A DNA stretch of 64,000 nucleotides. It comes from Collinsella aerofaciens (GTDB lineage Bacteria > Actinomycetota > Coriobacteriia > Coriobacteriales > Coriobacteriaceae). The stretch lies in NCBI RefSeq assembly GCF_005844325.1, contig NZ_SPFY01000003.1, positions 62,001 to 126,000 of the forward strand. Direction: 5' to 3'. A program made the position numbers and the translations under genes. Each line of letters opens with the position of its first letter. Position 1 is the first letter of the stretch. Below are positions 1-64,000 of this stretch, one piece after another. The notes below the pieces were generated by a model. It did no database searches. It was not told the DNA's origin and saw nothing but the letters and a program-made list of their open reading frames with translations.

Positions 1-81
1 CCGGCCGTCGATTCTAAGTTCGCCGACCGCGATGCGTTTCCCGAGTACGCCACCTGTACGTGCGCTTGCCGGGAGGAATAA
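1..81 (+). CDS. 3' end of an unidentified upstream gene (partial)
   Basis: Reading from base 1 in frame 1 gives 26 codons ending in TAA at 79-81. The tail finishes with a small cysteine-containing stretch (ATCTCACREE). The stop lies 21 bases before the next gene's ATG, so the two could be co-transcribed. Too little is present to identify the product, and a chance open frame cannot be excluded. Confidence 0.4.
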   Translation, partial: PAVDSKFADRDAFPEYATCTCACREE

Positions 82-102
82 CGCCGCATAAGGAGCATAG
101 CC

Positions 103-1008
103 ATGATTCAGGATCCCTTTCGTTCGATGATTCGTTCGGAAGGGGTCCTGCGTTATCGCGACCTTCCGTGGCGCCGCACGCGCGACCCGTACATTATTTG
201 GCTTTCTGAGGTTATGCTGCAGCAAACGCAGGTGCCGCGTGTGGAGACGCGTATGCCCGCGTGGCTCGACCGCTTTCCGACCGTACAGGCGCTCGCTCAG
301 GCCGCTCCTTCCGACGTTTTGGATGCTTGGCAGGGGATGGGCTACAACCGGCGTGCCCTGGCGCTTCACAGAGCCGCTCAGTGCGTTATGGAAGACTGGG
401 GTGGGGAGTTTCCACGTGAGACGCGCGACCTGGTTGCTCTGCCCGGTATTGGCCCGGCGACGGCGCAGGGCATTCGGTCGTTTGCGTTCGATCTACCGGG
501 TGTGTATCTGGAGACCAACGTGCGCACGGTCTTTCTGCATCATTTCTTTCCCGATGTGCCGGCCGTTCCCGATCGCGAGCTGGTGCCGCTGATCCAATCC
601 GCCTGTCCGGCGGCCCCTGGTGCGACGGCGGATGAGATTGCGCCCTTTGCCGCGCCTCGAGATGATGCCGACACGCCGCGCGCATGGTATTACGCGCTGC
701 TGGATTATGGCGCGTATCTTAAGAAGACGCTGCCCAATCCGTCCAGGCGCTCGGCGAGCTATAGCCGTCAGTCCAAGTTTGAGGGCTCGCGTCGCCAAAA
801 GCGCGCCCATATTGTGCGCATGCTGCTGGCTGCGCGCGATGGGCGGCCGTCGGGCATTACGCTCGATGAAGCCGTTGCAGGCGTTAACGAGATGGAGACG
901 GCAGCCGGCCGAGAGCCGGTCGATCACGATCTTGTCGCAGACATTTTGGCCGACTTGGAGCGCGAGGGCTTTTGCCGCTCCGAGGGTGATCGCTGGCTAA
1001 GCGTGTAG
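103..1008 (+). CDS. MutY-like HhH-GPD DNA glycosylase, short form without an Fe-S cluster
   Basis: 301 aa. An AAGGAG ribosome site lies about 8 bases before the ATG. The N-terminal half matches the adenine glycosylase (MutY) fold: LPWRRTRDPY, then WLSEVMLQQTQV with the catalytic-type Glu at residue 36, and the helix-hairpin-helix LPGIGPATAQGI near 113. The family acts in base-excision repair of A opposite 8-oxoguanine. Two points are odd. The position of the MutY catalytic Asp reads LETNVRTV, so residue 137 is Glu. The four-cysteine Fe-S cluster loop is absent and replaced by a basic segment (about 210-232). The C-terminus (about 235-301) looks like a small winged helix rather than the NUDIX-like MutY domain. 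HhH-GPD glycosylase is certain; adenine specificity is not. Confidence 0.85.
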   Translation: MIQDPFRSMIRSEGVLRYRDLPWRRTRDPYIIWLSEVMLQQTQVPRVETRMPAWLDRFPTVQALAQAAPSDVLDAWQGMGYNRRALALHRAAQCVMEDWGGEFPRETRDLVALPGIGPATAQGIRSFAFDLPGVYLETNVRTVFLHHFFPDVPAVPDRELVPLIQSACPAAPGATADEIAPFAAPRDDADTPRAWYYALLDYGAYLKKTLPNPSRRSASYSRQSKFEGSRRQKRAHIVRMLLAARDGRPSGITLDEAVAGVNEMETAAGREPVDHDLVADILADLEREGFCRSEGDRWLSV

Positions 1009-1120
1009 CCAACCCGAATCTGAAGAAGAGGATTGTAAGGTTTAAATTCTCGGCTTGAGGGCATCCTAAAGACAAGGCCGCTCGAAGCCTACGGGCGGCA
1101 TGTTGAAGGGAAGTACACCT

Positions 1121-1660
1121 ATGGATTTTGAGAACTCTCAAACCAAGAAGAACCTCGAGACCGCTTTTGCCGGTGAGTCCCAGGCGCACACTAAGTATCG
1201 CTACTATGCATCCAAGGCCAAGAAGGACGGCTACGTTCAGATCTCGAATATCTTTGCCGAGACCGCAGGCAACGAGTCAGAGCACGCCAAGCTGTGGTTT
1301 AAGTATCTGCACGACGGCGCCGTTCCCGACACCCTGGACAACTTGCGTGATGCCGCTGCGGGCGAGAACTACGAGTGGACCACGATGTACGACGAGTTTG
1401 CCAAGACCGCCGAGGAGGAGGGCTTTACCGAGATCGCCGCAAAGTTCCGTGGCGTCGGTGCTGTCGAGCAGGCTCACGAGGAACGCTACAACAAGCTTGT
1501 CGAGCGCATTGAGTCGGGCGAGGTGTTTGAGCGCGAGGGCGTGAAGGTGTGGAAGTGCCTGAACTGCGGGCACCTGCATGTTGGTGCCGAGGCGCCCGAG
1601 GTGTGCCCGGTTTGCAACCACCCGAAGGCGTACTTTGAGGAGCAGGTGGTGAACTACTAG
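1121..1660 (+). CDS. rubrerythrin
   Basis: 179 aa non-haem iron protein of anaerobes that reduces hydrogen peroxide using electrons from rubredoxin-like donors in the cytoplasm. The N-terminal ferritin-like four-helix domain carries di-iron ligands in [14 protein letters not shown] and the second ExxH set in VEQAHEERY. The C-terminal rubredoxin-like domain has the two Cys-x2-Cys knuckles CLNCGH and CPVCNH. An in-frame ATG at 1100 exists, but the AAGGGA site at 1106-1111 places the start at 1121. It stands alone, followed by a large hairpin and a clear terminator. Confidence 0.95.
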
Positions 1661-1680
1661 CGCGTGGCGCTGGCTGCTGC

Positions 1681-1778
1681 GGAGCGCAGGGCGGGAGGCC
1701 GGACTACCTTCCCTCCCCGCTCACGGCTCCGCAGGGTCGCGTTGAGGGAAGGTAGTCCGGCCTCCCGCCCTGCGCTCC
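1681..1778. repeat. large perfect inverted repeat (34-bp arms)
   Basis: Arms 1681-1714 and 1745-1778 are perfect reverse complements of 34 bp around a 30-base loop. No T-run follows, and a separate ordinary terminator lies downstream at 1831, so this is not simply the rubrerythrin terminator. It belongs with the other large hairpin elements of this window. Confidence 0.9.
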
Positions 1779-1830
1779 GGCTTCGGGTCGTCGCGTGCTC
1801 ACTACAGAAAAGCTGATAAGAAGTTTGTGT

Positions 1831-1856
1831 GCCGCCCCCTTTGGGGCGGCACTTTT
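1831..1856 (+). terminator. Rho-independent terminator after rubrerythrin
   Basis: GCCGCCCC and GGGGCGGC pair around a CTTT loop and are followed by ACTTTTTG. Confidence 0.85.
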
Positions 1857-2110
1857 TGTGTGGGGTCCCTGTCTTCACAATTTCCGTCAAGCTTTTGGTT
1901 AGGTTTTGGTCGGATGGCGCAAGGGCGAAAGGGCAAAAGATTGCTGACGAAAAAAGCTCAAAGAAAGTGCTGGTAGGGGAGTTGTTGAGCTTTTTGACAG
2001 TTTTCTGACAAAAGAATCTTTGCGGCTATTGCCGCGGATTTCGTTGCCGCGGCCGCGATGGTGCGGGATGCTGGGCGCAAGCGTCGAATGCTCCTATTGA
2101 GGAGGCCAAC
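1857..2110. other. intergenic region with an 11-bp inverted repeat
   Basis: No gene is seen. Arms AAAAAGCTCAA (1951-1961) and TTGAGCTTTTT (1985-1995) form a stem ending in T residues, so it may be a weak terminator. TTGACA at 1994-1999 resembles a -35 box for the next gene but has no convincing -10. A TTGCCGCGG motif is repeated around 2029 and 2044. Confidence 0.4.
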
Positions 2111-2521
2111 ATGGATCTGTTTCTTGAGACCCCGCAGCAACAAGCCGAGCGCATGTTGCGCCAGCAGCAACGGCTTATGGAGATGCAAATGCAAGGGACG
2201 GCCGTCCAGCCTCCTGCGCAAAACGCCGCACCTGCGGGCGGGGCGGTCCCAGAGGCCTATTCCGTACAGCAGGATTCATATGCTCAGGAGCTCGCGTTCG
2301 ATAAACGTCGTGCGCGTCGCCGTCGCTGGGCCCAGCGCCTGCGTACGCTGGCGATGATCGTGCTAATCCCGTTGGGGCTCGCGGCAATCTTCTTGGCCTC
2401 ATATGCCCTCACATGCATTCTCAACGGCGCCTCGCCCAGCGAGGTGCTTGAGCACTTGGCAGCTCTCGGCCAGCGCCTGGGCGATGTCGCAACAACCATC
2501 CGCGCCGGCTGGGAGACTTAG
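2111..2521 (+). CDS. small single-pass membrane protein of unknown function
   Basis: 136 aa with a strong GAGGAG site before the ATG. The N-terminal 60 residues are Gln/Met/Pro-rich and probably disordered. A basic patch (KRRARRRRWAQR, about 61-73) precedes one hydrophobic segment (about 77-100), which would place the N-terminus in the cytoplasm by the positive-inside rule. A short amphipathic tail follows. No family is recognised. It sits just upstream of rmuC and may be co-transcribed with it. Confidence 0.7.
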   Translation: MDLFLETPQQQAERMLRQQQRLMEMQMQGTAVQPPAQNAAPAGGAVPEAYSVQQDSYAQELAFDKRRARRRRWAQRLRTLAMIVLIPLGLAAIFLASYALTCILNGASPSEVLEHLAALGQRLGDVATTIRAGWET

Positions 2522-2643
2522 CGTTTTGATGTCTGTGGTCCAAATCCATTTGCCCGATTGCCGTGAAGCGCCCGGTGCGTGTGGCGGGGTAAGATTGATC
2601 GCGGTTTTGATTGGTGCTCGATTGGGTTTGTTGGGCGGAGTTT

Positions 2644-3999
2644 ATGTCTGCTATTGATATTGTGCTTGTTGTGATCGCCTTGGTGGCGGTGGGGGTTGCT
2701 GTGGCTTGCGCCCTCCAACTCAAGAGCCTGCGTGCCGAGTTGCGGGAGCGTGGCGACAGTAGCGCGGAAACGCTGGCAGCACTCGAGCAGGCTAACAAAG
2801 CGCTCGATGCCCTGAACGTCGCGCTGGCCGAAACCCGTCGCACGGCCAATGCCATCGCGCAGCAGCAGACGACCGATGCGGCCGTAGAGCAGCAACGTTA
2901 CCTGACCATCGCGCGCGAGTTCTCGCAAGCCGGTGACCGGATGGATGATCTGCGCCGCGAGACCGCCCAACAGCTCGGCGCCAATCGCGAGGGCATCGAG
3001 CATCGCCTGGACAAGGTGCGCGAGACGGTCGATGCTCAGCTGGGTGCCATCCGCGAAGACAACAACGTGCAGCTCGATCAGATGCGCGCGACGGTGGACG
3101 AGAAGCTCTCCCGCACGCTCAACGATCGCCTGTCGGCATCGTTTAAGCAGGTGAGCGACCAGCTCGAGGCCGTGTACAAGGGCCTGGGCGACATGCAGTC
3201 CATCGCCACCGGCGTGGGCGACCTTAAGCGCGTGCTGGGCAACGTGAAGGCGCGTGGTATTTTGGGCGAGGTGCAGCTGGGTGCAATTCTGGCGGACATT
3301 CTTACACCCGACCAGTATCTGGAAAACGTCGCCACCAAGCCCGGCGCCTCGGAGCGCGTTGAGTTTGCCGTCAAGCTGCCGGTGGACGAGGGCGACCCCG
3401 TGCTGCTGCCGATTGACTCCAAGTTTCCGGGCGACGCGTACGGGCACTTGCTCGACGCGCAGGAGTCGGGTGATGCGGAGGCCGTGGCGGCTGCGCGCAA
3501 GACGCTCGACACCATGGTCAAGCGCGAGGCAAAGGACATTTGCGAGAAGTACCTGAGCGTGCCCGCGACCACCAACTTTGGCATTATGTTCGTTCCGTTT
3601 GAGGGACTGTACGCCGAGGTCGTCAGCCGCCCCGGGCTTATCGAGACCCTGGGCCGCGACTATCACGTCAACGTTGCCGGTCCCAGCACCATGGCGGCCA
3701 TCCTCAACAGTCTGCAGATGAGCTATCAGACGTTTAAGTTGCAAAAACGTACCGACGACGTGCTGCGCGTGCTCTCCGCCGTCAAGGCCGAGCTGCCGCG
3801 CTATCAAAAGGCGCTGCGCCGCGCCCAGCAGCAGATCGAGACCGCGGGCAAAACGGTCGAGGGCATCATCACCACGCGCACCAACGTCATGGAGCGCAAG
3901 CTCAAGGACATCGACGCACTGGAAGACGTCGACCAAGCCGATGAGATCTTGGGACTCACGTCCGCGGGCCTTCCCACAGACCAAGAAGACGAGGACTAA
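2644..3999 (+). CDS. rmuC: DNA recombination protein RmuC
   Basis: 451 aa. RmuC proteins are membrane-anchored, nuclease-fold proteins that limit recombination at inverted repeats. The N-terminus has one membrane segment (IDIVLVVIALVAVGVAVA). A long Ala/Glu/Arg-rich coiled coil (about 25-190) follows, then the conserved RmuC domain (about 200-400) with KARGILGEVQLG, LPIDSKFPGDAY and FVPFEGLYAEVV. The start at 2644 is preferred over an upstream ATG at 2611 because GGGCGGAG lies just before it and the membrane segment then begins at the N-terminus. Its role is notable given how many large inverted repeats this genome carries. Confidence 0.92.
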   Translation: MSAIDIVLVVIALVAVGVAVACALQLKSLRAELRERGDSSAETLAALEQANKALDALNVALAETRRTANAIAQQQTTDAAVEQQRYLTIAREFSQAGDRMDDLRRETAQQLGANREGIEHRLDKVRETVDAQLGAIREDNNVQLDQMRATVDEKLSRTLNDRLSASFKQVSDQLEAVYKGLGDMQSIATGVGDLKRVLGNVKARGILGEVQLGAILADILTPDQYLENVATKPGASERVEFAVKLPVDEGDPVLLPIDSKFPGDAYGHLLDAQESGDAEAVAAARKTLDTMVKREAKDICEKYLSVPATTNFGIMFVPFEGLYAEVVSRPGLIETLGRDYHVNVAGPSTMAAILNSLQMSYQTFKLQKRTDDVLRVLSAVKAELPRYQKALRRAQQQIETAGKTVEGIITTRTNVMERKLKDIDALEDVDQADEILGLTSAGLPTDQEDED

Positions 4000-4125
4000 T
4001 TGCAACAAGACGGCGGGGCGCCTGCGCAAGCGCGGGGCGCGGGCGCTTTTCGCGTCGCACTTGCCTGAAGTGCGCTTTAGTATGCAACAATGGCGTTTCG
4101 CCCAATCAGATGCGAAAGGAAGCCC

Positions 4126-5928
<1,803 letters not shown>

Positions 5929-5991
5929 GCGTCTCGGACGTGGGACAATTGTGCCCATAAGTTTATTGTGCCGTTGAGCCGAGGAGTCGTT

Positions 5992-6657
5992 ATGCCACGC
6001 GAGACCAATGCCGCCAAACGCGAGCGCGCCGTTGAGGTGTGTGAGCGCCTCAACCGTCGCTATGGCCCGGTCGAGTGCTTTTTGGACCACGAGAATCCCT
6101 TCCGCCTGCTGATCGCGGTGTTGCTCTCGGCGCAAACGACCGACGCGCAGGTCAACAAGGTGACGCCGAAGCTGTTTTCCCAGTGGCCCACGCCCGAGAC
6201 CATGGCACAGGCAAGCGTGGCCGATGTGGCCGATACCATCAAGTCGCTTGGCTTTTATAAGAGCAAGGCCAAGCACGCCGTGGAGGCCGCGCAGATGATC
6301 GTTGCCGATTACGGCGGCGAGGTACCTGCCGACATGAAGGAACTCGTCAGGCTGCCGGGTGTGGGACGCAAAACGGCGAACATCGTGCTCAACGTGGGGT
6401 TTGGCATTGTCGAGGGCATCGCGGTCGATACACACGTCAACCGCATCGCACACCGCCTGATGCTGAGCCCCAAGACGCATGCCAAGGAGCCGCTCAAGAC
6501 CGAGCAAGATCTGCTCAAGATTTTGCCGCACGAGTATTGGGAGTCGGTCAACCACCAGTGGATTACCTTTGGCCGTGAGATCTGCGACGCCCGCAAACCT
6601 AAGTGCGACGAGTGCCCGCTGGCGGATTTGTGCCCCAGCGTGCGCGTGGCGGGGTAG
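5992..6657 (+). CDS. nth: endonuclease III (bifunctional DNA glycosylase/AP lyase)
   Basis: 221 aa. Removes oxidised pyrimidines and cleaves at abasic sites in base-excision repair. Shows LLSAQTTDAQVNK, the helix-hairpin-helix LPGVGRKTAN with catalytic Lys127, VDTHVNR with catalytic Asp146, and the Fe-S cluster cysteines 198, 205, 208 and 214 in the standard 6-2-5 spacing. GAGGAG precedes the ATG at 5992. It is complete and canonical, in contrast to the cluster-less glycosylase at 103. Confidence 0.96.
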   Translation: MPRETNAAKRERAVEVCERLNRRYGPVECFLDHENPFRLLIAVLLSAQTTDAQVNKVTPKLFSQWPTPETMAQASVADVADTIKSLGFYKSKAKHAVEAAQMIVADYGGEVPADMKELVRLPGVGRKTANIVLNVGFGIVEGIAVDTHVNRIAHRLMLSPKTHAKEPLKTEQDLLKILPHEYWESVNHQWITFGREICDARKPKCDECPLADLCPSVRVAG

Positions 6658-6814
6658 GGCGGAACGCATTTTCGTCTGGCGTTTTTTGCGGGGCTGGGTT
6701 TGCCCTTGAACCGGAGTCCTCTCCATGCGTTACCATGACAGACAATGTATTTGACGTACGACCCGCCGAGCTTGCCCCGGCGGGCTTTTGGCGTTGCAAT
6801 GCCGGAGGAACAGC

Positions 6815-9800
6815 ATGCTCATTCACCGTATAGCCGCGCAGCTCTACACTGCCGAGGCCTTGCAGACCGTCGAGGCCGGGCTCGATGCTGGCGAGGACGT
6901 GACGCTGGCTGTGTCGCAGTCGGGCCGCACGCTTATGGCGGCCGCCCAGTTTGCGCGCCGTCCGCGCCCGACGGTCTATATCGTGAGCGGCGAGGATGCG
7001 GCCGATCGCGCCGCGCGTAGCCTTGCCGCCTACGTGGGCCTGGCGCACGTGTGTCGTTTTCCCGAGCGCAAGGACTATCCGTGGCGCGAGCAGGCGCCCG
7101 ACGACGCCGTGGTGGCGCAGCGCTGCGAGGCATTGGGGCGCATCGTGCGTGGGGACAACTGCATCATGGTTGCCTCAGCCCGTGCGCTGCTGCGCTGCGT
7201 GCCGCCGGTCGAGAGCCACTACTGGGAGTCCACCACTTTTGCGGCGGGCGAGGAGATTCCTTTTGACGAGGTGCCGCAGCGCCTGGTGGGCATGGGCTAC
7301 ACCAATGCCGGCGCCGCCGACGCGCCCGGCCTGTTCCGTGTGCACGGCGACACCGTCGAGGTGTTTCCCGCGCAGGAGAAGGCGCCCGTGCGCATTGAGT
7401 TCTTTGGCGACGAGATTGACCGCATCCGCCGCATGGTGAGCTCAACGGGGCAGACCATCGGCAACGAGGACAGTATCGAGATCTTCCCCTGCCGTGAGCT
7501 GGCGCTTACCGACGAAGCCGTCCACAACATGCATGTGGCGCTCTATCGCGCCAGCCAGGACGACAGCAAACTGGCGGCGCTGCTCGAGATGGTGGATGCA
7601 CGCATCGTCACGCCCGAGCTCGACCGCTTTTTGCCGGTGATGTACGGCCAGACCGTGAGCCCGCTGGCACACGTGAGCGGCAAGGCGCTCGTGGTTCTGT
7701 CCGAGCCGCGCTCGCTGTTCGACGACTGCCTGCGCGCCTACGAGGATATCGAGGCGCGTGCCGGCGAGGCGGGGATTGACCGACTGGATGGCCTGTATGT
7801 ACGTGCCCAGCAGCTCGATTTTGGTGCTCAGCAGCGCCTGAACTATGTGAGCCTGATTCGCGCCGGTGGTGCGGTGACGGCCGAGCTGAAGATTGAGCAG
7901 CCTGCCATCGCAGGATCGGACAACCGTTTTATGACGCGCATCCAGGAGGTCGTGGGCAAGCGCTACGCCTGCGTGTTTGCCATTCCCGACCGCGGGGCGC
8001 GCGAGTCGATGGAGCTCACCTTTGGCGACGAGAGCATTACCTTTGAGGAATCGCTGACCGCGGCGCCCGAAAATGTCGGCGCTATCGGCGACCGCGTTCG
8101 CGTGGCAGCGGCGGATTCCGCCGACCGTGCCGCACGCCAGGAGGCCCATGCTTCCATTCGCGAGCGTAAGGCCGACGCGCTCAACGCCCGCTCGCTCGAG
8201 GCGGGCGCCGCGCAGGCTGCCGCCGGCGCTGCCGTGCCCACCATCTCGCGCGGGCGCGTGACCTTTGTGGACGCTGCCCTGCCGCAGGGCGTGGTGGTGC
8301 CCGACGCCAATTTGGCCGTGTTCTCGATCGCCGACCTCAATGCCCGCATGGATGCCAACCGCGCGCGCAGCCGCCGCAAGGTTGACATTACGCAGATCAC
8401 CTTCCCGTTTAAGCCGGGCGACTACGTGGTGCATGCTACCCACGGCATCGCGCTCTTTAGCGAGATCGCGCGCCAGGAAGTGGGCGGCAAGGAGCGCGAC
8501 TACTTTTTGCTGGAATATGCCGACGGCGACAAGCTCTACGTGCCGCTCGAGCAGGTCGACCGCATCACACGCTATGTTGGCCCCGACGGCGACAAGCCGC
8601 GCCTGACCAGGCTCAACACTGCCGACTGGACGCGTGCCACCAATAAGGCGCGCAAGAATGCCAAAAAGCTGGCGTTTGACCTGGTCGACCTGTATACGCG
8701 CCGCTCGTCGATCGCAGGCATCGCCTGCCCGCCCGATACGCCCGAGCAGATCGAGATGGAGGAGAGCTTCCCCTACGACGAGACGCGCGACCAGCTGGAG
8801 GCTATCGCCGACATCAAGGCCGACATGGAGGCGCCCAAGCCCATGGACCGCCTGCTGTGCGGCGACGTGGGTTTCGGCAAGACCGAGGTTGCCCTGCGCG
8901 CGGCGTTTAAGTGCGTGGACTCCGGCCGCCAAGTCATGGTGCTCTGCCCCACGACCATTCTGGCCCAGCAGCACTACGAGACGTTTTTTGAGCGCTTTGC
9001 CCCGTTTGGCCTCGAGGTCGAAGTGCTCAGCCGCTTCCGCACCCCGGCGCAGCAGAAGCGTGCGCTTAAGGCGTTTGCCGAGGGCACGATTGATGTGCTC
9101 ATCGGCACGCACCGCTTGCTTTCGGCCGATGTGAACCCCAAGAACCTGGGCATGGTGATCATCGACGAGGAGCAGCGCTTTGGCGTGCAGCACAAGGAGC
9201 AGCTCAAGAACCTGCGCGAGCAGATTGACGTGCTCACGCTTTCGGCAACGCCGATTCCGCGAACCATGCAGATGGCCACGAGCGGCGTGCGCGACATGAG
9301 CCTGATCACCACACCGCCGACCGGGCGTCGTCCCGTGATCGTGCACGTGGGGGAGTACGACCCCGACGTGGTGAGTGCGGCGATTCGCCTGGAGGTGGGC
9401 CGCGGCGGTCAGGTGTATTACGTGTCCAACCGCGTCAAGACTATCGACGACGCCGTGGCGCGCGTGCACGAGGCCGCGCCCGAGGCGCGCGTGGGTGTGG
9501 CACACGGCAAGATGAGCCCGCGCGAGGTCGAGGACGTGATGATCGAGTTCGCGACCAAAAAGATCGACGTGCTCATCGCCACGACCATCGTGGAGAGCGG
9601 CATCGACAACTCGACCGCCAACACACTGATCATCGAGGACTCGCAGCGCCTAGGTCTGGCGCAGCTCTACCAGCTCAAGGGCCGTGTGGGCCGCTCTGCC
9701 ACGCAGGCCTATGCGTACTTTATGTTCCCGGGCGAGCTGCCGCTTACCGAGGAGGCTACGGCACGCCTGACCGCACTTTCCGAGTTTCAGGACCTGGGCA

Positions 9801-10447
9801 GCGGCATGCGCATCGCCATGCGTGACCTGGAGATCCGTGGTGCCGGCTCGCTCATGGGCGCCGAGCAGCACGGCAACCTGTCGAGTGTGGGCTTTGACCT
9901 GTTTACGCAGATGCTGGGGCAGGCCGTGGCCGAGGCGCGCGGCGACGACGATGCCGGCGTGGAGGCGGCGAGCGTGGGCATTAACCTGCCGGCCGACTAC
10001 TTCTTGTCCGAGGAGTACATGCCGGCGGTGGACCAGCGCGTGCTCGTGTACCGCAAGCTCGCTGCGGCTGAGGACCTGGAGAGTATCGACGAGGTGCAGG
10101 AGGAGACCGAGGCCGCGCATGGCGAACTGCCGTTGGCGGGACTCAACCTGTTCAACCGCGCGCGCATCCGTATTCGCGGCGAGCGCCTGGGGCTCGAGAG
10201 CGTCACGCTCAGTGGTGGACGCATTACCTTCTTGGGGGTTGACGTTCCCAAGAAGGTGGCCTTTGAGTTCAAGAATCGCTATGGCGCGGTGAACTTCCCC
10301 AAGAGCCGCAAGCTATCGGTGCCCTACAAGGCGGGCGCCGGCGCGGGCAGCGGCCTGGGTCGCGGTCTCGACGCCAACGACGGCACCGGCCCCGTGGCGG
10401 CCGCGCTCATGCTGCTGCAACAGCTGGGTGCCAGCGACGACGACTAA
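6815..10447 (+). CDS. mfd: transcription-repair coupling factor
   Basis: 1210 aa. Mfd removes RNA polymerase stalled at lesions and recruits UvrA. Domain order is normal: a UvrB-like N-terminus, the RNA polymerase-interacting domain (about 520-590, GDYVVHATHGIALF), and a RecG-like translocase with Walker A GDVGFGKTE, DEEQ box and LSATPIPRTMQM. It continues with SGIDNSTANTLII and QLYQLKGRVGRS, then the C-terminal TRCF domain. A CCGGAGGAA site fixes the start at 6815. Slightly longer than average, with an Ala/Arg-rich insert near 430-490. Confidence 0.96.
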   Translation: MLIHRIAAQLYTAEALQTVEAGLDAGEDVTLAVSQSGRTLMAAAQFARRPRPTVYIVSGEDAADRAARSLAAYVGLAHVCRFPERKDYPWREQAPDDAVVAQRCEALGRIVRGDNCIMVASARALLRCVPPVESHYWESTTFAAGEEIPFDEVPQRLVGMGYTNAGAADAPGLFRVHGDTVEVFPAQEKAPVRIEFFGDEIDRIRRMVSSTGQTIGNEDSIEIFPCRELALTDEAVHNMHVALYRASQDDSKLAALLEMVDARIVTPELDRFLPVMYGQTVSPLAHVSGKALVVLSEPRSLFDDCLRAYEDIEARAGEAGIDRLDGLYVRAQQLDFGAQQRLNYVSLIRAGGAVTAELKIEQPAIAGSDNRFMTRIQEVVGKRYACVFAIPDRGARESMELTFGDESITFEESLTAAPENVGAIGDRVRVAAADSADRAARQEAHASIRERKADALNARSLEAGAAQAAAGAAVPTISRGRVTFVDAALPQGVVVPDANLAVFSIADLNARMDANRARSRRKVDITQITFPFKPGDYVVHATHGIALFSEIARQEVGGKERDYFLLEYADGDKLYVPLEQVDRITRYVGPDGDKPRLTRLNTADWTRATNKARKNAKKLAFDLVDLYTRRSSIAGIACPPDTPEQIEMEESFPYDETRDQLEAIADIKADMEAPKPMDRLLCGDVGFGKTEVALRAAFKCVDSGRQVMVLCPTTILAQQHYETFFERFAPFGLEVEVLSRFRTPAQQKRALKAFAEGTIDVLIGTHRLLSADVNPKNLGMVIIDEEQRFGVQHKEQLKNLREQIDVLTLSATPIPRTMQMATSGVRDMSLITTPPTGRRPVIVHVGEYDPDVVSAAIRLEVGRGGQVYYVSNRVKTIDDAVARVHEAAPEARVGVAHGKMSPREVEDVMIEFATKKIDVLIATTIVESGIDNSTANTLIIEDSQRLGLAQLYQLKGRVGRSATQAYAYFMFPGELPLTEEATARLTALSEFQDLGSGMRIAMRDLEIRGAGSLMGAEQHGNLSSVGFDLFTQMLGQAVAEARGDDDAGVEAASVGINLPADYFLSEEYMPAVDQRVLVYRKLAAAEDLESIDEVQEETEAAHGELPLAGLNLFNRARIRIRGERLGLESVTLSGGRITFLGVDVPKKVAFEFKNRYGAVNFPKSRKLSVPYKAGAGAGSGLGRGLDANDGTGPVAAALMLLQQLGASDDD

Positions 10448-10448
10448 C

Positions 10449-10490
10449 GGGTCGACGCTGCAAACGCCCCATTTGGGCAATCTGGCTCCA
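10449..10490. repeat. dispersed repeat, shared with 23443-23477
   Basis: The stretch beginning TCGACGCTGCAA and ending GGGCAATCTGGCT between mfd and the next gene closely resembles TCGACGCTGCAA...GCGGCAATCTGCCT at 23443-23477, inside a large hairpin element. It contains a small GCCCCATTTGGGC hairpin. Confidence 0.5.
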
Positions 10491-10503
10491 TCGAAAGGAA
10501 AGC

Positions 10504-11367
10504 ATGTTCGGATACATCTATAAGAAAGATGTCGCCATTATCGCGGTTGTCCTGTGTCTTTGTCTGGGCGTGGGCAGCTTCTTCGATTATCAGATCTCGA
10601 GCGCGCTGTTCAATATCGGCAGCATGTACGGTCGCTTTATCGAGGCGGCCGGCGAGCTGCCGTTTGAGCTGACGGCGAGCATCGCGGGCGTTATGCTCGT
10701 GCGCGCGGTGCGTCCCGACTCCAGGGGGAGCAAATGGCTCGCCGTGCTCGGCATCCTCATCAACGTGGGCCTGCTCGGCTACGAGATCGTTTCGTCCCTG
10801 AGGGTTGGCGGCAAACTCATCGCGGCTCAGTTGGTGCTGACGTTTGTGCTGGTCATCGCCGCCAATCTTATCGTCTATCGTCTCACGCGCACGACCGAGC
10901 CCGACGAGCTCACGCGCTGGGCGTTGATGGTGCTTGTCGTGTGGGTCGCTCAGGCCATCATCCTCAACGTGATTGTCAAGCCGCTGTGGTCGCGCCCACG
11001 CATGCGCGTGATCGAGGTGACGCAGGGACTCGAGTTTCAGCCGTGGTGGGTGATCGGCAACCCTGACAAGTGGGCCTATATTGCCGCCGGTGTAGTCAAG
11101 GACGGCTTTAAGTCGTTTGCGAGCGGACACACGGCGCATGCGGCGATTGGCCTTATGCTCGCCGGGCTTCCCGCGGCAGCCTTTAAGGAAAAATCTTCGC
11201 GTCGCCGCGTGATCTTTTGGGCGGCGGCTGTGGTCGCGGCGCTCGTCGCGCTTGGCCGCATCGTGATCGGTGCACACTTTTTGAGCGACGTGAGCTGCGG
11301 TTTTGCCCTGGTACTGGCACTTGAGTGCCTTGCCGCGCGCATTGCCTATCCCAACGGCGTACAATAG
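10504..11367 (+). CDS. PAP2-family membrane phosphatase
   Basis: 287 aa integral membrane protein of the type 2 phosphatidic acid phosphatase family, which dephosphorylates lipid phosphates or undecaprenyl pyrophosphate. About six hydrophobic segments. The three active-site motifs are visible: KPLWSRPR near 159, FASGH near 206 (Ser-Gly-His) and GRIVIGAHFLSD near 257, with the nucleophilic His. GAAAGGAA precedes the ATG. The first motif reads KPLWSRPRM rather than the commoner form ending RPRP. Substrate unknown. Confidence 0.85.
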   Translation: MFGYIYKKDVAIIAVVLCLCLGVGSFFDYQISSALFNIGSMYGRFIEAAGELPFELTASIAGVMLVRAVRPDSRGSKWLAVLGILINVGLLGYEIVSSLRVGGKLIAAQLVLTFVLVIAANLIVYRLTRTTEPDELTRWALMVLVVWVAQAIILNVIVKPLWSRPRMRVIEVTQGLEFQPWWVIGNPDKWAYIAAGVVKDGFKSFASGHTAHAAIGLMLAGLPAAAFKEKSSRRRVIFWAAAVVAALVALGRIVIGAHFLSDVSCGFALVLALECLAARIAYPNGVQ

Positions 11368-11412
11368 CTCCGTTTGAATCATCTGGCCGATACCCGGTAA
11401 GAGAGGATTGCC

Positions 11413-12438
11413 ATGCTCGCGTTTAACAACGATTATTCCCACGGCGCACATCCGGCAGTGCTGCAGGCGCTCGTCGACACCAATATGGAGCCGCAGCCCG
11501 GCTACGGTACCGATGCGCACACCGAGCGCGCCAAGCAACTTATTCGCGAGGCCTGCCAGGCCCCTGATGCCGACGTGTTTTTTCTGGTGGGCGGCACGCA
11601 GGCCAACGCGACGGTGATCGACATGCTGCTTGCGCCCTACGAGGGCGTCGTTGCTGCTGAGACTGGCCACGTCGCCTGTCACGAGGCGGGCGCTATCGAG
11701 TTTGGCGGCCACAAGGTGCTCACCATCCCCGGCTACGAGGGCAAGATGCACGCCGAGGACCTCGAGAACTATATCCAGGTGTTCTACGAAAACGAGAGCT
11801 ACGAGCACACGGTGTTCCCGGGTGCCGTGTATGTGAGCCTATCGACCGAGTACGGCACGCTGTACTCCAAGGCCGAGCTCGCGGCGATTCACGCGGTGTG
11901 CCAGAAGCGCGAGATTCCGCTGTTTGTGGACGGTGCTCGCCTGGCCTATGCGCTGGCGGCCGATGAGTGCGACATTACCCTGCCCGAGCTGGCGCAGCTG
12001 TGTGACGTGTTCTACATCGGCGGCACCAAGTGTGGTGCGCTCTGCGGCGAGGCTGTGGTGTTCTGTGGCATGCACGCCCCGGCGCACCCCATTCCGCGTA
12101 TTAAGCAGCATGGCGCACTGCTCGCCAAGGGCCGCCTGATGGGTGTGCAGTTCGAGGCTCTTTTTACCGATGGCCTGTATTTTGAGATTGGTCGCCAGGC
12201 GATTGAGACCGCTCAGGCGCTTCGTCGTGTGCTGCACGAGCGCGGCTACCAGTTCTTCTTGGAGACGCCCACGAACCAGCAGTTCGTGATTCTGCCCAAC
12301 GAGGATATGGCCCGCATTCGCGAGCATGCGGCGATCGAGTACTGGGAAAAGTACGACGATACTCATACGGTAGTGCGCTTTTGCACCAGCTGGGCCACGA
12401 CGCAGGAGGACATCGACGCGCTGGCGGCTGTCCTGTAG
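11413..12438 (+). CDS. threonine aldolase/beta-eliminating lyase family PLP enzyme
   Basis: 341 aa fold-type I pyridoxal-phosphate enzyme. Low-specificity threonine aldolases cleave L-threonine or allo-threonine to glycine and acetaldehyde. Diagnostic segments are MLAFNNDYSHGAHP, VGGTQANATVIDMLL, LFVDGARLAYAL (the cofactor-binding Asp) and YIGGTKCGALCGE with the Schiff-base Lys. Slightly divergent from characterised enzymes, so a related C-S lyase activity is possible. A strong terminator follows. Confidence 0.85.
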   Translation: MLAFNNDYSHGAHPAVLQALVDTNMEPQPGYGTDAHTERAKQLIREACQAPDADVFFLVGGTQANATVIDMLLAPYEGVVAAETGHVACHEAGAIEFGGHKVLTIPGYEGKMHAEDLENYIQVFYENESYEHTVFPGAVYVSLSTEYGTLYSKAELAAIHAVCQKREIPLFVDGARLAYALAADECDITLPELAQLCDVFYIGGTKCGALCGEAVVFCGMHAPAHPIPRIKQHGALLAKGRLMGVQFEALFTDGLYFEIGRQAIETAQALRRVLHERGYQFFLETPTNQQFVILPNEDMARIREHAAIEYWEKYDDTHTVVRFCTSWATTQEDIDALAAVL

Positions 12439-12456
12439 CCTGATGTAATGACGAGG

Positions 12457-12499
12457 GGCCGCCCTGCGCTGGGTTTGGCGCAGGGCGGCCTTTGCTTTT
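12457..12499. terminator. terminator between the threonine-aldolase-like gene and the GNAT gene
   Basis: Perfect 13-bp stem (12457-12469 with 12478-12490), 8-base loop, then TTTGCTTTT. Translation of the following gene begins shortly after it, so that gene must have its own nearby promoter or rely on readthrough. Confidence 0.88.
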
Positions 12500-12515
12500 G
12501 GGGGAGAAGAGTTGT

Positions 12516-13106
12516 ATGACCGAGATGTCCGAGCCGGCGATTCGCCTGGCGACGCCCGAAGACGCGCCGGCGTTGCTTGCCATCTATGAGCCATATGTGC
12601 GCCAGACGGCGATTACCTGCGAATACGAGGTGCCGAGCGTTGAGGAGTTCGCCGGGCGCATCGAGCGTACGCTCAAGCGCTATCCGTACCTGGTGATGGA
12701 GCTGGACGGGCGTCCGATAGGCTATGCCTATGTGAGTCCGCTCAACAGCCGCGAGGCATACGACTGGTCGGTCGAGACGTCGATCTACCTGGCACGCGAT
12801 GTGCGCCATGGCGGGCTGGGTCGCAAGTTGCACGATACGCTCAAGCAATGCCTGATTGCGATGGGCATCACCAACATGTGCGCGCTCATCGCCGTGCCGC
12901 ACGATAAGGACGACGAGTACCTGACGCACAACAGCCAGGACTTCCATGCCCATATGGGGTATCGCCTGGTGGGCGCCTTCGATCGCTGCGCCCAAAAGTT
13001 CGGCCGCTGGTACGACATGTGCTGGATGGAGTTGGTCCTAGCCGAGCGCACGCCCAACCAACCCAAACCGACCTGGTTCCCCGACCTCCCCAAACCTACC
13101 TTTTAG
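12516..13106 (+). CDS. GNAT-family N-acetyltransferase (phosphinothricin acetyltransferase-like)
   Basis: 196 aa. Resembles the PAT/Bar subgroup, which acetylates small amino compounds with acetyl-CoA: IRLATPEDAPALLAIYEPYV, TCEYEVPSVEEF, GYAYVSPLNSREAYDWSVETSIYL, and the acetyl-CoA loop VRHGGLGRKL. GGGGGAG precedes the ATG at 12516. The last codons (PKPTF) lie in a partial copy of the dispersed repeat also found at 20416, 22552 and 30613, so its C-terminus may have been reshaped by that element. Substrate cannot be inferred. Confidence 0.88.
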   Translation: MTEMSEPAIRLATPEDAPALLAIYEPYVRQTAITCEYEVPSVEEFAGRIERTLKRYPYLVMELDGRPIGYAYVSPLNSREAYDWSVETSIYLARDVRHGGLGRKLHDTLKQCLIAMGITNMCALIAVPHDKDDEYLTHNSQDFHAHMGYRLVGAFDRCAQKFGRWYDMCWMELVLAERTPNQPKPTWFPDLPKPTF

Positions 13107-13115
13107 GGACAGGTT
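13093..13115. repeat. partial copy of dispersed repeat B
   Basis: AAACCTACC...GGGACAGGTT resembles, in inverse orientation, part of the 44-bp repeat at 20416, 22552 and 30613. It covers the end of the GNAT gene and its stop codon. Confidence 0.5.
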
Positions 13116-13836
13116 AGCCGATGGGCTCGGTGTATTTGGCGCGGTCGGTGCGTTGGATGCGCTTGGAGACATGGAGCGGGCGGCCGTCGGTGTCGTAGAC
13201 GTAGTCGGTGATCAGGATCAGCGCCTGCCCACGCTCAACGTTGAGCAAAAACGCCTCGTTTTGCGAGGCATAGCACACCTCAAAGGTCTTGTGCCCCTCT
13301 GCCGGCGCGCGATGGAATTCTTGGCGCAGCGTGGCGTAGAGCGAACCGTTGATATCGCGATCGATGAGTGCTTCAAAGCTCGGTGGTAGATAGGTGGTCT
13401 CCAGGCACAGCGGCGCATCGTCCAGATAACGCAGGCGGACAAGTTTGACGAGCTTGCTGCCCACGGCGACATCGAAGAACTTGGCCGCATTGCCCGCGGC
13501 CTTGGCAAAGCCCGAGTCCACCGTGCGCGTGGTGGGCTTCATACCCTGACCCTGGACCTGTGTCGTGTAGCTCGAAAACACCAGGTTGTTCTCGTGGAGC
13601 GCCGGCGTGTCGGCCACAAAGGCGCCACGCCCGCGCTCGGTGCGCACCAGGCCCTCATCAACGAGCACCTTAAGGGCGTGGCGTACGGTGCTGCGCGACA
13701 GCCCCGATTCGTCCATGAGTTCCATCTCGGACGGCAGCTTGTCTCCGCGCGCGTAGGTGCCGGAGGCGATGCGGTCGCGCAGCATGCCCGCCAAGCGCTC
13801 GTATTGGGTCAGTCTCTTTTTAGATGAAGCGTTCAT
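13114..13836 (-). CDS. GntR/HutC-family transcriptional regulator
   Basis: 240 aa. An N-terminal winged helix (about 9-75) carries LPSEMELMDESGLSRSTVRHAL and GRGAFVAD, and a C-terminal UTRA effector domain (about 95-235) follows. HutC-type GntR proteins respond to small sugar phosphates or amino compounds. It is transcribed divergently from the SIS deglycase gene at 14042, and the spacer contains a repeated 18-bp motif, so the pair probably forms a local repressor-target unit. Confidence 0.93.
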   Translation of the reverse strand: MNASSKKRLTQYERLAGMLRDRIASGTYARGDKLPSEMELMDESGLSRSTVRHALKVLVDEGLVRTERGRGAFVADTPALHENNLVFSSYTTQVQGQGMKPTTRTVDSGFAKAAGNAAKFFDVAVGSKLVKLVRLRYLDDAPLCLETTYLPPSFEALIDRDINGSLYATLRQEFHRAPAEGHKTFEVCYASQNEAFLLNVERGQALILITDYVYDTDGRPLHVSKRIQRTDRAKYTEPIG

Positions 13837-13846
13837 GCGATCAACC

Positions 13847-13864
13847 TGTATCTAACCTGTATGC
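13847..13864 (+). promoter_or_regulatory. operator-like repeat, copy 1
   Basis: TGTATCTAACCTGTATGC lies 11 bp from the regulator's start codon and matches 16 of 18 positions with the copy at 13986. Likely binding site of the divergent GntR protein (inference). Confidence 0.55.
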
Positions 13865-13985
13865 GTATCTAATCAAGCATGTATTCAATACAACAACAAA
13901 ACCGCTGGTATCAAGTTATCGAAAACCGTATCAGCAAATTTTTTAAGACAAATATAGCATACAACTAGTCGACATAACCAAAACA

Positions 13986-14003
13986 TGTATGTAACTTGTA
14001 TGC
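13986..14003 (+). promoter_or_regulatory. operator-like repeat, copy 2
   Basis: TGTATGTAACTTGTATGC lies 38 bp upstream of the SIS gene. Being close to both divergent starts, the two copies could repress both genes. Between them the spacer is AT-rich with no other gene. Confidence 0.55.
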
Positions 14004-14041
14004 CATCGAGAGCATCAAACGAGAAGAAAGGCTGATGCACG

Positions 14042-15034
14042 ATGACTACTCAGGAACAGGTTAAGGACGTCGTCTCCCAGGTTTTGGCCGACAAGGCAGA
14101 CAAGGGCGGCATCAAGCGCGTCGTGTGGATTGGCGCCGGCGGATCCAACGGCGGCAACTATCCTGCCCAGTACTTTATGGAGCACGAGGCCACGCAGGTC
14201 GTGAGCTCCAGCTACACCAGCAATGAGTTCGTGCACGCCACGCCCGCCTATGTCAACGAGAACACCCTGGCCGTCGTCGTGTCCATGCGCGGCACCAAGG
14301 AGACCATCGTCGCCGCCCAGGTCGCCAAGGACCACGGCGCCAGCACCATCGCCATCTATGTCGATGAGTCCGGCCTCACCGAGGTCTGCGACTACAAGAT
14401 TCAGTATGACAGCCTGGCCGTCGACGAGTCTTGCATGGGCCGTACCAACTCCGCCGTCGTGACCATGATCGCCATGGAGCTTACGCAGCAGACCGAGGGC
14501 TATGCCGAGTATGAGACCGCTATGGCCGCCTTCGACCTGGTTGACCCCATCTATCGCAAGGCCGTCGAGTACACCCGTCCGCTCGCCGCCAAGTGGGCCG
14601 AGCAAAACGCCGACAAGCCCTGCATCAACGTGATGGCTCAGGGTCCGCTCTTTGGTGCCGCCTACGTCTTTAGCATCTGCAACGTGCAGGAGATGCTGCA
14701 GATCGACTCCTGCACCATCAACACCTGCGACTTCTTCCACGGCCCCTTCGAGATCCTGGACAAGCGCACCTCGCTGTTCCAGCTCATCAGCGTCGGCCGC
14801 AGCCGCTGCAACGACGAGCGCGGCATCCGCTTCGTCAACCAGTACGGTGGCGAGCGCGTCTATCAGCTCGACGCCAAGGAGCTCGGCCTCAACGACGTCA
14901 AGGACAGCGTGAGCGAGTACTTCAATCACCTGATTTTTGCCCCGATCCTCAACAACGTGTACATGCGTGCGCTCTCTGCCGTCACCCACAAGGACTACAT
15001 GACGCGCCGCTACATGTGGAAGCTGGACTACTAG
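14042..15034 (+). CDS. SIS-domain sugar isomerase, FrlB-type deglycase (paralogue 1)
   Basis: 330 aa with two SIS domains (about 23-160 and 185-310). FrlB-type enzymes cleave phosphorylated Amadori products such as fructoselysine-6-phosphate to hexose phosphate and the amine. The C-terminus RRYMWKLDY corresponds to the RRYYGGLVEY end of E. coli FrlB. The Glu/His pair used as acid and base in characterised deglycases, 16 residues apart, is present as Glu217 and His233. The usual GEYFHGP reads CDFFHGP here, so this paralogue is the most divergent of the three. The start follows GAAGAAAGG. Confidence 0.85.
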   Translation: MTTQEQVKDVVSQVLADKADKGGIKRVVWIGAGGSNGGNYPAQYFMEHEATQVVSSSYTSNEFVHATPAYVNENTLAVVVSMRGTKETIVAAQVAKDHGASTIAIYVDESGLTEVCDYKIQYDSLAVDESCMGRTNSAVVTMIAMELTQQTEGYAEYETAMAAFDLVDPIYRKAVEYTRPLAAKWAEQNADKPCINVMAQGPLFGAAYVFSICNVQEMLQIDSCTINTCDFFHGPFEILDKRTSLFQLISVGRSRCNDERGIRFVNQYGGERVYQLDAKELGLNDVKDSVSEYFNHLIFAPILNNVYMRALSAVTHKDYMTRRYMWKLDY

Positions 15035-15070
15035 GGGATAGAGCGGCCTAACAGCTCGATGTCCTCATAA

Positions 15071-15135
15071 GTTGCGGTGGAATAGTTCCTGCTTGGGGGC
15101 TTGAAGCCTCTATTTAGGAACTATTTCACCGCAAC
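15071..15135. repeat. nested inverted repeat (20-bp arms)
   Basis: Arms 15071-15090 and 15116-15135 pair with one mismatch. GGCTT (15098-15102) and AAGCC (15104-15108) form an inner hairpin. No T-run follows on the + strand. It lies between the SIS gene and the DMT transporter. Confidence 0.8.
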
Positions 15136-15206
15136 CGCCCAGTAATCCGCTGGGGGCGGAGGAAAACGGATCACTTATCCGCTCGCCGATTTGTGTCTTG
15201 AAAAAT

Positions 15207-15218
15207 GTATATAACGAC
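15207..15218 (-). promoter_or_regulatory. putative GntR operator, site in DMT transporter promoter
   Basis: The minus strand reads GTCGTTATATAC, matching GACGTTATATAC at 22637 in front of the GntR gene at 22688 in 11 of 12 positions. A second ACTATAACGTAG segment follows immediately. Confidence 0.45.
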
Positions 15219-15265
15219 TATAACGTAGTACGAAACATATTGGAAGCAATACCGAGGAGGCTGCG

Positions 15266-16348
15266 TTGAAGAAGAGCAATCTGGGCTATGTGCTGGTGCT
15301 GATCGCCGCGCTTATGTGGGGCAGCATCGGAATCTTTGTAAACGGCATCTCGGCCATGGGCGTTTCGTCCCAGAGCATGGCTGCCTTTCGCTTGTTGGTC
15401 GGAGCGCTTATCTTGGCGCCGGTCCTGATGTTTATGGGCTGCCGTCCGGGTGAGGGGTCTACCGTGGCTCAGGGTCCGCTGGCCCTGTTCAAGGCAAGCC
15501 CTAAAGAGCTTGTTCCTTGTGCGCTTGTTGGCATCGTCGGTTTGGCCGCCGCTAACACCTGCTATTACGAGTGCATGGGCGAGGTGGGCATGTCCACGGC
15601 CTCGGTGCTGCTCTACACCTCGCCGGTGTTTGGCGTCATGCTCGGCCGCGTGCTTTATCGCGAGGACGTGACCCCCAACAAGCTCGTTGCCATTGTCTTT
15701 AACATCGTAGGCTGCGTGCTTGCAGTGACCAATGGCGACCTTTCCGGTTTTCATTTTTCGGTTTGGGGCGTCACGTCGGGCGTGATTGCAGGCCTTTGTG
15801 GTGCGTCGCTCGCGGTGTTTAGCCGAATAGCAACCAAGACGGTCCACCCGCTGGCTGTCACGTTTTGGGGCTTTGTTTTTGGCGGTGCGGTTATGGCAGC
15901 TATCGCGGCTCCGTGGCCGGATGTCGCCGCGGCAATGTCGCCACAGCTGCTGCTGCTGTTCCTTGGCTTTGGACTCATCCCCACAGCCGTTGCTTACATC
16001 TTATATATGCAGGGTCTGTCCATGGGGCTCGAGACATCGAAAGTTCCCGTCGTAATGTCTTTCGAGACGGTCGTCACCGTACTGGTGGGCATTGGTGTCT
16101 ACGCCGAGCCCGCCGGCGCGATTAAAGTCCTGGGCATCGTGTTGGTGCTCGCGTCCATCCTGATTATGAACACCGACTTCTCCAAGCTGCGCAACAGTGT
16201 GTTTGTCGGTCATGTCATTGAGAGCATGACCTTTAAGCCCAACGCGTGGTGGACCGAAAAATCTCAGGACATGGATCTGTTTAAAGAACGCACCGGCATT
16301 GCGCTGGAACCCACCGTACAGGAAAGCCCCTGGTACTTCGTGCGATAG
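15266..16348 (+). CDS. DMT-superfamily (EamA) transporter
   Basis: 360 aa beginning with TTG, set by GAGGAGG five bases upstream. Two EamA repeats give about ten membrane helices, for example GYVLVLIAALMWGSIGIFVNG and the second repeat from about 170. A 45-residue hydrophilic C-terminal tail after the last helix is longer than usual. EamA proteins export or import metabolites such as amino acids. Its place between a deglycase and the PTS operon, with a shared operator motif, suggests it moves a product such as the released amine (inference). Confidence 0.88.
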   Translation: MKKSNLGYVLVLIAALMWGSIGIFVNGISAMGVSSQSMAAFRLLVGALILAPVLMFMGCRPGEGSTVAQGPLALFKASPKELVPCALVGIVGLAAANTCYYECMGEVGMSTASVLLYTSPVFGVMLGRVLYREDVTPNKLVAIVFNIVGCVLAVTNGDLSGFHFSVWGVTSGVIAGLCGASLAVFSRIATKTVHPLAVTFWGFVFGGAVMAAIAAPWPDVAAAMSPQLLLLFLGFGLIPTAVAYILYMQGLSMGLETSKVPVVMSFETVVTVLVGIGVYAEPAGAIKVLGIVLVLASILIMNTDFSKLRNSVFVGHVIESMTFKPNAWWTEKSQDMDLFKERTGIALEPTVQESPWYFVR

Positions 16349-16493
16349 GGGATTGCGCGCAGGGTCTGACCTGGGGTTATCCAGCTAGCGCCGGCCTACC
16401 CAGCCCAACGTTTCGAGTACGTTAAACCCGTCAACGGTCGATTTTCACCCGCGAACGGTCTTTATACTAATTAGCAATATAAGCAACGTATAA

Positions 16494-16504
16494 GACGTTA
16501 TAAT
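16494..16504 (+). promoter_or_regulatory. putative GntR operator and -10 of the PTS operon
   Basis: GACGTTATAAT shares GACGTTATA with the site at 22637 and contains TATAAT (16499-16504), 27 bp before the IIAB start. A repressor bound here would cover the -10 element. Confidence 0.45.
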
Positions 16505-16530
16505 GACCATAACGAAAAGGAGGAGGCAAG

Positions 16531-17454
16531 ATGAATCAGATCATTCTCGCATCTCATGGCGGCCTGGCCGCAGGCGCCAAAGACACGCTCGAGATGGTTC
16601 TCGGCGACGTGTCGAACGTCCACGTCGTGTCGCTTGCTCGTGACGACAAGGAGCCCATCACCAATAAGGTTGAGGCTATGATCGCCACGTTCAACGCGGA
16701 CGACACCGTCTATGTGCTGACCGATATGCTCGGCAGCTCGGTCAACAACAACATGGTCGAGCTTTCCAAGAACGGCACGAAGTTCACGGTTGTCAGCGGT
16801 TTCAACATCCCGTTGGCGCTCACGCTTGCTATGAGCCCCGCCCCCGTCAAGGGCGCCGAGCTCGCGGCCCTCATCAACGAGGCCCGCACCGGTCTGACCA
16901 ACCCCAACGCACCGGTCGAGGCCGCCGCGGCTCCCGCCAAGAAGGCCAAGGCGTCCCGTCACAGCTCCGGTCCCGCCAAGATCGTCCTCGCACGTCTTGA
17001 CTACCGTCTGCTGCACGGCCAGGTCGTCTTTACTTGGACCACCAAGGTTCAGGCCGAGCGCATCATCGTCGTCGACAACGCTGCCGCCAACGATGACATC
17101 AAGAAGGGCGCTCTTAAGCTGGCCAAGCCCCAGGGCGTGCGCCTGAACGTCTTCACCGTCGAGCGTGCCCTCGCCAAGATGGATAAGCTCAACACCCTCG
17201 GCGAGCGCGTCATGTTCGTCTTTGGCAACACTGCCGAGATGCTGCAGTTCTGTCAGGGCTACAAGCTCGACGCCATCAACCTGGGCGCCACCGCCAACCA
17301 CGACGGTGCCGATCAGGTCGGCGGCAAGGACAGCTCCGTCTTCCTCGACGCCACCCAGAAGGCCGACGTCAACCAGCTGCTCGACATGGGCATCAAGCTC
17401 TATGTCCAGCAGACCCCTACGTATCAGAGCGTCGACATCGACGCCAAGCTGTAA
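16531..17454 (+). CDS. PTS mannose-family IIAB component
   Basis: 307 aa cytoplasmic phosphoryl carrier. The IIA domain (about 1-125) starts MNQIILASHGG with phosphorylation His9. An Ala/Lys linker (about 128-148) leads to the IIB domain, whose phosphorylation site is His162 in LDYRLLHGQV. Phosphate passes from HPr to IIA, IIB and then the sugar entering through IIC/IID. GAAAAGGAGGAGG precedes the start. First gene of the IIAB-IIC-IID-SIS run. The domain layout resembles the Man/Gfr class; the sugar is inferred from the following deglycase. Confidence 0.94.
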   Translation: MNQIILASHGGLAAGAKDTLEMVLGDVSNVHVVSLARDDKEPITNKVEAMIATFNADDTVYVLTDMLGSSVNNNMVELSKNGTKFTVVSGFNIPLALTLAMSPAPVKGAELAALINEARTGLTNPNAPVEAAAAPAKKAKASRHSSGPAKIVLARLDYRLLHGQVVFTWTTKVQAERIIVVDNAAANDDIKKGALKLAKPQGVRLNVFTVERALAKMDKLNTLGERVMFVFGNTAEMLQFCQGYKLDAINLGATANHDGADQVGGKDSSVFLDATQKADVNQLLDMGIKLYVQQTPTYQSVDIDAKL

Positions 17455-17490
17455 TCAACCAGGCTTTTGCCTGACTGAAAGGAGAAGGGT

Positions 17491-18285
17491 ATGAATACGT
17501 TCATCAGTGCGGTGCTCGTCGGCCTCGTCGGCGTGTTCTGCATGTGGGACTCCCGCCTGCTCGGTCGTCTTAACTTCGAGCAGCCCCTCGTTGGCGCTAC
17601 GCTCGTCGGTCTGCTGCTGGGCGATGTGCCCACCGGCCTTGCCGTCGGTGCCGCCGTCGAGCTCGTGTCCATGGGCCTGGTGCAGGTCGGCGCCGCCGTT
17701 CCGCCCGATATGGTCCTGGGCGGCATCGTGGCCGCTGCCTTTGCGTGCCTGACCGATGCTTCCGCCGAGACCGCCATGACGATCGCCATCCCGGTCGCCG
17801 TCCTGGGTCAGCTCCTCGGCATCGTGTTCCGTTCCATCATCGCCGCCCTCACCCATGTGGCAGATAGCGCGATCGATAACGGAAAGTTCAAGACCGCCTA
17901 CCGTATGCACATCTGCGCCGGCTCCGGTCTGTACGCCATCATGTACTTCCTGCCGATCTTCCTCGCCGTCTTTGTTGGCACCGACCTGGTTCAGGCCATC
18001 GTCAACATGGTTCCCGAGTGGCTGTCCACTGGTCTTAACGTTTCGACCAAGATCATGACCGCCTACGGCTTGGCCCTGCTGCTCACCATGATGATCAAGA
18101 AGGGTATGACTCCGTTCCTGTTCATCGGTTTCCTGCTCGCCGCTTACCTCAACCTGTCCGTCATCGCGGTCGCTCTGATCGGTGTGTGCCTGGCTGTCGT
18201 CTTCATGGGCTTCAAGTTCAACGGTTCCCATGCAGCCGCCGGTGTCGATTCCGACTACGATCCGCTCGAAGACGACGAAGACTAA
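17491..18285 (+). CDS. PTS mannose-family IIC component
   Basis: 264 aa polytopic membrane protein. N-terminal helix FISAVLVGLVGVFCMWDSR, then the family pattern PLVGATLVGLLLGDVPTGLAVGA and VSMGLVQVGAAVPPD. Works with IID to form the sugar channel. Starts 36 bases after IIAB behind GAAAGGAGAAGG. The acidic C-terminal tail (DYDPLEDDED) is probably cytoplasmic. Confidence 0.94.
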   Translation: MNTFISAVLVGLVGVFCMWDSRLLGRLNFEQPLVGATLVGLLLGDVPTGLAVGAAVELVSMGLVQVGAAVPPDMVLGGIVAAAFACLTDASAETAMTIAIPVAVLGQLLGIVFRSIIAALTHVADSAIDNGKFKTAYRMHICAGSGLYAIMYFLPIFLAVFVGTDLVQAIVNMVPEWLSTGLNVSTKIMTAYGLALLLTMMIKKGMTPFLFIGFLLAAYLNLSVIAVALIGVCLAVVFMGFKFNGSHAAAGVDSDYDPLEDDED

Positions 18286-18298
18286 GGAGGAACACACT

Positions 18299-19132
18299 AT
18301 GGCAACCGCAACCAAGGACGTGTCCCTGAACAAGAAGGTCAGCCAGTTCTTCTGGCGCTCCTGGGCCATCCAGGCCTCTTGGAACTACGAGCGTCAGATG
18401 AACATGGGCTTCCTCTACGGCATGGTTCCCACGCTCGACCGCCTCTATCCGGACGAGTCCGACCCCAAGCAGCTCGCTGCTAAGAAAGAGGCTTACCACC
18501 GTCACATGGCGTTCTACAACTGCACCCCGCAGACGAGCGCCTTTATCCTGGGCCTCACCGCCTCCATGGAGGAGGAGTACGCCAAGGATCCCGAGAACTT
18601 CGATCCCGATTCGATCAACGCGGTCAAGACCTCCCTCATGGGTCCGCTTTCCGGCATCGGTGACTCCTTCTTCCAGGGTACCATCCGCGTTATCGCTTTT
18701 GGCCTGGGCGTTCAGCTGGCTCAGCAGGGCTCCATCATGGGCCCGATCCTGGCCATGCTCATCTCCATCGTCCCCTCTGTGCTGATCACTTGGTTCGCAG
18801 CCAAGATGGGCTATCAGGGCGGCCACGAGTACCTGAGCAAGCTTCAGGGCGGCGACCTCATGGAGAAGCTCATGTATGTCTGCGGCATCGTGGGCCTTAT
18901 GTCCGTGGGCGGCATGATCGCTACGCTGATCGGCGCCACCACCCCGCTGCAGTTCGCTGAGGGCACCGTTGTTATCCAGGACATCCTGGACGGCATGATG
19001 CCCCAGATGATCTCCCTCGGCCTCACCGGCCTTATGTACTGGCTCATCAAGAAGAACGTCAACACCGGTTGGCTTCTCGCGATCGCCATCGTGGGCGGCA
19101 TCGCCCTCTCCGCGGCCGGCATTCTGGCCTAG
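18299..19132 (+). CDS. PTS mannose-family IID component
   Basis: 277 aa. Starts 13 bases after IIC, behind AAGGAGGAA. The N-terminus is cytoplasmic with FFWRSWAIQASWNYERQMNMGF, typical of IID. The centre has LMGPLSGIGDSFFQGTIRVI, and the last quarter holds membrane helices. Completes the permease with IIC. Confidence 0.94.
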   Translation: MATATKDVSLNKKVSQFFWRSWAIQASWNYERQMNMGFLYGMVPTLDRLYPDESDPKQLAAKKEAYHRHMAFYNCTPQTSAFILGLTASMEEEYAKDPENFDPDSINAVKTSLMGPLSGIGDSFFQGTIRVIAFGLGVQLAQQGSIMGPILAMLISIVPSVLITWFAAKMGYQGGHEYLSKLQGGDLMEKLMYVCGIVGLMSVGGMIATLIGATTPLQFAEGTVVIQDILDGMMPQMISLGLTGLMYWLIKKNVNTGWLLAIAIVGGIALSAAGILA

Positions 19133-19166
19133 TCGCGACCAAGCGCCTAACCGCTTTCCCCCGGGG

Positions 19167-19197
19167 GCCTGCCTGGCATCCCATACCCCAGGCAGGC
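19167..19197 (+). terminator. hairpin after IID
   Basis: GCCTGCCTGG (19167-19176) pairs perfectly with CCAGGCAGGC (19188-19197). Only TTCC follows, so it may attenuate rather than stop transcription into the next SIS gene. Confidence 0.5.
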
Positions 19198-19210
19198 TTC
19201 CATCCCCAAA

Positions 19211-19241
19211 ATGCGACAATGGGACAGTCCCTTTGTCGCAT
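19211..19241. repeat. nested hairpin between IID and the SIS gene
   Basis: ATGCGACAA (19211-19219) pairs with TTGTCGCAT (19233-19241), enclosing GGGA-CAG-TCCC. No T-run. The GGGACAGTCCC core recalls the GGGACAG and GGGGACG cores of the other dispersed repeats in the window. Confidence 0.6.
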
Positions 19242-19331
19242 CCTCAACGGGCCGGCGACTCGGTCCAAATCACGGTAACCCTGCGAGCGCCCGGCAATGT
19301 GGCGCCGCAAAAATCGAAAGGAATGTGTCAG

Positions 19332-20315
19332 ATGTACGAGATCGACCTTAACCTCCCTAAGCAGATCGTCGCTGACGTCCTGTCCAACCACGAGATCCAC
19401 AGTGTCGCCTTCGTCGGCTGCGGTGCTTCCATGTCCGACCTGTACCCCGCCAAGTACTTCCTGGCCAACAACACGGACAAGCTGAACGTTCAGATCTTCA
19501 CCGCTAACGAGTTCAACTATGACACGCCTTCCTGGGTCAACGAGCACACCTTCGTGATCACCTGCTCCCTCGGTGGCTCCACGCCCGAGACCGTCGAGGC
19601 CAACAAGACCGCCAAGAAGCACAACTGCCCGGTCGTCTCCCTCACCAACAAGGCTGGCTCCGCTCTGACCGTCGACGCCGACTACGTCATCGTTCACGGC
19701 TTCCACGCCAACTTCGCTGCCAAGTGCGAGAAGCCCGGCTATGCCATCGCTCTTGCTCTCGAGATCCTTCAGCAGACCGAGGGCTATGACAAGTACGACG
19801 ACATGATCACCGGCCTCACCAACGTCTTCGATCTCTGCGAGAACGCTGCTCAGTCCTGCAAGAAGCTCGCCAAGAAGTTCGCTGAGGACTTCAAGGACGA
19901 CAAGATGATTTACTTCATGGCCTCTGGTGCCTCCGAGAAGATGGCTTACTCTCACGCCGCCTTCCTGTTCACCGAGATGCAGTGGATCGACGCCGCCGCC
20001 TACAACACCGGCGAGTACTTCCACGGCCCGTTCGAGGTTTCCACCGAGGGTAAGCCCTACGTCTTCTTCATGTCCGATGGCGCTACCCGTCCGATGGACG
20101 CCCGCGCCCTCACCTTCCTTGAGCGCATGGGCGCCAAGGTCGCTCTGATCGACTCCAAGGACTACGGCCTGGCTGACGCCGTGCCCGCGAGCGTCGTCAC
20201 CTACTTCAACCCGCTGCTGCACCTCGCCGTTATGCGCGAGTACGGCAACCAGATCGCCGAGGCCCGTCAGCACCCGCTGACCATGCGTCGCTACATGTGG
20301 AAGCTTTCCTACTAA
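19332..20315 (+). CDS. SIS-domain sugar isomerase, FrlB-type deglycase (paralogue 2)
   Basis: 327 aa. An ATG at 19323 overlaps the GAAAGGAA ribosome site, so 19332 is preferred. Two SIS domains; the substrate loop ITCSLGGSTPETVEA is at about 77-90. The catalytic-type pair is Glu215 (TEMQW) and His231 (EYFHGPFE), and the C-terminus is RRYMWKLSY. Linked to the PTS permease as gfrE/gfrF are linked to gfrABCD in enterobacteria, which suggests cleavage of the sugar-6-phosphate conjugate made by this PTS. The exact substrate (fructoselysine, glucoselysine or another Amadori product) is inference. Confidence 0.88.
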   Translation: MYEIDLNLPKQIVADVLSNHEIHSVAFVGCGASMSDLYPAKYFLANNTDKLNVQIFTANEFNYDTPSWVNEHTFVITCSLGGSTPETVEANKTAKKHNCPVVSLTNKAGSALTVDADYVIVHGFHANFAAKCEKPGYAIALALEILQQTEGYDKYDDMITGLTNVFDLCENAAQSCKKLAKKFAEDFKDDKMIYFMASGASEKMAYSHAAFLFTEMQWIDAAAYNTGEYFHGPFEVSTEGKPYVFFMSDGATRPMDARALTFLERMGAKVALIDSKDYGLADAVPASVVTYFNPLLHLAVMREYGNQIAEARQHPLTMRRYMWKLSY

Positions 20316-20348
20316 TCACAAGTAAGTAGACCTTACGGGTTGATTGAG

Positions 20349-20381
20349 AGGGGATGGGGTTTGCGCCCCGTCCCCTTTTTT
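20349..20381 (+). terminator. terminator after the PTS-deglycase genes
   Basis: AGGGGATGGGG (20349-20359) pairs with CCCCGTCCCCT (20366-20376) and is followed by a run of T. Ends the IIAB-IIC-IID-SIS transcript. Confidence 0.88.
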
Positions 20382-20415
20382 GCTCTTGGGAGGGCACGCC
20401 TGTCGCGTCGCAAAA

Positions 20416-20460
20416 CCCAGGATAAAACCTACCAAAATAAACCTGTCTCTATTTGGCAGG
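20416..20460 (+). repeat. dispersed repeat B, copy 1
   Basis: Begins CCCAGGATAAAACCTACC and ends TATTTGGCAGG, with AATAAACCTGTC in the middle. The ends are inverted (CCTACCAAA against TTTGGCAGG). The Shine-Dalgarno of the HAD gene starts two bases after it. Other copies are at 22552, 30613 (inverted) and partly 13093. Confidence 0.75.
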
Positions 20461-20475
20461 TGGGAGGAGATGCGT

Positions 20476-21105
20476 ATGATCAAAGCAGTGCTGTTTGACA
20501 TGGACGGCGTGCTGGTCGATACCGAGTGGTTCTACAACCGTCGTCGCGTGGCGTTTATGGAGGAGAAGGGGTTCCACTTTGACGAGATCCCCGATCTTTC
20601 GGGGTCTAACGAGCCGGCCATTTGGGAGGCGCTGGTGCCCGACGATGTTGAGCTGCGCGAGCGCCTTCGCGTGGAGTACAAGCAGGTCTACAGCCCGGAC
20701 CACCCCGTTCCGTATGCCGAGCTGCTCAACGAGCAGACGGAGCCGGTGATGCGCGCACTGCACGAGCGCGGCGTGAAGTGTGCCATCGCGAGCTCGTCTT
20801 ATCGTGAGCTCATTGACGAGCTGGTAGAGATTGCCGGTATCGCCGATGTGCTGGACTACACCATCAGCGGTCACGAGTGCAGTGCGTTTAAGCCCGACCC
20901 CGAGATCTACCTGCGTGCCATGGAGGCGCTGGGGGTGGAGCCTGCCGAGTGCCTGGTTATCGAGGATTCGCCTTTGGGGATCGAGGCTGGCAAACGTTCC
21001 GGCGCCCGCGTCCTGGCACTGCGTCCGCACGAGGGCGTCAACCTCGATCAATCGCGAGCCGATGCCGTTATTGATAATCTGACCGACATTTTGGCCGCTT
21101 TGTAG
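20476..21105 (+). CDS. HAD-superfamily phosphatase (beta-phosphoglucomutase-like)
   Basis: 209 aa. Motif I VLFDMDGVLVDTE supplies the nucleophilic Asp. A helical cap follows, then motif II AIASSSY, Lys in SAFKPDPEIY and motif IV VIEDSPLGIEAG. This is subfamily IA, whose members hydrolyse or isomerise sugar phosphates. GGGAGGAG at 20462-20469 selects the ATG at 20476 over that at 20470. It follows the PTS-deglycase genes but is separated by a terminator, so a metabolic link is possible, not shown. Confidence 0.88.
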   Translation: MIKAVLFDMDGVLVDTEWFYNRRRVAFMEEKGFHFDEIPDLSGSNEPAIWEALVPDDVELRERLRVEYKQVYSPDHPVPYAELLNEQTEPVMRALHERGVKCAIASSSYRELIDELVEIAGIADVLDYTISGHECSAFKPDPEIYLRAMEALGVEPAECLVIEDSPLGIEAGKRSGARVLALRPHEGVNLDQSRADAVIDNLTDILAAL

Positions 21106-21460
21106 TGTCAATCCGCCGCGAGAAGCACGGGTTCAAACGTTTTTTGCGGTGGACTGGCTCAATTTGGTTTCGATTTTGATCCGTTTGGCTTCGATTCGGA
21201 CTAAGTGAGTAGACTTTTTGGCGCAGGCCGAGCACAATGCATATCTTCCTTTGTAAAACCGCAGGTCACAGGGGTGGCGGTTTTGGGTGTGCTCGGCAGA
21301 TCGTAAAAAGTCTACTCACTTGGAATTTTGCCCTTTGGTCGTGGGGGTTGCTGGTCCCGTTTTGGTTGTCGAGGGAGGTTGAATTGAAGCGCCCCCGCAC
21401 GCTCCATGCTACAATCGCGGGCATGCCCCACAACCACATCTGCCTTCGAAAGGAGCCTAC
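21106..21460. other. intergenic region dominated by a large nested palindrome
   Basis: No gene is seen in these 355 bases. TTTGGTTTCGATT and TTTGGCTTCGATT form a near tandem repeat around 21162-21195. The palindrome at 21203-21321 is listed separately. TACAAT at about 21410 could be a -10 for the YitT gene. Confidence 0.5.
21203..21321. repeat. 119-bp nested palindromic element
   Basis: Outer arms 21203-21219 and 21305-21321 are perfect 17-bp complements. A second pair, GCCGAGCACA (21227-21236) and TGTGCTCGGC (21288-21297), is perfect. A third, AAAACCGC (21255-21262) and GCGGTTTT (21277-21284), closes the tip. Three concentric perfect stems indicate selection for the fold. No T-run. The GGGTGTGCTCGG segment recurs in the element at 55812. 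Confidence 0.9.
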
Positions 21461-22468
21461 GTGGCGAACGCCATCGATCAGCTCACGGACCGAGTGCTCG
21501 TGCTCGGCCGCCTCACCATCGTCCGCCGCGCCATTACTGCTGTGGCGGTCACCATTTCCGCCGTTCTCCAGACATTTCTGATCCAGGCGTTCATTCAGCC
21601 CGCCGACCTGCTTCCGAGCGGTCTTACCGGCGTCGCGGTCCTGCTCGATCGCGTTACCTCGCTGGGTGGCGTTCATATCGACATCTCGCTCGGCATGCTC
21701 GCGCTCAACATCCCCGTGGCGCTCTTATGCTGGAGCGGCATTAGCAAGCGCTTCGTCATCTTCTCGATGATGCAGGTCGTGCTCTCATCGCTGTTCCTCA
21801 ACGTCTTTCACTTCGCGCCGTTTTTGGGCGACAAGATCATGCTCATCATTTTTGGCGGCGTGGTCTCGGGTCTGGGCGCTGCCATCGCGCTTAAATCCGG
21901 CGCATCCACCGGCGGCACCGACTTTATCGCGCTGTGGGTTTCCAACCACACGGGCAAGACCATCTGGGGCGTCATCTTTGGTTTCAACTGCTTTATCCTG
22001 GCGATCTTTGGCTTTATGTTTGGCTGGGACAAGGCGGCGTATTCCATCGTGTTCCAGTTTATTTCGACCAAGACCATCGACAGTTTCTATCGTCGCTACG
22101 ATCGCGTGACGCTGCAGATCACGACGCGTAGGGCAGACGAGGTCATGACTGCCTACGTAAACCATTTTCAGCACGGCATTAGCTGCGCCGAGGTCGTCGG
22201 CGGATATAGCCGCGAAAAGATGTACCTGCTGAACACCGTTGTCTCGACCTACGAGAGTCAGGACATTATCAAGCTGGTGTGCGACGTTGATTCCGGCGCC
22301 GTGATCAATGTGTTCCACACGCTCAACTTTGTGGGCGGCTGGTGGGGCGGTCATGTCGACGAGCCCATGCCCACGGCCGTTCCCGATCCCGACAAGCCCG
22401 CACGCATGGCCAGCAGGCAGGCGCGCCTCAGCGAACAGGACAGCCTGCAGCAGGACGACGGCAAGTAG
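21461..22468 (+). CDS. YitT-family membrane protein
   Basis: 335 aa with a GTG start behind GAAAGGAG. About five to six membrane helices (about 15-225) of the YitT domain, including GGVVSGLGAAIALKSGASTGGTDF. A cytoplasmic DUF2179 domain follows (about 205-290, YDRVTLQITTRRADEVMTAYV and HGISCAEVVGGYS). Function in the family is unsettled. The hydrophilic C-terminal 40 residues look disordered. Confidence 0.9.
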   Translation: MANAIDQLTDRVLVLGRLTIVRRAITAVAVTISAVLQTFLIQAFIQPADLLPSGLTGVAVLLDRVTSLGGVHIDISLGMLALNIPVALLCWSGISKRFVIFSMMQVVLSSLFLNVFHFAPFLGDKIMLIIFGGVVSGLGAAIALKSGASTGGTDFIALWVSNHTGKTIWGVIFGFNCFILAIFGFMFGWDKAAYSIVFQFISTKTIDSFYRRYDRVTLQITTRRADEVMTAYVNHFQHGISCAEVVGGYSREKMYLLNTVVSTYESQDIIKLVCDVDSGAVINVFHTLNFVGGWWGGHVDEPMPTAVPDPDKPARMASRQARLSEQDSLQQDDGK

Positions 22469-22505
22469 GGTATTGGCATTTTGCCGGTCCTGCGCAACCC
22501 ATCCG

Positions 22506-22549
22506 AACGAGCCCCCCGAAAGCCCCGTTGCTTTCGAGAGGCTCTCGTT
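22506..22549 (+). terminator. hairpin after the YitT gene
   Basis: AACGAGCC pairs with GGCTCTCGTT around an inner CGAAAGC-CCCGTT-GCTTTCG hairpin, ending in TTT. Confidence 0.65.
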
Positions 22550-22551
22550 TG

Positions 22552-22595
22552 CCCAGATAAAACCTACCAAAATGAAGCTGTCGCTTTTTGGTAGG
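22552..22595 (+). repeat. dispersed repeat B, copy 2
   Basis: Starts CCCAGATAAAACCTACC and ends CTTTTTGGTAGG. Its ends CCTACCAAAA and TTTTGGTAGG are a perfect 10-bp inverted repeat. It lies directly after the YitT hairpin and 93 bp before the next start codon. Confidence 0.8.
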
Positions 22596-22636
22596 GAGGG
22601 TGTATCGTTTTATCATTATGAGGTAATATGAAACTA

Positions 22637-22650
22637 GACGTTATATACGT
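22637..22650 (+). promoter_or_regulatory. putative GntR operator, autoregulatory site
   Basis: GACGTTATATACGT is near-palindromic and lies 38 bp upstream of the GntR gene. Related sequences sit before the DMT transporter (15207) and before the PTS operon (16494). TTTCGATA repeats at about 22660-22674 may contain promoter elements. Confidence 0.5.
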
Positions 22651-22687
22651 ATTAGTTATTTCGATATTTCGATAAGAGTGATTAGAT

Positions 22688-23407
22688 ATGCCTGCGCCCA
22701 AAAATGCACCGCTTTACCAGCAGATTTACGACGAAATCAAGGATGCGATCGAGAAAGGTGTTTATGCACCCAAGGAGCGTATTCCGTCCGAGCTTGAGCT
22801 AGCCGAGCAGTACGACGTGAGCCGCATTACGGTGCGCCGCGCCGTCGAGGAGCTGTGCTCCGATGGCTACCTGGTTAAGCAGCAGGGCCGTGGCACCTTT
22901 GTCTCCACGCCGCACATCAACCGCCAGTTTCACGCCTCGACGCTGCAGACGTTTACCGCGCTGTGTGCCGGCAACGGCATGAAGGCCGGTGCGCACGTGA
23001 TCGATCGCCAGATCGTTCCGGCGCGCCAAAACGAGATGGAGTTCTTTGGCCTGCAGAAGGATGCGCTGCTGCTGCATATCAAGCGCGTGCGTACGGCCGA
23101 CGGCGAGCCCATCTTTGAGGAGAACATCTTTGTGCCGTTTGACGCCTACCGTGAGCTGTTGACGGCCGATCTTGAGGACAAGTCGATTTTTGCCGAGGTC
23201 GAGCGTGTTGGCGGAACGCCGATTGTCTCGGTTGGCTACCGCACGGTCGAGGCCGTTCGTGCCAATACCGAGCAGGCGGCCGAGCTGGGCATTGCTCCGC
23301 ACGATCCGCTGCTCAACCTGCGTGCCGGCTTCACGGGCCCCAATGGCGAGCCGGTCCTGATGGGTAAGCAGTACTACGTGGGATCGCGCTACGTTATGGT
23401 CATGTAG
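22688..23407 (+). CDS. GntR/HutC-family transcriptional regulator
   Basis: 239 aa. The N-terminal winged helix (about 8-75) has RIPSELELAEQYDVSRITVRRAV and QGRGTFVS, and a UTRA effector domain follows (about 95-235). The motif in its own promoter recurs in front of the DMT transporter and the PTS operon about 6-7 kb upstream, so it is the best candidate regulator of that operon (inference from motif sharing). About 50% similar by eye to the regulator at 25765. Confidence 0.93.
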   Translation: MPAPKNAPLYQQIYDEIKDAIEKGVYAPKERIPSELELAEQYDVSRITVRRAVEELCSDGYLVKQQGRGTFVSTPHINRQFHASTLQTFTALCAGNGMKAGAHVIDRQIVPARQNEMEFFGLQKDALLLHIKRVRTADGEPIFEENIFVPFDAYRELLTADLEDKSIFAEVERVGGTPIVSVGYRTVEAVRANTEQAAELGIAPHDPLLNLRAGFTGPNGEPVLMGKQYYVGSRYVMVM

Positions 23408-23452
23408 GGTTGGTTCCGCCGTTCTTACGAACGGCGGACCGATCGACGCTGC

Positions 23453-23551
23453 AAGCCCGCCAGAGCGGCAATCTGCCTTTCAACTTCGGCGGCATGATCA
23501 AAAGATCAATGCCGCCTTGTTTCAAGGCACCTTGCTCGCTCTGGTGGGCTT
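23453..23551. repeat. nested palindromic element, about 99 bp
   Basis: The outer 15-bp arms 23453-23467 and 23537-23551 pair with one G-T wobble. The inner arms GGCGGCAT (23488-23495) and ATGCCGCC (23509-23516) enclose GATC-AAAA-GATC. Its left flank TCGACGCTGCAA is shared with 10449. Confidence 0.8.
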
Positions 23552-23637
23552 TCGCTGACATTGCCAAAACATTGACGTTGCCGGGCCGGCACTTGGGGAC
23601 GTTCCTTTTGTGCCGGCACCTGGGGACACTCCTTAGT

Positions 23638-23686
23638 CGTTGGGGACGTTCTTAAACGACTAGTCATTCAAGAACGTCTCCAATGA
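23638..23686. repeat. dispersed repeat C, inverted pair around CTAG
   Basis: TTGGGGACGTTCTTAAAC on the left and its near complement (AAGAACGTCTCCAATGA) on the right meet at CTAG. The same sequence, single-armed, recurs at 45114-45140 next to the glmM terminator. Confidence 0.7.
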
Positions 23687-23779
23687 TTACCCGCAGAATG
23701 AGCGTGGCTGACAGCCGGGCGACGCCGGTCCGCGTGGCGGCGTATAATCGGCGGCAGATGACTTGGACGTTAGGAAACC

Positions 23780-25762
23780 ATGACCGATAGCATGCAGCAG
23801 ATGGCGCTCGACACGCTCGGCGCCTATTTTGGCTACACCTCGTTTCGCCCGGGCCAGGACCGCATGGTCGATGCGATCCTTGCCGGTCGCGATGCGCTCG
23901 GCGTTATGCCCACGGGTGCCGGCAAGTCTATCTGCTACCAGGTGCCCGCGCTCATGATGCCCGGCATCACCTTTGTGGTGAGTCCGCTGCTGTCGCTTAT
24001 GGAGGACCAGACCCGCGCGCTGCTCGCGGCGGGCGCGCGACCCAGCTATCTCAACTCCAGCCTTACTCCGGCCCAGCAAAACACCGTGCTCAAGCGGGCG
24101 CGCGAGGGCCGCTACCAGCTTATGTACGTGGCACCCGAGCGCCTGCTCGAGCCGCGCTTTCTGGCCTTTGCGCAGGAAGCTGCGGCCGAAGGCGGCATTG
24201 GCGTGCCGCTCGTGGCCATTGACGAGGCCCACTGCGTGAGCCAGTGGGGCCAGGATTTTCGTCCCGCCTACCTGCAGATTCGTGAGTTCATCGATTCGCT
24301 GCCGCAGCGCCCCATCGTGGCGGCCTTTACCGCTACGGCGACTGAGCGCGTGCGTGCGGACATTCAGCAGATGCTCGGCCTGCAAAACCCCGCGACGGTG
24401 GTGACGGGCTTCGATCGCAAGAACCTCTACTTTGGCTGCGAGGAGATGGGCGACAAGGCCAAGGCCGCGTGGGTGCGTGACTATGTGATCGCGCATTCGA
24501 GCGAGAGCGGCATCGTGTATTGCTCGACCCGCAAGACGGTCGATGCGCTGGCAGGCGAGCTTGCCGAGGCGCTGGGACCTAGCGGCATTCGCGTGGGCCG
24601 CTACCATGCCGGCATGGGCAACGACGCCCGCCGTCAAAGCCAGCGCGCCTTTATCGACGACGATATTCAGGTGATGGTTGCCACCAACGCCTTTGGCATG
24701 GGCATCGACAAGCCTAACGTGCGCTACGTGATTCACAACAACGTGCCCGAGAGCATCGAGGCCTACTACCAGGAGGCGGGCCGCGCCGGCCGCGATGGCG
24801 ATCCGGCCAGCTGCCACTTGCTGTGGAACGGTAACGATTTTCGCATGCGCCGCTTTTTGATCGACCGCGGCGATGCTGCCGACGAGGCGCTCGACGACGA
24901 GCAGCGCGCGTGGGCGCTCCAGAATCGATATCGACTGCTCAGCCAGATGGAGGGCTACTGCAATACCACCGGCTGCCTGCGCGAATACATGCTGCGCTAC
25001 TTTGGCGACGAGGCCGCGGCCGAGCATGCGTCAGCGACTGGTGCGGGCGGCGCCGCCACGGACGACGCCGAGGGCTGTGGCAACTGCAGCAACTGCCTCA
25101 CGCAGTTTGATGTCGAGGACGTCACCGATATGGCCCGCGCTGCCGTGCGCTATGTGGCCACGCGTCCCATGCGCTTTGGCAAGTCGCTGATCGTCGACGT
25201 GCTCCACGGCGGCAACACCGAGCGCATTCGCCAGATGCATCTGGACGAGGACCGCGGCTACGGTGAGCTGTCAAGCGAATCGGTCGGGCGCATCAAGGAC
25301 ATCATCGGCCAGCTGTGCGGCCGCGGTTATTTGGCCACCTCGCAGGGGCAGTACCCGGTCGTTGGGCTGGGCCCGCGTGCCGTCGAGGTCGAGGATGAGG
25401 CGTTCGCCTTTACCGTTAAGCGTCGCGCGTCCAAGCGCAAGGCCTCGGCCCGCGCCCGCCGTGCGGTGGATCTGCTGCGCGAGGAGGCCGAGCTGGATCA
25501 GCGCCCGCGCGTGGGCGACGACGCCGAGCTGTTCGAACGCCTGCGCGCCTTGCGCAAGGAGATCTCGACCGAGCTGGAGATGGCGCCGTACATGGTCTTC
25601 TCCGACAAGGCCCTGCGCGGCCTGTGCCGCCTACGCCCGCAGACGCGCGATGAGCTTATCCAGGTCAACGGCATCGGCGAGAAAAAGGCCGATGCCTTTG
25701 GCGAGCAGTTTATGGCGGCGATTGAAGAGTTTGAGTCCGAGCATGCACGGAATGGAGCATAA
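23780..25762 (+). CDS. recQ: ATP-dependent DNA helicase RecQ
   Basis: 660 aa 3'-5' helicase acting in recombination and fork repair. Motif 0 FRPGQDRMVDAIL, Walker A MPTGAGKSICYQ, DEAH box (DEAHCVSQWGQDFRPAY), motif III FTATATERV, motif VI QEAGRAGRDG, the zinc-binding cysteines (CNTTGC and CGNCSNC), RQC winged helix, and a C-terminal HRDC domain (about 580-650, LRPQTRDELIQVNGIGEKKA). A short Ala/Gly-rich insert sits between the zinc-binding cysteines. Followed after two bases by a GntR gene, so the two are probably on one transcript. Confidence 0.96.
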   Translation: MTDSMQQMALDTLGAYFGYTSFRPGQDRMVDAILAGRDALGVMPTGAGKSICYQVPALMMPGITFVVSPLLSLMEDQTRALLAAGARPSYLNSSLTPAQQNTVLKRAREGRYQLMYVAPERLLEPRFLAFAQEAAAEGGIGVPLVAIDEAHCVSQWGQDFRPAYLQIREFIDSLPQRPIVAAFTATATERVRADIQQMLGLQNPATVVTGFDRKNLYFGCEEMGDKAKAAWVRDYVIAHSSESGIVYCSTRKTVDALAGELAEALGPSGIRVGRYHAGMGNDARRQSQRAFIDDDIQVMVATNAFGMGIDKPNVRYVIHNNVPESIEAYYQEAGRAGRDGDPASCHLLWNGNDFRMRRFLIDRGDAADEALDDEQRAWALQNRYRLLSQMEGYCNTTGCLREYMLRYFGDEAAAEHASATGAGGAATDDAEGCGNCSNCLTQFDVEDVTDMARAAVRYVATRPMRFGKSLIVDVLHGGNTERIRQMHLDEDRGYGELSSESVGRIKDIIGQLCGRGYLATSQGQYPVVGLGPRAVEVEDEAFAFTVKRRASKRKASARARRAVDLLREEAELDQRPRVGDDAELFERLRALRKEISTELEMAPYMVFSDKALRGLCRLRPQTRDELIQVNGIGEKKADAFGEQFMAAIEEFESEHARNGA

Positions 25763-25764
25763 CG

Positions 25765-26520
25765 ATGGCATCCGACGATAAAACCGAGCGCACTGAGGTG
25801 TCCGCTGTGCCGCTGTACCAGCAGGTTATGGATGACCTAAAGGGCGAGATCGCGCGTGGCGTGTATCCGACCGGCTCGCGCATTCCATCCGAGATGGAGC
25901 TCGCGAAGTCCTACGGCGTGGGGCGCATCACCGTGCGCCGCGCCATCGAGGAGCTGTCGCGCGCGGGGTATCTTAGCCGCCAGCAGGGGAGGGGTACCTT
26001 TGTGTGCGCTCCCAAGCTCAAGCGCAAGATTGTCCAGAAAGGCGATGTTCAGAGCTTTACCGAGGGCTGTGCCGCCAACGATATGGTGGCGGGCGCGCGC
26101 CTGGTGTCGCGCACGGTGGTCGCGGCGACGCACGAGGATGCGGCATTCTTTGGCGTGGAGCCCGGCTGCGAGCTTATCGTGGTCGAGCGCGTGCGTACGG
26201 CCGACGGCGTCCCCGTCATGCTCGAGAACAACGCCTTTGTGCTTGCCGACCATCCGTATCTGCAGACGCTTGCCGACAAGGACCTCACGGACAATTCCAT
26301 CTTTGCGCTTGTTGCCGAGCATTCGGGTCGTTCGCCGCTCAAATCCGATCCCTGCACGGTGGAGATTGCGCTTGCCGATGCTCAGGCGGCCCCGCTGCTC
26401 GAGGTTCCGATCGGCGAGCCACTCTTCTACATGGAGACGTACTTTACCGATTTTGATGAGCAACCTCTGCTGCTCGGTCGCCAAAAGATCGTGGGCTCGC
26501 GCTACGTGTTCGACATCTAA
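25765..26520 (+). CDS. GntR/HutC-family transcriptional regulator
   Basis: 251 aa. Winged helix at about 15-85 (RIPSEMELAKSYGVGRITVRRAI, QGRGTFVC) and a UTRA domain at about 105-245 with YMETYFTDFDEQPLLLG. The start lies two bases after the recQ stop, so translation may be coupled. The deglycase gene at 26662 follows, behind two copies of a 19-bp motif, making it the likely target (inference). Confidence 0.93.
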   Translation: MASDDKTERTEVSAVPLYQQVMDDLKGEIARGVYPTGSRIPSEMELAKSYGVGRITVRRAIEELSRAGYLSRQQGRGTFVCAPKLKRKIVQKGDVQSFTEGCAANDMVAGARLVSRTVVAATHEDAAFFGVEPGCELIVVERVRTADGVPVMLENNAFVLADHPYLQTLADKDLTDNSIFALVAEHSGRSPLKSDPCTVEIALADAQAAPLLEVPIGEPLFYMETYFTDFDEQPLLLGRQKIVGSRYVFDI

Positions 26521-26529
26521 CGTTCATAG

Positions 26530-26548
26530 ATAGAACAACATAGAACAA
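26530..26548 (+). promoter_or_regulatory. operator-like repeat, copy 1
   Basis: ATAGAACAACATAGAACAA, itself two ATAGAACA units 10 bp apart (one helical turn), matches 17 of 19 with the copy at 26592. Confidence 0.55.
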
Positions 26549-26591
26549 ATTTGCCGAAATGACTTTCCGAGCGATTGCTTGCGTGGTATAA

Positions 26592-26610
26592 ATAGGACAA
26601 CATAGAACGA
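26592..26610 (+). promoter_or_regulatory. operator-like repeat, copy 2
   Basis: ATAGGACAACATAGAACGA, 51 bp upstream of the deglycase start. The TATAAATA stretch just before it (26587-26594) could serve as the -10 region. Confidence 0.55.
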
Positions 26611-26661
26611 CCGCAGGTACGAGCTGTCGTCTAAAGTTGCCACACAAGGAGGAACATCAGT

Positions 26662-27630
26662 ATGAACGCACATGATCTGGTTCAGGAAATCATCGAGCGC
26701 AAGGGTAAGATCGAGAACGTCTTTTGGATCGCCTGCGGCGGTTCGATGATCGACCTGATGCCGGCCAACGAGCTGCTCAAGCGCGAGGCCACCACGTTTA
26801 CCTCCACGGTCTATACTGCGCGCGAGTTCTGCCTGATGGCCCCTAAGAGCCTCGGCGAGAAGTCGCTCGTCATCGCCTGCAGCCACAGCGGCAACACACA
26901 GGAGGTCGTCGACGGCTGCGAGATGGCGCTGGCTGCCGGTGCCGAGGTCGTTGCCATGACCGACTGCGAGGGCTCCAAGATCGATAGCGGCAAGTGGACC
27001 ACCTGGGTTTACCCGTGGGGTGAGGGCGTGTCGCAGGCCGAGGTGCCGCAGGGCATCGGTGCTCTGATTGCCGCCGAGCTGCTCGACCAGCAGGAGGGCT
27101 ACGAGGCGCTCGCCGACATGTACGAGGGTCTTAAGCAGATGGACGCGCTGCTGCCTGCCGCCCGCGAGAAGGTCAACGCCGAGCTGGGCGCCCGCTTTGC
27201 CGAGCTCTGCCAACAGCACAAGTTCTTCTACATCCTGGGTTCCGGCCCCAACTTTAGCCAGACCTACGCCATGGCCATCTGCTCGCTCATGGAGATGCAG
27301 TGGCAGCACTGCTGCTACATCCACTCCGGTGAGTACTTCCACGGCCCCTTCGAGGCCACCGAGCCCGGCGTGTTCTACTTTGTGCAGCTCGGCGCAGGCG
27401 AGTGCCGCCCCATGGAGGAGCGCGCGCTTGCGTTCCTCAACACGCATACCGACACGCTCATGGTGCTCGATGCGCTCGAGTACGGCGTGGGCGAGGTGCC
27501 CGCTAGCGTGCGCTCGTTCCTAGAGCCGATCTTCTTCTACGCAATGAGCTGCGAGCTGCGCGCCGCCCGCGGCAAGGTCTTCGACCACAGCCCCGAGTAC
27601 CGCCGCTACATGGGCATCGAGCAGTACTAA
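26662..27630 (+). CDS. SIS-domain sugar isomerase, FrlB-type deglycase (paralogue 3)
   Basis: 322 aa. Two SIS domains with IACSHSGNTQEVVDGC in the first. The Glu/His pair is Glu211 (LMEMQW) and His227 (SGEYFHGPFE), 16 apart as in characterised fructosamine-type deglycases. The C-terminus RRYMGIEQY is the closest of the three to E. coli FrlB. AAGGAGGAA precedes the start. Stands alone with its own GntR regulator upstream, so it may handle a different conjugate from the PTS-linked paralogue. Confidence 0.88.
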   Translation: MNAHDLVQEIIERKGKIENVFWIACGGSMIDLMPANELLKREATTFTSTVYTAREFCLMAPKSLGEKSLVIACSHSGNTQEVVDGCEMALAAGAEVVAMTDCEGSKIDSGKWTTWVYPWGEGVSQAEVPQGIGALIAAELLDQQEGYEALADMYEGLKQMDALLPAAREKVNAELGARFAELCQQHKFFYILGSGPNFSQTYAMAICSLMEMQWQHCCYIHSGEYFHGPFEATEPGVFYFVQLGAGECRPMEERALAFLNTHTDTLMVLDALEYGVGEVPASVRSFLEPIFFYAMSCELRAARGKVFDHSPEYRRYMGIEQY

Positions 27631-27653
27631 GTAACGGGAATTATCTTTTTTGG

Positions 27654-27684
27654 CGGGGTCTGCGCTGAGCGCGGGCCCCGTTTT
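27654..27684 (+). terminator. terminator after deglycase paralogue 3
   Basis: CGGGGTCTGCGC and GCGCGGGCCCCG pair with two G-U wobbles, followed by TTTT. Confidence 0.75.
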
Positions 27685-27754
27685 GCGTTGTGGCGGCCGA
27701 ATTTGTTCGGTCGGAAAAGTATTAGACCTAAATTTGCAAGCGTGCCGCATGAGT

Positions 27755-27796
27755 CAAAAAAGCGGGCCGCGCCGGGGGTTTCCGGCGCGGCCCGCT
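27755..27796 (-). terminator. terminator after lactate dehydrogenase
   Basis: A perfect 15-bp stem (27761-27775 with 27782-27796) with a 6-base loop. On the minus strand it is followed by TTTTTTGAC. Confidence 0.9.
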
Positions 27797-27838
27797 TGGG
27801 ATCGTGCTTAGATTCGCAAGGTTGCGGCAGTCGGTGCC

Positions 27839-28816
27839 CTACTTTGCGTCGTAGGCTTCGGTATCCCACCAGTCGAGCTGGGCGATGTTGTCGCGGATGT
27901 GCTGGCAACTCTTGTGGAAGCCCTCGAGCTCGTGCTCGGACAGGTCGAGTGTGTAGACCTCCTCGACGCCCTCGGCACCGATCACGCACGGCAGGGAGGT
28001 GAAGATGCCCTCCTCGCCATACTGGCCGGTCATGAGCGTGGAGGCGGAAAGCACGGCGTGCTCGTTGTGCAGCACGGCGGCGCAGACGCGCGCGGCGGAG
28101 TTGGCGACGGCGTACTCGGTGCACTGCTTGCCCTGGTAGGTCACATAGCCGCCCTTGCGCGCGAGCTCCTCGACCTCCATGTGGTCGAAGGCGTACTTGT
28201 CGGGGTTCTCGGCCTGAAGCTCAGTCAGGCTCTTGCCGGCGATGGTCGCGGCCTTAAAGGCGGCCAGCTGGCTAAAGCCGTGCTCGCCGATCATGTAGGC
28301 GTCGATGGACTTGGGGCTCACGCCGACCTTCTTGGAGATCTCGGTGCGCAGGCGTGCGGAATCCAGACCGCAGCCCGAGCCGATGATCTTCTTGGGATCG
28401 TAGCCGGTCAGGTGCCACAGCTCGGTGCACACGACGTCGCAGGGGTTGGAGATGCTCACGAAGATGCCGTCGAAGCCGGCGTCGACGATGCGCTTGGCAA
28501 AGGTGCGGGCGGCGTCGGTGGTAAAGAACAGCTCACCGTCGCGGTTACCGGCGGCCAGTGCGACCTTACCGGCGGCGTTGACGATGACGTCGCAGCAGGC
28601 CAGCTCCTCGTAGTGGTCGTAGCAGTTGACGATCTTGGTGTTATACGGGACAAACGAAAGGGAGTCGCGCAGGTCCTGGACCTCGGACGTCACCTTGGCC
28701 TCGTTGATATCGCACAGGTACAGCTCATCGGCAATGCCCTGCATAAGCAGGCTGTTGGCGACATGTGCTCCTACGTGGCCCTGGCCGACCACACCGATCT
28801 TACGCGTCTGGTACAT
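27839..28816 (-). CDS. L-lactate dehydrogenase / L-2-hydroxyacid dehydrogenase family
   Basis: 325 aa NAD-dependent enzyme reducing pyruvate or a related 2-oxoacid to regenerate NAD in fermentation. Rossmann motif GVVGQGHVGAHVA, SISNPCDVV, GSGCGLDSARLR with the substrate-binding Arg, and IGEHGFSQ with catalytic His. GAAAGGAT precedes the ATG at 28816; an upstream in-frame ATG at 28855 lacks one. The substrate pocket differs from classical LDH, so a 2-hydroxyisocaproate-type preference is possible. Confidence 0.88.
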   Translation of the reverse strand: MYQTRKIGVVGQGHVGAHVANSLLMQGIADELYLCDINEAKVTSEVQDLRDSLSFVPYNTKIVNCYDHYEELACCDVIVNAAGKVALAAGNRDGELFFTTDAARTFAKRIVDAGFDGIFVSISNPCDVVCTELWHLTGYDPKKIIGSGCGLDSARLRTEISKKVGVSPKSIDAYMIGEHGFSQLAAFKAATIAGKSLTELQAENPDKYAFDHMEVEELARKGGYVTYQGKQCTEYAVANSAARVCAAVLHNEHAVLSASTLMTGQYGEEGIFTSLPCVIGAEGVEEVYTLDLSEHELEGFHKSCQHIRDNIAQLDWWDTEAYDAK

Positions 28817-29027
28817 ATGAGTATCCTTTCGGCCGAGTTTTTCGCGTTGAAACATTGTAGCGTCCTGCCGTTACTTTGCTAGGCTAAAGTGCAGCAGATT
28901 TTAGAGACATGCCTTAATTTCTACTTTTGGGGCGTTTTGGGCCGTTGGCGGCATCGCTGGGCGATGTGCTCGCGCGAATGGGGCCGCTCGTTGTACCATA
29001 GCTGCAACTGACTCGTAAGGAGCATCC

Positions 29028-29954
29028 ATGCCCATTCGCATTCCAGACGCCCTCCCTGCCGCCGCGCAGCTCGAGAGCGAGAACATCTTTGTCATGACCG
29101 AGTACCGCGCGCTGCACCAGGACATCCGTCCGCTGCGCGTGCTCATCCTCAACCTCATGCCCACCAAGATTGCCACCGAGACGCAGATCATGCGCAAGCT
29201 CTCCAACACGCCGCTGCAGGTGGAGGTGGACCTGCTGCGCACCAAAACGCACGAGGCCACGCACGTGAGCGCCGGCCATCTGGAGACGTTTTACCGCACG
29301 TTCGACGACATCTGCGACATCCACTACGACGGCCTGATCATCACGGGCGCGCCGGTGGAACAGATGCCGTTCGAGGAGGTCGACTACTGGCCCGAGCTCT
29401 GCCAGATCATGGATTGGTCCACCACGCACGTGCACTCTACGCTGCACATTTGTTGGGGCGCGCAGGCCGGCCTGTACCATCATTACGGTATCCAGAAGTA
29501 CGATCTGCCGGCAAAGGCGAGCGGCGTGTTCGAGCATTATCTAGTGAAGCCGAAAAGCCCGCTGGTCCGCGGCTTTGACGACCGCTTCTATGCCGTACAT
29601 TCGCGCAACACCGACGTGCGCCGCGAGGACGTGGAGGCCGAGCCGCAGCTTGAGGTCGTGGCCGTGTCCGACGAGGTGGGCCTGTACATCGTCAAGTCGA
29701 CCGACAGCCGTCGCTTCTTTGTCTTTGGCCATCCCGAGTACGACACCGATACGCTGCGCCTGGAGTACGAGCGCGATGTGAAGCGCGGGCTCAACCCGGA
29801 GGTGCCGGCGCACTACTTTCCGGGTGACGACCCCTCCGCCGAGCCGCGCAACGTCTGGCGCAGCCAAGCTCAGCTGTTCTACACCAACTGGCTCAACTAC
29901 TACGTCTACCAGACCACGCCCTACGACCTGGCCCGCGCCGGCGAGGAGCACTAG
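29028..29954 (+). CDS. metA: homoserine O-acetyltransferase, MetA type
   Basis: 308 aa. Activates homoserine for methionine synthesis. Catalytic Cys142 in [19 protein letters not shown] and the His/Glu pair in FGHPEYD match the MetA family. Residue 111 is Glu (ITGAPVE). In this family Glu111 gives acetyl-CoA specificity, whereas E. coli MetA has Gly111 and uses succinyl-CoA, so acetyl transfer is expected despite the MetA fold. GTAAGGAG precedes the start. A TACCATAGCT stretch at about 28995 may be its -10 region. Confidence 0.93.
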
Positions 29955-29996
29955 GCTGCGATGGTACTGCTGTAGCCGTGGCTGATATGGCGGCGA

Positions 29997-30593
29997 TTAG
30001 GCGCTGATGATGTGGGGTAGCGGCAGGTCGTGAGCGTCGGTGGGAACGCGGTCGACACGCTGCTCGTCAAAGGCGATGCCGATGATTTGGCATGCGGGCG
30101 AGAGCATGGGCAGGTAGCGGTCGTAGCAACCGCCGCCGTAGCCCAGGCGCGCTCCGGTTTGGTCGAAGGCCACGAGCGGCACGACGATCATGTCGAGAGC
30201 TTCGGCAGGCACGATAGGGAAGTGGTTGCTGTCGATGTCCGTGGCCGCAAAGGCCCGCGTAGGGTGGGCGATAAACGGAGCCGCGGACGCATCGTCGGCG
30301 GCAACTGCCCGCATACACATGCGCTGGCCACAAGCTGCGGCATCAATTGCCGAGAGCATGCACGGATAGGCTACGCGCCAGCCGCGTTTGGCGGCAGCTG
30401 CGGCAAACGCGGCTGGGTCGACTTCGGAACCCATCGCGGCATAGACGGCAACGGTGTGCGGCGCCGCGGCATCCAAGCGGCCCAGCAGCTCAACCAGCCG
30501 CGCATAGATATCAGCAGACTTCGCCGCCCGTACATCCAAATCGAGATCGTCGCGCCGAGCAATCATTGCCCGCCGCAACTCAGCCTTGTCCAT
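29997..30593 (-). CDS. 5-formyltetrahydrofolate cyclo-ligase family protein
   Basis: 198 aa. Converts 5-formyl-THF to 5,10-methenyl-THF with ATP. N-terminal KAELRRAMIARRDDL, the phosphate loop region VAVYAAMGSEVDP, and the signature LGYGGGCYDRYL near the C-terminus. GAGGAGG on the minus strand selects the ATG at 30593 over one at 30620. Dispersed repeat B ends about a dozen bases upstream of that site. Confidence 0.9.
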   Translation of the reverse strand: MDKAELRRAMIARRDDLDLDVRAAKSADIYARLVELLGRLDAAAPHTVAVYAAMGSEVDPAAFAAAAAKRGWRVAYPCMLSAIDAAACGQRMCMRAVAADDASAAPFIAHPTRAFAATDIDSNHFPIVPAEALDMIVVPLVAFDQTGARLGYGGGCYDRYLPMLSPACQIIGIAFDEQRVDRVPTDAHDLPLPHIISA

Positions 30594-30612
30594 CCCAGCC
30601 TCCTCTAGCAAA

Positions 30613-30656
30613 CCTGCCAAAAAGGGACAGGTTTATTTTGGCGGGTTTTATCTGGG
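30613..30656 (-). repeat. dispersed repeat B, copy 3 (inverted)
   Basis: Read on the minus strand it begins CCCAGATAAAACCCGCC and ends TTTTTGGCAGG with AATAAACCTGTCCC inside, nearly identical to the copy at 20416. As there, it ends just before the ribosome site of a downstream gene. Confidence 0.8.
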
Positions 30657-30714
30657 CAAACGTCGAAGCCGCCACAAAGGCGCCCTGTGTGGCGGCTTCG
30701 ACTCGACGTTGGCT

Positions 30715-31044
30715 TCACAGCGCCGCAGCGATCGCTTCAGTCACAAACTTATTGAGTGACTCACCCTTCTTTGCTGCTGCCAGCGCTGCTTGCTTGTGGA
30801 GCTCAGAGCCCGTTCTTACGTTGAACGAGCCCTTAAAAGCCCGCTCGGGTTCCTTGCCCTTCTCGGCGCAAAACTCAAGGTAATCGTCGACGGCGTCGTG
30901 GAAGCATTGCTCCACTTCTTCAGCCGTGGAGCCTTCAAATACGATTGCGTCCCTAATGCCGGCGACCATACCTGTTAGCACATGCTGTTCGGCATTGAAC
31001 TCGACCGGGGCGAAATAACCTTTGTATGCCAAAACGTTACTCAT
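30715..31044 (-). CDS. hicB: HicB-family antitoxin
   Basis: 109 aa. The N-terminus is the partially RNase H-like HicB fold (LAYKGYFAPVEFNAEQHVLTGMV and VFEGSTAEEVEQCFHDAVDDYLEFC). The C-terminus (about 75-109, FNVRTGSELHKQAALAAAKKGESLNKFVTEAI region) is a ribbon-helix-helix DNA-binding domain. It binds HicA and represses the operon. The ATG at 31044 has GGAGG six bases upstream. It overlaps the end of hicA by eight bases, so translation is coupled. Confidence 0.9.
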   Translation of the reverse strand: MSNVLAYKGYFAPVEFNAEQHVLTGMVAGIRDAIVFEGSTAEEVEQCFHDAVDDYLEFCAEKGKEPERAFKGSFNVRTGSELHKQAALAAAKKGESLNKFVTEAIAAAL

Positions 31045-31300
31045 GACTACCTCCGACATCTTGCAGAAAGCGAACGATGTTTCGAATGGTCCCCGCTGTC
31101 AATTCGTCAGATGGATGAGGCGCGTGCATTACGAACATCCTGCCATCTGATGGCCTGTAGAAGCGAACGCGCGATCCGGACGTCTTGCCTTTGCTGTCCA
31201 TTTCAAAGCCATATGAAGCCATAACTTTAAGAAAGTCAGCAAATCTATACGTTGAAGGACAGCTAAGCAGCTGGGCGATGAGTTTATCGGATCGAGTCAT
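31037..31300 (-). CDS. hicA: HicA-family mRNA interferase toxin
   Basis: 87 aa double-stranded-RNA-binding-fold toxin that cleaves mRNA. Shows FLKVMASYGFEMDSKGKTSGSRVRFYRP and the family block with catalytic His in MHAPHPSDELTAGTIRNIVRFL. First gene of the hicAB pair, directly downstream of a promoter overlapped by an 8-bp palindrome. The order toxin-antitoxin is normal for this family. Confidence 0.9.
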   Translation of the reverse strand: MTRSDKLIAQLLSCPSTYRFADFLKVMASYGFEMDSKGKTSGSRVRFYRPSDGRMFVMHAPHPSDELTAGTIRNIVRFLQDVGGSHE

Positions 31301-31314
31301 CCCGCCTCACATTC

Positions 31315-31352
31315 TGCAACTATATTCTAGTTGCAATTTCAGTTCGATGCAA
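31315..31352 (-). promoter_or_regulatory. hicAB promoter with overlapping palindromic operator
   Basis: On the minus strand TTGCAT, 17 bases, then TAGAAT. TGCAACTA and TAGTTGCA (31315-31335) form a perfect 8-bp inverted repeat with a 5-base spacer over the -10. This fits autorepression by the HicB ribbon-helix-helix domain. Confidence 0.6.
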
Positions 31353-31383
31353 GCACCTCTACTATAGAACATGTGTGCGTATA

Positions 31384-31395
31384 GAACAAATGTTC
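31384..31395. promoter_or_regulatory. LexA-type (SOS) box candidate
   Basis: GAACAAATGTTC, followed by G, fits the Gram-positive/actinobacterial LexA consensus GAAC-N4-GTTC. It lies about 32 bp upstream of the hicAB -35 box and just beyond the protease terminator. Confidence 0.4.
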
Positions 31396-31396
31396 G

Positions 31397-31441
31397 AACT
31401 ACCACGAAGGGCGCCTGTGAACTGCGCCCTTCGTGGTAGTT
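31397..31441. terminator. bidirectional terminator between the M16C protease gene and hicAB
   Basis: A perfect 18-bp stem (31397-31414 with 31424-31441) and 9-base loop. T residues follow on the + strand and the arm begins AACT, so it can serve the minus-strand protease gene. Confidence 0.75.
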
Positions 31442-31455
31442 TTGCTTGCCGTGCC

Positions 31456-34400
31456 TTAGCCCAGCAGGTCGATGACGTTGAAGCCGGCGTTGCTCTTGGC
31501 GATGACGTCGCGGCCGCCAAAGACGCAGGTGGGTGACTCGGCTGCGATGCGCGTTACGTCGGCGCCGAGCGAGCGAAGCTCACCGGGCGTGGCGGCGAGC
31601 ATCTGGGCGCGGCGCTCCTCGCGCGCATGCGGATCGAGCCCGGCCAGGTAGGTCGTGTTGCGGCGCTTGGTGAGCGCGTACGGCTTCACCGGCGCGTCCA
31701 TGCCGCTCACGCAGCTCACGATAAAGCCCTCAAAGGCGGCCTCGTCGGGATCAAAGCTGCCGAGCCATTCGCCCGCGCGCGCCACGCGCTCAATCGAGGG
31801 GTCGATTGCCGGGTCGCGGTAGGTGTAGAACGCCGCCTGACGCTCGCCGGCCGCGCGGAATCCGCAGCCGTACGCGCCGCCCTTAACGCGGATCTCGTTC
31901 CACAGATAGTCGTAGGAGAGCGCGTTGGCGGCAACCGCCCAGGCGCCCGTCACGTCGATGCCCAAGCGACGCGGGTCGCACGCGCTTGCCGCAAAACAGA
32001 TGTCGCTGGGGATGACAAAGGCCTCGTGGCGGTCGCACGGCGTCGGCACCACGAGCGCGTTGCGGCCGGCATCGGCGCCGTCGCCAGCGCCCAGCTCCAG
32101 GTCGCCCGCGGCGGCCCAGTATGCGTTAAAGTCCTCGTCGCTGCCGGTAAAGCTCGCCAGGCAGCCATCGGCCACAAAGATGCGGCCTGCCAGCTCGGCA
32201 AGCTTGGTACGCAACCCGTTCACGCGCTCGTCAAAGTGGTCGAGCAGGTCGCGCAGGAACAGATAGAAGTCCACGCCCGAAAGCTGCTCGCGCACCACGG
32301 CCGAAGGCGAGCTGTAGCTCATCGCGCGACCGAGCGCCGCCGAGTGGCCGTTGTTGATAAAGCCCTGCTCAAGCCCAATGCGAATCTGTGTGAGCACGTC
32401 GCGCACGCGGTCGGCGTCGGCATCTGCCAAAAGCGTGCTCGACCATACCTCGCGCGGCAGACTCGCCAGCGCATCGATCTTCTCGGACAGGGCGCCGGCG
32501 CTCACCAGCAGGTAGGGGCGCACGCCGTCCACTTCGGGCTGCGTCATGACCTCGGTCGTAAAGCTCAAAAAGCCGAGCTTGCCAGCGAGCAAGTTGTCGA
32601 GTTCCTCGGCCGAGTGCTCGCGCGTGGGCAGCTGCTTAAGCAGGCGGCAGAGCAGTGTCACATAGGGCAGGTCCTCAAACGCGACGCAGTTCAGGTCGAA
32701 ATACTGCATGGCGTAGGCCAGACGGTTGGTGGGGATGCCGTGGCGCAGGCAGGGGATGGGCACGGTCGTGTCCACGATCAGTGGCGGCTCGGGGCGCGCC
32801 TCGCCAATGTCGGACACGCGCAGGCGCGGCAGCGTGGCCTTGGCCTCGGGTGTGTCTTCCGCCTCCTGCGCGGCACGCAGCGCGGCCGTGCGCTCGACCA
32901 CGTCGGTCAGCTCGGCATCGGTCATGGCATCGCGCTTGGCTGCCAGCTCGGCGGCCTCGGCACCCTCCGAACCCTCGGCGGCGTCCACCGGCACCAGCTC
33001 GACCAGTGCCATGTGGTCGTTTTCCAGCACCAGCTCGCGCAGCAGGTCCTCAAAATAGCTGCCGTCCAGCTCGCTACGCAGCTCCTCGTACACCGGGCCG
33101 TACTTGAGCGCCAGCGTCGCGGCGTCGTCATCGTAGAGCCAGGTGCTCAGCGCGTCGCACGCAATGGCCACGCCGTCGGCGATGCCATAGTCACGCTGGC
33201 GCAGGTCGTACTCGTTGCTGCTGATGATGGCTTCCAGACGCTCGCGCGGAACTCCGTGCTCGCACAGGTCGCGGCAGGCGTCCTGGAACACGCGACGCAG
33301 CTCGCGCGCCACACCGGGCTGTGCGTTTTGCAGCATGATGAGCTCGTAGGGCTGCAGGCTCTCGGCCGCGGTGTAGCTCACCACGTTGCCGCCCAGGCCG
33401 GCGGCCAGAATGGCCTTCTTAACCGGCGCTTCGTTGGAGCCCAGCAGCGCCTCGAACAGGATATCCGCCGCGATCGTGCGCTTGCGGTCGAGCGCGCTGC
33501 CCAGCACAAGGCCCAGGCCCACCAGGGCGTTCTCGGGTGTGGTGGCCATCTCGATGCGCTTGTACTCGCAGGTCACGGGCGCCTGCGCGTCCAACGGATT
33601 GGGCGCCAGCGTGGACGGGTCCTCGCCGGCGGCAACGGCAGCGTCCATGCGGCGGCTCGCGGCACTCGGCTGCGACAGATAGCGCTCGTCCAAAAAGGCC
33701 AGTGCGCGGTCCACGTCCAGGTCGCCGTAGAGCGTGATGTAGGAGTTGGAGGGATTGTAGTGTCGCGCGTGCGTGTCCAGGAACTGCTCGTAGGTGAGCG
33801 CGGGAATCGCGCGCGGGTCGCCGCCGCTCTCGTGCGCATAGGCGGTGTCGGGATAGAGCGCGGCGTTGACGGCATCGTCCAGCACGCTCATGGGATCGGA
33901 CAGCGCGCCCTTCATCTCGTTGAACACCACGCCGTTATAACGCAGCGTGCCCTCGTGCAGGCTCGCGGCGCTGCTGTCGCCGTCGCCCTCCGGCAGGTCC
34001 AGTTCGTAGTGCCAGCCCTCCTGCTCAAAAATGGTGGGCTTGGTATAGATGGCCGGGTTGAACACCGCGTCCAGGTACACGTCCATCAGGTTGTACAGAT
34101 CCTGCTCGTTGGTGGTGGCAACGGGGTAGATGGTCTTGTCGGGGTAGGTCATGGCGTTGAGGAACGTCTGCATGGAGCTCTTGATCAGGTCGACAAACGG
34201 CTCCTTGACGGGAAACTTGGCCGATCCGCACAGCACCGAGTGCTCAAGAATATGGAACACGCCGGTGGAATCGGCCGGCGGCGTCTTAAAGCCAATGGCA
34301 AAGGCCTTGTTTTCGTCGTCGCACGCCAGGTACAGCAGACGAGCGCCCGAGGCAGTGTGTCGCAGCACGTAAGCGTCCGAGTCGAGCTCGGGCACGGTCT

Positions 34401-34491
34401 CGCGGCGCTCGACGGCAAAGCCGTGGCAGGTAGTGCCGGGCACCAGCAGTGCAGCGGCTGCGGCGCGCGGGTCGGTTGAGGTGGTGGGCAT
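31456..34491 (-). CDS. M16C-family zinc metalloprotease (presequence protease-like)
   Basis: 1011 aa. The inverted zinc motif HxxEH is seen as FHILEHSVLCGS, followed by KEPFVDLIKSSMQTFLNAMTYPDKTIYP, typical of the PreP/falcilysin subfamily that degrades short unstructured peptides in a closed chamber. M16C-associated domain in the middle (about 460-720). The frame stays open another 86 codons upstream, but AAAGGAG just before the ATG at 34491 and the family N-terminus fix the start. The upstream extension only reads through palindromic DNA. No signal peptide, so probably cytoplasmic. Confidence 0.92.
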   Translation of the reverse strand: MPTTSTDPRAAAAALLVPGTTCHGFAVERRETVPELDSDAYVLRHTASGARLLYLACDDENKAFAIGFKTPPADSTGVFHILEHSVLCGSAKFPVKEPFVDLIKSSMQTFLNAMTYPDKTIYPVATTNEQDLYNLMDVYLDAVFNPAIYTKPTIFEQEGWHYELDLPEGDGDSSAASLHEGTLRYNGVVFNEMKGALSDPMSVLDDAVNAALYPDTAYAHESGGDPRAIPALTYEQFLDTHARHYNPSNSYITLYGDLDVDRALAFLDERYLSQPSAASRRMDAAVAAGEDPSTLAPNPLDAQAPVTCEYKRIEMATTPENALVGLGLVLGSALDRKRTIAADILFEALLGSNEAPVKKAILAAGLGGNVVSYTAAESLQPYELIMLQNAQPGVARELRRVFQDACRDLCEHGVPRERLEAIISSNEYDLRQRDYGIADGVAIACDALSTWLYDDDAATLALKYGPVYEELRSELDGSYFEDLLRELVLENDHMALVELVPVDAAEGSEGAEAAELAAKRDAMTDAELTDVVERTAALRAAQEAEDTPEAKATLPRLRVSDIGEARPEPPLIVDTTVPIPCLRHGIPTNRLAYAMQYFDLNCVAFEDLPYVTLLCRLLKQLPTREHSAEELDNLLAGKLGFLSFTTEVMTQPEVDGVRPYLLVSAGALSEKIDALASLPREVWSSTLLADADADRVRDVLTQIRIGLEQGFINNGHSAALGRAMSYSSPSAVVREQLSGVDFYLFLRDLLDHFDERVNGLRTKLAELAGRIFVADGCLASFTGSDEDFNAYWAAAGDLELGAGDGADAGRNALVVPTPCDRHEAFVIPSDICFAASACDPRRLGIDVTGAWAVAANALSYDYLWNEIRVKGGAYGCGFRAAGERQAAFYTYRDPAIDPSIERVARAGEWLGSFDPDEAAFEGFIVSCVSGMDAPVKPYALTKRRNTTYLAGLDPHAREERRAQMLAATPGELRSLGADVTRIAAESPTCVFGGRDVIAKSNAGFNVIDLLG

Positions 34492-34675
34492 ATGCAGTCT
34501 CCTTTGACGCCCCAGCGGGGGCGAATCGAGTCGAATCCTCGAGAGTATACCCATATGGGGCCGCGACCCTGCGGCGAACTGGAGACGATGCCAGCGGATT
34601 GGGCGAAGGGCTCGCGTGCCCGCCGCACGAGCGTGGAAAATTGGACACTCGCCAAACGAGAGTGGATATTCGGAC

Positions 34676-34805
34676 GGACGAGCGAGGATTTCCGGATACC
34701 TATCGAACGAGAGTGGATATTTGGACGGAATTTGCCGCAAAAGCCCCAAAAACCGTCCAAATATCCACTCTCGATATCCGACCGTCCGAAAATCCTCGCT
34801 CGTCC
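34676..34805. repeat. 130-bp nested palindromic element
   Basis: The inner arms 34708-34728 and 34753-34773 are a perfect 21-bp inverted repeat. The outer arms (GGACGAGCGAGGATTTCCGG at 34676 onward and its complement ending at 34805) pair over 21 bp with one mismatch. A direct copy of the inner arm, AACGAGAGTGGATATTCGG, starts at 34655, just outside. Confidence 0.9.
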
Positions 34806-34982
34806 ATCACTCGCGTATCTCTCGTCCCTCATTCGTCTCTAATATGAGAGATGACAGGAAGATGAGAGAAAAATATGAGAGATAACTGAGCAGCAAAGAG
34901 ACAGGCAATCATGGTATTGTCTCAATACCAATTGTTCTACCAGCAAAAATATGTATAAATGAAGCAAATGGTAGACATTCCA

Positions 34983-35036
34983 TCTCTCATCTATCTCTCT
35001 ATCTCTAAGCCGAGAGATAGAGAGATAGATGAGAGA
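34983..35036. promoter_or_regulatory. perfect 24-bp inverted repeat of GAGATA units, putative operator
   Basis: 34983-35006 and 35013-35036 are exact complements around AAGCCG. The arms are built of TCTCTCATCTATCTC-type units. The 14-bp direct repeat GAGAGATAACTGAG occurs at 34877 and again at 35044, flanking the palindrome. All lie within 240 bp upstream of the regulator at 35115, which suggests autoregulation. Confidence 0.6.
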
Positions 35037-35114
35037 TAATTTCGAGAGATAACTGAGAGACGAGGGAAATCTATCCGCGGCATTCTCCGCAGGACCGAGC
35101 GAAAGGACGTGCAG

Positions 35115-36581
35115 ATGAACGAAAACGAGCTGACCGGTCTGCTTGAGTCTTTAAGGCGTATGGGCTCGGATGATCTTAACGTCGAAGTGAAGGAGAGCGC
35201 CACGACGCTTTCCCGCGATGTGTGGGAAACGGTGAGCGCATTCGCGAACACTGCCGGCGGAATCATCGTGCTCGGAGTGAGTGAGCGCGCAGGTTTTGTC
35301 CCGGTTGAGAACTTCGAGACCGAGAAAGTGCTCAACCAATTTGTGTCAGGCATGGGTGATGCGGGCGGTCGAGGAAAGCTGGCCAATCCGCCTAAATACA
35401 CGATCGAGCGAGTGGAGCTTCAGGACGTCATCGTTCTCGTCATTACGATTGAGGAGCTCGATCCGTCGAGCAAGCCCTGCTATGTCATAGAGCGGGGCGC
35501 CCAGGGCGGCAGCTACAAGCGCATCGATGACAAAGATGTGCCGCTTTCATCGACCGAGGTGCTCGCATTGGCGTCATACGGTCGAGCGACTCCGAGCGAT
35601 CGGGACGCGGTGGCGGGTGCGGGCGCGGACAATCTCGACGAGACGCTGGTCGACCGTACGATAGATCGGGCTTTCTCGTTGACGCCCCGGGCAATGCGCG
35701 GCGCGCCGGACAAACAAACGAAGCTGGAGCGCCTAAATATCCTTGATTCCCAGGGCAATGTCACCAAGGCTGGACTCCTAGTTGTGGGCACCTACCCTCA
35801 GCAGTTCTATCCCAAGCTCTTCATTGACGTGGCTGTCCATGCGGGAACTCAGAAGGGCATGGCGGGGTCGCTGAGGTTCATGGACCGCACAATCTGTGAG
35901 GGAACGTTGGGCGAGATGATCTCGGATGCCGTCGCAGCCGTCGCCAAGAATTTGCGGCGAACCTCGACCGTCCAAGGCGTCTCGCGTGTCGACTCGCTTG
36001 AGATTCCCGAGGAGGTTCTGCGCGAGGCAATCGCCAACGCCGTAATCCATCGAGAATACGGGGATCGGTTCTGTGGACAATCGATTGCCGTCGACGTCTT
36101 TGATGATCGTGTCGAGGTGACAAATCCTGGCGGCCTTTACGGGGGAAAGACTCGCGAGAACTTGTTTGACGGCAGCTCCCGATGCCGTAACGCGACGCTT
36201 GTGAAGCTCATGTCGATTGTCCCGCTGCCGGATGGCGCAGGTTCGCCGGCTGAGGGCAATGGCTCGGGCATCCCGATGATGATCGATGCCATGCGCGCGC
36301 ATGGTCTGGCCGGGCCCCTGTTCTGCCCGGGATTCGATCGGTTCAAGGTCGTACTTTACCGTTCAAAGATCGAGCCGGTCGATCATGGCGGGGGCTTAAT
36401 TGTGACGGCACTCAAACACTACGGCGAGCTGGGGACGCGCGAGCTGGCAGAGCACACAGGGCTCACAATTTCCCAGGTTAGGTCGCGCGTCAACGCGCTC
36501 ATTGCTCAAGGCGAGCTTGAGCCCACGGCGCCGGCGACGAGCCGCAACCGCAAGTATCGACTGTCGGAGCGCGTGGGATAG
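35115..36581 (+). CDS. AlbA_2/Schlafen-type ATP-binding putative transcriptional regulator
   Basis: 488 aa. The N-terminal AlbA_2 (divergent AAA_4) domain (about 5-130) shows NVEVKESATTLSRDVWETVSAFANTAGGIIVLGVSE. A GHKL-type HATPase_c_4 region (about 290-390) carries EEVLREAIANAVIHREY and DDRVEVTNPGGLYGG. A C-terminal winged helix (about 425-485, LGTRELAEHTGLTISQVRSRVNALIAQGELE) is likely DNA-binding. Such proteins are widespread, often in accessory or defence regions, with mostly unknown roles. AAAGGA eight bases upstream supports ATG 35115 over GTG 35109. The upstream GAGAGATA array may be its own target. Confidence 0.85.
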   Translation: MNENELTGLLESLRRMGSDDLNVEVKESATTLSRDVWETVSAFANTAGGIIVLGVSERAGFVPVENFETEKVLNQFVSGMGDAGGRGKLANPPKYTIERVELQDVIVLVITIEELDPSSKPCYVIERGAQGGSYKRIDDKDVPLSSTEVLALASYGRATPSDRDAVAGAGADNLDETLVDRTIDRAFSLTPRAMRGAPDKQTKLERLNILDSQGNVTKAGLLVVGTYPQQFYPKLFIDVAVHAGTQKGMAGSLRFMDRTICEGTLGEMISDAVAAVAKNLRRTSTVQGVSRVDSLEIPEEVLREAIANAVIHREYGDRFCGQSIAVDVFDDRVEVTNPGGLYGGKTRENLFDGSSRCRNATLVKLMSIVPLPDGAGSPAEGNGSGIPMMIDAMRAHGLAGPLFCPGFDRFKVVLYRSKIEPVDHGGGLIVTALKHYGELGTRELAEHTGLTISQVRSRVNALIAQGELEPTAPATSRNRKYRLSERVG

Positions 36582-36681
36582 ATGCGTTAGTGGACGAGGC
36601 GACCCAATAATCGACCCTCGATTGGCGTCCATTAAGGTAAAGCGGTTGTTGCCCAGTCGACGGTGATGCTAAAGACTCGGC

Positions 36682-37173
36682 TTACGCCGGCATGGCCCCG
36701 AACCCGTCTATCAGGAACAGCCTAAGAACCAGCTTGATGACATTTCCCGGTTTGACTTCTGCCGCGTCAAAGACGTGGCGCTCGGCGAGCTCGCTGCAGT
36801 ATGCATAGATGTCGCGGATAAGGTCCGCGCCCGAGAGCGTAAACATGTAGCCTGCGTCCGAAAGCGCATTGGGCGCGGCAGGCAACTTGGCCATGTGGCA
36901 GAACGTTTGCAGGTCGGGCGCCATAACGTTCTGGTAGTCGAGGTGGCCGTTGGCATCCTGCGCGGCAACCTCCAATTGGCGCACAAAATCCAGCGCCGCC
37001 GCTAACACAAAGCTCGGCGTAGGCGCATTGACGTCCTGAGTGGTCGCCACAAGCCTGCCCGCCGCCTGCGTGACAAGCCAAGCGACCTCGCGCTGGCAAC
37101 GCACAGCCTTGCGCGTAACCGGCTTGATGGACGAAGAAGAAACGCTTCCCTTAGGCGGATTCGAAACAGCCAC
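36682..37173 (-). CDS. conserved-looking protein of unknown function
   Basis: 163 aa starting with GTG, GGGAGG about six bases before it. Basic Ser-rich N-terminus (about 1-28), then a mainly helical body with alternating Ala/Leu (VAWLVTQAAGRL, SFVLAAALDFVRQLEV, LRLFLIDGFGAM). It mentions no motif I recognise. Helical, slightly histone- or regulator-like, probably cytoplasmic. Convergent with the AlbA gene and divergent from the HNH gene. Confidence 0.6.
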   Translation of the reverse strand: MAVSNPPKGSVSSSSIKPVTRKAVRCQREVAWLVTQAAGRLVATTQDVNAPTPSFVLAAALDFVRQLEVAAQDANGHLDYQNVMAPDLQTFCHMAKLPAAPNALSDAGYMFTLSGADLIRDIYAYCSELAERHVFDAAEVKPGNVIKLVLRLFLIDGFGAMPA

Positions 37174-37388
37174 AAGAACCTCCCATGAACGACCCGGCCC
37201 AACAAGCCCGGATGAAACACGTGCTACATCAGTATACAGGGAAGTGGGGTAGCGGGGTACAAGCGCGCCAGCGGCAAACCGAGAGCATCAACGATGTGCC
37301 GATCGCGGAATGAGATCTCGTAATAATTGACTCTCGGCCATATTATTGAGGGGCATGACTCGCGTTCGTATGGTTGTAGGTGCTGGCG

Positions 37389-38471
37389 ATGAACGACATT
37401 GACCTTGCTGTTCCGTTGATGGATGGACCAAGCTATGACCGCGCCTGCAGTCTCGTGCCTTCCGAATACGTTGAGGCATGGGAGTGGTTTCTGGGTGAGG
37501 AACAGCGCGGCGGCGTTTGGACCAGCCTTCCGCACCACACCAAGGAAGATAGTCCTCAGTATCAGTACCGTTTGAGAATTGGCTCGGACTTCTTTCCCGT
37601 AACGCGGGATTCAGGGATCTTCTGGCCGGGCCAGGATCGGGTGAAGCAAGATCCCAATAAGATCTTTGCGCTTTCGGTCCATAACTCTAAAAAGAGCTTC
37701 TACACCGATGTGCCTCCGCTCTATTTGGATGACGGTACGTGGGTCATTAAGTATTCGGTCCAAGCGCCAGGAGCCGTTGGTTCTCGAGACCAGAATTACA
37801 ACCGTAAAATGCTCAACTGCATGGAATGTGGCGTCCCAGTCGGAGTCATATTTGCAACCGAGGTGGGCTATAAGGTGCTCGGCCTTGCGTTTGTTGAGCG
37901 GTTCGAGCCCGAAAATGGATGGTTTGTTCTGCACGGTCCTGTTCATAAAGGCGGACCGGACCCTCGTTTTGCGCCCGACATGAGTTATCTGAAGCACATA
38001 CCCGTCGATATTGAGTTTGCCGGACAGGGTGCGACCGACGACGAAAAGGTCCGCTATGCGTTAAGGCGCGAGCGATTGGGGCAGCAATGGTTCCGCAAGC
38101 AGCTCGTTGCCGCCTATGATGGCCGTTGCGCGGTGTCGGACTGCGGCGTCAGTGAAGCTCTGGAGGCTGCACATATCGAGAATTACTCGGGACCCAAATC
38201 GCAGGTTGCCAGCAACGGTATTCTGCTTCGGCGCGATCTTCATTCCCTATTTGATGCTCACCTGATTTCGTTTGAGCCTGTTTGCGGCGAATATCGGCTG
38301 TGCGGATCGTACCTGCTGGATAAGACCGACTACGCTTCCTTTGCGGGTGCGACGCTAAGGCAGCCGGATGAGCGTCAGTGGCGACCCGATACGGTGTTTC
38401 TTGAGGCCCATCGCATTGAGTTCGATCGCTCGGAAAAGAAGCGTGAAAAGGCGGGGCTTCTGCCGTATTAG
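37389..38471 (+). CDS. HNH endonuclease, possible type IV (modification-dependent) restriction enzyme
   Basis: 360 aa (a GTG start at 37380 would add three). The C-terminal HNH_2 domain (about 230-300) has FRKQLVAAYDGRCAVSDCGV, ALEAAHIENYSG and NGILLRRDLHSLFDAHLISF, the HNH residues of McrA-like nucleases. The N-terminal part (about 1-215), with NRKMLNCMECGVPVGVIFATEVGYKV, resembles the PUA/SRA-like domains that read modified bases in such enzymes. Likely cuts foreign modified DNA; the recognised mark is unknown. The gene has lower GC than its neighbours and sits among orphans, suggesting acquisition. Confidence 0.8.
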   Translation: MNDIDLAVPLMDGPSYDRACSLVPSEYVEAWEWFLGEEQRGGVWTSLPHHTKEDSPQYQYRLRIGSDFFPVTRDSGIFWPGQDRVKQDPNKIFALSVHNSKKSFYTDVPPLYLDDGTWVIKYSVQAPGAVGSRDQNYNRKMLNCMECGVPVGVIFATEVGYKVLGLAFVERFEPENGWFVLHGPVHKGGPDPRFAPDMSYLKHIPVDIEFAGQGATDDEKVRYALRRERLGQQWFRKQLVAAYDGRCAVSDCGVSEALEAAHIENYSGPKSQVASNGILLRRDLHSLFDAHLISFEPVCGEYRLCGSYLLDKTDYASFAGATLRQPDERQWRPDTVFLEAHRIEFDRSEKKREKAGLLPY

Positions 38472-38593
38472 CGTATTTGGCTTTGGCATTCTTTGACGAT
38501 CGTGTTGTTTGATCGGATCGCGTGGCGATGCAATCTCGCGCACGCCCGCCGGTGCATGCTCTTCCTGATTTGTATAGCGAGAGGGGAGCGTAT

Positions 38594-38878
38594 ATGAGCT
38601 GGCGAGGCGATATTGCGATGGGGAAGTACGGAAAACTGCCGTGTGCCCTTATAGACAACAATATGTTTCCGAGCGTAGAGGTTGATTGCGCGTCGTTTGT
38701 CGTCACCTGCCCTTGCTGCGGCTCGCAAATACCGTGTCTCGACATTCGGTTTATCGATGCGCGCGACAGACTCAGCGACGAAGTGAGAAAACGGACAGGC
38801 GTTCATATGCCGGTGTATCCGGAGAAATGCCCTGTTTGTGGCCTCGATATCGTGTACGACGCCGGCGACGAGGGATAG
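38594..38878 (+). CDS. small zinc-ribbon-like protein of unknown function
   Basis: 94 aa. GAGGGGAG precedes the ATG; an upstream in-frame ATG at 38522 lacks a site. Two Cys pairs, CPCCGSQIPC (about 39-48) and CPVCGLD (about 80-86), could bind one zinc ion. The rest is charged. No family recognised. Follows the HNH gene by 122 bp and may be part of the same accessory group. Confidence 0.6.
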   Translation: MSWRGDIAMGKYGKLPCALIDNNMFPSVEVDCASFVVTCPCCGSQIPCLDIRFIDARDRLSDEVRKRTGVHMPVYPEKCPVCGLDIVYDAGDEG

Positions 38879-38915
38879 GTGATGCGGAGGAGTTGGCTGT
38901 GAGTGTCTTTTGCCT

Positions 38916-39602
38916 CTACAAATAAATCCCCTCACCGAGTTGCTTGTGGAACTCGGCGTGATGGTCGCGTGCCCAGGTAAAGAGCGCCTGGTCAAAGTCG
39001 GTACGCGTGACCGGGACGCCAAAGACGCCGGCAACTTCGACGCGTATAAACTCCAGTGCCGGCAGCTTGTTGATGGCAGTGAGGGCAAACGGGGACGAGG
39101 GCTCCTCGAACAGATAGCGGCTGCCTTGCAGCGCGTCGCAACTGGTGCACGTGTTGCCGAGCGACGGGGCTTTGGAGGCTCGCGCGCCTACGGGCTTGTA
39201 GCCGCAGCGCTTATGAAGGTAGTCGCGGATCTCGCCCGGTACGCAGCCAAGAGCGGGCACGATGGCGAGTGCGTTGGCGTTGGCCGTGTCGATGGCAATG
39301 TGCCCGGCTTCGTTGGGCGCGTGCGCGATGGCGATGCTCTCGTCGTTATCGGCTCGATAGGGAATGCCGAAGGCCGCGACCGAGGTTTCTTTGTGACACT
39401 TCCAGCACTCGTGCTTGCCCAGTACTAGATATATATACGGTGCTGAGGGGTCGGATCGGTCAACACCGGGCAGCCACTCGGCAAAGGGTTCGGGGTTGAC
39501 GCCACTGGGCACATACCAGATCTTCTTGGTCCGGTCCCATTTGGCGCCCAGCGCCTTGGCTTCTTCTTTGTGTGAAAAGGGGACATCGAGCTCGGTGCGC
39601 AT
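38916..39602 (-). CDS. DUF5710 domain-containing protein
   Basis: 228 aa. The N-terminus MRTELDVPFSHKEEAKALGAKWD followed by KIWYVPSGVNPEPFAEWLP is the DUF5710 motif, found in proteins linked to mobile DNA and toprim/primase-like genes. The remainder has CWKCH and CTSC pairs that may form a zinc knuckle. AAGGAG precedes the ATG at 39602. The frame continues upstream across the tRNA terminator and tRNA, which is not coding. Function unknown. Confidence 0.75.
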   Translation of the reverse strand: MRTELDVPFSHKEEAKALGAKWDRTKKIWYVPSGVNPEPFAEWLPGVDRSDPSAPYIYLVLGKHECWKCHKETSVAAFGIPYRADNDESIAIAHAPNEAGHIAIDTANANALAIVPALGCVPGEIRDYLHKRCGYKPVGARASKAPSLGNTCTSCDALQGSRYLFEEPSSPFALTAINKLPALEFIRVEVAGVFGVPVTRTDFDQALFTWARDHHAEFHKQLGEGIYL

Positions 39603-39800
39603 GGTGGCTCCTTGGTGCTGCAGGTGTAAGTGGCTCAAGGATACCGCAGGGCGCAGACATCGCGGCGTTTTGCTGAGGAGTTGCGGCTTGGATGGGTTCG
39701 AGACGCGTTGGCCTCGGCCTCGGTGGCTATTGACGCGGTTTTGTGCATGGGCAGGGTGGTTGCTTGGGCGGTTGGAGCAGCCAGCGGATTTGGCGACATA

Positions 39801-39836
39801 AAACAAAACAGCCCAGAGGACATAGCCTCTGAGCTG
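39801..39836 (-). terminator. terminator of tRNA-Val
   Basis: On the minus strand CAGCTCAGAGG pairs with CCTCTGGGCTG and is followed by TTTTGTTTT, 9 bases after the tRNA 3' end. Confidence 0.85.
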
Positions 39837-39844
39837 CGAACATT

Positions 39845-39919
39845 TGGTGGGCGTTAGAAGATTTGAACTTCTGACCTCTTCCGTGTCAGGGAAGCGCTCT
39901 CCCCCTGAGCTAAACGCCC
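39845..39919 (-). tRNA. tRNA-Val (anticodon GAC)
   Basis: 75 nt including an encoded CCA end. The acceptor stem GGGCGTT pairs with AACGCCC. D-arm GCTC...GAGC, anticodon arm CTTCC-CTGACAC-GGAAG (anticodon GAC), T-arm AGAAG-TTCAAAT-CTTCT. No copy of the tRNA 3' end was noticed nearby that would mark an integrated element. Confidence 0.95.
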
Positions 39920-40208
39920 GATCAAGGATGCGCAAGCGCGCAAGGGATAATATAACGGAGCCTGAACTCGGTGGCAAGAACATTTTTAAAAATCGCTTAC
40001 ATTGTGGAATTCGGGGGCTTTGTCGTATCCATTTCAAAAGAGCCTGCTGCCGCGATTTGGCTGTCGCATAATGCAAGGCCATTGCGGTATCGAGCTATGG
40101 AAAGACGCCTGCGGAATTGTCCTACCGATAAGCGGACAAGCCTCCAGCTGGCGACTTCGCCGTGGTAAGGTAAGCCGAATTGTTTCCAGACTGTTTCGGG
40201 GGAGTGGA
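39920..40208. other. 289-bp spacer between tRNA-Val and the DMT transporter
   Basis: No gene or clear repeat is seen. The GGATAATATAACG segment at about 39945-39957 (minus strand TTATATTATCC) contains a TATATT-like -10 that may serve the tRNA. Confidence 0.4.
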
Positions 40209-41231
40209 ATGAGCAAAGAGTGTGTCGAGCAGGTCGAAGGCGCAGGGGCTTCGGTGCCGATGACCGATATATCGAACATTGATGTGCCCGAGGGCACCGA
40301 CGAGCTCAGCCGTAGCACCCGCCGCGCCTGGCGCGGGCGTCTGAACAGCGCTTCGACGCGCAAGATGATCACGGGCGTCTTGGCTACGCTGGTGGGCGGT
40401 TCGTTTTGGGGCTTCTCGGGCACCAGCGCGAGTTTTCTGTTCGATACCTACCACGTCGATACCTTGTGGCTTATGAGCGTGCGTCAGATTCTCGCCGGTC
40501 TACTCTTTATGGCCGTGGTTGTTACGCGCGACCGCGAGCGCCTGATTAAGCTCTGGACCACACCCGCCGATTGCAAGCAGCTGCTGCTCTTTACCGCCTT
40601 TGGCCTGCTGTTCAACCAGTTTTGCTATCTTTCGGCCGTGCGCCTGACCAATGCCGGAACCGCGACGGTGCTCCAGTGCCTGCAGCTGATCATCATCATG
40701 GGCTACACCTGCGTGGTCGATCGCCGCAGGCCGCGCGTTCGCGAGGCGATCGGCATTGGTCTGGCCCTCGGCGGTACTTTTTTAATCACCACCGGCGGCG
40801 ACCCCACCAGCCTGAATATCTCGCCGCTTGGCCTGGCAGCAGGTCTTATGTGTGCGGTCAGCGCCGCGTGTATGGCGGTGATTCCCGCCAAGATCCTGCC
40901 CGAATACGGCAGCCCCATCGTCACGGGCTCGGCAATGCTCACGGCGGGCGTGGTCTCGTGCGTCTTCGTGCAGCCTTGGGCGCATATGCCGGCGCTCGAC
41001 GCCGCCGGCGTCGAGGCGCTTGCGGTGTTCGTGGTTATCGGCTCGTTTTTTGCTTACATGCTCTATATGCAGGGCGTTAAGGACATCGGCTCGGTGCGTG
41101 CGAGCCTCATCGGAACTGTGGAGCCGGTTTCGGCGACCATCACCAGCGCCGTTATGCTGGGCACGGTGTTTTTGCCGACCGACCTTATCGGCTTTGCCAT
41201 GATCATCGTGATGATGTTCCTCACGGTGTAG
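40209..41231 (+). CDS. DMT-superfamily (EamA) transporter
   Basis: 340 aa. A 50-residue hydrophilic N-terminus precedes about ten helices in two EamA repeats, for example MITGVLATLVGGSFWGFSGTSASFLF and the C-terminal GSFFAYMLYMQGVKDIGSVRASLIGTVEPVSA, the EamA signature end. GGGGGAG fixes the start at 40209. Substrate unknown; not obviously linked to neighbours. Confidence 0.9.
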   Translation: MSKECVEQVEGAGASVPMTDISNIDVPEGTDELSRSTRRAWRGRLNSASTRKMITGVLATLVGGSFWGFSGTSASFLFDTYHVDTLWLMSVRQILAGLLFMAVVVTRDRERLIKLWTTPADCKQLLLFTAFGLLFNQFCYLSAVRLTNAGTATVLQCLQLIIIMGYTCVVDRRRPRVREAIGIGLALGGTFLITTGGDPTSLNISPLGLAAGLMCAVSAACMAVIPAKILPEYGSPIVTGSAMLTAGVVSCVFVQPWAHMPALDAAGVEALAVFVVIGSFFAYMLYMQGVKDIGSVRASLIGTVEPVSATITSAVMLGTVFLPTDLIGFAMIIVMMFLTV

Positions 41232-41380
41232 CTGGCGCCGACGCCAAGACGGAAAAGGTGTTGTGCCGCATTTTCGCCAATTGATGTCCGTGTCTGGAGT
41301 TTAGCTGTCGATGCTCAAAATGCCATAAACTAGTAACGTTATGGACATTTTCATTGCGACTCAATTGCGAGGATTTCTTT

Positions 41381-43693
41381 ATGGCTGGTAATCACTTTAA
41401 GGGCAGCGATAGCGGCCGTCCTGCAGTTCCGCCGCGTCCGAACGGGGCTGGTAAGGCCGGCACGCCGGGCGGCGCTGGACAGGGCAGTTCCGGTAAGCGC
41501 GTGTCCCCGGGCGAGACGGCGATGTTTACCGCTCTGTACGAGCAGTCTCAAAAGGCAAAAAAGACCGGCCGTGCAAAAGGGAATGTCTTTGCGGGCGGTG
41601 CAACCTCCGCGTCGCAGCCGAGCGGGGCTCCTTCGGTGCCTGCGAACAACGCAGGTGCTGCCAACGCCGCGAATGCTGCCGGCAACGTTAATGCCGGCAA
41701 GGCCGCCAACAATACTCCCCCTGCCGGTGGCGCGGGGCTTACGGGTAACCTTGGCACGATTTACACCGGCGCCTCCGAGACTGGCACGTTCGCCCGCCTG
41801 GATGATAGCGGTGCCGAGTTTGCGGGCTCGGGTTCCAAGGAAGATTATTACGATTTTGGCTTGAACTACGGTAGCGATGCTTCGTCGAGTTCGATCTCTG
41901 ACGGTCTGGTCCGTCATCGCCATCGCAAGGGCGAGCGCAAAAAGCGTCACACCGGCGCCATTATTGCCGCTGTAGTCGCAGTGCTTCTCGTTGTGCTTGG
42001 CACAGGCGGCTTTATGCTGCTTAACTCGGCAAAGACCGTAAAGAGCGAAGCGAAGGAGGCTGTCGAGATCGTCGGTGGCCTTAAGGGCAAGGTCACGTCG
42101 GGCGATTTTTCGACGCTGCCTGACGACGCGAAGAAGATCGATGAGCTCTGTAACAGCATGAAGGCGGAGACCTCGAGCCCGCTGTGGGCGGCGGCTTCGT
42201 TTATCCCGGTGTATGGCAGCGATATCAATGCGGCCCGCACCATGATTGACGCCCTGTCCGATGTCTCGAGCAATGCGCTGGTTCCCATGGCCGATAACCT
42301 TTCGCAGGCTACGCCCGGCAAGCTGTTCCAGGACGGCATGATTAACGTGTCCGCGCTGCAGGCGGTCGCCGATTCGCTTTCCAGCAGCTCGAAGGTGTTC
42401 AAGAGCGCCAACGAGAAGGTCCAGGGCATTGGCGATACTCATATTTCCCAGGTGACCGAGCTGGTCGATAAGGCCAAGGACGGCTTTGCCACCCTCAACG
42501 GTGCGGTTGACGCGGCGGAGAAGGTCGCCCCCGTCCTTCCCCAGATGCTCGGCGCCAACGGCCAGACGCGCAACTACCTTATGTACGCCATGAACAACGT
42601 CGAGATTCGTGCTTGCGGCGGCTTTGGCGGTTCGCAGGGCCTGATTTCGGTCACTGACGGCCAGATGTCGATTGGCGAGTTTGTTCCCCGCATTGGACTC
42701 AGCGAGGAAGAGGCAGTCGAGAGCGTCGACGAAGAGGATGAGGCGCTGTTCGGCAACCACAGTAACCTGTACAACTCGGGCAATACCTATTCGCCTGATT
42801 GGCCCCGCAACTCGCAGCGTGTCGCCGCGCTGTGGAAGTCCCAGTATGGACAGGACGTTGATGGCGTCATCGGTATCGACCCGGTGTTCCTGCAGTATCT
42901 GCTGGGCCTGGTCGGTAATGTCTCGCTGCCCGACGGAACGGTTGTCGACGGCACCAACGCCGCAAAGGTTCTCATGCACGATGTGTACTGGAACTATCCG
43001 GTCGAGGAGTCTGACGGCATCTTTGCATCCGTCGCCAGCGCTGCCTTCGACAAGATCCTTGGCGGTATCGGCGATGTCGATGTTACGAAGCTTGTCAGCG
43101 CCGTTGAGCGCGGTGCCGAAGAGGGCCGCCTGATCGCGTGGATGAGAAACGATGATGAGCAGAATGCCATCAAAGAGACGGGCATTGACGCTTCGCTGCC
43201 CGATCCGGATGACCCGAGTGCCGATCCCGTTGCCGGCGTTTACTTTAACAACCTGAGCTTCTCCAAGCTCGACTGGTACCTGAACGCCGATACGCAGATT
43301 GGCCAGGGCATCAAGAACGGTGACGGCACGTGCTCCTATCGCATCACCGTTACCCTGACGAACATCATGACGCAGGAGGAGGCTGGCAAGCTGCCCGACT
43401 ACGTTGCGGCGAGCGCACCCGATGCCGCGCGTGACGACGAGCGTCTGAATGTCTCGTTGTTTGCCCCGACGGGCGGCAACATTACTGATCTGACCGTCGA
43501 GGGCACCCAGTTTGGTCTTGGCGCCGCTACGTGGCATGGAATCCCCTTCTATTCGGGCACCGTTGACCTGCATGCTGGCGAGACGACGACGATCACGTAT
43601 ACGCTGACCACGTCGGCCGAGGCGGGGGACAAGCCGCTTACGCTGCGTCAGACTCCTACATGCCAGGCGGCTCGCGACAGCGCGTCGGCGTAG
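41381..43693 (+). CDS. DUF4012 domain-containing membrane-anchored protein
   Basis: 770 aa. The first 180 residues are Gly/Ala/Asn-rich and probably disordered in the cytoplasm, ending in a basic patch (RHRHRKGERKKRH). One membrane helix (GAIIAAVVAVLLVVLGTGGF) follows, then a large extracellular part. DUF4012 lies at about 380-680, with TRNYLMYAMNNVEIRACGGFGGS and NGDGTCSYRITVTLTNIM. The family occurs in envelope or polysaccharide contexts in actinobacteria, with unknown function. GAGGA before the ATG supports the start. glmM, for a wall precursor, lies downstream behind a terminator. Confidence 0.85.
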   Translation: MAGNHFKGSDSGRPAVPPRPNGAGKAGTPGGAGQGSSGKRVSPGETAMFTALYEQSQKAKKTGRAKGNVFAGGATSASQPSGAPSVPANNAGAANAANAAGNVNAGKAANNTPPAGGAGLTGNLGTIYTGASETGTFARLDDSGAEFAGSGSKEDYYDFGLNYGSDASSSSISDGLVRHRHRKGERKKRHTGAIIAAVVAVLLVVLGTGGFMLLNSAKTVKSEAKEAVEIVGGLKGKVTSGDFSTLPDDAKKIDELCNSMKAETSSPLWAAASFIPVYGSDINAARTMIDALSDVSSNALVPMADNLSQATPGKLFQDGMINVSALQAVADSLSSSSKVFKSANEKVQGIGDTHISQVTELVDKAKDGFATLNGAVDAAEKVAPVLPQMLGANGQTRNYLMYAMNNVEIRACGGFGGSQGLISVTDGQMSIGEFVPRIGLSEEEAVESVDEEDEALFGNHSNLYNSGNTYSPDWPRNSQRVAALWKSQYGQDVDGVIGIDPVFLQYLLGLVGNVSLPDGTVVDGTNAAKVLMHDVYWNYPVEESDGIFASVASAAFDKILGGIGDVDVTKLVSAVERGAEEGRLIAWMRNDDEQNAIKETGIDASLPDPDDPSADPVAGVYFNNLSFSKLDWYLNADTQIGQGIKNGDGTCSYRITVTLTNIMTQEEAGKLPDYVAASAPDAARDDERLNVSLFAPTGGNITDLTVEGTQFGLGAATWHGIPFYSGTVDLHAGETTTITYTLTTSAEAGDKPLTLRQTPTCQAARDSASA

Positions 43694-43730
43694 GGTTTTT
43701 CTGGTAGCGCAGATAATCGAGTACCATTTT

Positions 43731-43762
43731 GGGGCGGACAGGCAATCTGTTCGCCCCTATTT
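43731..43762 (+). terminator. terminator after the DUF4012 gene
   Basis: GGGGCGGACAG pairs with CTGTTCGCCCC (one G-U), then TATTTTG. It lies only 15-20 bases before the glmM start, so glmM expression may depend on readthrough. Confidence 0.8.
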
Positions 43763-43776
43763 TGTAAGGAGAGCGC

Positions 43777-45108
43777 ATGAAGTACTTTGGCACCGACGGC
43801 TTTCGCGGTGAGGCCAACGTTGGGCTGACGGTAGAGCACGCTTATAAGATTGGCCGTTTTGTGGGCTGGTATTACGGCGTCAACCGCAGTGCTAAGGCGC
43901 GCGTGATCGTGGGCAAGGACACGCGTCGCTCGAGTTACATGTTCGAGGCGGCGCTGGTGAGCGGCCTGGTCGCGAGCGGTGCGGACGCCTATATGCTGCA
44001 CGTGATCCCCACGCCGGGCGTAGCGCACCAGACCGTGGAAGGCTGCTTCGATTGCGGCATCATGATCAGCGCGAGCCACAACCCGTTTTGCGATAACGGC
44101 ATTAAGCTCGTCAACAGCGACGGCTTTAAGATGGACGAGGACGTACTGGAGCTCATCGAGGACTACATCGATGGCAAGAGCGAGGTGCCGCTGGCCACGG
44201 GCAACCACATCGGTGCCACGGTGGACTACATGCAGGGCCGCAACCGCTACATTGCTTCGCTCATTGCAAGTGCGAACTTTTCGCTGCAGGGCGTCAAGAT
44301 CGGTATCGACTGCGCCAACGGCTCGGCTTCCTCGGTGGCCAAGCCGGTGTTCGGCGCGCTGGGCGCCGACGTGCGCGTGATCAACGCCGCGCCCGATGGC
44401 TTTAACATCAACGTCGACTGCGGCTCCACGCATATGGAGCGTCTGCAGCGCCATGTGGTGGAGCAGGGCCTGGACGTGGGTTTTGCCTACGATGGCGATG
44501 CCGACCGCTGCCTGGCCGTGGATGAGCGCGGTCGCGTGGTAGACGGCGACCAGATCCTGTACGTGTGCGGCGTGTATCTGAACAAGCACGGTCGCCTTTC
44601 GGGCGGTACCGTGGTGCCGACGATTGCCAGCAACTTTGGCCTGATCAAGTCGTTGGAGCTTGCCGGCCTGAGCGCCGTGACCAGCGGCGTGGGCGACCGT
44701 CACGTGTATGCCAAGATGCGCGAGGGGGGCTACAGCCTGGGCGGCGAGCAGACGGGCCATACGATCTTTGGCGATATCGAGCGCACGGGCGACGGCATTA
44801 TGACCTCGCTGCGCGTGATGGAAGTGATTCGTGCCGAGCGCGAGACGCTCTCGCAGCTCACGGCTCCGTGCAAGCTGCTGCCGCAGGCGCAGGTGGCCGT
44901 GCGCGTGGCGGACAAGGACGCCGCGCTCGAGAACATGGGCGTGCAGAACGCCATCGCCGAGGCCGAGGTTGCGCTGGCAGGCGAGGGCCGCGTGCTCGTG
45001 CGCAAGAGCGGAACCGAGTCGGTTATCCGCGTGCTGGCCGAGGCGCCCGACCAAGCATCCGCCGATGCCGCCATGAAGCGCATCGCCGCCGCGCTGGAAG
45101 CTCTGTAA
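43777..45108 (+). CDS. glmM: phosphoglucosamine mutase
   Basis: 443 aa. Interconverts glucosamine-6-P and glucosamine-1-P for UDP-GlcNAc synthesis. N-terminal KYFGTDGFRGEANV, phosphoserine loop ISASHNPFCDNGIK (catalytic Ser), metal loop YDGDADRCL, sugar-binding GGEQTGHTIF and phosphate-binding RKSGTESVIRV. TAAGGAGAG precedes the start. Complete. Confidence 0.95.
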   Translation: MKYFGTDGFRGEANVGLTVEHAYKIGRFVGWYYGVNRSAKARVIVGKDTRRSSYMFEAALVSGLVASGADAYMLHVIPTPGVAHQTVEGCFDCGIMISASHNPFCDNGIKLVNSDGFKMDEDVLELIEDYIDGKSEVPLATGNHIGATVDYMQGRNRYIASLIASANFSLQGVKIGIDCANGSASSVAKPVFGALGADVRVINAAPDGFNINVDCGSTHMERLQRHVVEQGLDVGFAYDGDADRCLAVDERGRVVDGDQILYVCGVYLNKHGRLSGGTVVPTIASNFGLIKSLELAGLSAVTSGVGDRHVYAKMREGGYSLGGEQTGHTIFGDIERTGDGIMTSLRVMEVIRAERETLSQLTAPCKLLPQAQVAVRVADKDAALENMGVQNAIAEAEVALAGEGRVLVRKSGTESVIRVLAEAPDQASADAAMKRIAAALEAL

Positions 45109-45113
45109 GGTAG

Positions 45114-45140
45114 TCATTGGGGACGTTCTTAAACAACTAG
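45114..45140 (+). repeat. dispersed repeat C, single arm
   Basis: CATTGGGGACGTTCTTAAAC followed by AACTAG matches the sequence at 23638-23663 apart from a few bases. Placed between glmM and its terminator. Confidence 0.65.
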
Positions 45141-45144
45141 GTGG

Positions 45145-45183
45145 AAAGGGGACGCCGCGGATTGGTTCCGCGGCGTCCCCTTT
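45145..45183. terminator. bidirectional terminator between glmM and the M32 gene
   Basis: A perfect 17-bp stem (45145-45161 with 45167-45183) with a 5-base loop. It has A on one side and T on the other, serving the two convergent genes. Confidence 0.92.
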
Positions 45184-45205
45184 GCGTTGACGTGTCGGTT
45201 ATGCC

Positions 45206-46780
45206 TTACAGCTCGTAGAGCGTGGTGAACTTGTCCTGCAGGTAGCTGCAGTAGTAGCGGGCATCGAACGCCATGCCGCACGCGCCCTTGATGAGCTCCG
45301 GCGCGTCCTTGGCGCGGCCCCACTGCCAAATGTGCTCGCCCAGCCAGGCGCGGACGGGTGTCAGGTCGCCGCTCGCACAGGCGCCGTTGAGGTCGACACC
45401 GTCGCGGCACATGGCCGGCACAAACATGGCGTCGTAGGCGCTGCCCAGCGCATAGGTGGGGAAGTAGCCAAACGAGCCGCCGCTCCAGTGCGTATCCTGT
45501 AGGCAGCCGTGCGTGTCGTCGGGAACGGGAATGCCCAGGTACTCATCCATGAAGCGGTTCCAAAGCGCAGGGATATCCTTGGCCGTGGCCTCGCCGGCAA
45601 ACAGCATGCGCTCGATCTCGTAGCGCACCATAACGTGCAGCGGATAGGTGAGCTCGTCGGCCTCGGTGCGGATCAGCGAAGGCTGCGCGATGTTCACGGC
45701 GTGGTAGAGCGTGTCCTCGTCGACGTCGCCGTAGACCTCGGGTGCGTGGCGGCGCAGCACCTCGAGCAGCGGTCCCATAAAGGCGCGGCTGCGACCTACG
45801 GTGTTCTCGAAAAAGCGGCTCTGGCTCTCGTGGATGCCCATGGAGGTGCCGCCCTCAAGACAGGTGCGCGCATAGGCGGGATTGACGCCCAGCTCGTACA
45901 TGGCGTGTCCCGCTTCGTGGATGATGCTGTAGACGTTGGAGATGCAATCGTCCTCGTAGATGTGTGTCGCGATGCGCGCGTCACCCACGGCAAAGCCCTC
46001 GCTAAACGGGTGCTCGGTAAAGGCAAGCGTGGTGTCGTTCAGGTTCAGGCCGACGAGCTTCATAAGGTCGAAGCTCATGGCGCGCTGGGCGGCCTCGGGC
46101 ACGCGGGCGTGCAAAAAGTCGGCAGCGGGCTGCTGGCCGCGCTCGCCGATGGCGTGCACGAGTGGCACGACCGTTGCCTTGACCTCGTCACAAAACGCAT
46201 CGAAGCTCTTGGCGGAAAGACCGCGCTCGTACTGGTTGAGCCAAACGTCGTATGGGTCGCGCTTGGGGTCCATAAGCTCGGCCTGATGCTTGAGCTGGCC
46301 CACAATCTTGTCCACATAGGGCTCAAAGCTTGCCCAGTCATTGGCCGTCTTGGCCTTGTGCCACACGGCGTCGGCCTTGCAGGTGAGCCTGGTCCAGGCC
46401 TCGGCCTCCTCGGTGGGAATGACGCTCGCTTCGCGCTGGTCGCGGCCGAGCACGCGAATCTCGTCGAGCAGCTGCGGGTCGTCGATCTTTTCGCCCGCGA
46501 CCGTCTCGCGCGCGAGAGAGCGCACGAGCTCAACGGACTTTTTGCTGGTCAGGAGCTTGTGATGTTCGCCGGCAAGGGTGCCCATAGCATCGGCGCGGGC
46601 CGCGGCGCCGTTGGCGGGGGCAATCGTCGCGCCATCGAACTCGGCAATCTTGAGCAGGTACTCGCGGGTCCACAGTTTGCCTTCGAGCTTGCGGAGCTTC
46701 TTGATGCCCTTGCCCGCCTTGGCGCTCTTAGAGGCCTTGGCCACGGCGGCCTTGGCCTTCTTATCGAGTTTCTTTCCCAT
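45206..46780 (-). CDS. M32-family metallocarboxypeptidase
   Basis: 524 aa. Removes C-terminal residues from peptides; zinc site IIHEAGHAMYELG with downstream Glu in GIHESQSRFFEN. Other family blocks are HPFSEGFAVGDARI, RTEADELTYPLHVMVRYEIE and GSFGYFPTYALGSAYDAM. The first 30 residues (MGKKLDKKAKAAVAKASKSA...) form a Lys/Ala-rich extension not typical of the family. A weak AAGGAT site precedes the ATG. Cytoplasmic, no signal peptide. Confidence 0.93.
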   Translation of the reverse strand: MGKKLDKKAKAAVAKASKSAKAGKGIKKLRKLEGKLWTREYLLKIAEFDGATIAPANGAAARADAMGTLAGEHHKLLTSKKSVELVRSLARETVAGEKIDDPQLLDEIRVLGRDQREASVIPTEEAEAWTRLTCKADAVWHKAKTANDWASFEPYVDKIVGQLKHQAELMDPKRDPYDVWLNQYERGLSAKSFDAFCDEVKATVVPLVHAIGERGQQPAADFLHARVPEAAQRAMSFDLMKLVGLNLNDTTLAFTEHPFSEGFAVGDARIATHIYEDDCISNVYSIIHEAGHAMYELGVNPAYARTCLEGGTSMGIHESQSRFFENTVGRSRAFMGPLLEVLRRHAPEVYGDVDEDTLYHAVNIAQPSLIRTEADELTYPLHVMVRYEIERMLFAGEATAKDIPALWNRFMDEYLGIPVPDDTHGCLQDTHWSGGSFGYFPTYALGSAYDAMFVPAMCRDGVDLNGACASGDLTPVRAWLGEHIWQWGRAKDAPELIKGACGMAFDARYYCSYLQDKFTTLYEL

Positions 46781-46911
46781 ACCTATATCCTTGATCTCGC
46801 AGACCGGACGCCACGGGTAGGCGTGCGGCCAGTTTGCACAGCTACCCGTCTTGTACCCAGTGCGAACAAAACGGAACGCGGCGATATGCTCGCAGAATGT
46901 GTTATCCTATA

Positions 46912-47188
46912 GCCCAATGCGTTGACGGAGAGGGTTTGCCCGCCGCGTCGCCGGCAAGAGAGGGAAGGTCATGGGCTGCAAGCCTTCCTGCGGTGGCAAG
47001 GGCCAAGCGTTCACTCCCGAGCAGCGACCTCAACGGGCGCGCGGCCAGCGGCGGCGAAGCCCCAGTAGGGAAGCCGTGAGCCTCGCGACAAGGGGCGCAG
47101 AGTGGGCGCGGCGGGCCAGACATCCGCCGGGTCAAACAAGGTGGTACCGCGGAATTCAACCGTCCTTGGGCAATGCACATGCCCGAGG
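46912..47188 (+). ncRNA. T-box leader of pheST
   Basis: The T-box sequence AAGGTGGTACCGCGG (47138-47152) is directly followed by a terminator (47159-47182, then six T at 47183-47188). GTTGA (46921-46925) can pair with TCAAC (47030-47034) as the base of stem I, and a TTC (Phe) triplet at 47010-47012 lies in its 3' side as candidate specifier. Uncharged tRNA-Phe would stabilise the antiterminator and let pheST be transcribed. The rest of the 503-bp gap holds no gene. Confidence 0.88.
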
Positions 47189-47283
47189 GCGGTTTTTTGT
47201 TACCGAACCGGGCCGCGTTTTCGCAGCGCCAAGCGGCATCGGTCGTCCCGGCAGGCGAATGCGCGAGAGACGAAAGGGAAGAC

Positions 47284-48360
47284 ATGAGTCTGATTGATGA
47301 TCTGGTCAAACTCGAGGAAGAGGCCAAGGAGCTCGTCGCAGGCGCCGACGACGCCGCCAAGCTCGAGGCTGCGCGCGTTGAGCTGCTCGGCCGCAAGGGT
47401 CGTATTACCGGCCTGATGCGTATGATGGGCAAGCTCGCCCCCGAGGATCGTCCCGTGATGGGCAAGCGCGCCAACGAGATGCGCCAGCTGATCGAGGGCA
47501 TGCTCGACGAGCGCACCACCGAGATGAAGGCCGCCGCCCTCAAGCACGCACTTGAGCGCGAGGCCGTCGATATCACGCTGCCGGGCATCCGTCCGCAGAT
47601 CGGTCACCAGCACCTGATCAAGCAGATCATCGAGGAGGCCGAGGACATCTTCTGCGGCATCGGCTACACCGTCGAGTCCGGTCCCATGGTCGAAACCTCC
47701 TACTACAACTTCACCGCGCTCAACGCCCCCATGGATCACCCGAGCCGCTCGGCCCGCGACACCTTCTACGTGGTCGACAACAACCCCGGCAGCGTCGCAC
47801 ACCCCGAGGCTCACGCCCACGGCGAGTCCGACGTGCTGCTGCGCACCCAGACCTCGGGCGTGCAGATCCACACCATGGAGTCGCAGAAGCCGCCCATCTA
47901 CATGATCTGCCCGGGCACCGTCTATCGTCCCGACACGGCCGACGCCTGCCACCTGCCGCAGTTCAACCAGATCGAGGGCCTGGTCGTCGACGAGGGTATC
48001 ACCTTTGGCGATCTTAAGGGCACGCTCGACTACTTTGTTAAGTGCATGTTTGGCGAGGATCGCAAGACGCGCTATCGCCCGCACTTCTTCCCCTTCACCG
48101 AGCCTTCCTGCGAGGTGGACGTGAGCTGCCACGTGTGCGGCGGCAAGGGCTGCAACTTCTGCAAGCACAGCGGCTGGATCGAGATCCTGGGCTGCGGCAT
48201 GGTCGACCCCAACGTCCTGATCAACTGCGGCATCGACCCCGAGAAGTACACCGGCTTCGCCTTTGGTATTGGCGCCGAGCGCGTCGCGGCACTGCGCTAC
48301 GACCTGCCCGACCTGCGCACGTTGATGACTGGTGACATGAGGTTCTTGAACCAGTTCTAG
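47284..48360 (+). CDS. pheS: phenylalanine-tRNA ligase alpha subunit
   Basis: 358 aa. The N-terminal coiled coil (about 1-85) binds tRNA. The class II catalytic core includes PGIRPQIGHQHLIKQIIEEA, MDHPSRSARDTFYV, LLRTQTSGVQIHTM, FNQIEGLVVDEGITFGDLKG and FGIGAERVAALRY. The insert HVCGGKGCNFCKHSG carries Cys pairs suggestive of zinc binding, seen in some PheS proteins. AAAGGGAAG precedes the start. Forms an alpha2-beta2 enzyme with PheT. Confidence 0.96.
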   Translation: MSLIDDLVKLEEEAKELVAGADDAAKLEAARVELLGRKGRITGLMRMMGKLAPEDRPVMGKRANEMRQLIEGMLDERTTEMKAAALKHALEREAVDITLPGIRPQIGHQHLIKQIIEEAEDIFCGIGYTVESGPMVETSYYNFTALNAPMDHPSRSARDTFYVVDNNPGSVAHPEAHAHGESDVLLRTQTSGVQIHTMESQKPPIYMICPGTVYRPDTADACHLPQFNQIEGLVVDEGITFGDLKGTLDYFVKCMFGEDRKTRYRPHFFPFTEPSCEVDVSCHVCGGKGCNFCKHSGWIEILGCGMVDPNVLINCGIDPEKYTGFAFGIGAERVAALRYDLPDLRTLMTGDMRFLNQF

Positions 48361-48423
48361 AACGCTTTCTTCTTAGTTGCAGTTTCCGGCTCAAAGCCGC
48401 ATTTATGAAAGGAGACCAGTTAG

Positions 48424-50877
48424 ATGCGCGTTTCTTACGACTGGCTCAAGACCATGATCGATATTCCGGAGGATCCCAAGACCCTTTCGGACGAATATAT
48501 CCGTACCGGCACCGAGGTCGAGGCGATCGACACCGTGGGCGAGTCCTTCGACCACGTGGTGACCGCCAAGGTGCTCACCAAGACCCCGCACCCCGATAGC
48601 GACCACATGTATGTGTGCTCGGTCGACGTGGGTGACAAGAACCTCGACGCCGACGGCAACCCCGCTCCGCTGCAGATCGTCTGCGGCGCGCAGAACTTCG
48701 AGGCCGGCGACCACATCGTCGCGGCCATGATTGGCGCCGTGCTTCCCGGCGACGTCAAGATCAAGAAGAGCAAGCTTCGCGGCGTCGTGTCCATGGGCAT
48801 GAACTGCTCCGCGCGCGAGCTCGGCTTGGGCGGCGACCACTCCGGCATCATGATCCTGCCCGAGGATACGCCCTGCGGCATGCCGTTTGCCGAGTACGTG
48901 GGCTCGAGTGATACCGTGCTCGACTGCGAGATTACGCCCAACCGCCCCGACTGCCTGTCCATGATCGGCATGGCCCGCGAGACCGGCGCCATCTTCGACC
49001 GCGATTTCCACGTTGAGCTGCCCGCCATTAAGGCCGAGGCCGGCCGCGCGACCGACGACGAGCTTTCCGTCGAGATCGCTGACGAGGGCCTGTGCGACCG
49101 CTACGTTGCCCGCATCGTGCGCAACGTCAAGGTCGGCCCGTCGCCCGACTGGATGGTCAAGCGCCTCAACGCCCTGGGCGTGCGTCCGCACAACAACATC
49201 GTCGACATCACCAACTATGTGATGATGCTCACCGGTCAGCCGCTGCACGCCTTTGACCTGGACACCTTTGCCGAGCGCGACGGTCATCGCCGCGTGGTGG
49301 TTCGCGCCGCCCAGCAGGACGAGAAGTTCACGACGCTCGACGGCGAGGAGCGCACGCTCGACGCCGGCATGGGCCTTATCACCGACGGCGAGCGCCCCGT
49401 GGCGTTGGCCGGCGTTATGGGCGGCATGGATTCCGAGATCGAGGACGACACCGTCGACGTGATGGTCGAGAGTGCTTGCTTCAACGCCGGTCGCACCTCG
49501 CACACCAGCCGCGATCTGTCGCTGATCTCCGATGCCTCCATCCGTTTTGAGCGCCAGGTCGATGAGACCGGCTGCGTGGATGTCGCCAACGTTACCTGCG
49601 CGCTGATCGAGGAGATCGCCGGCGGCGAGGTCGCTCCCGGCTACGTCGACGTGTTCCCCGCGCCCAAGACCATCGACAGCATCAAGCTGCGCCTGGCCCG
49701 CGTGCACGCCATTTGCGGTGCCGACATCGAGCCCGAGTTTATCGAGCGTTCGCTCACTCGCCTGGGCTGCACCGTCGAGCGCGACGGCGAGGACTTTATG
49801 GTTACCCCGCCGAGCTTCCGTCCCGACCTGCCGCGCGAGATCGATCTGATCGAGGAGGTCCTGCGCCTATGGGGCATGGGCCGTGTGACGGCGACCATCC
49901 CGGCTGCCAAGAACCATATTGGCGGCCTGACCCGCGAGCAGAAACTCACCCGTAAGGTCGGCGAGATCCTGCGCGCCTGCGGCCTCAACGAGACCACGAC
50001 TTTCGGCTTTGCCGCCCCGGGCGACCTTGAGAAGATCGGTATGTCCACCGAGGGCCGTGGCTGCCCCGTGGTGCTCATGAACCCGCTGGTGGCCGAGCAG
50101 ACCGAGATGCGCCGCTCGCTGCTGCCGGGTCTGCTGCAGTCTGTGGCCTACAACGAGGCCCACGGCACGCCCAACGTGCACCTGTACGAGGTCGGCAGCC
50201 TGTTCCACGGCCGCGAGAACGCTAGCCTGCCCAAGGAGACCAAGTCCGTGGCGGGTGTGCTCTCGGGCCAGTGGAGTGAGCAGTCCTGGAACATGAAGTA
50301 TCGCAAGCTGCGCTTCTTCTTTGGTAAGGGCATTGTCGAGGAGTTGCTCGCTCAGCTGCGCATCGAGAAGGTGCGCTTCCGTCCCGCCGAGGGCGAGAGC
50401 TATGCCTTCCTGCAACCGGGTCGTGCTGCCGAGGTACTCTCGGGCGGTACCGTGCTGGGCTGGGTCGGCGAGATTCACCCCGAGGCGCGCGAGGCCTGCG
50501 GCATAGATGAGGTCGTCGTTGCCTTTGAGCTCGATCTGGACAAGCTGATCAAGGGTGCCCGCAACCAGGAGAACTACCGTGAGTTCTCGCAGTACCCGGC
50601 TGTTGAGCACGACCTTGCAATCGTGGTCGACAACTCCGTGACCTGCGAGGACCTCGAGCGCCGTATTACCAGTGCCGGCGGCAAGCTGCTCGAGGGCGTG
50701 CGCCTGTTCGATGTCTACCGCGATCCGGTCCGCATTGGCAAGGGCAAGAAGTCCATGGCCTTTGCGCTTACGTATCGCTCCGACGATCACACGCTCACCA
50801 GCGAAGAGGTCGAGAAGGCGCACCAGAAGATCGTCACCAAGGTGTGCAAGGGCGTAAACGGCGAGGTCCGCGGCTAA
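48424..50877 (+). CDS. pheT: phenylalanine-tRNA ligase beta subunit
   Basis: 817 aa. Starts MRVSYDWLKTMIDIP. In order: the tRNA-binding EMAP-like domain (about 40-155), the B3/B4 editing domain (about 215-385), B5 (about 405-475), the catalytic-like core, and the C-terminal ferredoxin-fold anticodon-binding domain (about 720-815, SQYPAVEHDLAIVVDNSVTCEDLE). GAAAGGAG precedes the start, 63 bases after pheS. Confidence 0.96.
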   Translation: MRVSYDWLKTMIDIPEDPKTLSDEYIRTGTEVEAIDTVGESFDHVVTAKVLTKTPHPDSDHMYVCSVDVGDKNLDADGNPAPLQIVCGAQNFEAGDHIVAAMIGAVLPGDVKIKKSKLRGVVSMGMNCSARELGLGGDHSGIMILPEDTPCGMPFAEYVGSSDTVLDCEITPNRPDCLSMIGMARETGAIFDRDFHVELPAIKAEAGRATDDELSVEIADEGLCDRYVARIVRNVKVGPSPDWMVKRLNALGVRPHNNIVDITNYVMMLTGQPLHAFDLDTFAERDGHRRVVVRAAQQDEKFTTLDGEERTLDAGMGLITDGERPVALAGVMGGMDSEIEDDTVDVMVESACFNAGRTSHTSRDLSLISDASIRFERQVDETGCVDVANVTCALIEEIAGGEVAPGYVDVFPAPKTIDSIKLRLARVHAICGADIEPEFIERSLTRLGCTVERDGEDFMVTPPSFRPDLPREIDLIEEVLRLWGMGRVTATIPAAKNHIGGLTREQKLTRKVGEILRACGLNETTTFGFAAPGDLEKIGMSTEGRGCPVVLMNPLVAEQTEMRRSLLPGLLQSVAYNEAHGTPNVHLYEVGSLFHGRENASLPKETKSVAGVLSGQWSEQSWNMKYRKLRFFFGKGIVEELLAQLRIEKVRFRPAEGESYAFLQPGRAAEVLSGGTVLGWVGEIHPEAREACGIDEVVVAFELDLDKLIKGARNQENYREFSQYPAVEHDLAIVVDNSVTCEDLERRITSAGGKLLEGVRLFDVYRDPVRIGKGKKSMAFALTYRSDDHTLTSEEVEKAHQKIVTKVCKGVNGEVRG

Positions 50878-50908
50878 GATCGCTTGCGTCTGTGACGAAT
50901 GTATTGCA

Positions 50909-50947
50909 AAACGGCGCACTGCTTTGTTGGCAGTGCGCCGTTTGCTA
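50909..50947 (+). terminator. terminator after pheST
   Basis: AAACGGCGCACTGC (50909-50922) pairs perfectly with GCAGTGCGCCGTTT (50930-50943); T residues are within the stem end. Confidence 0.85.
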
Positions 50948-50961
50948 TGATAGCCGGCGGC

Positions 50962-50989
50962 GTGTTACGAATCTATCAATACGTAACAC
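50962..50989. promoter_or_regulatory. NikR-type operator upstream of the nickel/cobalt transporter
   Basis: GTGTTAC and GTAACAC half-sites are separated by 14 bp. This is the form GTGTTAC-N13/14-GTAACAC described for NikR in several non-enteric bacteria. It lies 56 bp upstream of the NikMN start. No nikR gene is in the window. Confidence 0.7.
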
Positions 50990-51044
50990 TATCAAGGTGA
51001 TTCAAACGGTGCTGCGATTGCGTGCCGACAATCGGGAGGCATAC

Positions 51045-52130
51045 ATGCACATTCCAGATAATTATCTGTCCCCGCAGACCGATGCCGTCATGGCGGTGGC
51101 GATGGTGCCCGTTTGGGTTCACTGCATCAAGAAGGTGCGCGCCACGCTCGATCGCGAGCACATGGCTTTTCTGGGCATCTGCGCCGCGTTCTCCTTTTTG
51201 CTCATGATGTTCAACGTGCCGCTGCCCGGCGGCACCACGGGTCACGCCGTCGGCGGTGCGCTCATCGCACTGCTGCTGGGTCCCGAGGCCGCTGCCATCG
51301 CGGTTTCGGTCGCGCTGGCGCTGCAAGCGCTGCTGTTTGGCGACGGCGGCATCCTGTCCTTTGGCGCTAACTGCTTTAACATGGCCTTCGTGTTGCCGTT
51401 TGCCGCAGCCATCGTGTTCCGCGCGCTTAACAGCCGTTTGCACGACAAGAGCTGGGGCACCTCGGTTTCGGCCATCGTAAGCGGCTGGGTCGGCCTGTGC
51501 CTGGCGGCCCTGTGCGCAGCAATCGAGTTTGGTATTCAGCCGATGCTTTTCACGAATGCTTCGGGCGCTCCGCTGTACTGCCCCTTCCCGCTGTCCATTG
51601 CCATTCCGGCCATGATGATCCCGCATATGTTGGTAGCCGGCGTGGTCGAGGGCGTGGCGACTGCCGCGATCTACGGCTTTATCAAGAAGACGGCGCCGAG
51701 CGTTATCGTCGGCCCCGAAGCCGCCGATGGACAGCTTGCTGCCGAGGGCGCTGCTGCAAAGAAGACCTCGCTGGTCCCCACGCTCATCTTGGTTGCCGTG
51801 CTTGTCGTGGCCACGCCGCTGGGCCTGCTGGCCACGGGTGACGCCTGGGGTGAGTGGGACGCCGAGGGCGCCGCGACCGCCGTTCAGGAGGCTGGCGACG
51901 ACAGCCTGCAGGCTTCGGTCGGTCTCGACACCCCGACCTTTGCCGACGCTCTGCCTACGGGTGATTACCTGCAGGCCTATTCCGAGGAGCAGGGTCTCGG
52001 CTTTGCCGGTCAGGCTGCCATGTATATCTTGTCCGGCGTGATTGGCGTGGCGGTGCTCACCATCGCATTCCGTCTGATCTCGCTGACGGTCAAGGAAAGC
52101 GGAGCCCATGGCGATGGTCGAGCTGCCTAG
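51045..52130 (+). CDS. ECF-type nickel/cobalt transporter substrate-binding membrane protein (NikMN/CbiM-type)
   Basis: 361 aa. N-terminal MHIPDNYLSPQTDAV supplies the metal-coordinating Met1, His2 and surrounding residues of CbiM/NikM. Core helices include PLPGGTTGHAVGGALIALLLGPEAA and ALQALLFGDGGILSFGANCFNM. After a linker, the C-terminus (about 245-361) has two helices resembling a fused NikN/PDGLE part. GGGAGG before 51045 sets the start. First gene of three; the NikR-type site upstream favours nickel over cobalt. Confidence 0.9.
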   Translation: MHIPDNYLSPQTDAVMAVAMVPVWVHCIKKVRATLDREHMAFLGICAAFSFLLMMFNVPLPGGTTGHAVGGALIALLLGPEAAAIAVSVALALQALLFGDGGILSFGANCFNMAFVLPFAAAIVFRALNSRLHDKSWGTSVSAIVSGWVGLCLAALCAAIEFGIQPMLFTNASGAPLYCPFPLSIAIPAMMIPHMLVAGVVEGVATAAIYGFIKKTAPSVIVGPEAADGQLAAEGAAAKKTSLVPTLILVAVLVVATPLGLLATGDAWGEWDAEGAATAVQEAGDDSLQASVGLDTPTFADALPTGDYLQAYSEEQGLGFAGQAAMYILSGVIGVAVLTIAFRLISLTVKESGAHGDGRAA

Positions 52131-52944
52131 CTGGCTTGCGGCCGAGGAGCGATACGAGCCCACGGGCGCTCGTCATCGCGTGATGCAAAAGAACGTCCTG
52201 CACCTGGCGAGCCTGCTTGAGCGGGTTCGCCTGGGTGGAGGCGCGCACGAGGGCGGGTCGATGGTCGACCGCGCCCTTTCTTGCGTTTCGGCTCCGGTGC
52301 GCCTGGTGGGGATATTCGTTTGCGTCCTGTGCGTGTGCCTGACACAAAGCCCGCTGTACCTCATGTTGATGGCGGCCATTGCGCTGGTGCTCGTTGCCGT
52401 GCGTCCCATACGCGGGCTGCGCGCGACCTTTGTGCCGGCGCTTGGCGCCGCGGGGCTCGCAGTGGTTTTGGCGCTGCCTGCCCTGCTGCTGGGTGCTTCC
52501 GCTACGGGCGCCATGCTCAAGATTGCGCTCAAGACCTTCATTAATGTGTCGCTGGTGCTGGGCGCTTCGTGGACCCTCACGTGGAGCCGCATGTCGGCGG
52601 CGCTCAAGATGCTGCATCTACCCGACGAAGTTATCTTTACGTTTGATATGGCGCTCAAGCACATCGAGGTGCTGGGTCGTACGGCGCACGATCTGTGCGA
52701 ATCGGTCATGCTGCGCAGCGTTGGCCGTGCGCCCGAGGGATTTTCGCGTACCGATTCGATCGCGGGTATCATGGGCATGACCTTTATCAAGGCGATGAAA
52801 TGCAGCCGCGCGATGGACGAGGCTATGCTTTGCCGCGGCTTTGCCGGTGCGTATCCGGCTCCCGCGCGCGCCAGGTTTGGCTGGCGCGATGCGGCCTATG
52901 CGGCCGGCGTGGCGCTGCTGACAGTGTTGTGCGCCGTGCTGTAG
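52108..52944 (+). CDS. ECF transporter transmembrane (T) component, CbiQ/NikQ
   Basis: 278 aa. Starts inside the previous gene (23-base overlap), which implies coupled translation. Membrane helices at about 65-160; the coupling region has ARGIM-type short motifs such as MLRSVGRA and CRGFAGAYP, which contact the ATPase. Completes the scaffold of the nickel/cobalt importer. Confidence 0.88.
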   Translation: MAMVELPSWLAAEERYEPTGARHRVMQKNVLHLASLLERVRLGGGAHEGGSMVDRALSCVSAPVRLVGIFVCVLCVCLTQSPLYLMLMAAIALVLVAVRPIRGLRATFVPALGAAGLAVVLALPALLLGASATGAMLKIALKTFINVSLVLGASWTLTWSRMSAALKMLHLPDEVIFTFDMALKHIEVLGRTAHDLCESVMLRSVGRAPEGFSRTDSIAGIMGMTFIKAMKCSRAMDEAMLCRGFAGAYPAPARARFGWRDAAYAAGVALLTVLCAVL

Positions 52945-52966
52945 GCGCTGCTGGTTCCGACTGGGG

Positions 52967-53761
52967 ATGCAAATGGGGAAGGGCGACGTTTTGACGATCG
53001 ATATGAATAGTGCGGCGGGCACGAACGGTGTGGGCGGCGCCGAGGTCGTTCCGCTCATCGAGCTGCGCGACGTGGTGTTCTCCTATGCGGGGCATACGGT
53101 TGTCGATGGCGTGTCGCTGCAGGTCGATCGTGGTGAACTCGTTGCCCTGCTCGGTCCCAACGGCTGCGGCAAGACGACGATTATGCGTCTTATTAACGGC
53201 CTTGAACTCGCGGACGCAGGGGCATACCTGTTTGACGGGCACGTGGTCGATGCGGCGTATCTGAAGGATTCTGCTGCTGCTCAGAAGTTCCACCAGCGCG
53301 TGGGCTTCGTGTTCCAAAACGCCGATGCCCAGCTGTTCTGCGCCACGGTGGACGAGGAAGTTGCTTTTGGTCCCGCGCAGATGGGGCTGCCGGCAGACGA
53401 GCTCGAGCGCCGCGTGCGCGATGCCATGGGGCTGTTCCAGGTTGCCGACCTTGCCGACGCCTCTCCCTATCAGCTCTCGGGCGGGCAAAAGAAGCGTGTG
53501 GCGCTGGCGGCAGTTGTATCGATGAACCCCGATATCCTAGTGCTCGATGAGCCCACCAATGGGCTCGACGAGGATTCATGCGACATCGTGGTCAACTTCT
53601 TGCTGGCCTACGTCGCGGCGGGTAAGACGGTCTTGATGAGCACGCATCACCAGGATTTGGTGCGACGCCTGGGTGCCCGTGCAATCTATATCGATCGATA
53701 TCACCATGTGGTCGAGGCGCCTTCGCCGTCGTATGGAACCGAAAGCGGTACTACGGACTAG
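52967..53761 (+). CDS. ECF transporter ATP-binding protein, CbiO/NikO
   Basis: 264 aa. Walker A GPNGCGKTT, Q-loop VFQNADAQLF (typical of ECF ATPases), signature LSGGQKKRVALAA, Walker B ILVLDEPTNGLDE and switch His in MSTHHQD. The first 30 residues are a poorly conserved lead; ATGs at 52967, 52973 and 53003 are all possible and none has a strong ribosome site. Last gene of the importer. Confidence 0.92.
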   Translation: MQMGKGDVLTIDMNSAAGTNGVGGAEVVPLIELRDVVFSYAGHTVVDGVSLQVDRGELVALLGPNGCGKTTIMRLINGLELADAGAYLFDGHVVDAAYLKDSAAAQKFHQRVGFVFQNADAQLFCATVDEEVAFGPAQMGLPADELERRVRDAMGLFQVADLADASPYQLSGGQKKRVALAAVVSMNPDILVLDEPTNGLDEDSCDIVVNFLLAYVAAGKTVLMSTHHQDLVRRLGARAIYIDRYHHVVEAPSPSYGTESGTTD

Positions 53762-53841
53762 TTGCTGCGTAGAGCGTGCGTAGCCGCCCGCGCGGCTTTG
53801 CCGTGATGGTATAGTTATCCAGGTTTTTTATGGGGGTGGCT

Positions 53842-54690
53842 ATGCCAAGTTGGAACATTCATATCGCTCAGACGGAGCGTTTGCTGGAGCGCACCGGTGC
53901 ACTTGCCAATAGCGTGCGCGACCGCAATGCCTTTTTGTTTGGCTGCGTGGTTCCGGATATCTTCGTGGGCTATATGGTCCCTGGCATCGCCGATCCCATC
54001 CCGTACCGCATTACGCACTTTGCAAAGCCCGAGCCTATCCCTAAGCCTCGTGAGCATGAGTTCTGGGATACCTATGTGGCACCGTTGCTTAAAAGTTCGC
54101 CCACCGGTGCGCCAGCCGCGGCTACCTCGATTGTCGAGGAGCGCGAGCGACTGAATCGCGTGCATTATCCCCAACGTTACAAGGACGCCGAGCCGGTCGC
54201 CGGTCCCGGTGCTAGCGAGCTTTCGCTCGCGCCCGATGACGTGGCGCAGTCGCTGCTCGATCTGACGCTGGGCGTTTGGTCGCATCTGGTGGCCGATACC
54301 GTATGGAATACGCGTGTGAATCAGTACCTGGAGGCGCACGGCGGCAAGCCGTGCGAGGAATTCCGCATTAAAAAGCAAGGCGACTTTGACTGGTTTGGCA
54401 AGACACTCGGCATCGTTTCGATACCGCGCGCGACCGATCGCCTGTATACTGCGGCGACCCGTTTTGGTCAGTATCCCATCCATAAGGAGTATGTGCTCAA
54501 GACCATCGGCGTTATGCACGAGATTGTACGCGAAAACCCCGGCGAGTCCGATCATCCGCCGTATCGCCTGCTAACCGAGGAGTTTTTCGATACAACGTTT
54601 ACCGAGGTCATCGAGCTAACCGAGGCGGGATTTGCGGCTCGCGTCGAATCGCCCGATATGCCTGCGCTTCCCCTGATTGCTAGCTGCTAG
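53842..54690 (+). CDS. zinc-dependent phospholipase C family protein
   Basis: 282 aa. MPSWNIHIAQTERLLERTG, then FLFGCVVPDIFVGYM and HFA (metal-ligand-type His and Asp), and GVWSHLVADTVWN, match the alpha-helical Zn_dep_PLPC domain. Despite the family name, such stand-alone proteins without signal peptide are uncharacterised. GGGGGTGG precedes the ATG at 53842 (53830 is possible). Its TAG overlaps the convergent gene's stop at a shared CTAG. Confidence 0.82.
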   Translation: MPSWNIHIAQTERLLERTGALANSVRDRNAFLFGCVVPDIFVGYMVPGIADPIPYRITHFAKPEPIPKPREHEFWDTYVAPLLKSSPTGAPAAATSIVEERERLNRVHYPQRYKDAEPVAGPGASELSLAPDDVAQSLLDLTLGVWSHLVADTVWNTRVNQYLEAHGGKPCEEFRIKKQGDFDWFGKTLGIVSIPRATDRLYTAATRFGQYPIHKEYVLKTIGVMHEIVRENPGESDHPPYRLLTEEFFDTTFTEVIELTEAGFAARVESPDMPALPLIASC

Positions 54691-55760
54691 CTGGCCGGCT
54701 TGGCGGTGAATAGCTCAACCCAATTGACAAGTAGCTCTTGCCGCAGGGTGACTTCGGCGGCGCGCTCCTGTTTGGTCTTTGGGGTGTAGGAAAGTCCAGC
54801 CTTTTTATGGATGAGCTCGGCTATGTGGTCGAAGCTCTTCTTATCCTTAATCTGGCCAAAGGTAATTTGGATGACGTCGTAGCCCATGCTTGTGAGCGCG
54901 GTGGCGCGCTCGGCATCGGAGAGGCTCGCGGCTTCGCTGTCGTGGGCGGAGCGGCCTTGGCATTCAAGGATGACACCCATGCTGTCGGTGGCGCTTTCGA
55001 TGAGGATATCGGCGTAGCAGCAGGTTTTGTCATACAGCGAGCGCGCGGCGTCGCTGAGTGGGATGCGCACGTTGTTTGCGATGTTGATGCCCATGCCGCC
55101 CTCGTCGCGGGGGAGCGAGATAAGCATGGAGGTCTGTACTTCGAAGGGCGAGGCGGTCTGTCCTGTCATGCGTTCGGCGGCCCAGCGGAGCTGCTTAACA
55201 CCGCGCAGGCCTGCGGCCTGCTTGGCGAACGCGGCGATATCCGCTGCGGAAAGAAGCGGCGTGCGCTTCCACAGGTTGGTATCCTTGCCGTTGACGTCGA
55301 TAACCCGCTCCCAGCCGCAGTTGGGTGGAATGAGCTTAAGCGAAATAGCTTCATCAAGTTGCCGTTGCGCTCGTTTGCAGGGTGTATACACAGCAAACGA
55401 GCTGCACATCTCATAACACGCCATAAGCAGCTGGTTGCGTGAGACCTGCGTAGCAAGGTTGAGCAGTGTGAACTCGGGCGATGTGACATCAAACCCATGC
55501 TCGGTTTGCCTAAACGACCCGGGAGGCGGCTCTTGGGTCAGGAGGTGCGATTTAAACAGGCTTCGCGACCCGGATTGTGCCCGAGTGAATACAATCCTGT
55601 GAAGCGGTGCGTGAAGCAGGTCTTTTACAACTGCATGACTTCCGAGGCCGCAACATCTGCGATCCATATTGCCAAGGCTAATGGCAGGGTAAAGGCCTAA
55701 TATCTGTGGCGGGATACGGTGATAGTAAAAAGCGGATTGACCGCATAGCGTCAGGTCCAT
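54687..55760 (-). CDS. orphan protein with PD-(D/E)XK-like C-terminal domain
   Basis: 357 aa. GGAGGA on the minus strand selects 55760 over 55829. The N-terminal half (about 1-200) is of unknown type, with a short HRIVFTR strand and LNLATQVSRNQLLMACYEM helix reminiscent of AbiEi-like or DUF559-linked proteins. The C-terminal part (about 255-330) reads CYADILIES..GVILECQGRSAH.., then ERATALTSMGYDVIQITFGQI. This fits the Asp, Glu-x-Gln and helix order of a restriction/Vsr-like nuclease fold. Possibly defensive or DNA-repair related; unproven. A 128-bp palindrome lies just upstream. Confidence 0.65.
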   Translation of the reverse strand: MDLTLCGQSAFYYHRIPPQILGLYPAISLGNMDRRCCGLGSHAVVKDLLHAPLHRIVFTRAQSGSRSLFKSHLLTQEPPPGSFRQTEHGFDVTSPEFTLLNLATQVSRNQLLMACYEMCSSFAVYTPCKRAQRQLDEAISLKLIPPNCGWERVIDVNGKDTNLWKRTPLLSAADIAAFAKQAAGLRGVKQLRWAAERMTGQTASPFEVQTSMLISLPRDEGGMGINIANNVRIPLSDAARSLYDKTCCYADILIESATDSMGVILECQGRSAHDSEAASLSDAERATALTSMGYDVIQITFGQIKDKKSFDHIAELIHKKAGLSYTPKTKQERAAEVTLRQELLVNWVELFTAKPAS

Positions 55761-56118
55761 GATGTCCTCCTGGTCGAAATATGCTTTTGGACCGTGCGAT
55801 GCCAGTGTCAATTCGGAAGTATGCGGCAAAATCTAAACCTTGTGAGCAGACCTGGCTTTTGAGGCTAGTTTATCAGGCATTTTGTTGCGAAAAAACGGGG
55901 TGTGCTCGGAGGTATCAGAATTTGCCGCATACTTCCGAAAAGCAGGTCAATCCGGCTCTTGCTAAAACGATTTAGCAGCGTCGGTTAAGGTGTGGGTTTG
56001 CCACCGGGCGAACACTTTTAGCGCTTGGGACTTTATTCATTGGGTCTCGAAGGGTGGATTTCGCGCTTTTGGTAAAGAAATGAGTGTGTGTTTTGCCGTG
56101 CGCCGGCATTGGCACAGA
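55761..56118. other. intergenic region with a nested palindrome
   Basis: No gene is seen. The 55812-55939 element dominates. A degenerate stretch up to the pyruvate kinase terminator holds nothing recognisable. Confidence 0.5.
55812..55939. repeat. 128-bp nested palindromic element
   Basis: Arms 55812-55834 and 55917-55939 pair over 23 bp with one mismatch. Inner GAGCA and TGCTC segments, and TTTTGTTGCGAAAAAA near the tip, add structure. It shares GGGTGTGCTCGG with the element at 21203 and has nearly the same length. Confidence 0.88.
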
Positions 56119-56154
56119 AAAAGGGCCCGGAAGGCTTCGCCTTCCGGGCCCTTT
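56116..56154 (-). terminator. terminator after pyruvate kinase
   Basis: A perfect 16-bp stem (56120-56135 with 56139-56154) with a 3-base loop. On the minus strand it runs into TTTTTCTG. Confidence 0.92.
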
Positions 56155-56182
56155 GCGATGCAAGTGTGCTTGCAAGTACGAC

Positions 56183-57643
56183 TTAGCGCACCTGAGCGAC
56201 GTAAGCGACGTTGGTCGAGGAGACCTTGTCCTCGAGCTGGACGCTCATGCGGGGATCGCCAGCGGTGGCGACGGTCAGGTCGCCGGCCTCGACGTAGCCG
56301 AGCTCCTTAGCGGTCTCGATCGCCTTGACGATCGTGCCGTTGACGGTGCCCTGGGTAATCTCGGCCTGGTGCGGGATAACGCCCCAGTACATGATCATCT
56401 GCTGGACGGCCCACTCGTGGCGGGAGAACGCGCAGATCGGCATGTTGGGACGGAAGTGCGAGATCAGGCGAGCAGTACGGCCGGTGGTCGTCGGCACGGT
56501 GATGCACTTGGCGCCAACGGTGGTGGCCATGTTCACAGCGGACATACCCACAACGTTGTTGACAACGCGGGTGCCGTGAGCGTCAGCCGGAACCTCGAGC
56601 GGAGCGTGAGCCGGGAGGTACTTCTCGGTCTCGAGAGCAATGCTGGCCTGCATCTTGACGGCCTCGACCGGGTACTTACCGGCAGCGGACTCGCCGGACA
56701 GCATAACGGCGTCGGTGCCGTCGTAAATGGCGTTAGCAACGTCGGCAACCTCGGCGCGCGTCGGGCGCGGGTTCTGCTGCATGGAGTCGAGCATCTGCGT
56801 AGCGGTGATAACGGGCTTGTAGGCCGCGTTGCACTTGGCGATGATCTCCTTCTGGATGTGCGGAACGAGCTCGGGCTTGATCTCGATGCCCAGGTCGCCA
56901 CGGGCGACCATGATGCCGTCGGAAGCCTCGAGGATCTCGTCGAAGTTCTCGACGCCCAGGGCGCACTCGATCTTCGGGAAGATCGTCACGTGCTCGCCGC
57001 CGTTCTCGCGGCAAAGCTCGCGGATGCCGCGGACGGACTCGCCGTCGCGGATGAAGGAAGCGGCGATGTAGTCGATGTTCTCGGTCAGGCCAAAGAGGAT
57101 GTCCTGACGATCGCGCTCGGTGATGGCGGGCAGCGAGATGTTGACGTTGGGCATGTTGACGCCCTTGCGCTCGCCGATCAGGCCGTCGTTCTTAACGACG
57201 CAGGTCATGTCCTGGCCGTCGACGGACTCGACCTCGAGGGCAACCAGGCCGTCATCGATCAGGATGAGGGAGCCCTTCTCGACCTCGGAGGGCAGAGCCA
57301 GGTAGTCGAGGGAGATGTGCTCAGAGGTGCCGTGGAAATCCTCGGTCGTGGGCTGAGCGGTGACGACGATCTTGTCGCCGGTCTTGACGGCAACCTTCTT
57401 GCCGTCGACCAGAAGGCCGGTGCGGACCTCGGGGCCCTTGGTGTCGAGCAGGATGCCGACGGGCATACCGAGCTCCTTGGAAATACGACGGACGCGCTCG
57501 ATGCGACCGTGGTGCTCGTCGTAGGAGCCGTGCGAGAAGTTAAAACGGGCGACGTTCATGCCCGCCTTGATCATCTCGCGGATGGTCTCGTCGCTATCGC
57601 AGGCGGGACCCATGGTGCATACAATCTTGGTGCGCTTGTACAT
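56183..57643 (-). CDS. pyk: pyruvate kinase
   Basis: 486 aa. Final ATP-forming step of glycolysis. MYKRTKIVCTMGPAC, MNVARFNFSHGSYDEH, LDTKGPEVRTG, catalytic Lys in IFPKIECALGVENFDEIL, MVARGDLGIE, and KPVITATQMLDSM. The C-terminal regulatory domain is at about 350-486. GGAGGT lies before the ATG. A TATAAT -10 occurs on the minus strand at 57712-57707. Confidence 0.96.
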   Translation of the reverse strand: MYKRTKIVCTMGPACDSDETIREMIKAGMNVARFNFSHGSYDEHHGRIERVRRISKELGMPVGILLDTKGPEVRTGLLVDGKKVAVKTGDKIVVTAQPTTEDFHGTSEHISLDYLALPSEVEKGSLILIDDGLVALEVESVDGQDMTCVVKNDGLIGERKGVNMPNVNISLPAITERDRQDILFGLTENIDYIAASFIRDGESVRGIRELCRENGGEHVTIFPKIECALGVENFDEILEASDGIMVARGDLGIEIKPELVPHIQKEIIAKCNAAYKPVITATQMLDSMQQNPRPTRAEVADVANAIYDGTDAVMLSGESAAGKYPVEAVKMQASIALETEKYLPAHAPLEVPADAHGTRVVNNVVGMSAVNMATTVGAKCITVPTTTGRTARLISHFRPNMPICAFSRHEWAVQQMIMYWGVIPHQAEITQGTVNGTIVKAIETAKELGYVEAGDLTVATAGDPRMSVQLEDKVSSTNVAYVAQVR

Positions 57644-58084
57644 TCAGACCTCCATCTGACATCGTCTTGCGCTGATAGATAAACCATAAGAAATAAAACC
57701 GAGTTGATTATAACGAAATGGCGTCCGAATACCCCAAAAAATCGACCGTATGCCGAATTAGAAGTTCATTTTTTGCGGAAAAACGGTATATGCAAAAACT
57801 TTACCAACCGTTCTAACCGCTGCTATCTGGGCGATATTTCAATTTGATGATGCGCCGAAGAAAAAACGTTTTATCAGTATTGAGCATCACACGGTCTGCA
57901 CCGTTGCTTATGGACCATATTTCCAAATGGATTGTTTTGGCTAGACGCGTTGCTTTGGGGTACCATAGCTCCACTATCAACTGCCGCTCAGCACGGCAGC
58001 CTTGATGAGCCCTTGCCCTTCTCCTGGGAATTATGATCGGGCATCAATCTGCTGAGTGGCCCGAATCCCAGGAGGGGACTCTAT
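57644..58084. other. 441-bp AT-rich divergent promoter region
   Basis: No gene or strong palindrome is seen. It carries the pyk promoter side (TATAAT at 57707-57712 on the minus strand) and, near the other end, TACCATAGCTCC (57961-57972). That resembles the TACCATAGCT before metA and may be a -10 region for the ATPase gene. Confidence 0.45.
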
Positions 58085-60766
<2,682 letters not shown>

Positions 60767-60789
60767 GTCGAAAGGCCATCCTTCCCACC

Positions 60790-60880
60790 GGCCCGACCGC
60801 CTGCGGGGTTTCTTCTTCGCTGGTCCTCGCGCTTCGCGCTGCGGGATCGCTCAGAAGAAACCCCTCCCGGCGGGCGGGCC
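60790..60880. repeat. 91-bp nested palindromic element
   Basis: About 27 bp at 60790-60816 pair with 60853-60880 with a few mismatches and one bulge. GGGGTTTCTTCT and AGAAGAAACCCC are perfect. The loop contains CGCG-CTT-CGCG. No T-run; a true terminator follows at 60923. Confidence 0.8.
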
Positions 60881-60922
60881 TTCGGATGACCTCTCGGGAC
60901 CGTAAGCTGAGGAAAAGTTTGT

Positions 60923-60956
60923 GAGCTGGTCGGGCTTTGCCCGGCCAGCTCTTTTT
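60923..60956 (+). terminator. terminator after the P-type ATPase gene
   Basis: GAGCTGGTCGGG pairs with CCCGGCCAGCTC (one G-U) around a 5-base loop, then TTTTT. Confidence 0.88.
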
Positions 60957-61004
60957 GATTTAAAATACCTGCTCAGTTGTGATTTATGGTGCTGGGAGGC
61001 GCTT

Positions 61005-62189
61005 GTGGGCAAGGCGAAGGCTAAGGCGAAGAAAAAGACGACGGGGGCGCGGGCTAAGCGCGATCGTCGTCGGAAGCTCGCGACCGAAGCCCCCGCGTCT
61101 GCCGAGGAGCTGCTGGCAAACGTGCCGGGACTTGACGCGCTGCAGGATGTTCCGGCGTTCGATGACCTGCCGGTCGATGAAGCTCAGCAGGCGGCATTTG
61201 ACGACTTTTGCGCACATACCGAGGAGCCCGAGCAGATGCAGCTTGGCGCCGTGGTGCGCTTGGATCGCGGGTTTCCGCTGGTGGCGACTGCCGACGACAC
61301 CTTCCGCGCCGAGCATGCCGTGGGGTTTGCCAAGTCGCGCGGCGAGGACGAGGTCCTGCTGCCTGCCGTGGGCGACCGTGTGGCGGTGCGCCGCGCTCCC
61401 GGGCACGATATGGGCGTGATTGAGTGCGTGCTGCCGCGCCGTACGAGCTTTGAGCGTTGGCGCGGCCGTGCCCGCGGAGAGCGTCAGGTGCTCTGCTCCA
61501 ACGTGGATTGCGTGCTAATCGTGCAGGCGCTCGGTGCCGGTGAGGTGCTGCTCGACCGCGTGGCGCGCTCGCTGGTGTTGGCGCTCGACTGCGATGCCGA
61601 ACCGGTGGTGGTGCTCACCAAAGCTGATCGCTGCGATGCCGAGGAGCTCGAGCGCGATCTGGACCGCGTGCGCCGCCTGGTGGGTCCGGACGTGCGCGTG
61701 ATCGTGACGTCCTCTGCCGAGGGGCGCGGCCTGGACGAGGTTCGTTCCTGCGTGCCTGCCGGGAGCTGCGCCATGATTCTGGGCGAGTCGGGTGCCGGCA
61801 AGTCGACGCTGCTCAATGCGCTGCTGGGCCACGATACGTTGGCGACTGGCGGTGTGCGCGAACGCGACGACCAGGGCCGTCACACTACCGTCGCGCGCGT
61901 GATGGTGGCACTGCCGGGCGACGCCGGCGTGATCGCCGATGCCCCGGGCCTGCGCAGCTTACCGCTCGTGGGTCACGAGCGGGGTCTGGCGCGCGCCTTC
62001 CCCGAGATTGTCGAGGCATCGCGCGCGTGCCGGTTTGGCGATTGCACGCATACCCATGAGCCGGGTTGTGCCGTTCGCGAGGCCGAGGACGCCGGGCAGA
62101 TCGACAGCCTGCGTTTGGAAACGTTCCAAAACCTGGCGTCATCCATGCGCGTGAGTGCTCAAATGCTCGATCCCGATGTCCACCTGTAA
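61005..62189 (+). CDS. rsgA: ribosome small-subunit-dependent GTPase A
   Basis: 394 aa circularly permuted GTPase that checks 30S maturation. The GTG start at 61005 follows GGGAGG; upstream ATG at 60921 lies in a terminator and is rejected. OB-fold (about 80-165), then G4 (VVLTKADRCD) before G1 (GESGAGKSTL) and G3 (DAPGLRS), and a zinc site (CRFGDCTHTHEPGC). The first 25 residues (GKAKAKAKKKTTGARAKRDRRRK) are a strongly basic tail that could bind rRNA. Confidence 0.94.
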   Translation: MGKAKAKAKKKTTGARAKRDRRRKLATEAPASAEELLANVPGLDALQDVPAFDDLPVDEAQQAAFDDFCAHTEEPEQMQLGAVVRLDRGFPLVATADDTFRAEHAVGFAKSRGEDEVLLPAVGDRVAVRRAPGHDMGVIECVLPRRTSFERWRGRARGERQVLCSNVDCVLIVQALGAGEVLLDRVARSLVLALDCDAEPVVVLTKADRCDAEELERDLDRVRRLVGPDVRVIVTSSAEGRGLDEVRSCVPAGSCAMILGESGAGKSTLLNALLGHDTLATGGVRERDDQGRHTTVARVMVALPGDAGVIADAPGLRSLPLVGHERGLARAFPEIVEASRACRFGDCTHTHEPGCAVREAEDAGQIDSLRLETFQNLASSMRVSAQMLDPDVHL

Positions 62190-62206
62190 TTGATTTTTCC
62201 TATGAC

Positions 62207-62241
62207 AGCCGTCTTCCAACTGTTCGGGAGACGGCTTTTTT
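62207..62241 (+). terminator. terminator after rsgA
   Basis: AGCCGTCTTCC pairs with GGGAGACGGCT around an 8-base loop, followed by TTTTT. Confidence 0.85.
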
Positions 62242-62279
62242 GCTGCGAAAAAGCCTCGAAACATGCAGTTTGCTGACGT

Positions 62280-62331
62280 GCTGACCAAAACCTTGCCACG
62301 AGCTTGACGGGCTGGTTAGTTTTTGGTCAGC
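62280..62331. repeat. 52-bp inverted repeat before the Tad locus
   Basis: GCTGACCAAAA (62280-62290) and TTTTGGTCAGC (62321-62331) are perfect complements. The inside pairs partly (CCTTGCC with GGCTGG). No T-run. It may be another member of the hairpin set or a regulatory site for the pilus genes. Confidence 0.65.
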
Positions 62332-62441
62332 GATTGGTTTGACATCGAAAACCGAGATCGCGATTGCGCCGCTTTGCACTCTGACCACCCAGACAATGGT
62401 GGTACGGGCATTCGCCCGGCACTGCCATGAGAGGAGCGGCC

Positions 62442-63101
62442 GTGAACAAGAGCAAGCGCATCGCCATCAGTCTGGTCGCGGGCGTGCTCGCTGCGCTGCT
62501 CTGCATGGTTTACGGCTCGTCGATTCGCTCGCAAGCCGAACAGGTCCAGGCTGAGACCTTGGCCAAGTACGGTGGCGATCGCGCCGAGGTATGCGTCGCG
62601 GCGCGCGATATCGATGTGGGCGAGACCCTCGATGAGACCAATGTCATAACCCAGGAATGGCTGACGAGTCTGCTGCCGCGTGACGCGGCGACCGAGCTGC
62701 GCCAGGTGCGCGGCGACGTGACGACTTCGCGTATTCCCAAAAACGCCGTGATCTGCAATGTCTACACCAAGGCCGAGAGCCACAAGCTCGAGGTGCCTAA
62801 GGGCAAGGTCGCCGTTTCGGTGGCGGTCGATGCCGAGCACTCGGTCGGCGGTGCTACGGGCGTGGGCAGCTACGTGGATGTGTATGTGCAAAAAGACGGC
62901 GTAACCGATCGACTGTGCGGCGCGTACGTGATCGATACCAGTGAGGATTCCGGTGCCACGCGCGAGGGCAAGATCGAATGGGTGACGCTGGCGGCTGACC
63001 CCGAAGACGTCAAGGAACTGCTGGGAGCCTCGGGCAAGGGAACGGTCAGCTTGACGATTCCCGCCACGGCGCGCGGCAAAAAGAGCGGAGGCGACGAGTG
63101 A
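62442..63101 (+). CDS. SAF-domain protein, CpaB-like Tad pilus assembly factor
   Basis: 219 aa with a GTG start behind GAGAGGAG. One N-terminal membrane helix (RIAISLVAGVLAALLCMVYG), then a SAF domain (about 50-110, EVCVAARDIDVGETLDETNV and RIPKNAVI). The Flp pilus CpaB/RcpC C-terminal region continues with VAVSVAVDAEHSVGGATGVGSYVDVYV. In Tad systems this protein acts outside the membrane in pilus assembly. Its stop overlaps the next start (TGATG), so translation is coupled. Confidence 0.82.
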   Translation: MNKSKRIAISLVAGVLAALLCMVYGSSIRSQAEQVQAETLAKYGGDRAEVCVAARDIDVGETLDETNVITQEWLTSLLPRDAATELRQVRGDVTTSRIPKNAVICNVYTKAESHKLEVPKGKVAVSVAVDAEHSVGGATGVGSYVDVYVQKDGVTDRLCGAYVIDTSEDSGATREGKIEWVTLAADPEDVKELLGASGKGTVSLTIPATARGKKSGGDE

Positions 63102-64000
63102 TGAAGGCGATCTGGCTTGCGTGCTGCGCGTGCGGCGATTACGGGCTGTTGCAGCGGGAAGTCGAGGGCCGTGATACGGGTGCACAGGTGCTTCGCGTGG
63201 GTGACCTGGACGGGCTGGTTTCCATGGCGCGGGCGTTTCCGTCGCGCCGCGGAGCTGCCATCATCGCGGCGTCTCTGTTTGATACCGAAGATGTGCGCAA
63301 GACTGTTGCGCGCCTGACGGCCGAAGGCCGCGTGAGTCGCGTGGTCGTGTTGATAGAAGCACTCGATCCGTCGGATATCGAGGGGCTGTTTCGCGCAGGG
63401 GCGACCGAGGTCATCGCTGCGCACAGTATATGCGGCAACGGGCGAGCGGGCGAGGGAGCGGTTGATTCCGATCGGCGCATGACGATTGAGCCCGATGCTT
63501 TTGTTGATAGGGAACCCGGGGCGCCTCGCGCTACAAGAGGCCCGCGTGTTGATGATTATGGAAAAGCGGAAGCCGAGCATGGTCGGCGCCCCCGGAACCC
63601 CCTTGTATACGATGACGCTGGAGGACCGGCGCAGCATGCTGGCGACTCCCCGGCTGTAGATATGGGATACGTGCGCGGCGTGAATCTGGCGGATGAACTC
63701 GACGAAGTTGAGGGCTTTGCCGGGTGCGGCGAGTTGTCGCTGATGCAGCATGAGCAGATTGCGCAGAACGAGCCTGCCTCGCAGACCGAACAAGCCGCCA
63801 TGCCGGCTTGGACGCAGCGTGTAGTTGCGGCGGGGGAGACGGGGACGCTGTCACCGACGCCCGCCCCGCCGCCTCCGATGCCGCCGGCAGACGCTGCCGC
63901 TTCGCCGCATCGAGCTCCGGTCATCTGCGCCATTTCGGGTTCGGGCGGTTGCGGCAAGTCGACGATCGTTGCCACCATGGCACACACATCGTCGCTGTTG
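63101..64000 (+). CDS. CpaE/TadZ-like pilus localisation ATPase (3' truncated by window end)
   Basis: The first 300 codons, open to the end of the window. The N-terminal 110 residues (MKAIWLACCACGDYGLLQRE..., FRAGATEVIAA) look like the receiver-type domain of CpaE/TadZ. A long Pro/Ala-rich linker (about 120-275) follows. The last residues begin a MinD/ParA-type P-loop, ICAISGSGGCGKST, at about 279-292, with a deviant Walker A. TadZ proteins position the pilus machine. The linker is unusually long. Downstream tadA, tadB and tadC are expected beyond the window. Confidence 0.8.
   Translation, partial: MKAIWLACCACGDYGLLQREVEGRDTGAQVLRVGDLDGLVSMARAFPSRRGAAIIAASLFDTEDVRKTVARLTAEGRVSRVVVLIEALDPSDIEGLFRAGATEVIAAHSICGNGRAGEGAVDSDRRMTIEPDAFVDREPGAPRATRGPRVDDYGKAEAEHGRRPRNPLVYDDAGGPAQHAGDSPAVDMGYVRGVNLADELDEVEGFAGCGELSLMQHEQIAQNEPASQTEQAAMPAWTQRVVAAGETGTLSPTPAPPPPMPPADAAASPHRAPVICAISGSGGCGKSTIVATMAHTSSLL

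Follow-up and report, generated by a model that had tools for sequence, protein, structure and literature searches.

A predicted NikR operator at an ECF importer operon of Collinsella aerofaciens, and the orientation of NikR half-sites in the genus

A 2004 paper (PMC545781) gives GTGTTAC-[N13/14]-GTAACAC as the predicted NikR signal of the delta-proteobacteria; Geobacter has it ahead of nik(MN)QO, and predicted NikR operators also precede nikMQO in Desulfovibrio. The same text describes NikR sites of reversed form, GTAACAC-N13-GTGTTAC, in Desulfotalea psychrophila, and quotes the enterobacterial NikR operator as GTATGAT-N13/14-ATCATAC. For Helicobacter pylori PMC5385501 gives the NikR consensus TRTTA-N15-TAWTA. 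A site of this general kind is analyzed here within a 64,000-nucleotide stretch of Collinsella aerofaciens DNA (the window). The initial annotation had taken it for a match to the NikR consensus known outside enterics, and rightly so, its half-sites being the same GTGTTAC elements as in PMC545781. With the Geobacter and Desulfovibrio operators, as that text presents them, it shares the half-sites, the N13/14 spacer and the inverted orientation, and the transporter genes are fused as nik(MN)QO as in Geobacter. Unlike those operators it is found in the Coriobacteriia (Actinomycetota), the gene for its regulator adjoins hypF on a different contig, and in the genus the arms of every one of the 20 nikMN operators include an eighth base pair. 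The Desulfotalea sites, from the same source, have the same half-sites at similar spacing and a changed orientation; they are everted, whereas the window site is inverted and 11 of 17 Collinsella yntA promoters, described below, carry direct repeats. The enterobacterial operator, as quoted there, resembles the window's in having two half-sites of the same length at a nickel importer promoter, but its half-site sequence is different and it controls NikABCDE rather than an ECF importer. The H. pylori sites of PMC5385501, like the window's, place the half-sites of one tetramer at a distance of two helical turns, but are AT-rich and pseudo-palindromic and serve a wide regulon.

A motif search of the window places GTGTTACGAATCTATCAATACGTAACAC at 50962-50989 of the plus strand, exactly 28 bp in length and an exact N14 form of GTGTTAC-N13/14-GTAACAC, in agreement with the initial annotation as to position. 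The palindrome it described is present as well, except that the arms measure 8 bp each (GTGTTACG and CGTAACAC), one more than the 7 bp claimed, and the predicted operator thus reads GTGTTACG-N12-CGTAACAC. This is the sole match in the window at up to three mismatches; because the shuffled window gives 0.79 matches at that loose threshold, weight is put on the exactness of the match. The 2.19 Mb genome contains one exact copy only, followed by one site with two mismatches and 22 with three, and shows no genome-wide enrichment at up to three mismatches (24 sites vs 84 for the pattern read backward), so that the case is built on exactness together with conservation. The two-mismatch site, second best in the genome (contig C22, 85661-85688, locus L003 of G000), is AT-rich and lies just upstream of an ATPase-like ORF; it was considered as a second operator and rejected, as it is probably due to chance. 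A search for half-site pairs spaced 20-22 bp, with up to one mismatch allowed per half-site, yielded no further operator in the window, and no second pair in the same genome's regions of nikR/hypF, of both hydrogenases and of the cobalamin cluster.

The order of genes implied by the initial annotation is borne out: a pheT-like ORF ends at 50877 and is followed by nikMN, nikQ and nikO. The pheT-like ORF (48424-50877, plus strand), named from reading its sequence rather than from a family search, is outside the regulated unit; a pheT-like C-terminal sequence lies upstream of nikMN at seven of the eight loci checked, the window locus counted, with no match in locus L079 of genome G076. A perfect 13-bp hairpin (50910-50942, plus strand) is probably the pheT terminator, its T tail being too short for it to be scored by the terminator rule. 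A -10-like TATGAT preceded by TGC is found at 50946-50951 (plus strand), the palindrome begins 10 bases after it, and the ATG of nikMN is at 51045; there is no good -35 box near TATGAT, and a generic sigma-70 scan gave no promoter. In all 20 nikMN promoters of the genus with the operator a -10-like hexamer lies 9-10 nt upstream of it, this placement having been chosen as the best among 12 positions in each promoter, uncontrolled, as also for the yntA promoters below.

The operon itself contains the M, Q and O components of an ECF importer. nikMN (51045-52130, plus strand), assigned by Pfam and NCBIfam, encodes a protein in which a CbiM/NikM substrate-binding (S) component is joined to a PDGLE domain of NikN type, with Pfam scores of 194.8 bits for CbiM and 33.6 bits for PDGLE, both above cut-off. 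nikQ (52108-52944, plus strand) encodes the ECF T component (Pfam CbiQ, 52.1 bits, above cut-off; TIGR02454 under its cut-off), and nikO (52967-53761, plus strand) the ECF ATPase (Pfam ABC_tran above cut-off), for which the best NCBIfam model is TIGR01166 cbiO at 186.9 bits, under the cut-off of 211.8. Members of the NikMNQO family often, but not necessarily, have a nickel enzyme next to them; the neighbors here are the pheT-like ORF on one side and, on the other, an ORF weakly resembling phospholipase C, and no nickel enzyme is adjacent. The latter ORF, at 53830-54690 after nikO, has a sub-threshold match to zinc-dependent phospholipase C (23.6 bits vs a cut-off of 26.8).

The reading preferred here, at a probability of roughly 0.88, is that 50962-50989 is a NikR operator at which nickel-bound NikR would cover the transcription start and repress the nikMN-nikQ-nikO importer. 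NikR is a tetramer, and at sufficient cell nickel each half-site, separated from the other by two helical turns, would be occupied by an RHH dimer of Ni-NikR; the protein would then lie across the transcription start, close to the -10 box on its downstream side, and turn the operon off. When nickel is short NikR would be released, and the importer would be made and would supply the [NiFe] hydrogenases. Binding, its nickel dependence, the repression and nickel as main substrate are predictions from sequence. The palindrome might instead function as an RNA hairpin in the leader, as an 8-bp stem could form in the transcript, yet folding of the leader is no better than that of shuffles (z -0.50), no match to an Rfam family reaches gathering threshold there, and the direct repeats of 11 yntA promoters would be unable to form such a stem; a hairpin or Rfam element was rejected on the first two counts, and this explanation is highly improbable.

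Conservation of the site was followed in the class and in the genus. A scan of 149 class genomes for the exact pattern GTGTTACN{12,16}GTAACAC gave 26 matches, in 24 genomes, and for the backward pattern three; NikR is present in all 24 of these genomes as compared to 91 of the 149 overall (hypergeometric 2e-6, kinship ignored). Within the genus nikMN is found in 21 of 43 genomes, all with NikR, and the operator lies at the transporter promoter and is conserved there in 20 of the 21 (19 exact and one, G098, with one mismatch). The remaining genome, G076, has a NikMN 73% identical and a NikR, and no site before nikMN. The arms of the operators are constant, the eighth base pair being retained in 20 of 20, and spacers and flanks vary; in G152 and G157 the flanking DNA is different as well, and at L141 and L145, which have the spacer sequence of G152 and G157, the distance from operator start to ATG is 52 bp rather than 83-85. 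A palindrome arisen by chance would be compatible with the 0.79 three-mismatch matches expected per window and the lack of genome enrichment, but hardly with an exact match whose arms are kept in 20 nikMN promoters despite a varying spacer, nor with 26 exact against three reversed-pattern matches in the 149 genomes, and chance can be all but dismissed.

A wider set consisted of nikMN relatives in named genomes, the best 80 of 362 being examined over 300 bp upstream at up to two mismatches. The site was found at all 17 close Collinsella loci of this set (94-100% identity), 16 exact and one with one mismatch, and at three other loci with 0-2 mismatches, including an exact copy in Rummeliibacillus; Collinsella locus L147 (72% identity) has no site, and 60 of the 80 homologues, mostly from other phyla, were without one within these limits. 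Inspection of 24 exact-motif loci (the window's own and L017-L039, with the second sites of G039 and G054 left out) placed the motif before nikMN in 10, before a gene for an ABC-type solute-binding protein in another 10, just before nikR in one (G101), with three unassigned. Three of the 10 binding proteins were run on NCBIfam, with NikA the best model, under its cut-off; P0003, the one of these three compared with structures, has as its closest chain the nickel-binding YntA of Yersinia, and the other seven were judged by eye from their first ~110 residues.

The regulator, which the initial annotation had supposed to be encoded elsewhere and whose absence from the genome would have told against the operator, was found: nikR is on contig C31, away from the window contig. 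Its product of 170 residues (P0002), read from a GTG start, has RHH (PF01402, 29.8 bits) and NikR_C (PF08753, 110 bits) domains above cut-off. Of five NCBIfam NikR models, four likewise score above cut-off, and the TIGR02793 NikR equivalog model is below it (120.1 vs 175.45). The closest solved chain is 2bj1, with which its QH...HVH.....C aligns (2wvd has QH...HIH.....C), and the His, HxH and Cys are presumed to be the NikR nickel ligands. Directly downstream of nikR is hypF, and the genome has two hydrogenase clusters, read as group 4, the one Hyf/Hyc-like with HycI and a HycH-like protein and the other smaller; the [NiFe] large subunits of both retain both CxxC pairs, and thus the cell has a use for nickel. 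In the genus NikR is found in 36 of 43 genomes and HypF in 37, every one of the 36 NikR genomes having HypF. The only HypF genome without NikR is G169, whose assembly is 87% complete, and nikR may be absent from the assembly and not from the genome. The 30 genus nikR loci examined, of the 36 found, have no half-site pair at 20-22 bp with one mismatch or none per half-site, hence no sign of nikR autoregulation there.

Two other features of nikR were observed. The product of the gene (L001, 1471-1983, minus strand) has ahead of its RHH domain an N-terminal extension rich in His and Cys (~30 residues), which might bind metal beside the DNA-reading strand. Such an extension is seen at 22 of the 30 genus nikR loci, those of the 20 genomes in which nikMN has its operator, and of G167 and G168; in the other eight NikRs it is missing or just mildly His-rich (G171, G076). 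An 82-residue ORF without a Pfam match (L001, 1985-2233, minus strand) ends just before nikR, alternate-frame traces of it seem by eye to recur before nikR in several members of the genus, and it is possibly a co-translated partner of nikR.

The initial annotation had also assigned nickel rather than cobalt to the importer. For regulation by nickel there is good support in NikR and its co-occurrence with the site, the promoter position and the conservation; for exclusive use of nickel there is not, in view of the cobalamin genes and the single CbiM/NikM gene. NCBIfam names the NikMN product a cobalt transporter CbiM (narrowly for the full-length model NF005598, 403.1 bits against a cut-off of 401; more clearly for the shorter cobalt transporter CbiM model, 285.7 bits against 225). 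Its nearest solved structures are 4m58/4m5b, taken here to be the nickel-type NikM2. For the three operon proteins Pfam lists no match to CbiN; a PDGLE domain, presumably the mark of NikN, scores above cut-off instead. A cobalamin cluster with CbiC, CbiG and CbiK lies on a contig other than that of nikMN, no second CbiM/NikM gene was found in the genome, and no cobalamin riboswitch was found at gathering threshold by Rfam in the window and five other stretches. The CbiK cobalt chelatase (L211, 8743-9756, plus strand) lies beside the cobalamin cluster and has by eye a lipoprotein-like signal, which suggests that it may act outside the membrane.

NikR could therefore control an importer used for cobalt in addition to nickel, or for cobalt more than for nickel, feeding both cobalamin synthesis and the hydrogenases. 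This is a possible though rather unlikely arrangement, favored by the sole CbiM/NikM gene, by the presence of CbiC, CbiG and CbiK, and by the occurrence in the genus of CbiC in 16 of the 21 genomes with NikMN vs one of the 22 without. However, that link may reflect shared ancestry within one clade, and of the five NikMN genomes that lack CbiC, four (G104, G146, G158, G166) retain the exact operator. NikMN and a YntA-type nickel importer also replace each other in the genus, and the N domain is of the NikN (PDGLE) type, NikN being nickel-specific and CbiN cobalt-specific according to PMC2667541. Nickel is thus the likely regulated and main substrate of NikMNQO, transport being deduced from the sequences.

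Relatives of P0003 (59-64% identity) are found in 17 of the 43 genomes of the genus, distributed such that 20 genomes have only NikMN, 16 only YntA, one both (G076) and six neither (Fisher 5e-6, kinship ignored). One or the other importer is carried by 35 of the 37 HypF genomes; the two HypF genomes with neither are G167 (72% complete) and G168 (96%), where the absence may reflect incomplete assembly. The YntA-type gene is also present in two genomes without HypF, G064 and G154. In G076 (L079, L225), the only member of the genus with both importers, nikMN has no operator and the yntA promoter has an imperfect direct repeat. At locus L231 a permease-like ORF follows yntA, as judged by eye.

In 15 of the 17 yntA promoters (L223-L239) there are two half-sites at a spacing of exactly 21 bp, neither with more than one mismatch, as compared to 0 or 1 of 17 with a pair in 500 rounds of mononucleotide shuffling. 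Four of these 15 pairs are inverted and 11 direct; 10 of the latter read GTAACAC...GTAACAC, with both copies exact in six, and the eleventh, in G076, is on the opposite strand with one mismatch per copy. A -10-like hexamer lies 6-15 nt ahead of the pair. A weak left-hand inverted half-site at some direct-repeat promoters was considered as a third half-site and rejected, as it overlaps the -10-like hexamers. The two promoters without a pair are those of G064 and G154, both NikR-negative, and a third NikR-negative genome with yntA, G169, retains an inverted pair.

In a tree of 12 of the 17 YntA-type proteins and an outgroup (five rows dropped, one of them short), G154 groups with G048 and G064 with G164, and inverted sites appear at two places. 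Since G048 and G164 carry perfect direct repeats, the position of G154 and G064 beside them suggests that the half-sites were lost twice together with NikR; co-loss of site and regulator is likely. These data also bear on whether a different regulator recognizes GTGTTAC. That NikR binding to the site is a prediction, and that G169 keeps its pair with NikR not found in the 87% complete assembly, would fit such a regulator, but NikR is present in 24 of 24 exact-motif genomes of the 149, the NikR-negative G064 and G154 are without the pair that their sister sequences keep, and the motif stands just before nikR in G101. Another regulator is thus very improbable, and NikR is retained as the protein that would bind the site.

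An inverted and a direct pair differ solely in the central triplet of a single half-site (GT-GTT-AC in the former, GT-AAC-AC in the latter); the GT...AC ends remain mostly constant, and a flanking GAAT...ATTC is retained in many spacers. The spacing of the half-sites looks fixed and their orientation free. The ends of GTNNNAC are two-fold symmetric, and each RHH dimer may read the half-site either way: as inferred from sequence, a two-fold symmetric dimer would contact mainly the symmetric ends and tolerate the triplet in both directions, with the NikR tetramer setting the fixed 21-bp register. An RFS(V/I) strand in the DNA-binding domain is common to the NikRs of genomes with inverted sites (the nikMN group, G118, G171) and with direct repeats (G021, G048, G092, G165, G170), a comparison that covers these and, of the other yntA genomes, G076 alone; a special NikR is therefore seemingly not required for direct repeats. 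It is somewhat favored that NikR half-sites are orientation-blind, so that the inverted (window), everted (Desulfotalea) and direct (Collinsella yntA) forms would be one class of site and the same NikR would have been moved between two unrelated nickel importers in the genus. Direct-repeat NikR operators may be new; among the matches listed, which leave subscription literature out of scope, no title or abstract opening is on a direct-repeat NikR operator or on a Collinsella NikR.

The site at 50962-50989, its conservation, its promoter position, the NikR, the nickel enzymes and the co-occurrence with NikR are results of computation. A NikR operator is the best explanation of them, with the following points against it: the siteless nikMN of G076, the pair without NikR in G169, the TIGR02793 score below cut-off, the 60 of 80 siteless homologues, the cobalamin cluster and CbiC link, the cobalt name in NCBIfam and the missing -35 box. 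At the window site NikR would almost certainly bind and shut off an importer of nickel and possibly of cobalt too.

An importer of a gut bacterium, named a cobalt transporter by NCBIfam, can thus be given a regulator and a probable metal. The window operator itself is of an already described kind, and the predicted delta-proteobacterial NikR code would be extended by it to the Coriobacteriia. The genus appears to present a natural experiment, in that the half-site pair is gone in two NikR-less genomes and, where NikR is kept, orientation varies and spacing is constant. Such half-site variation would make testable a simple question of how RHH tetramers read DNA.
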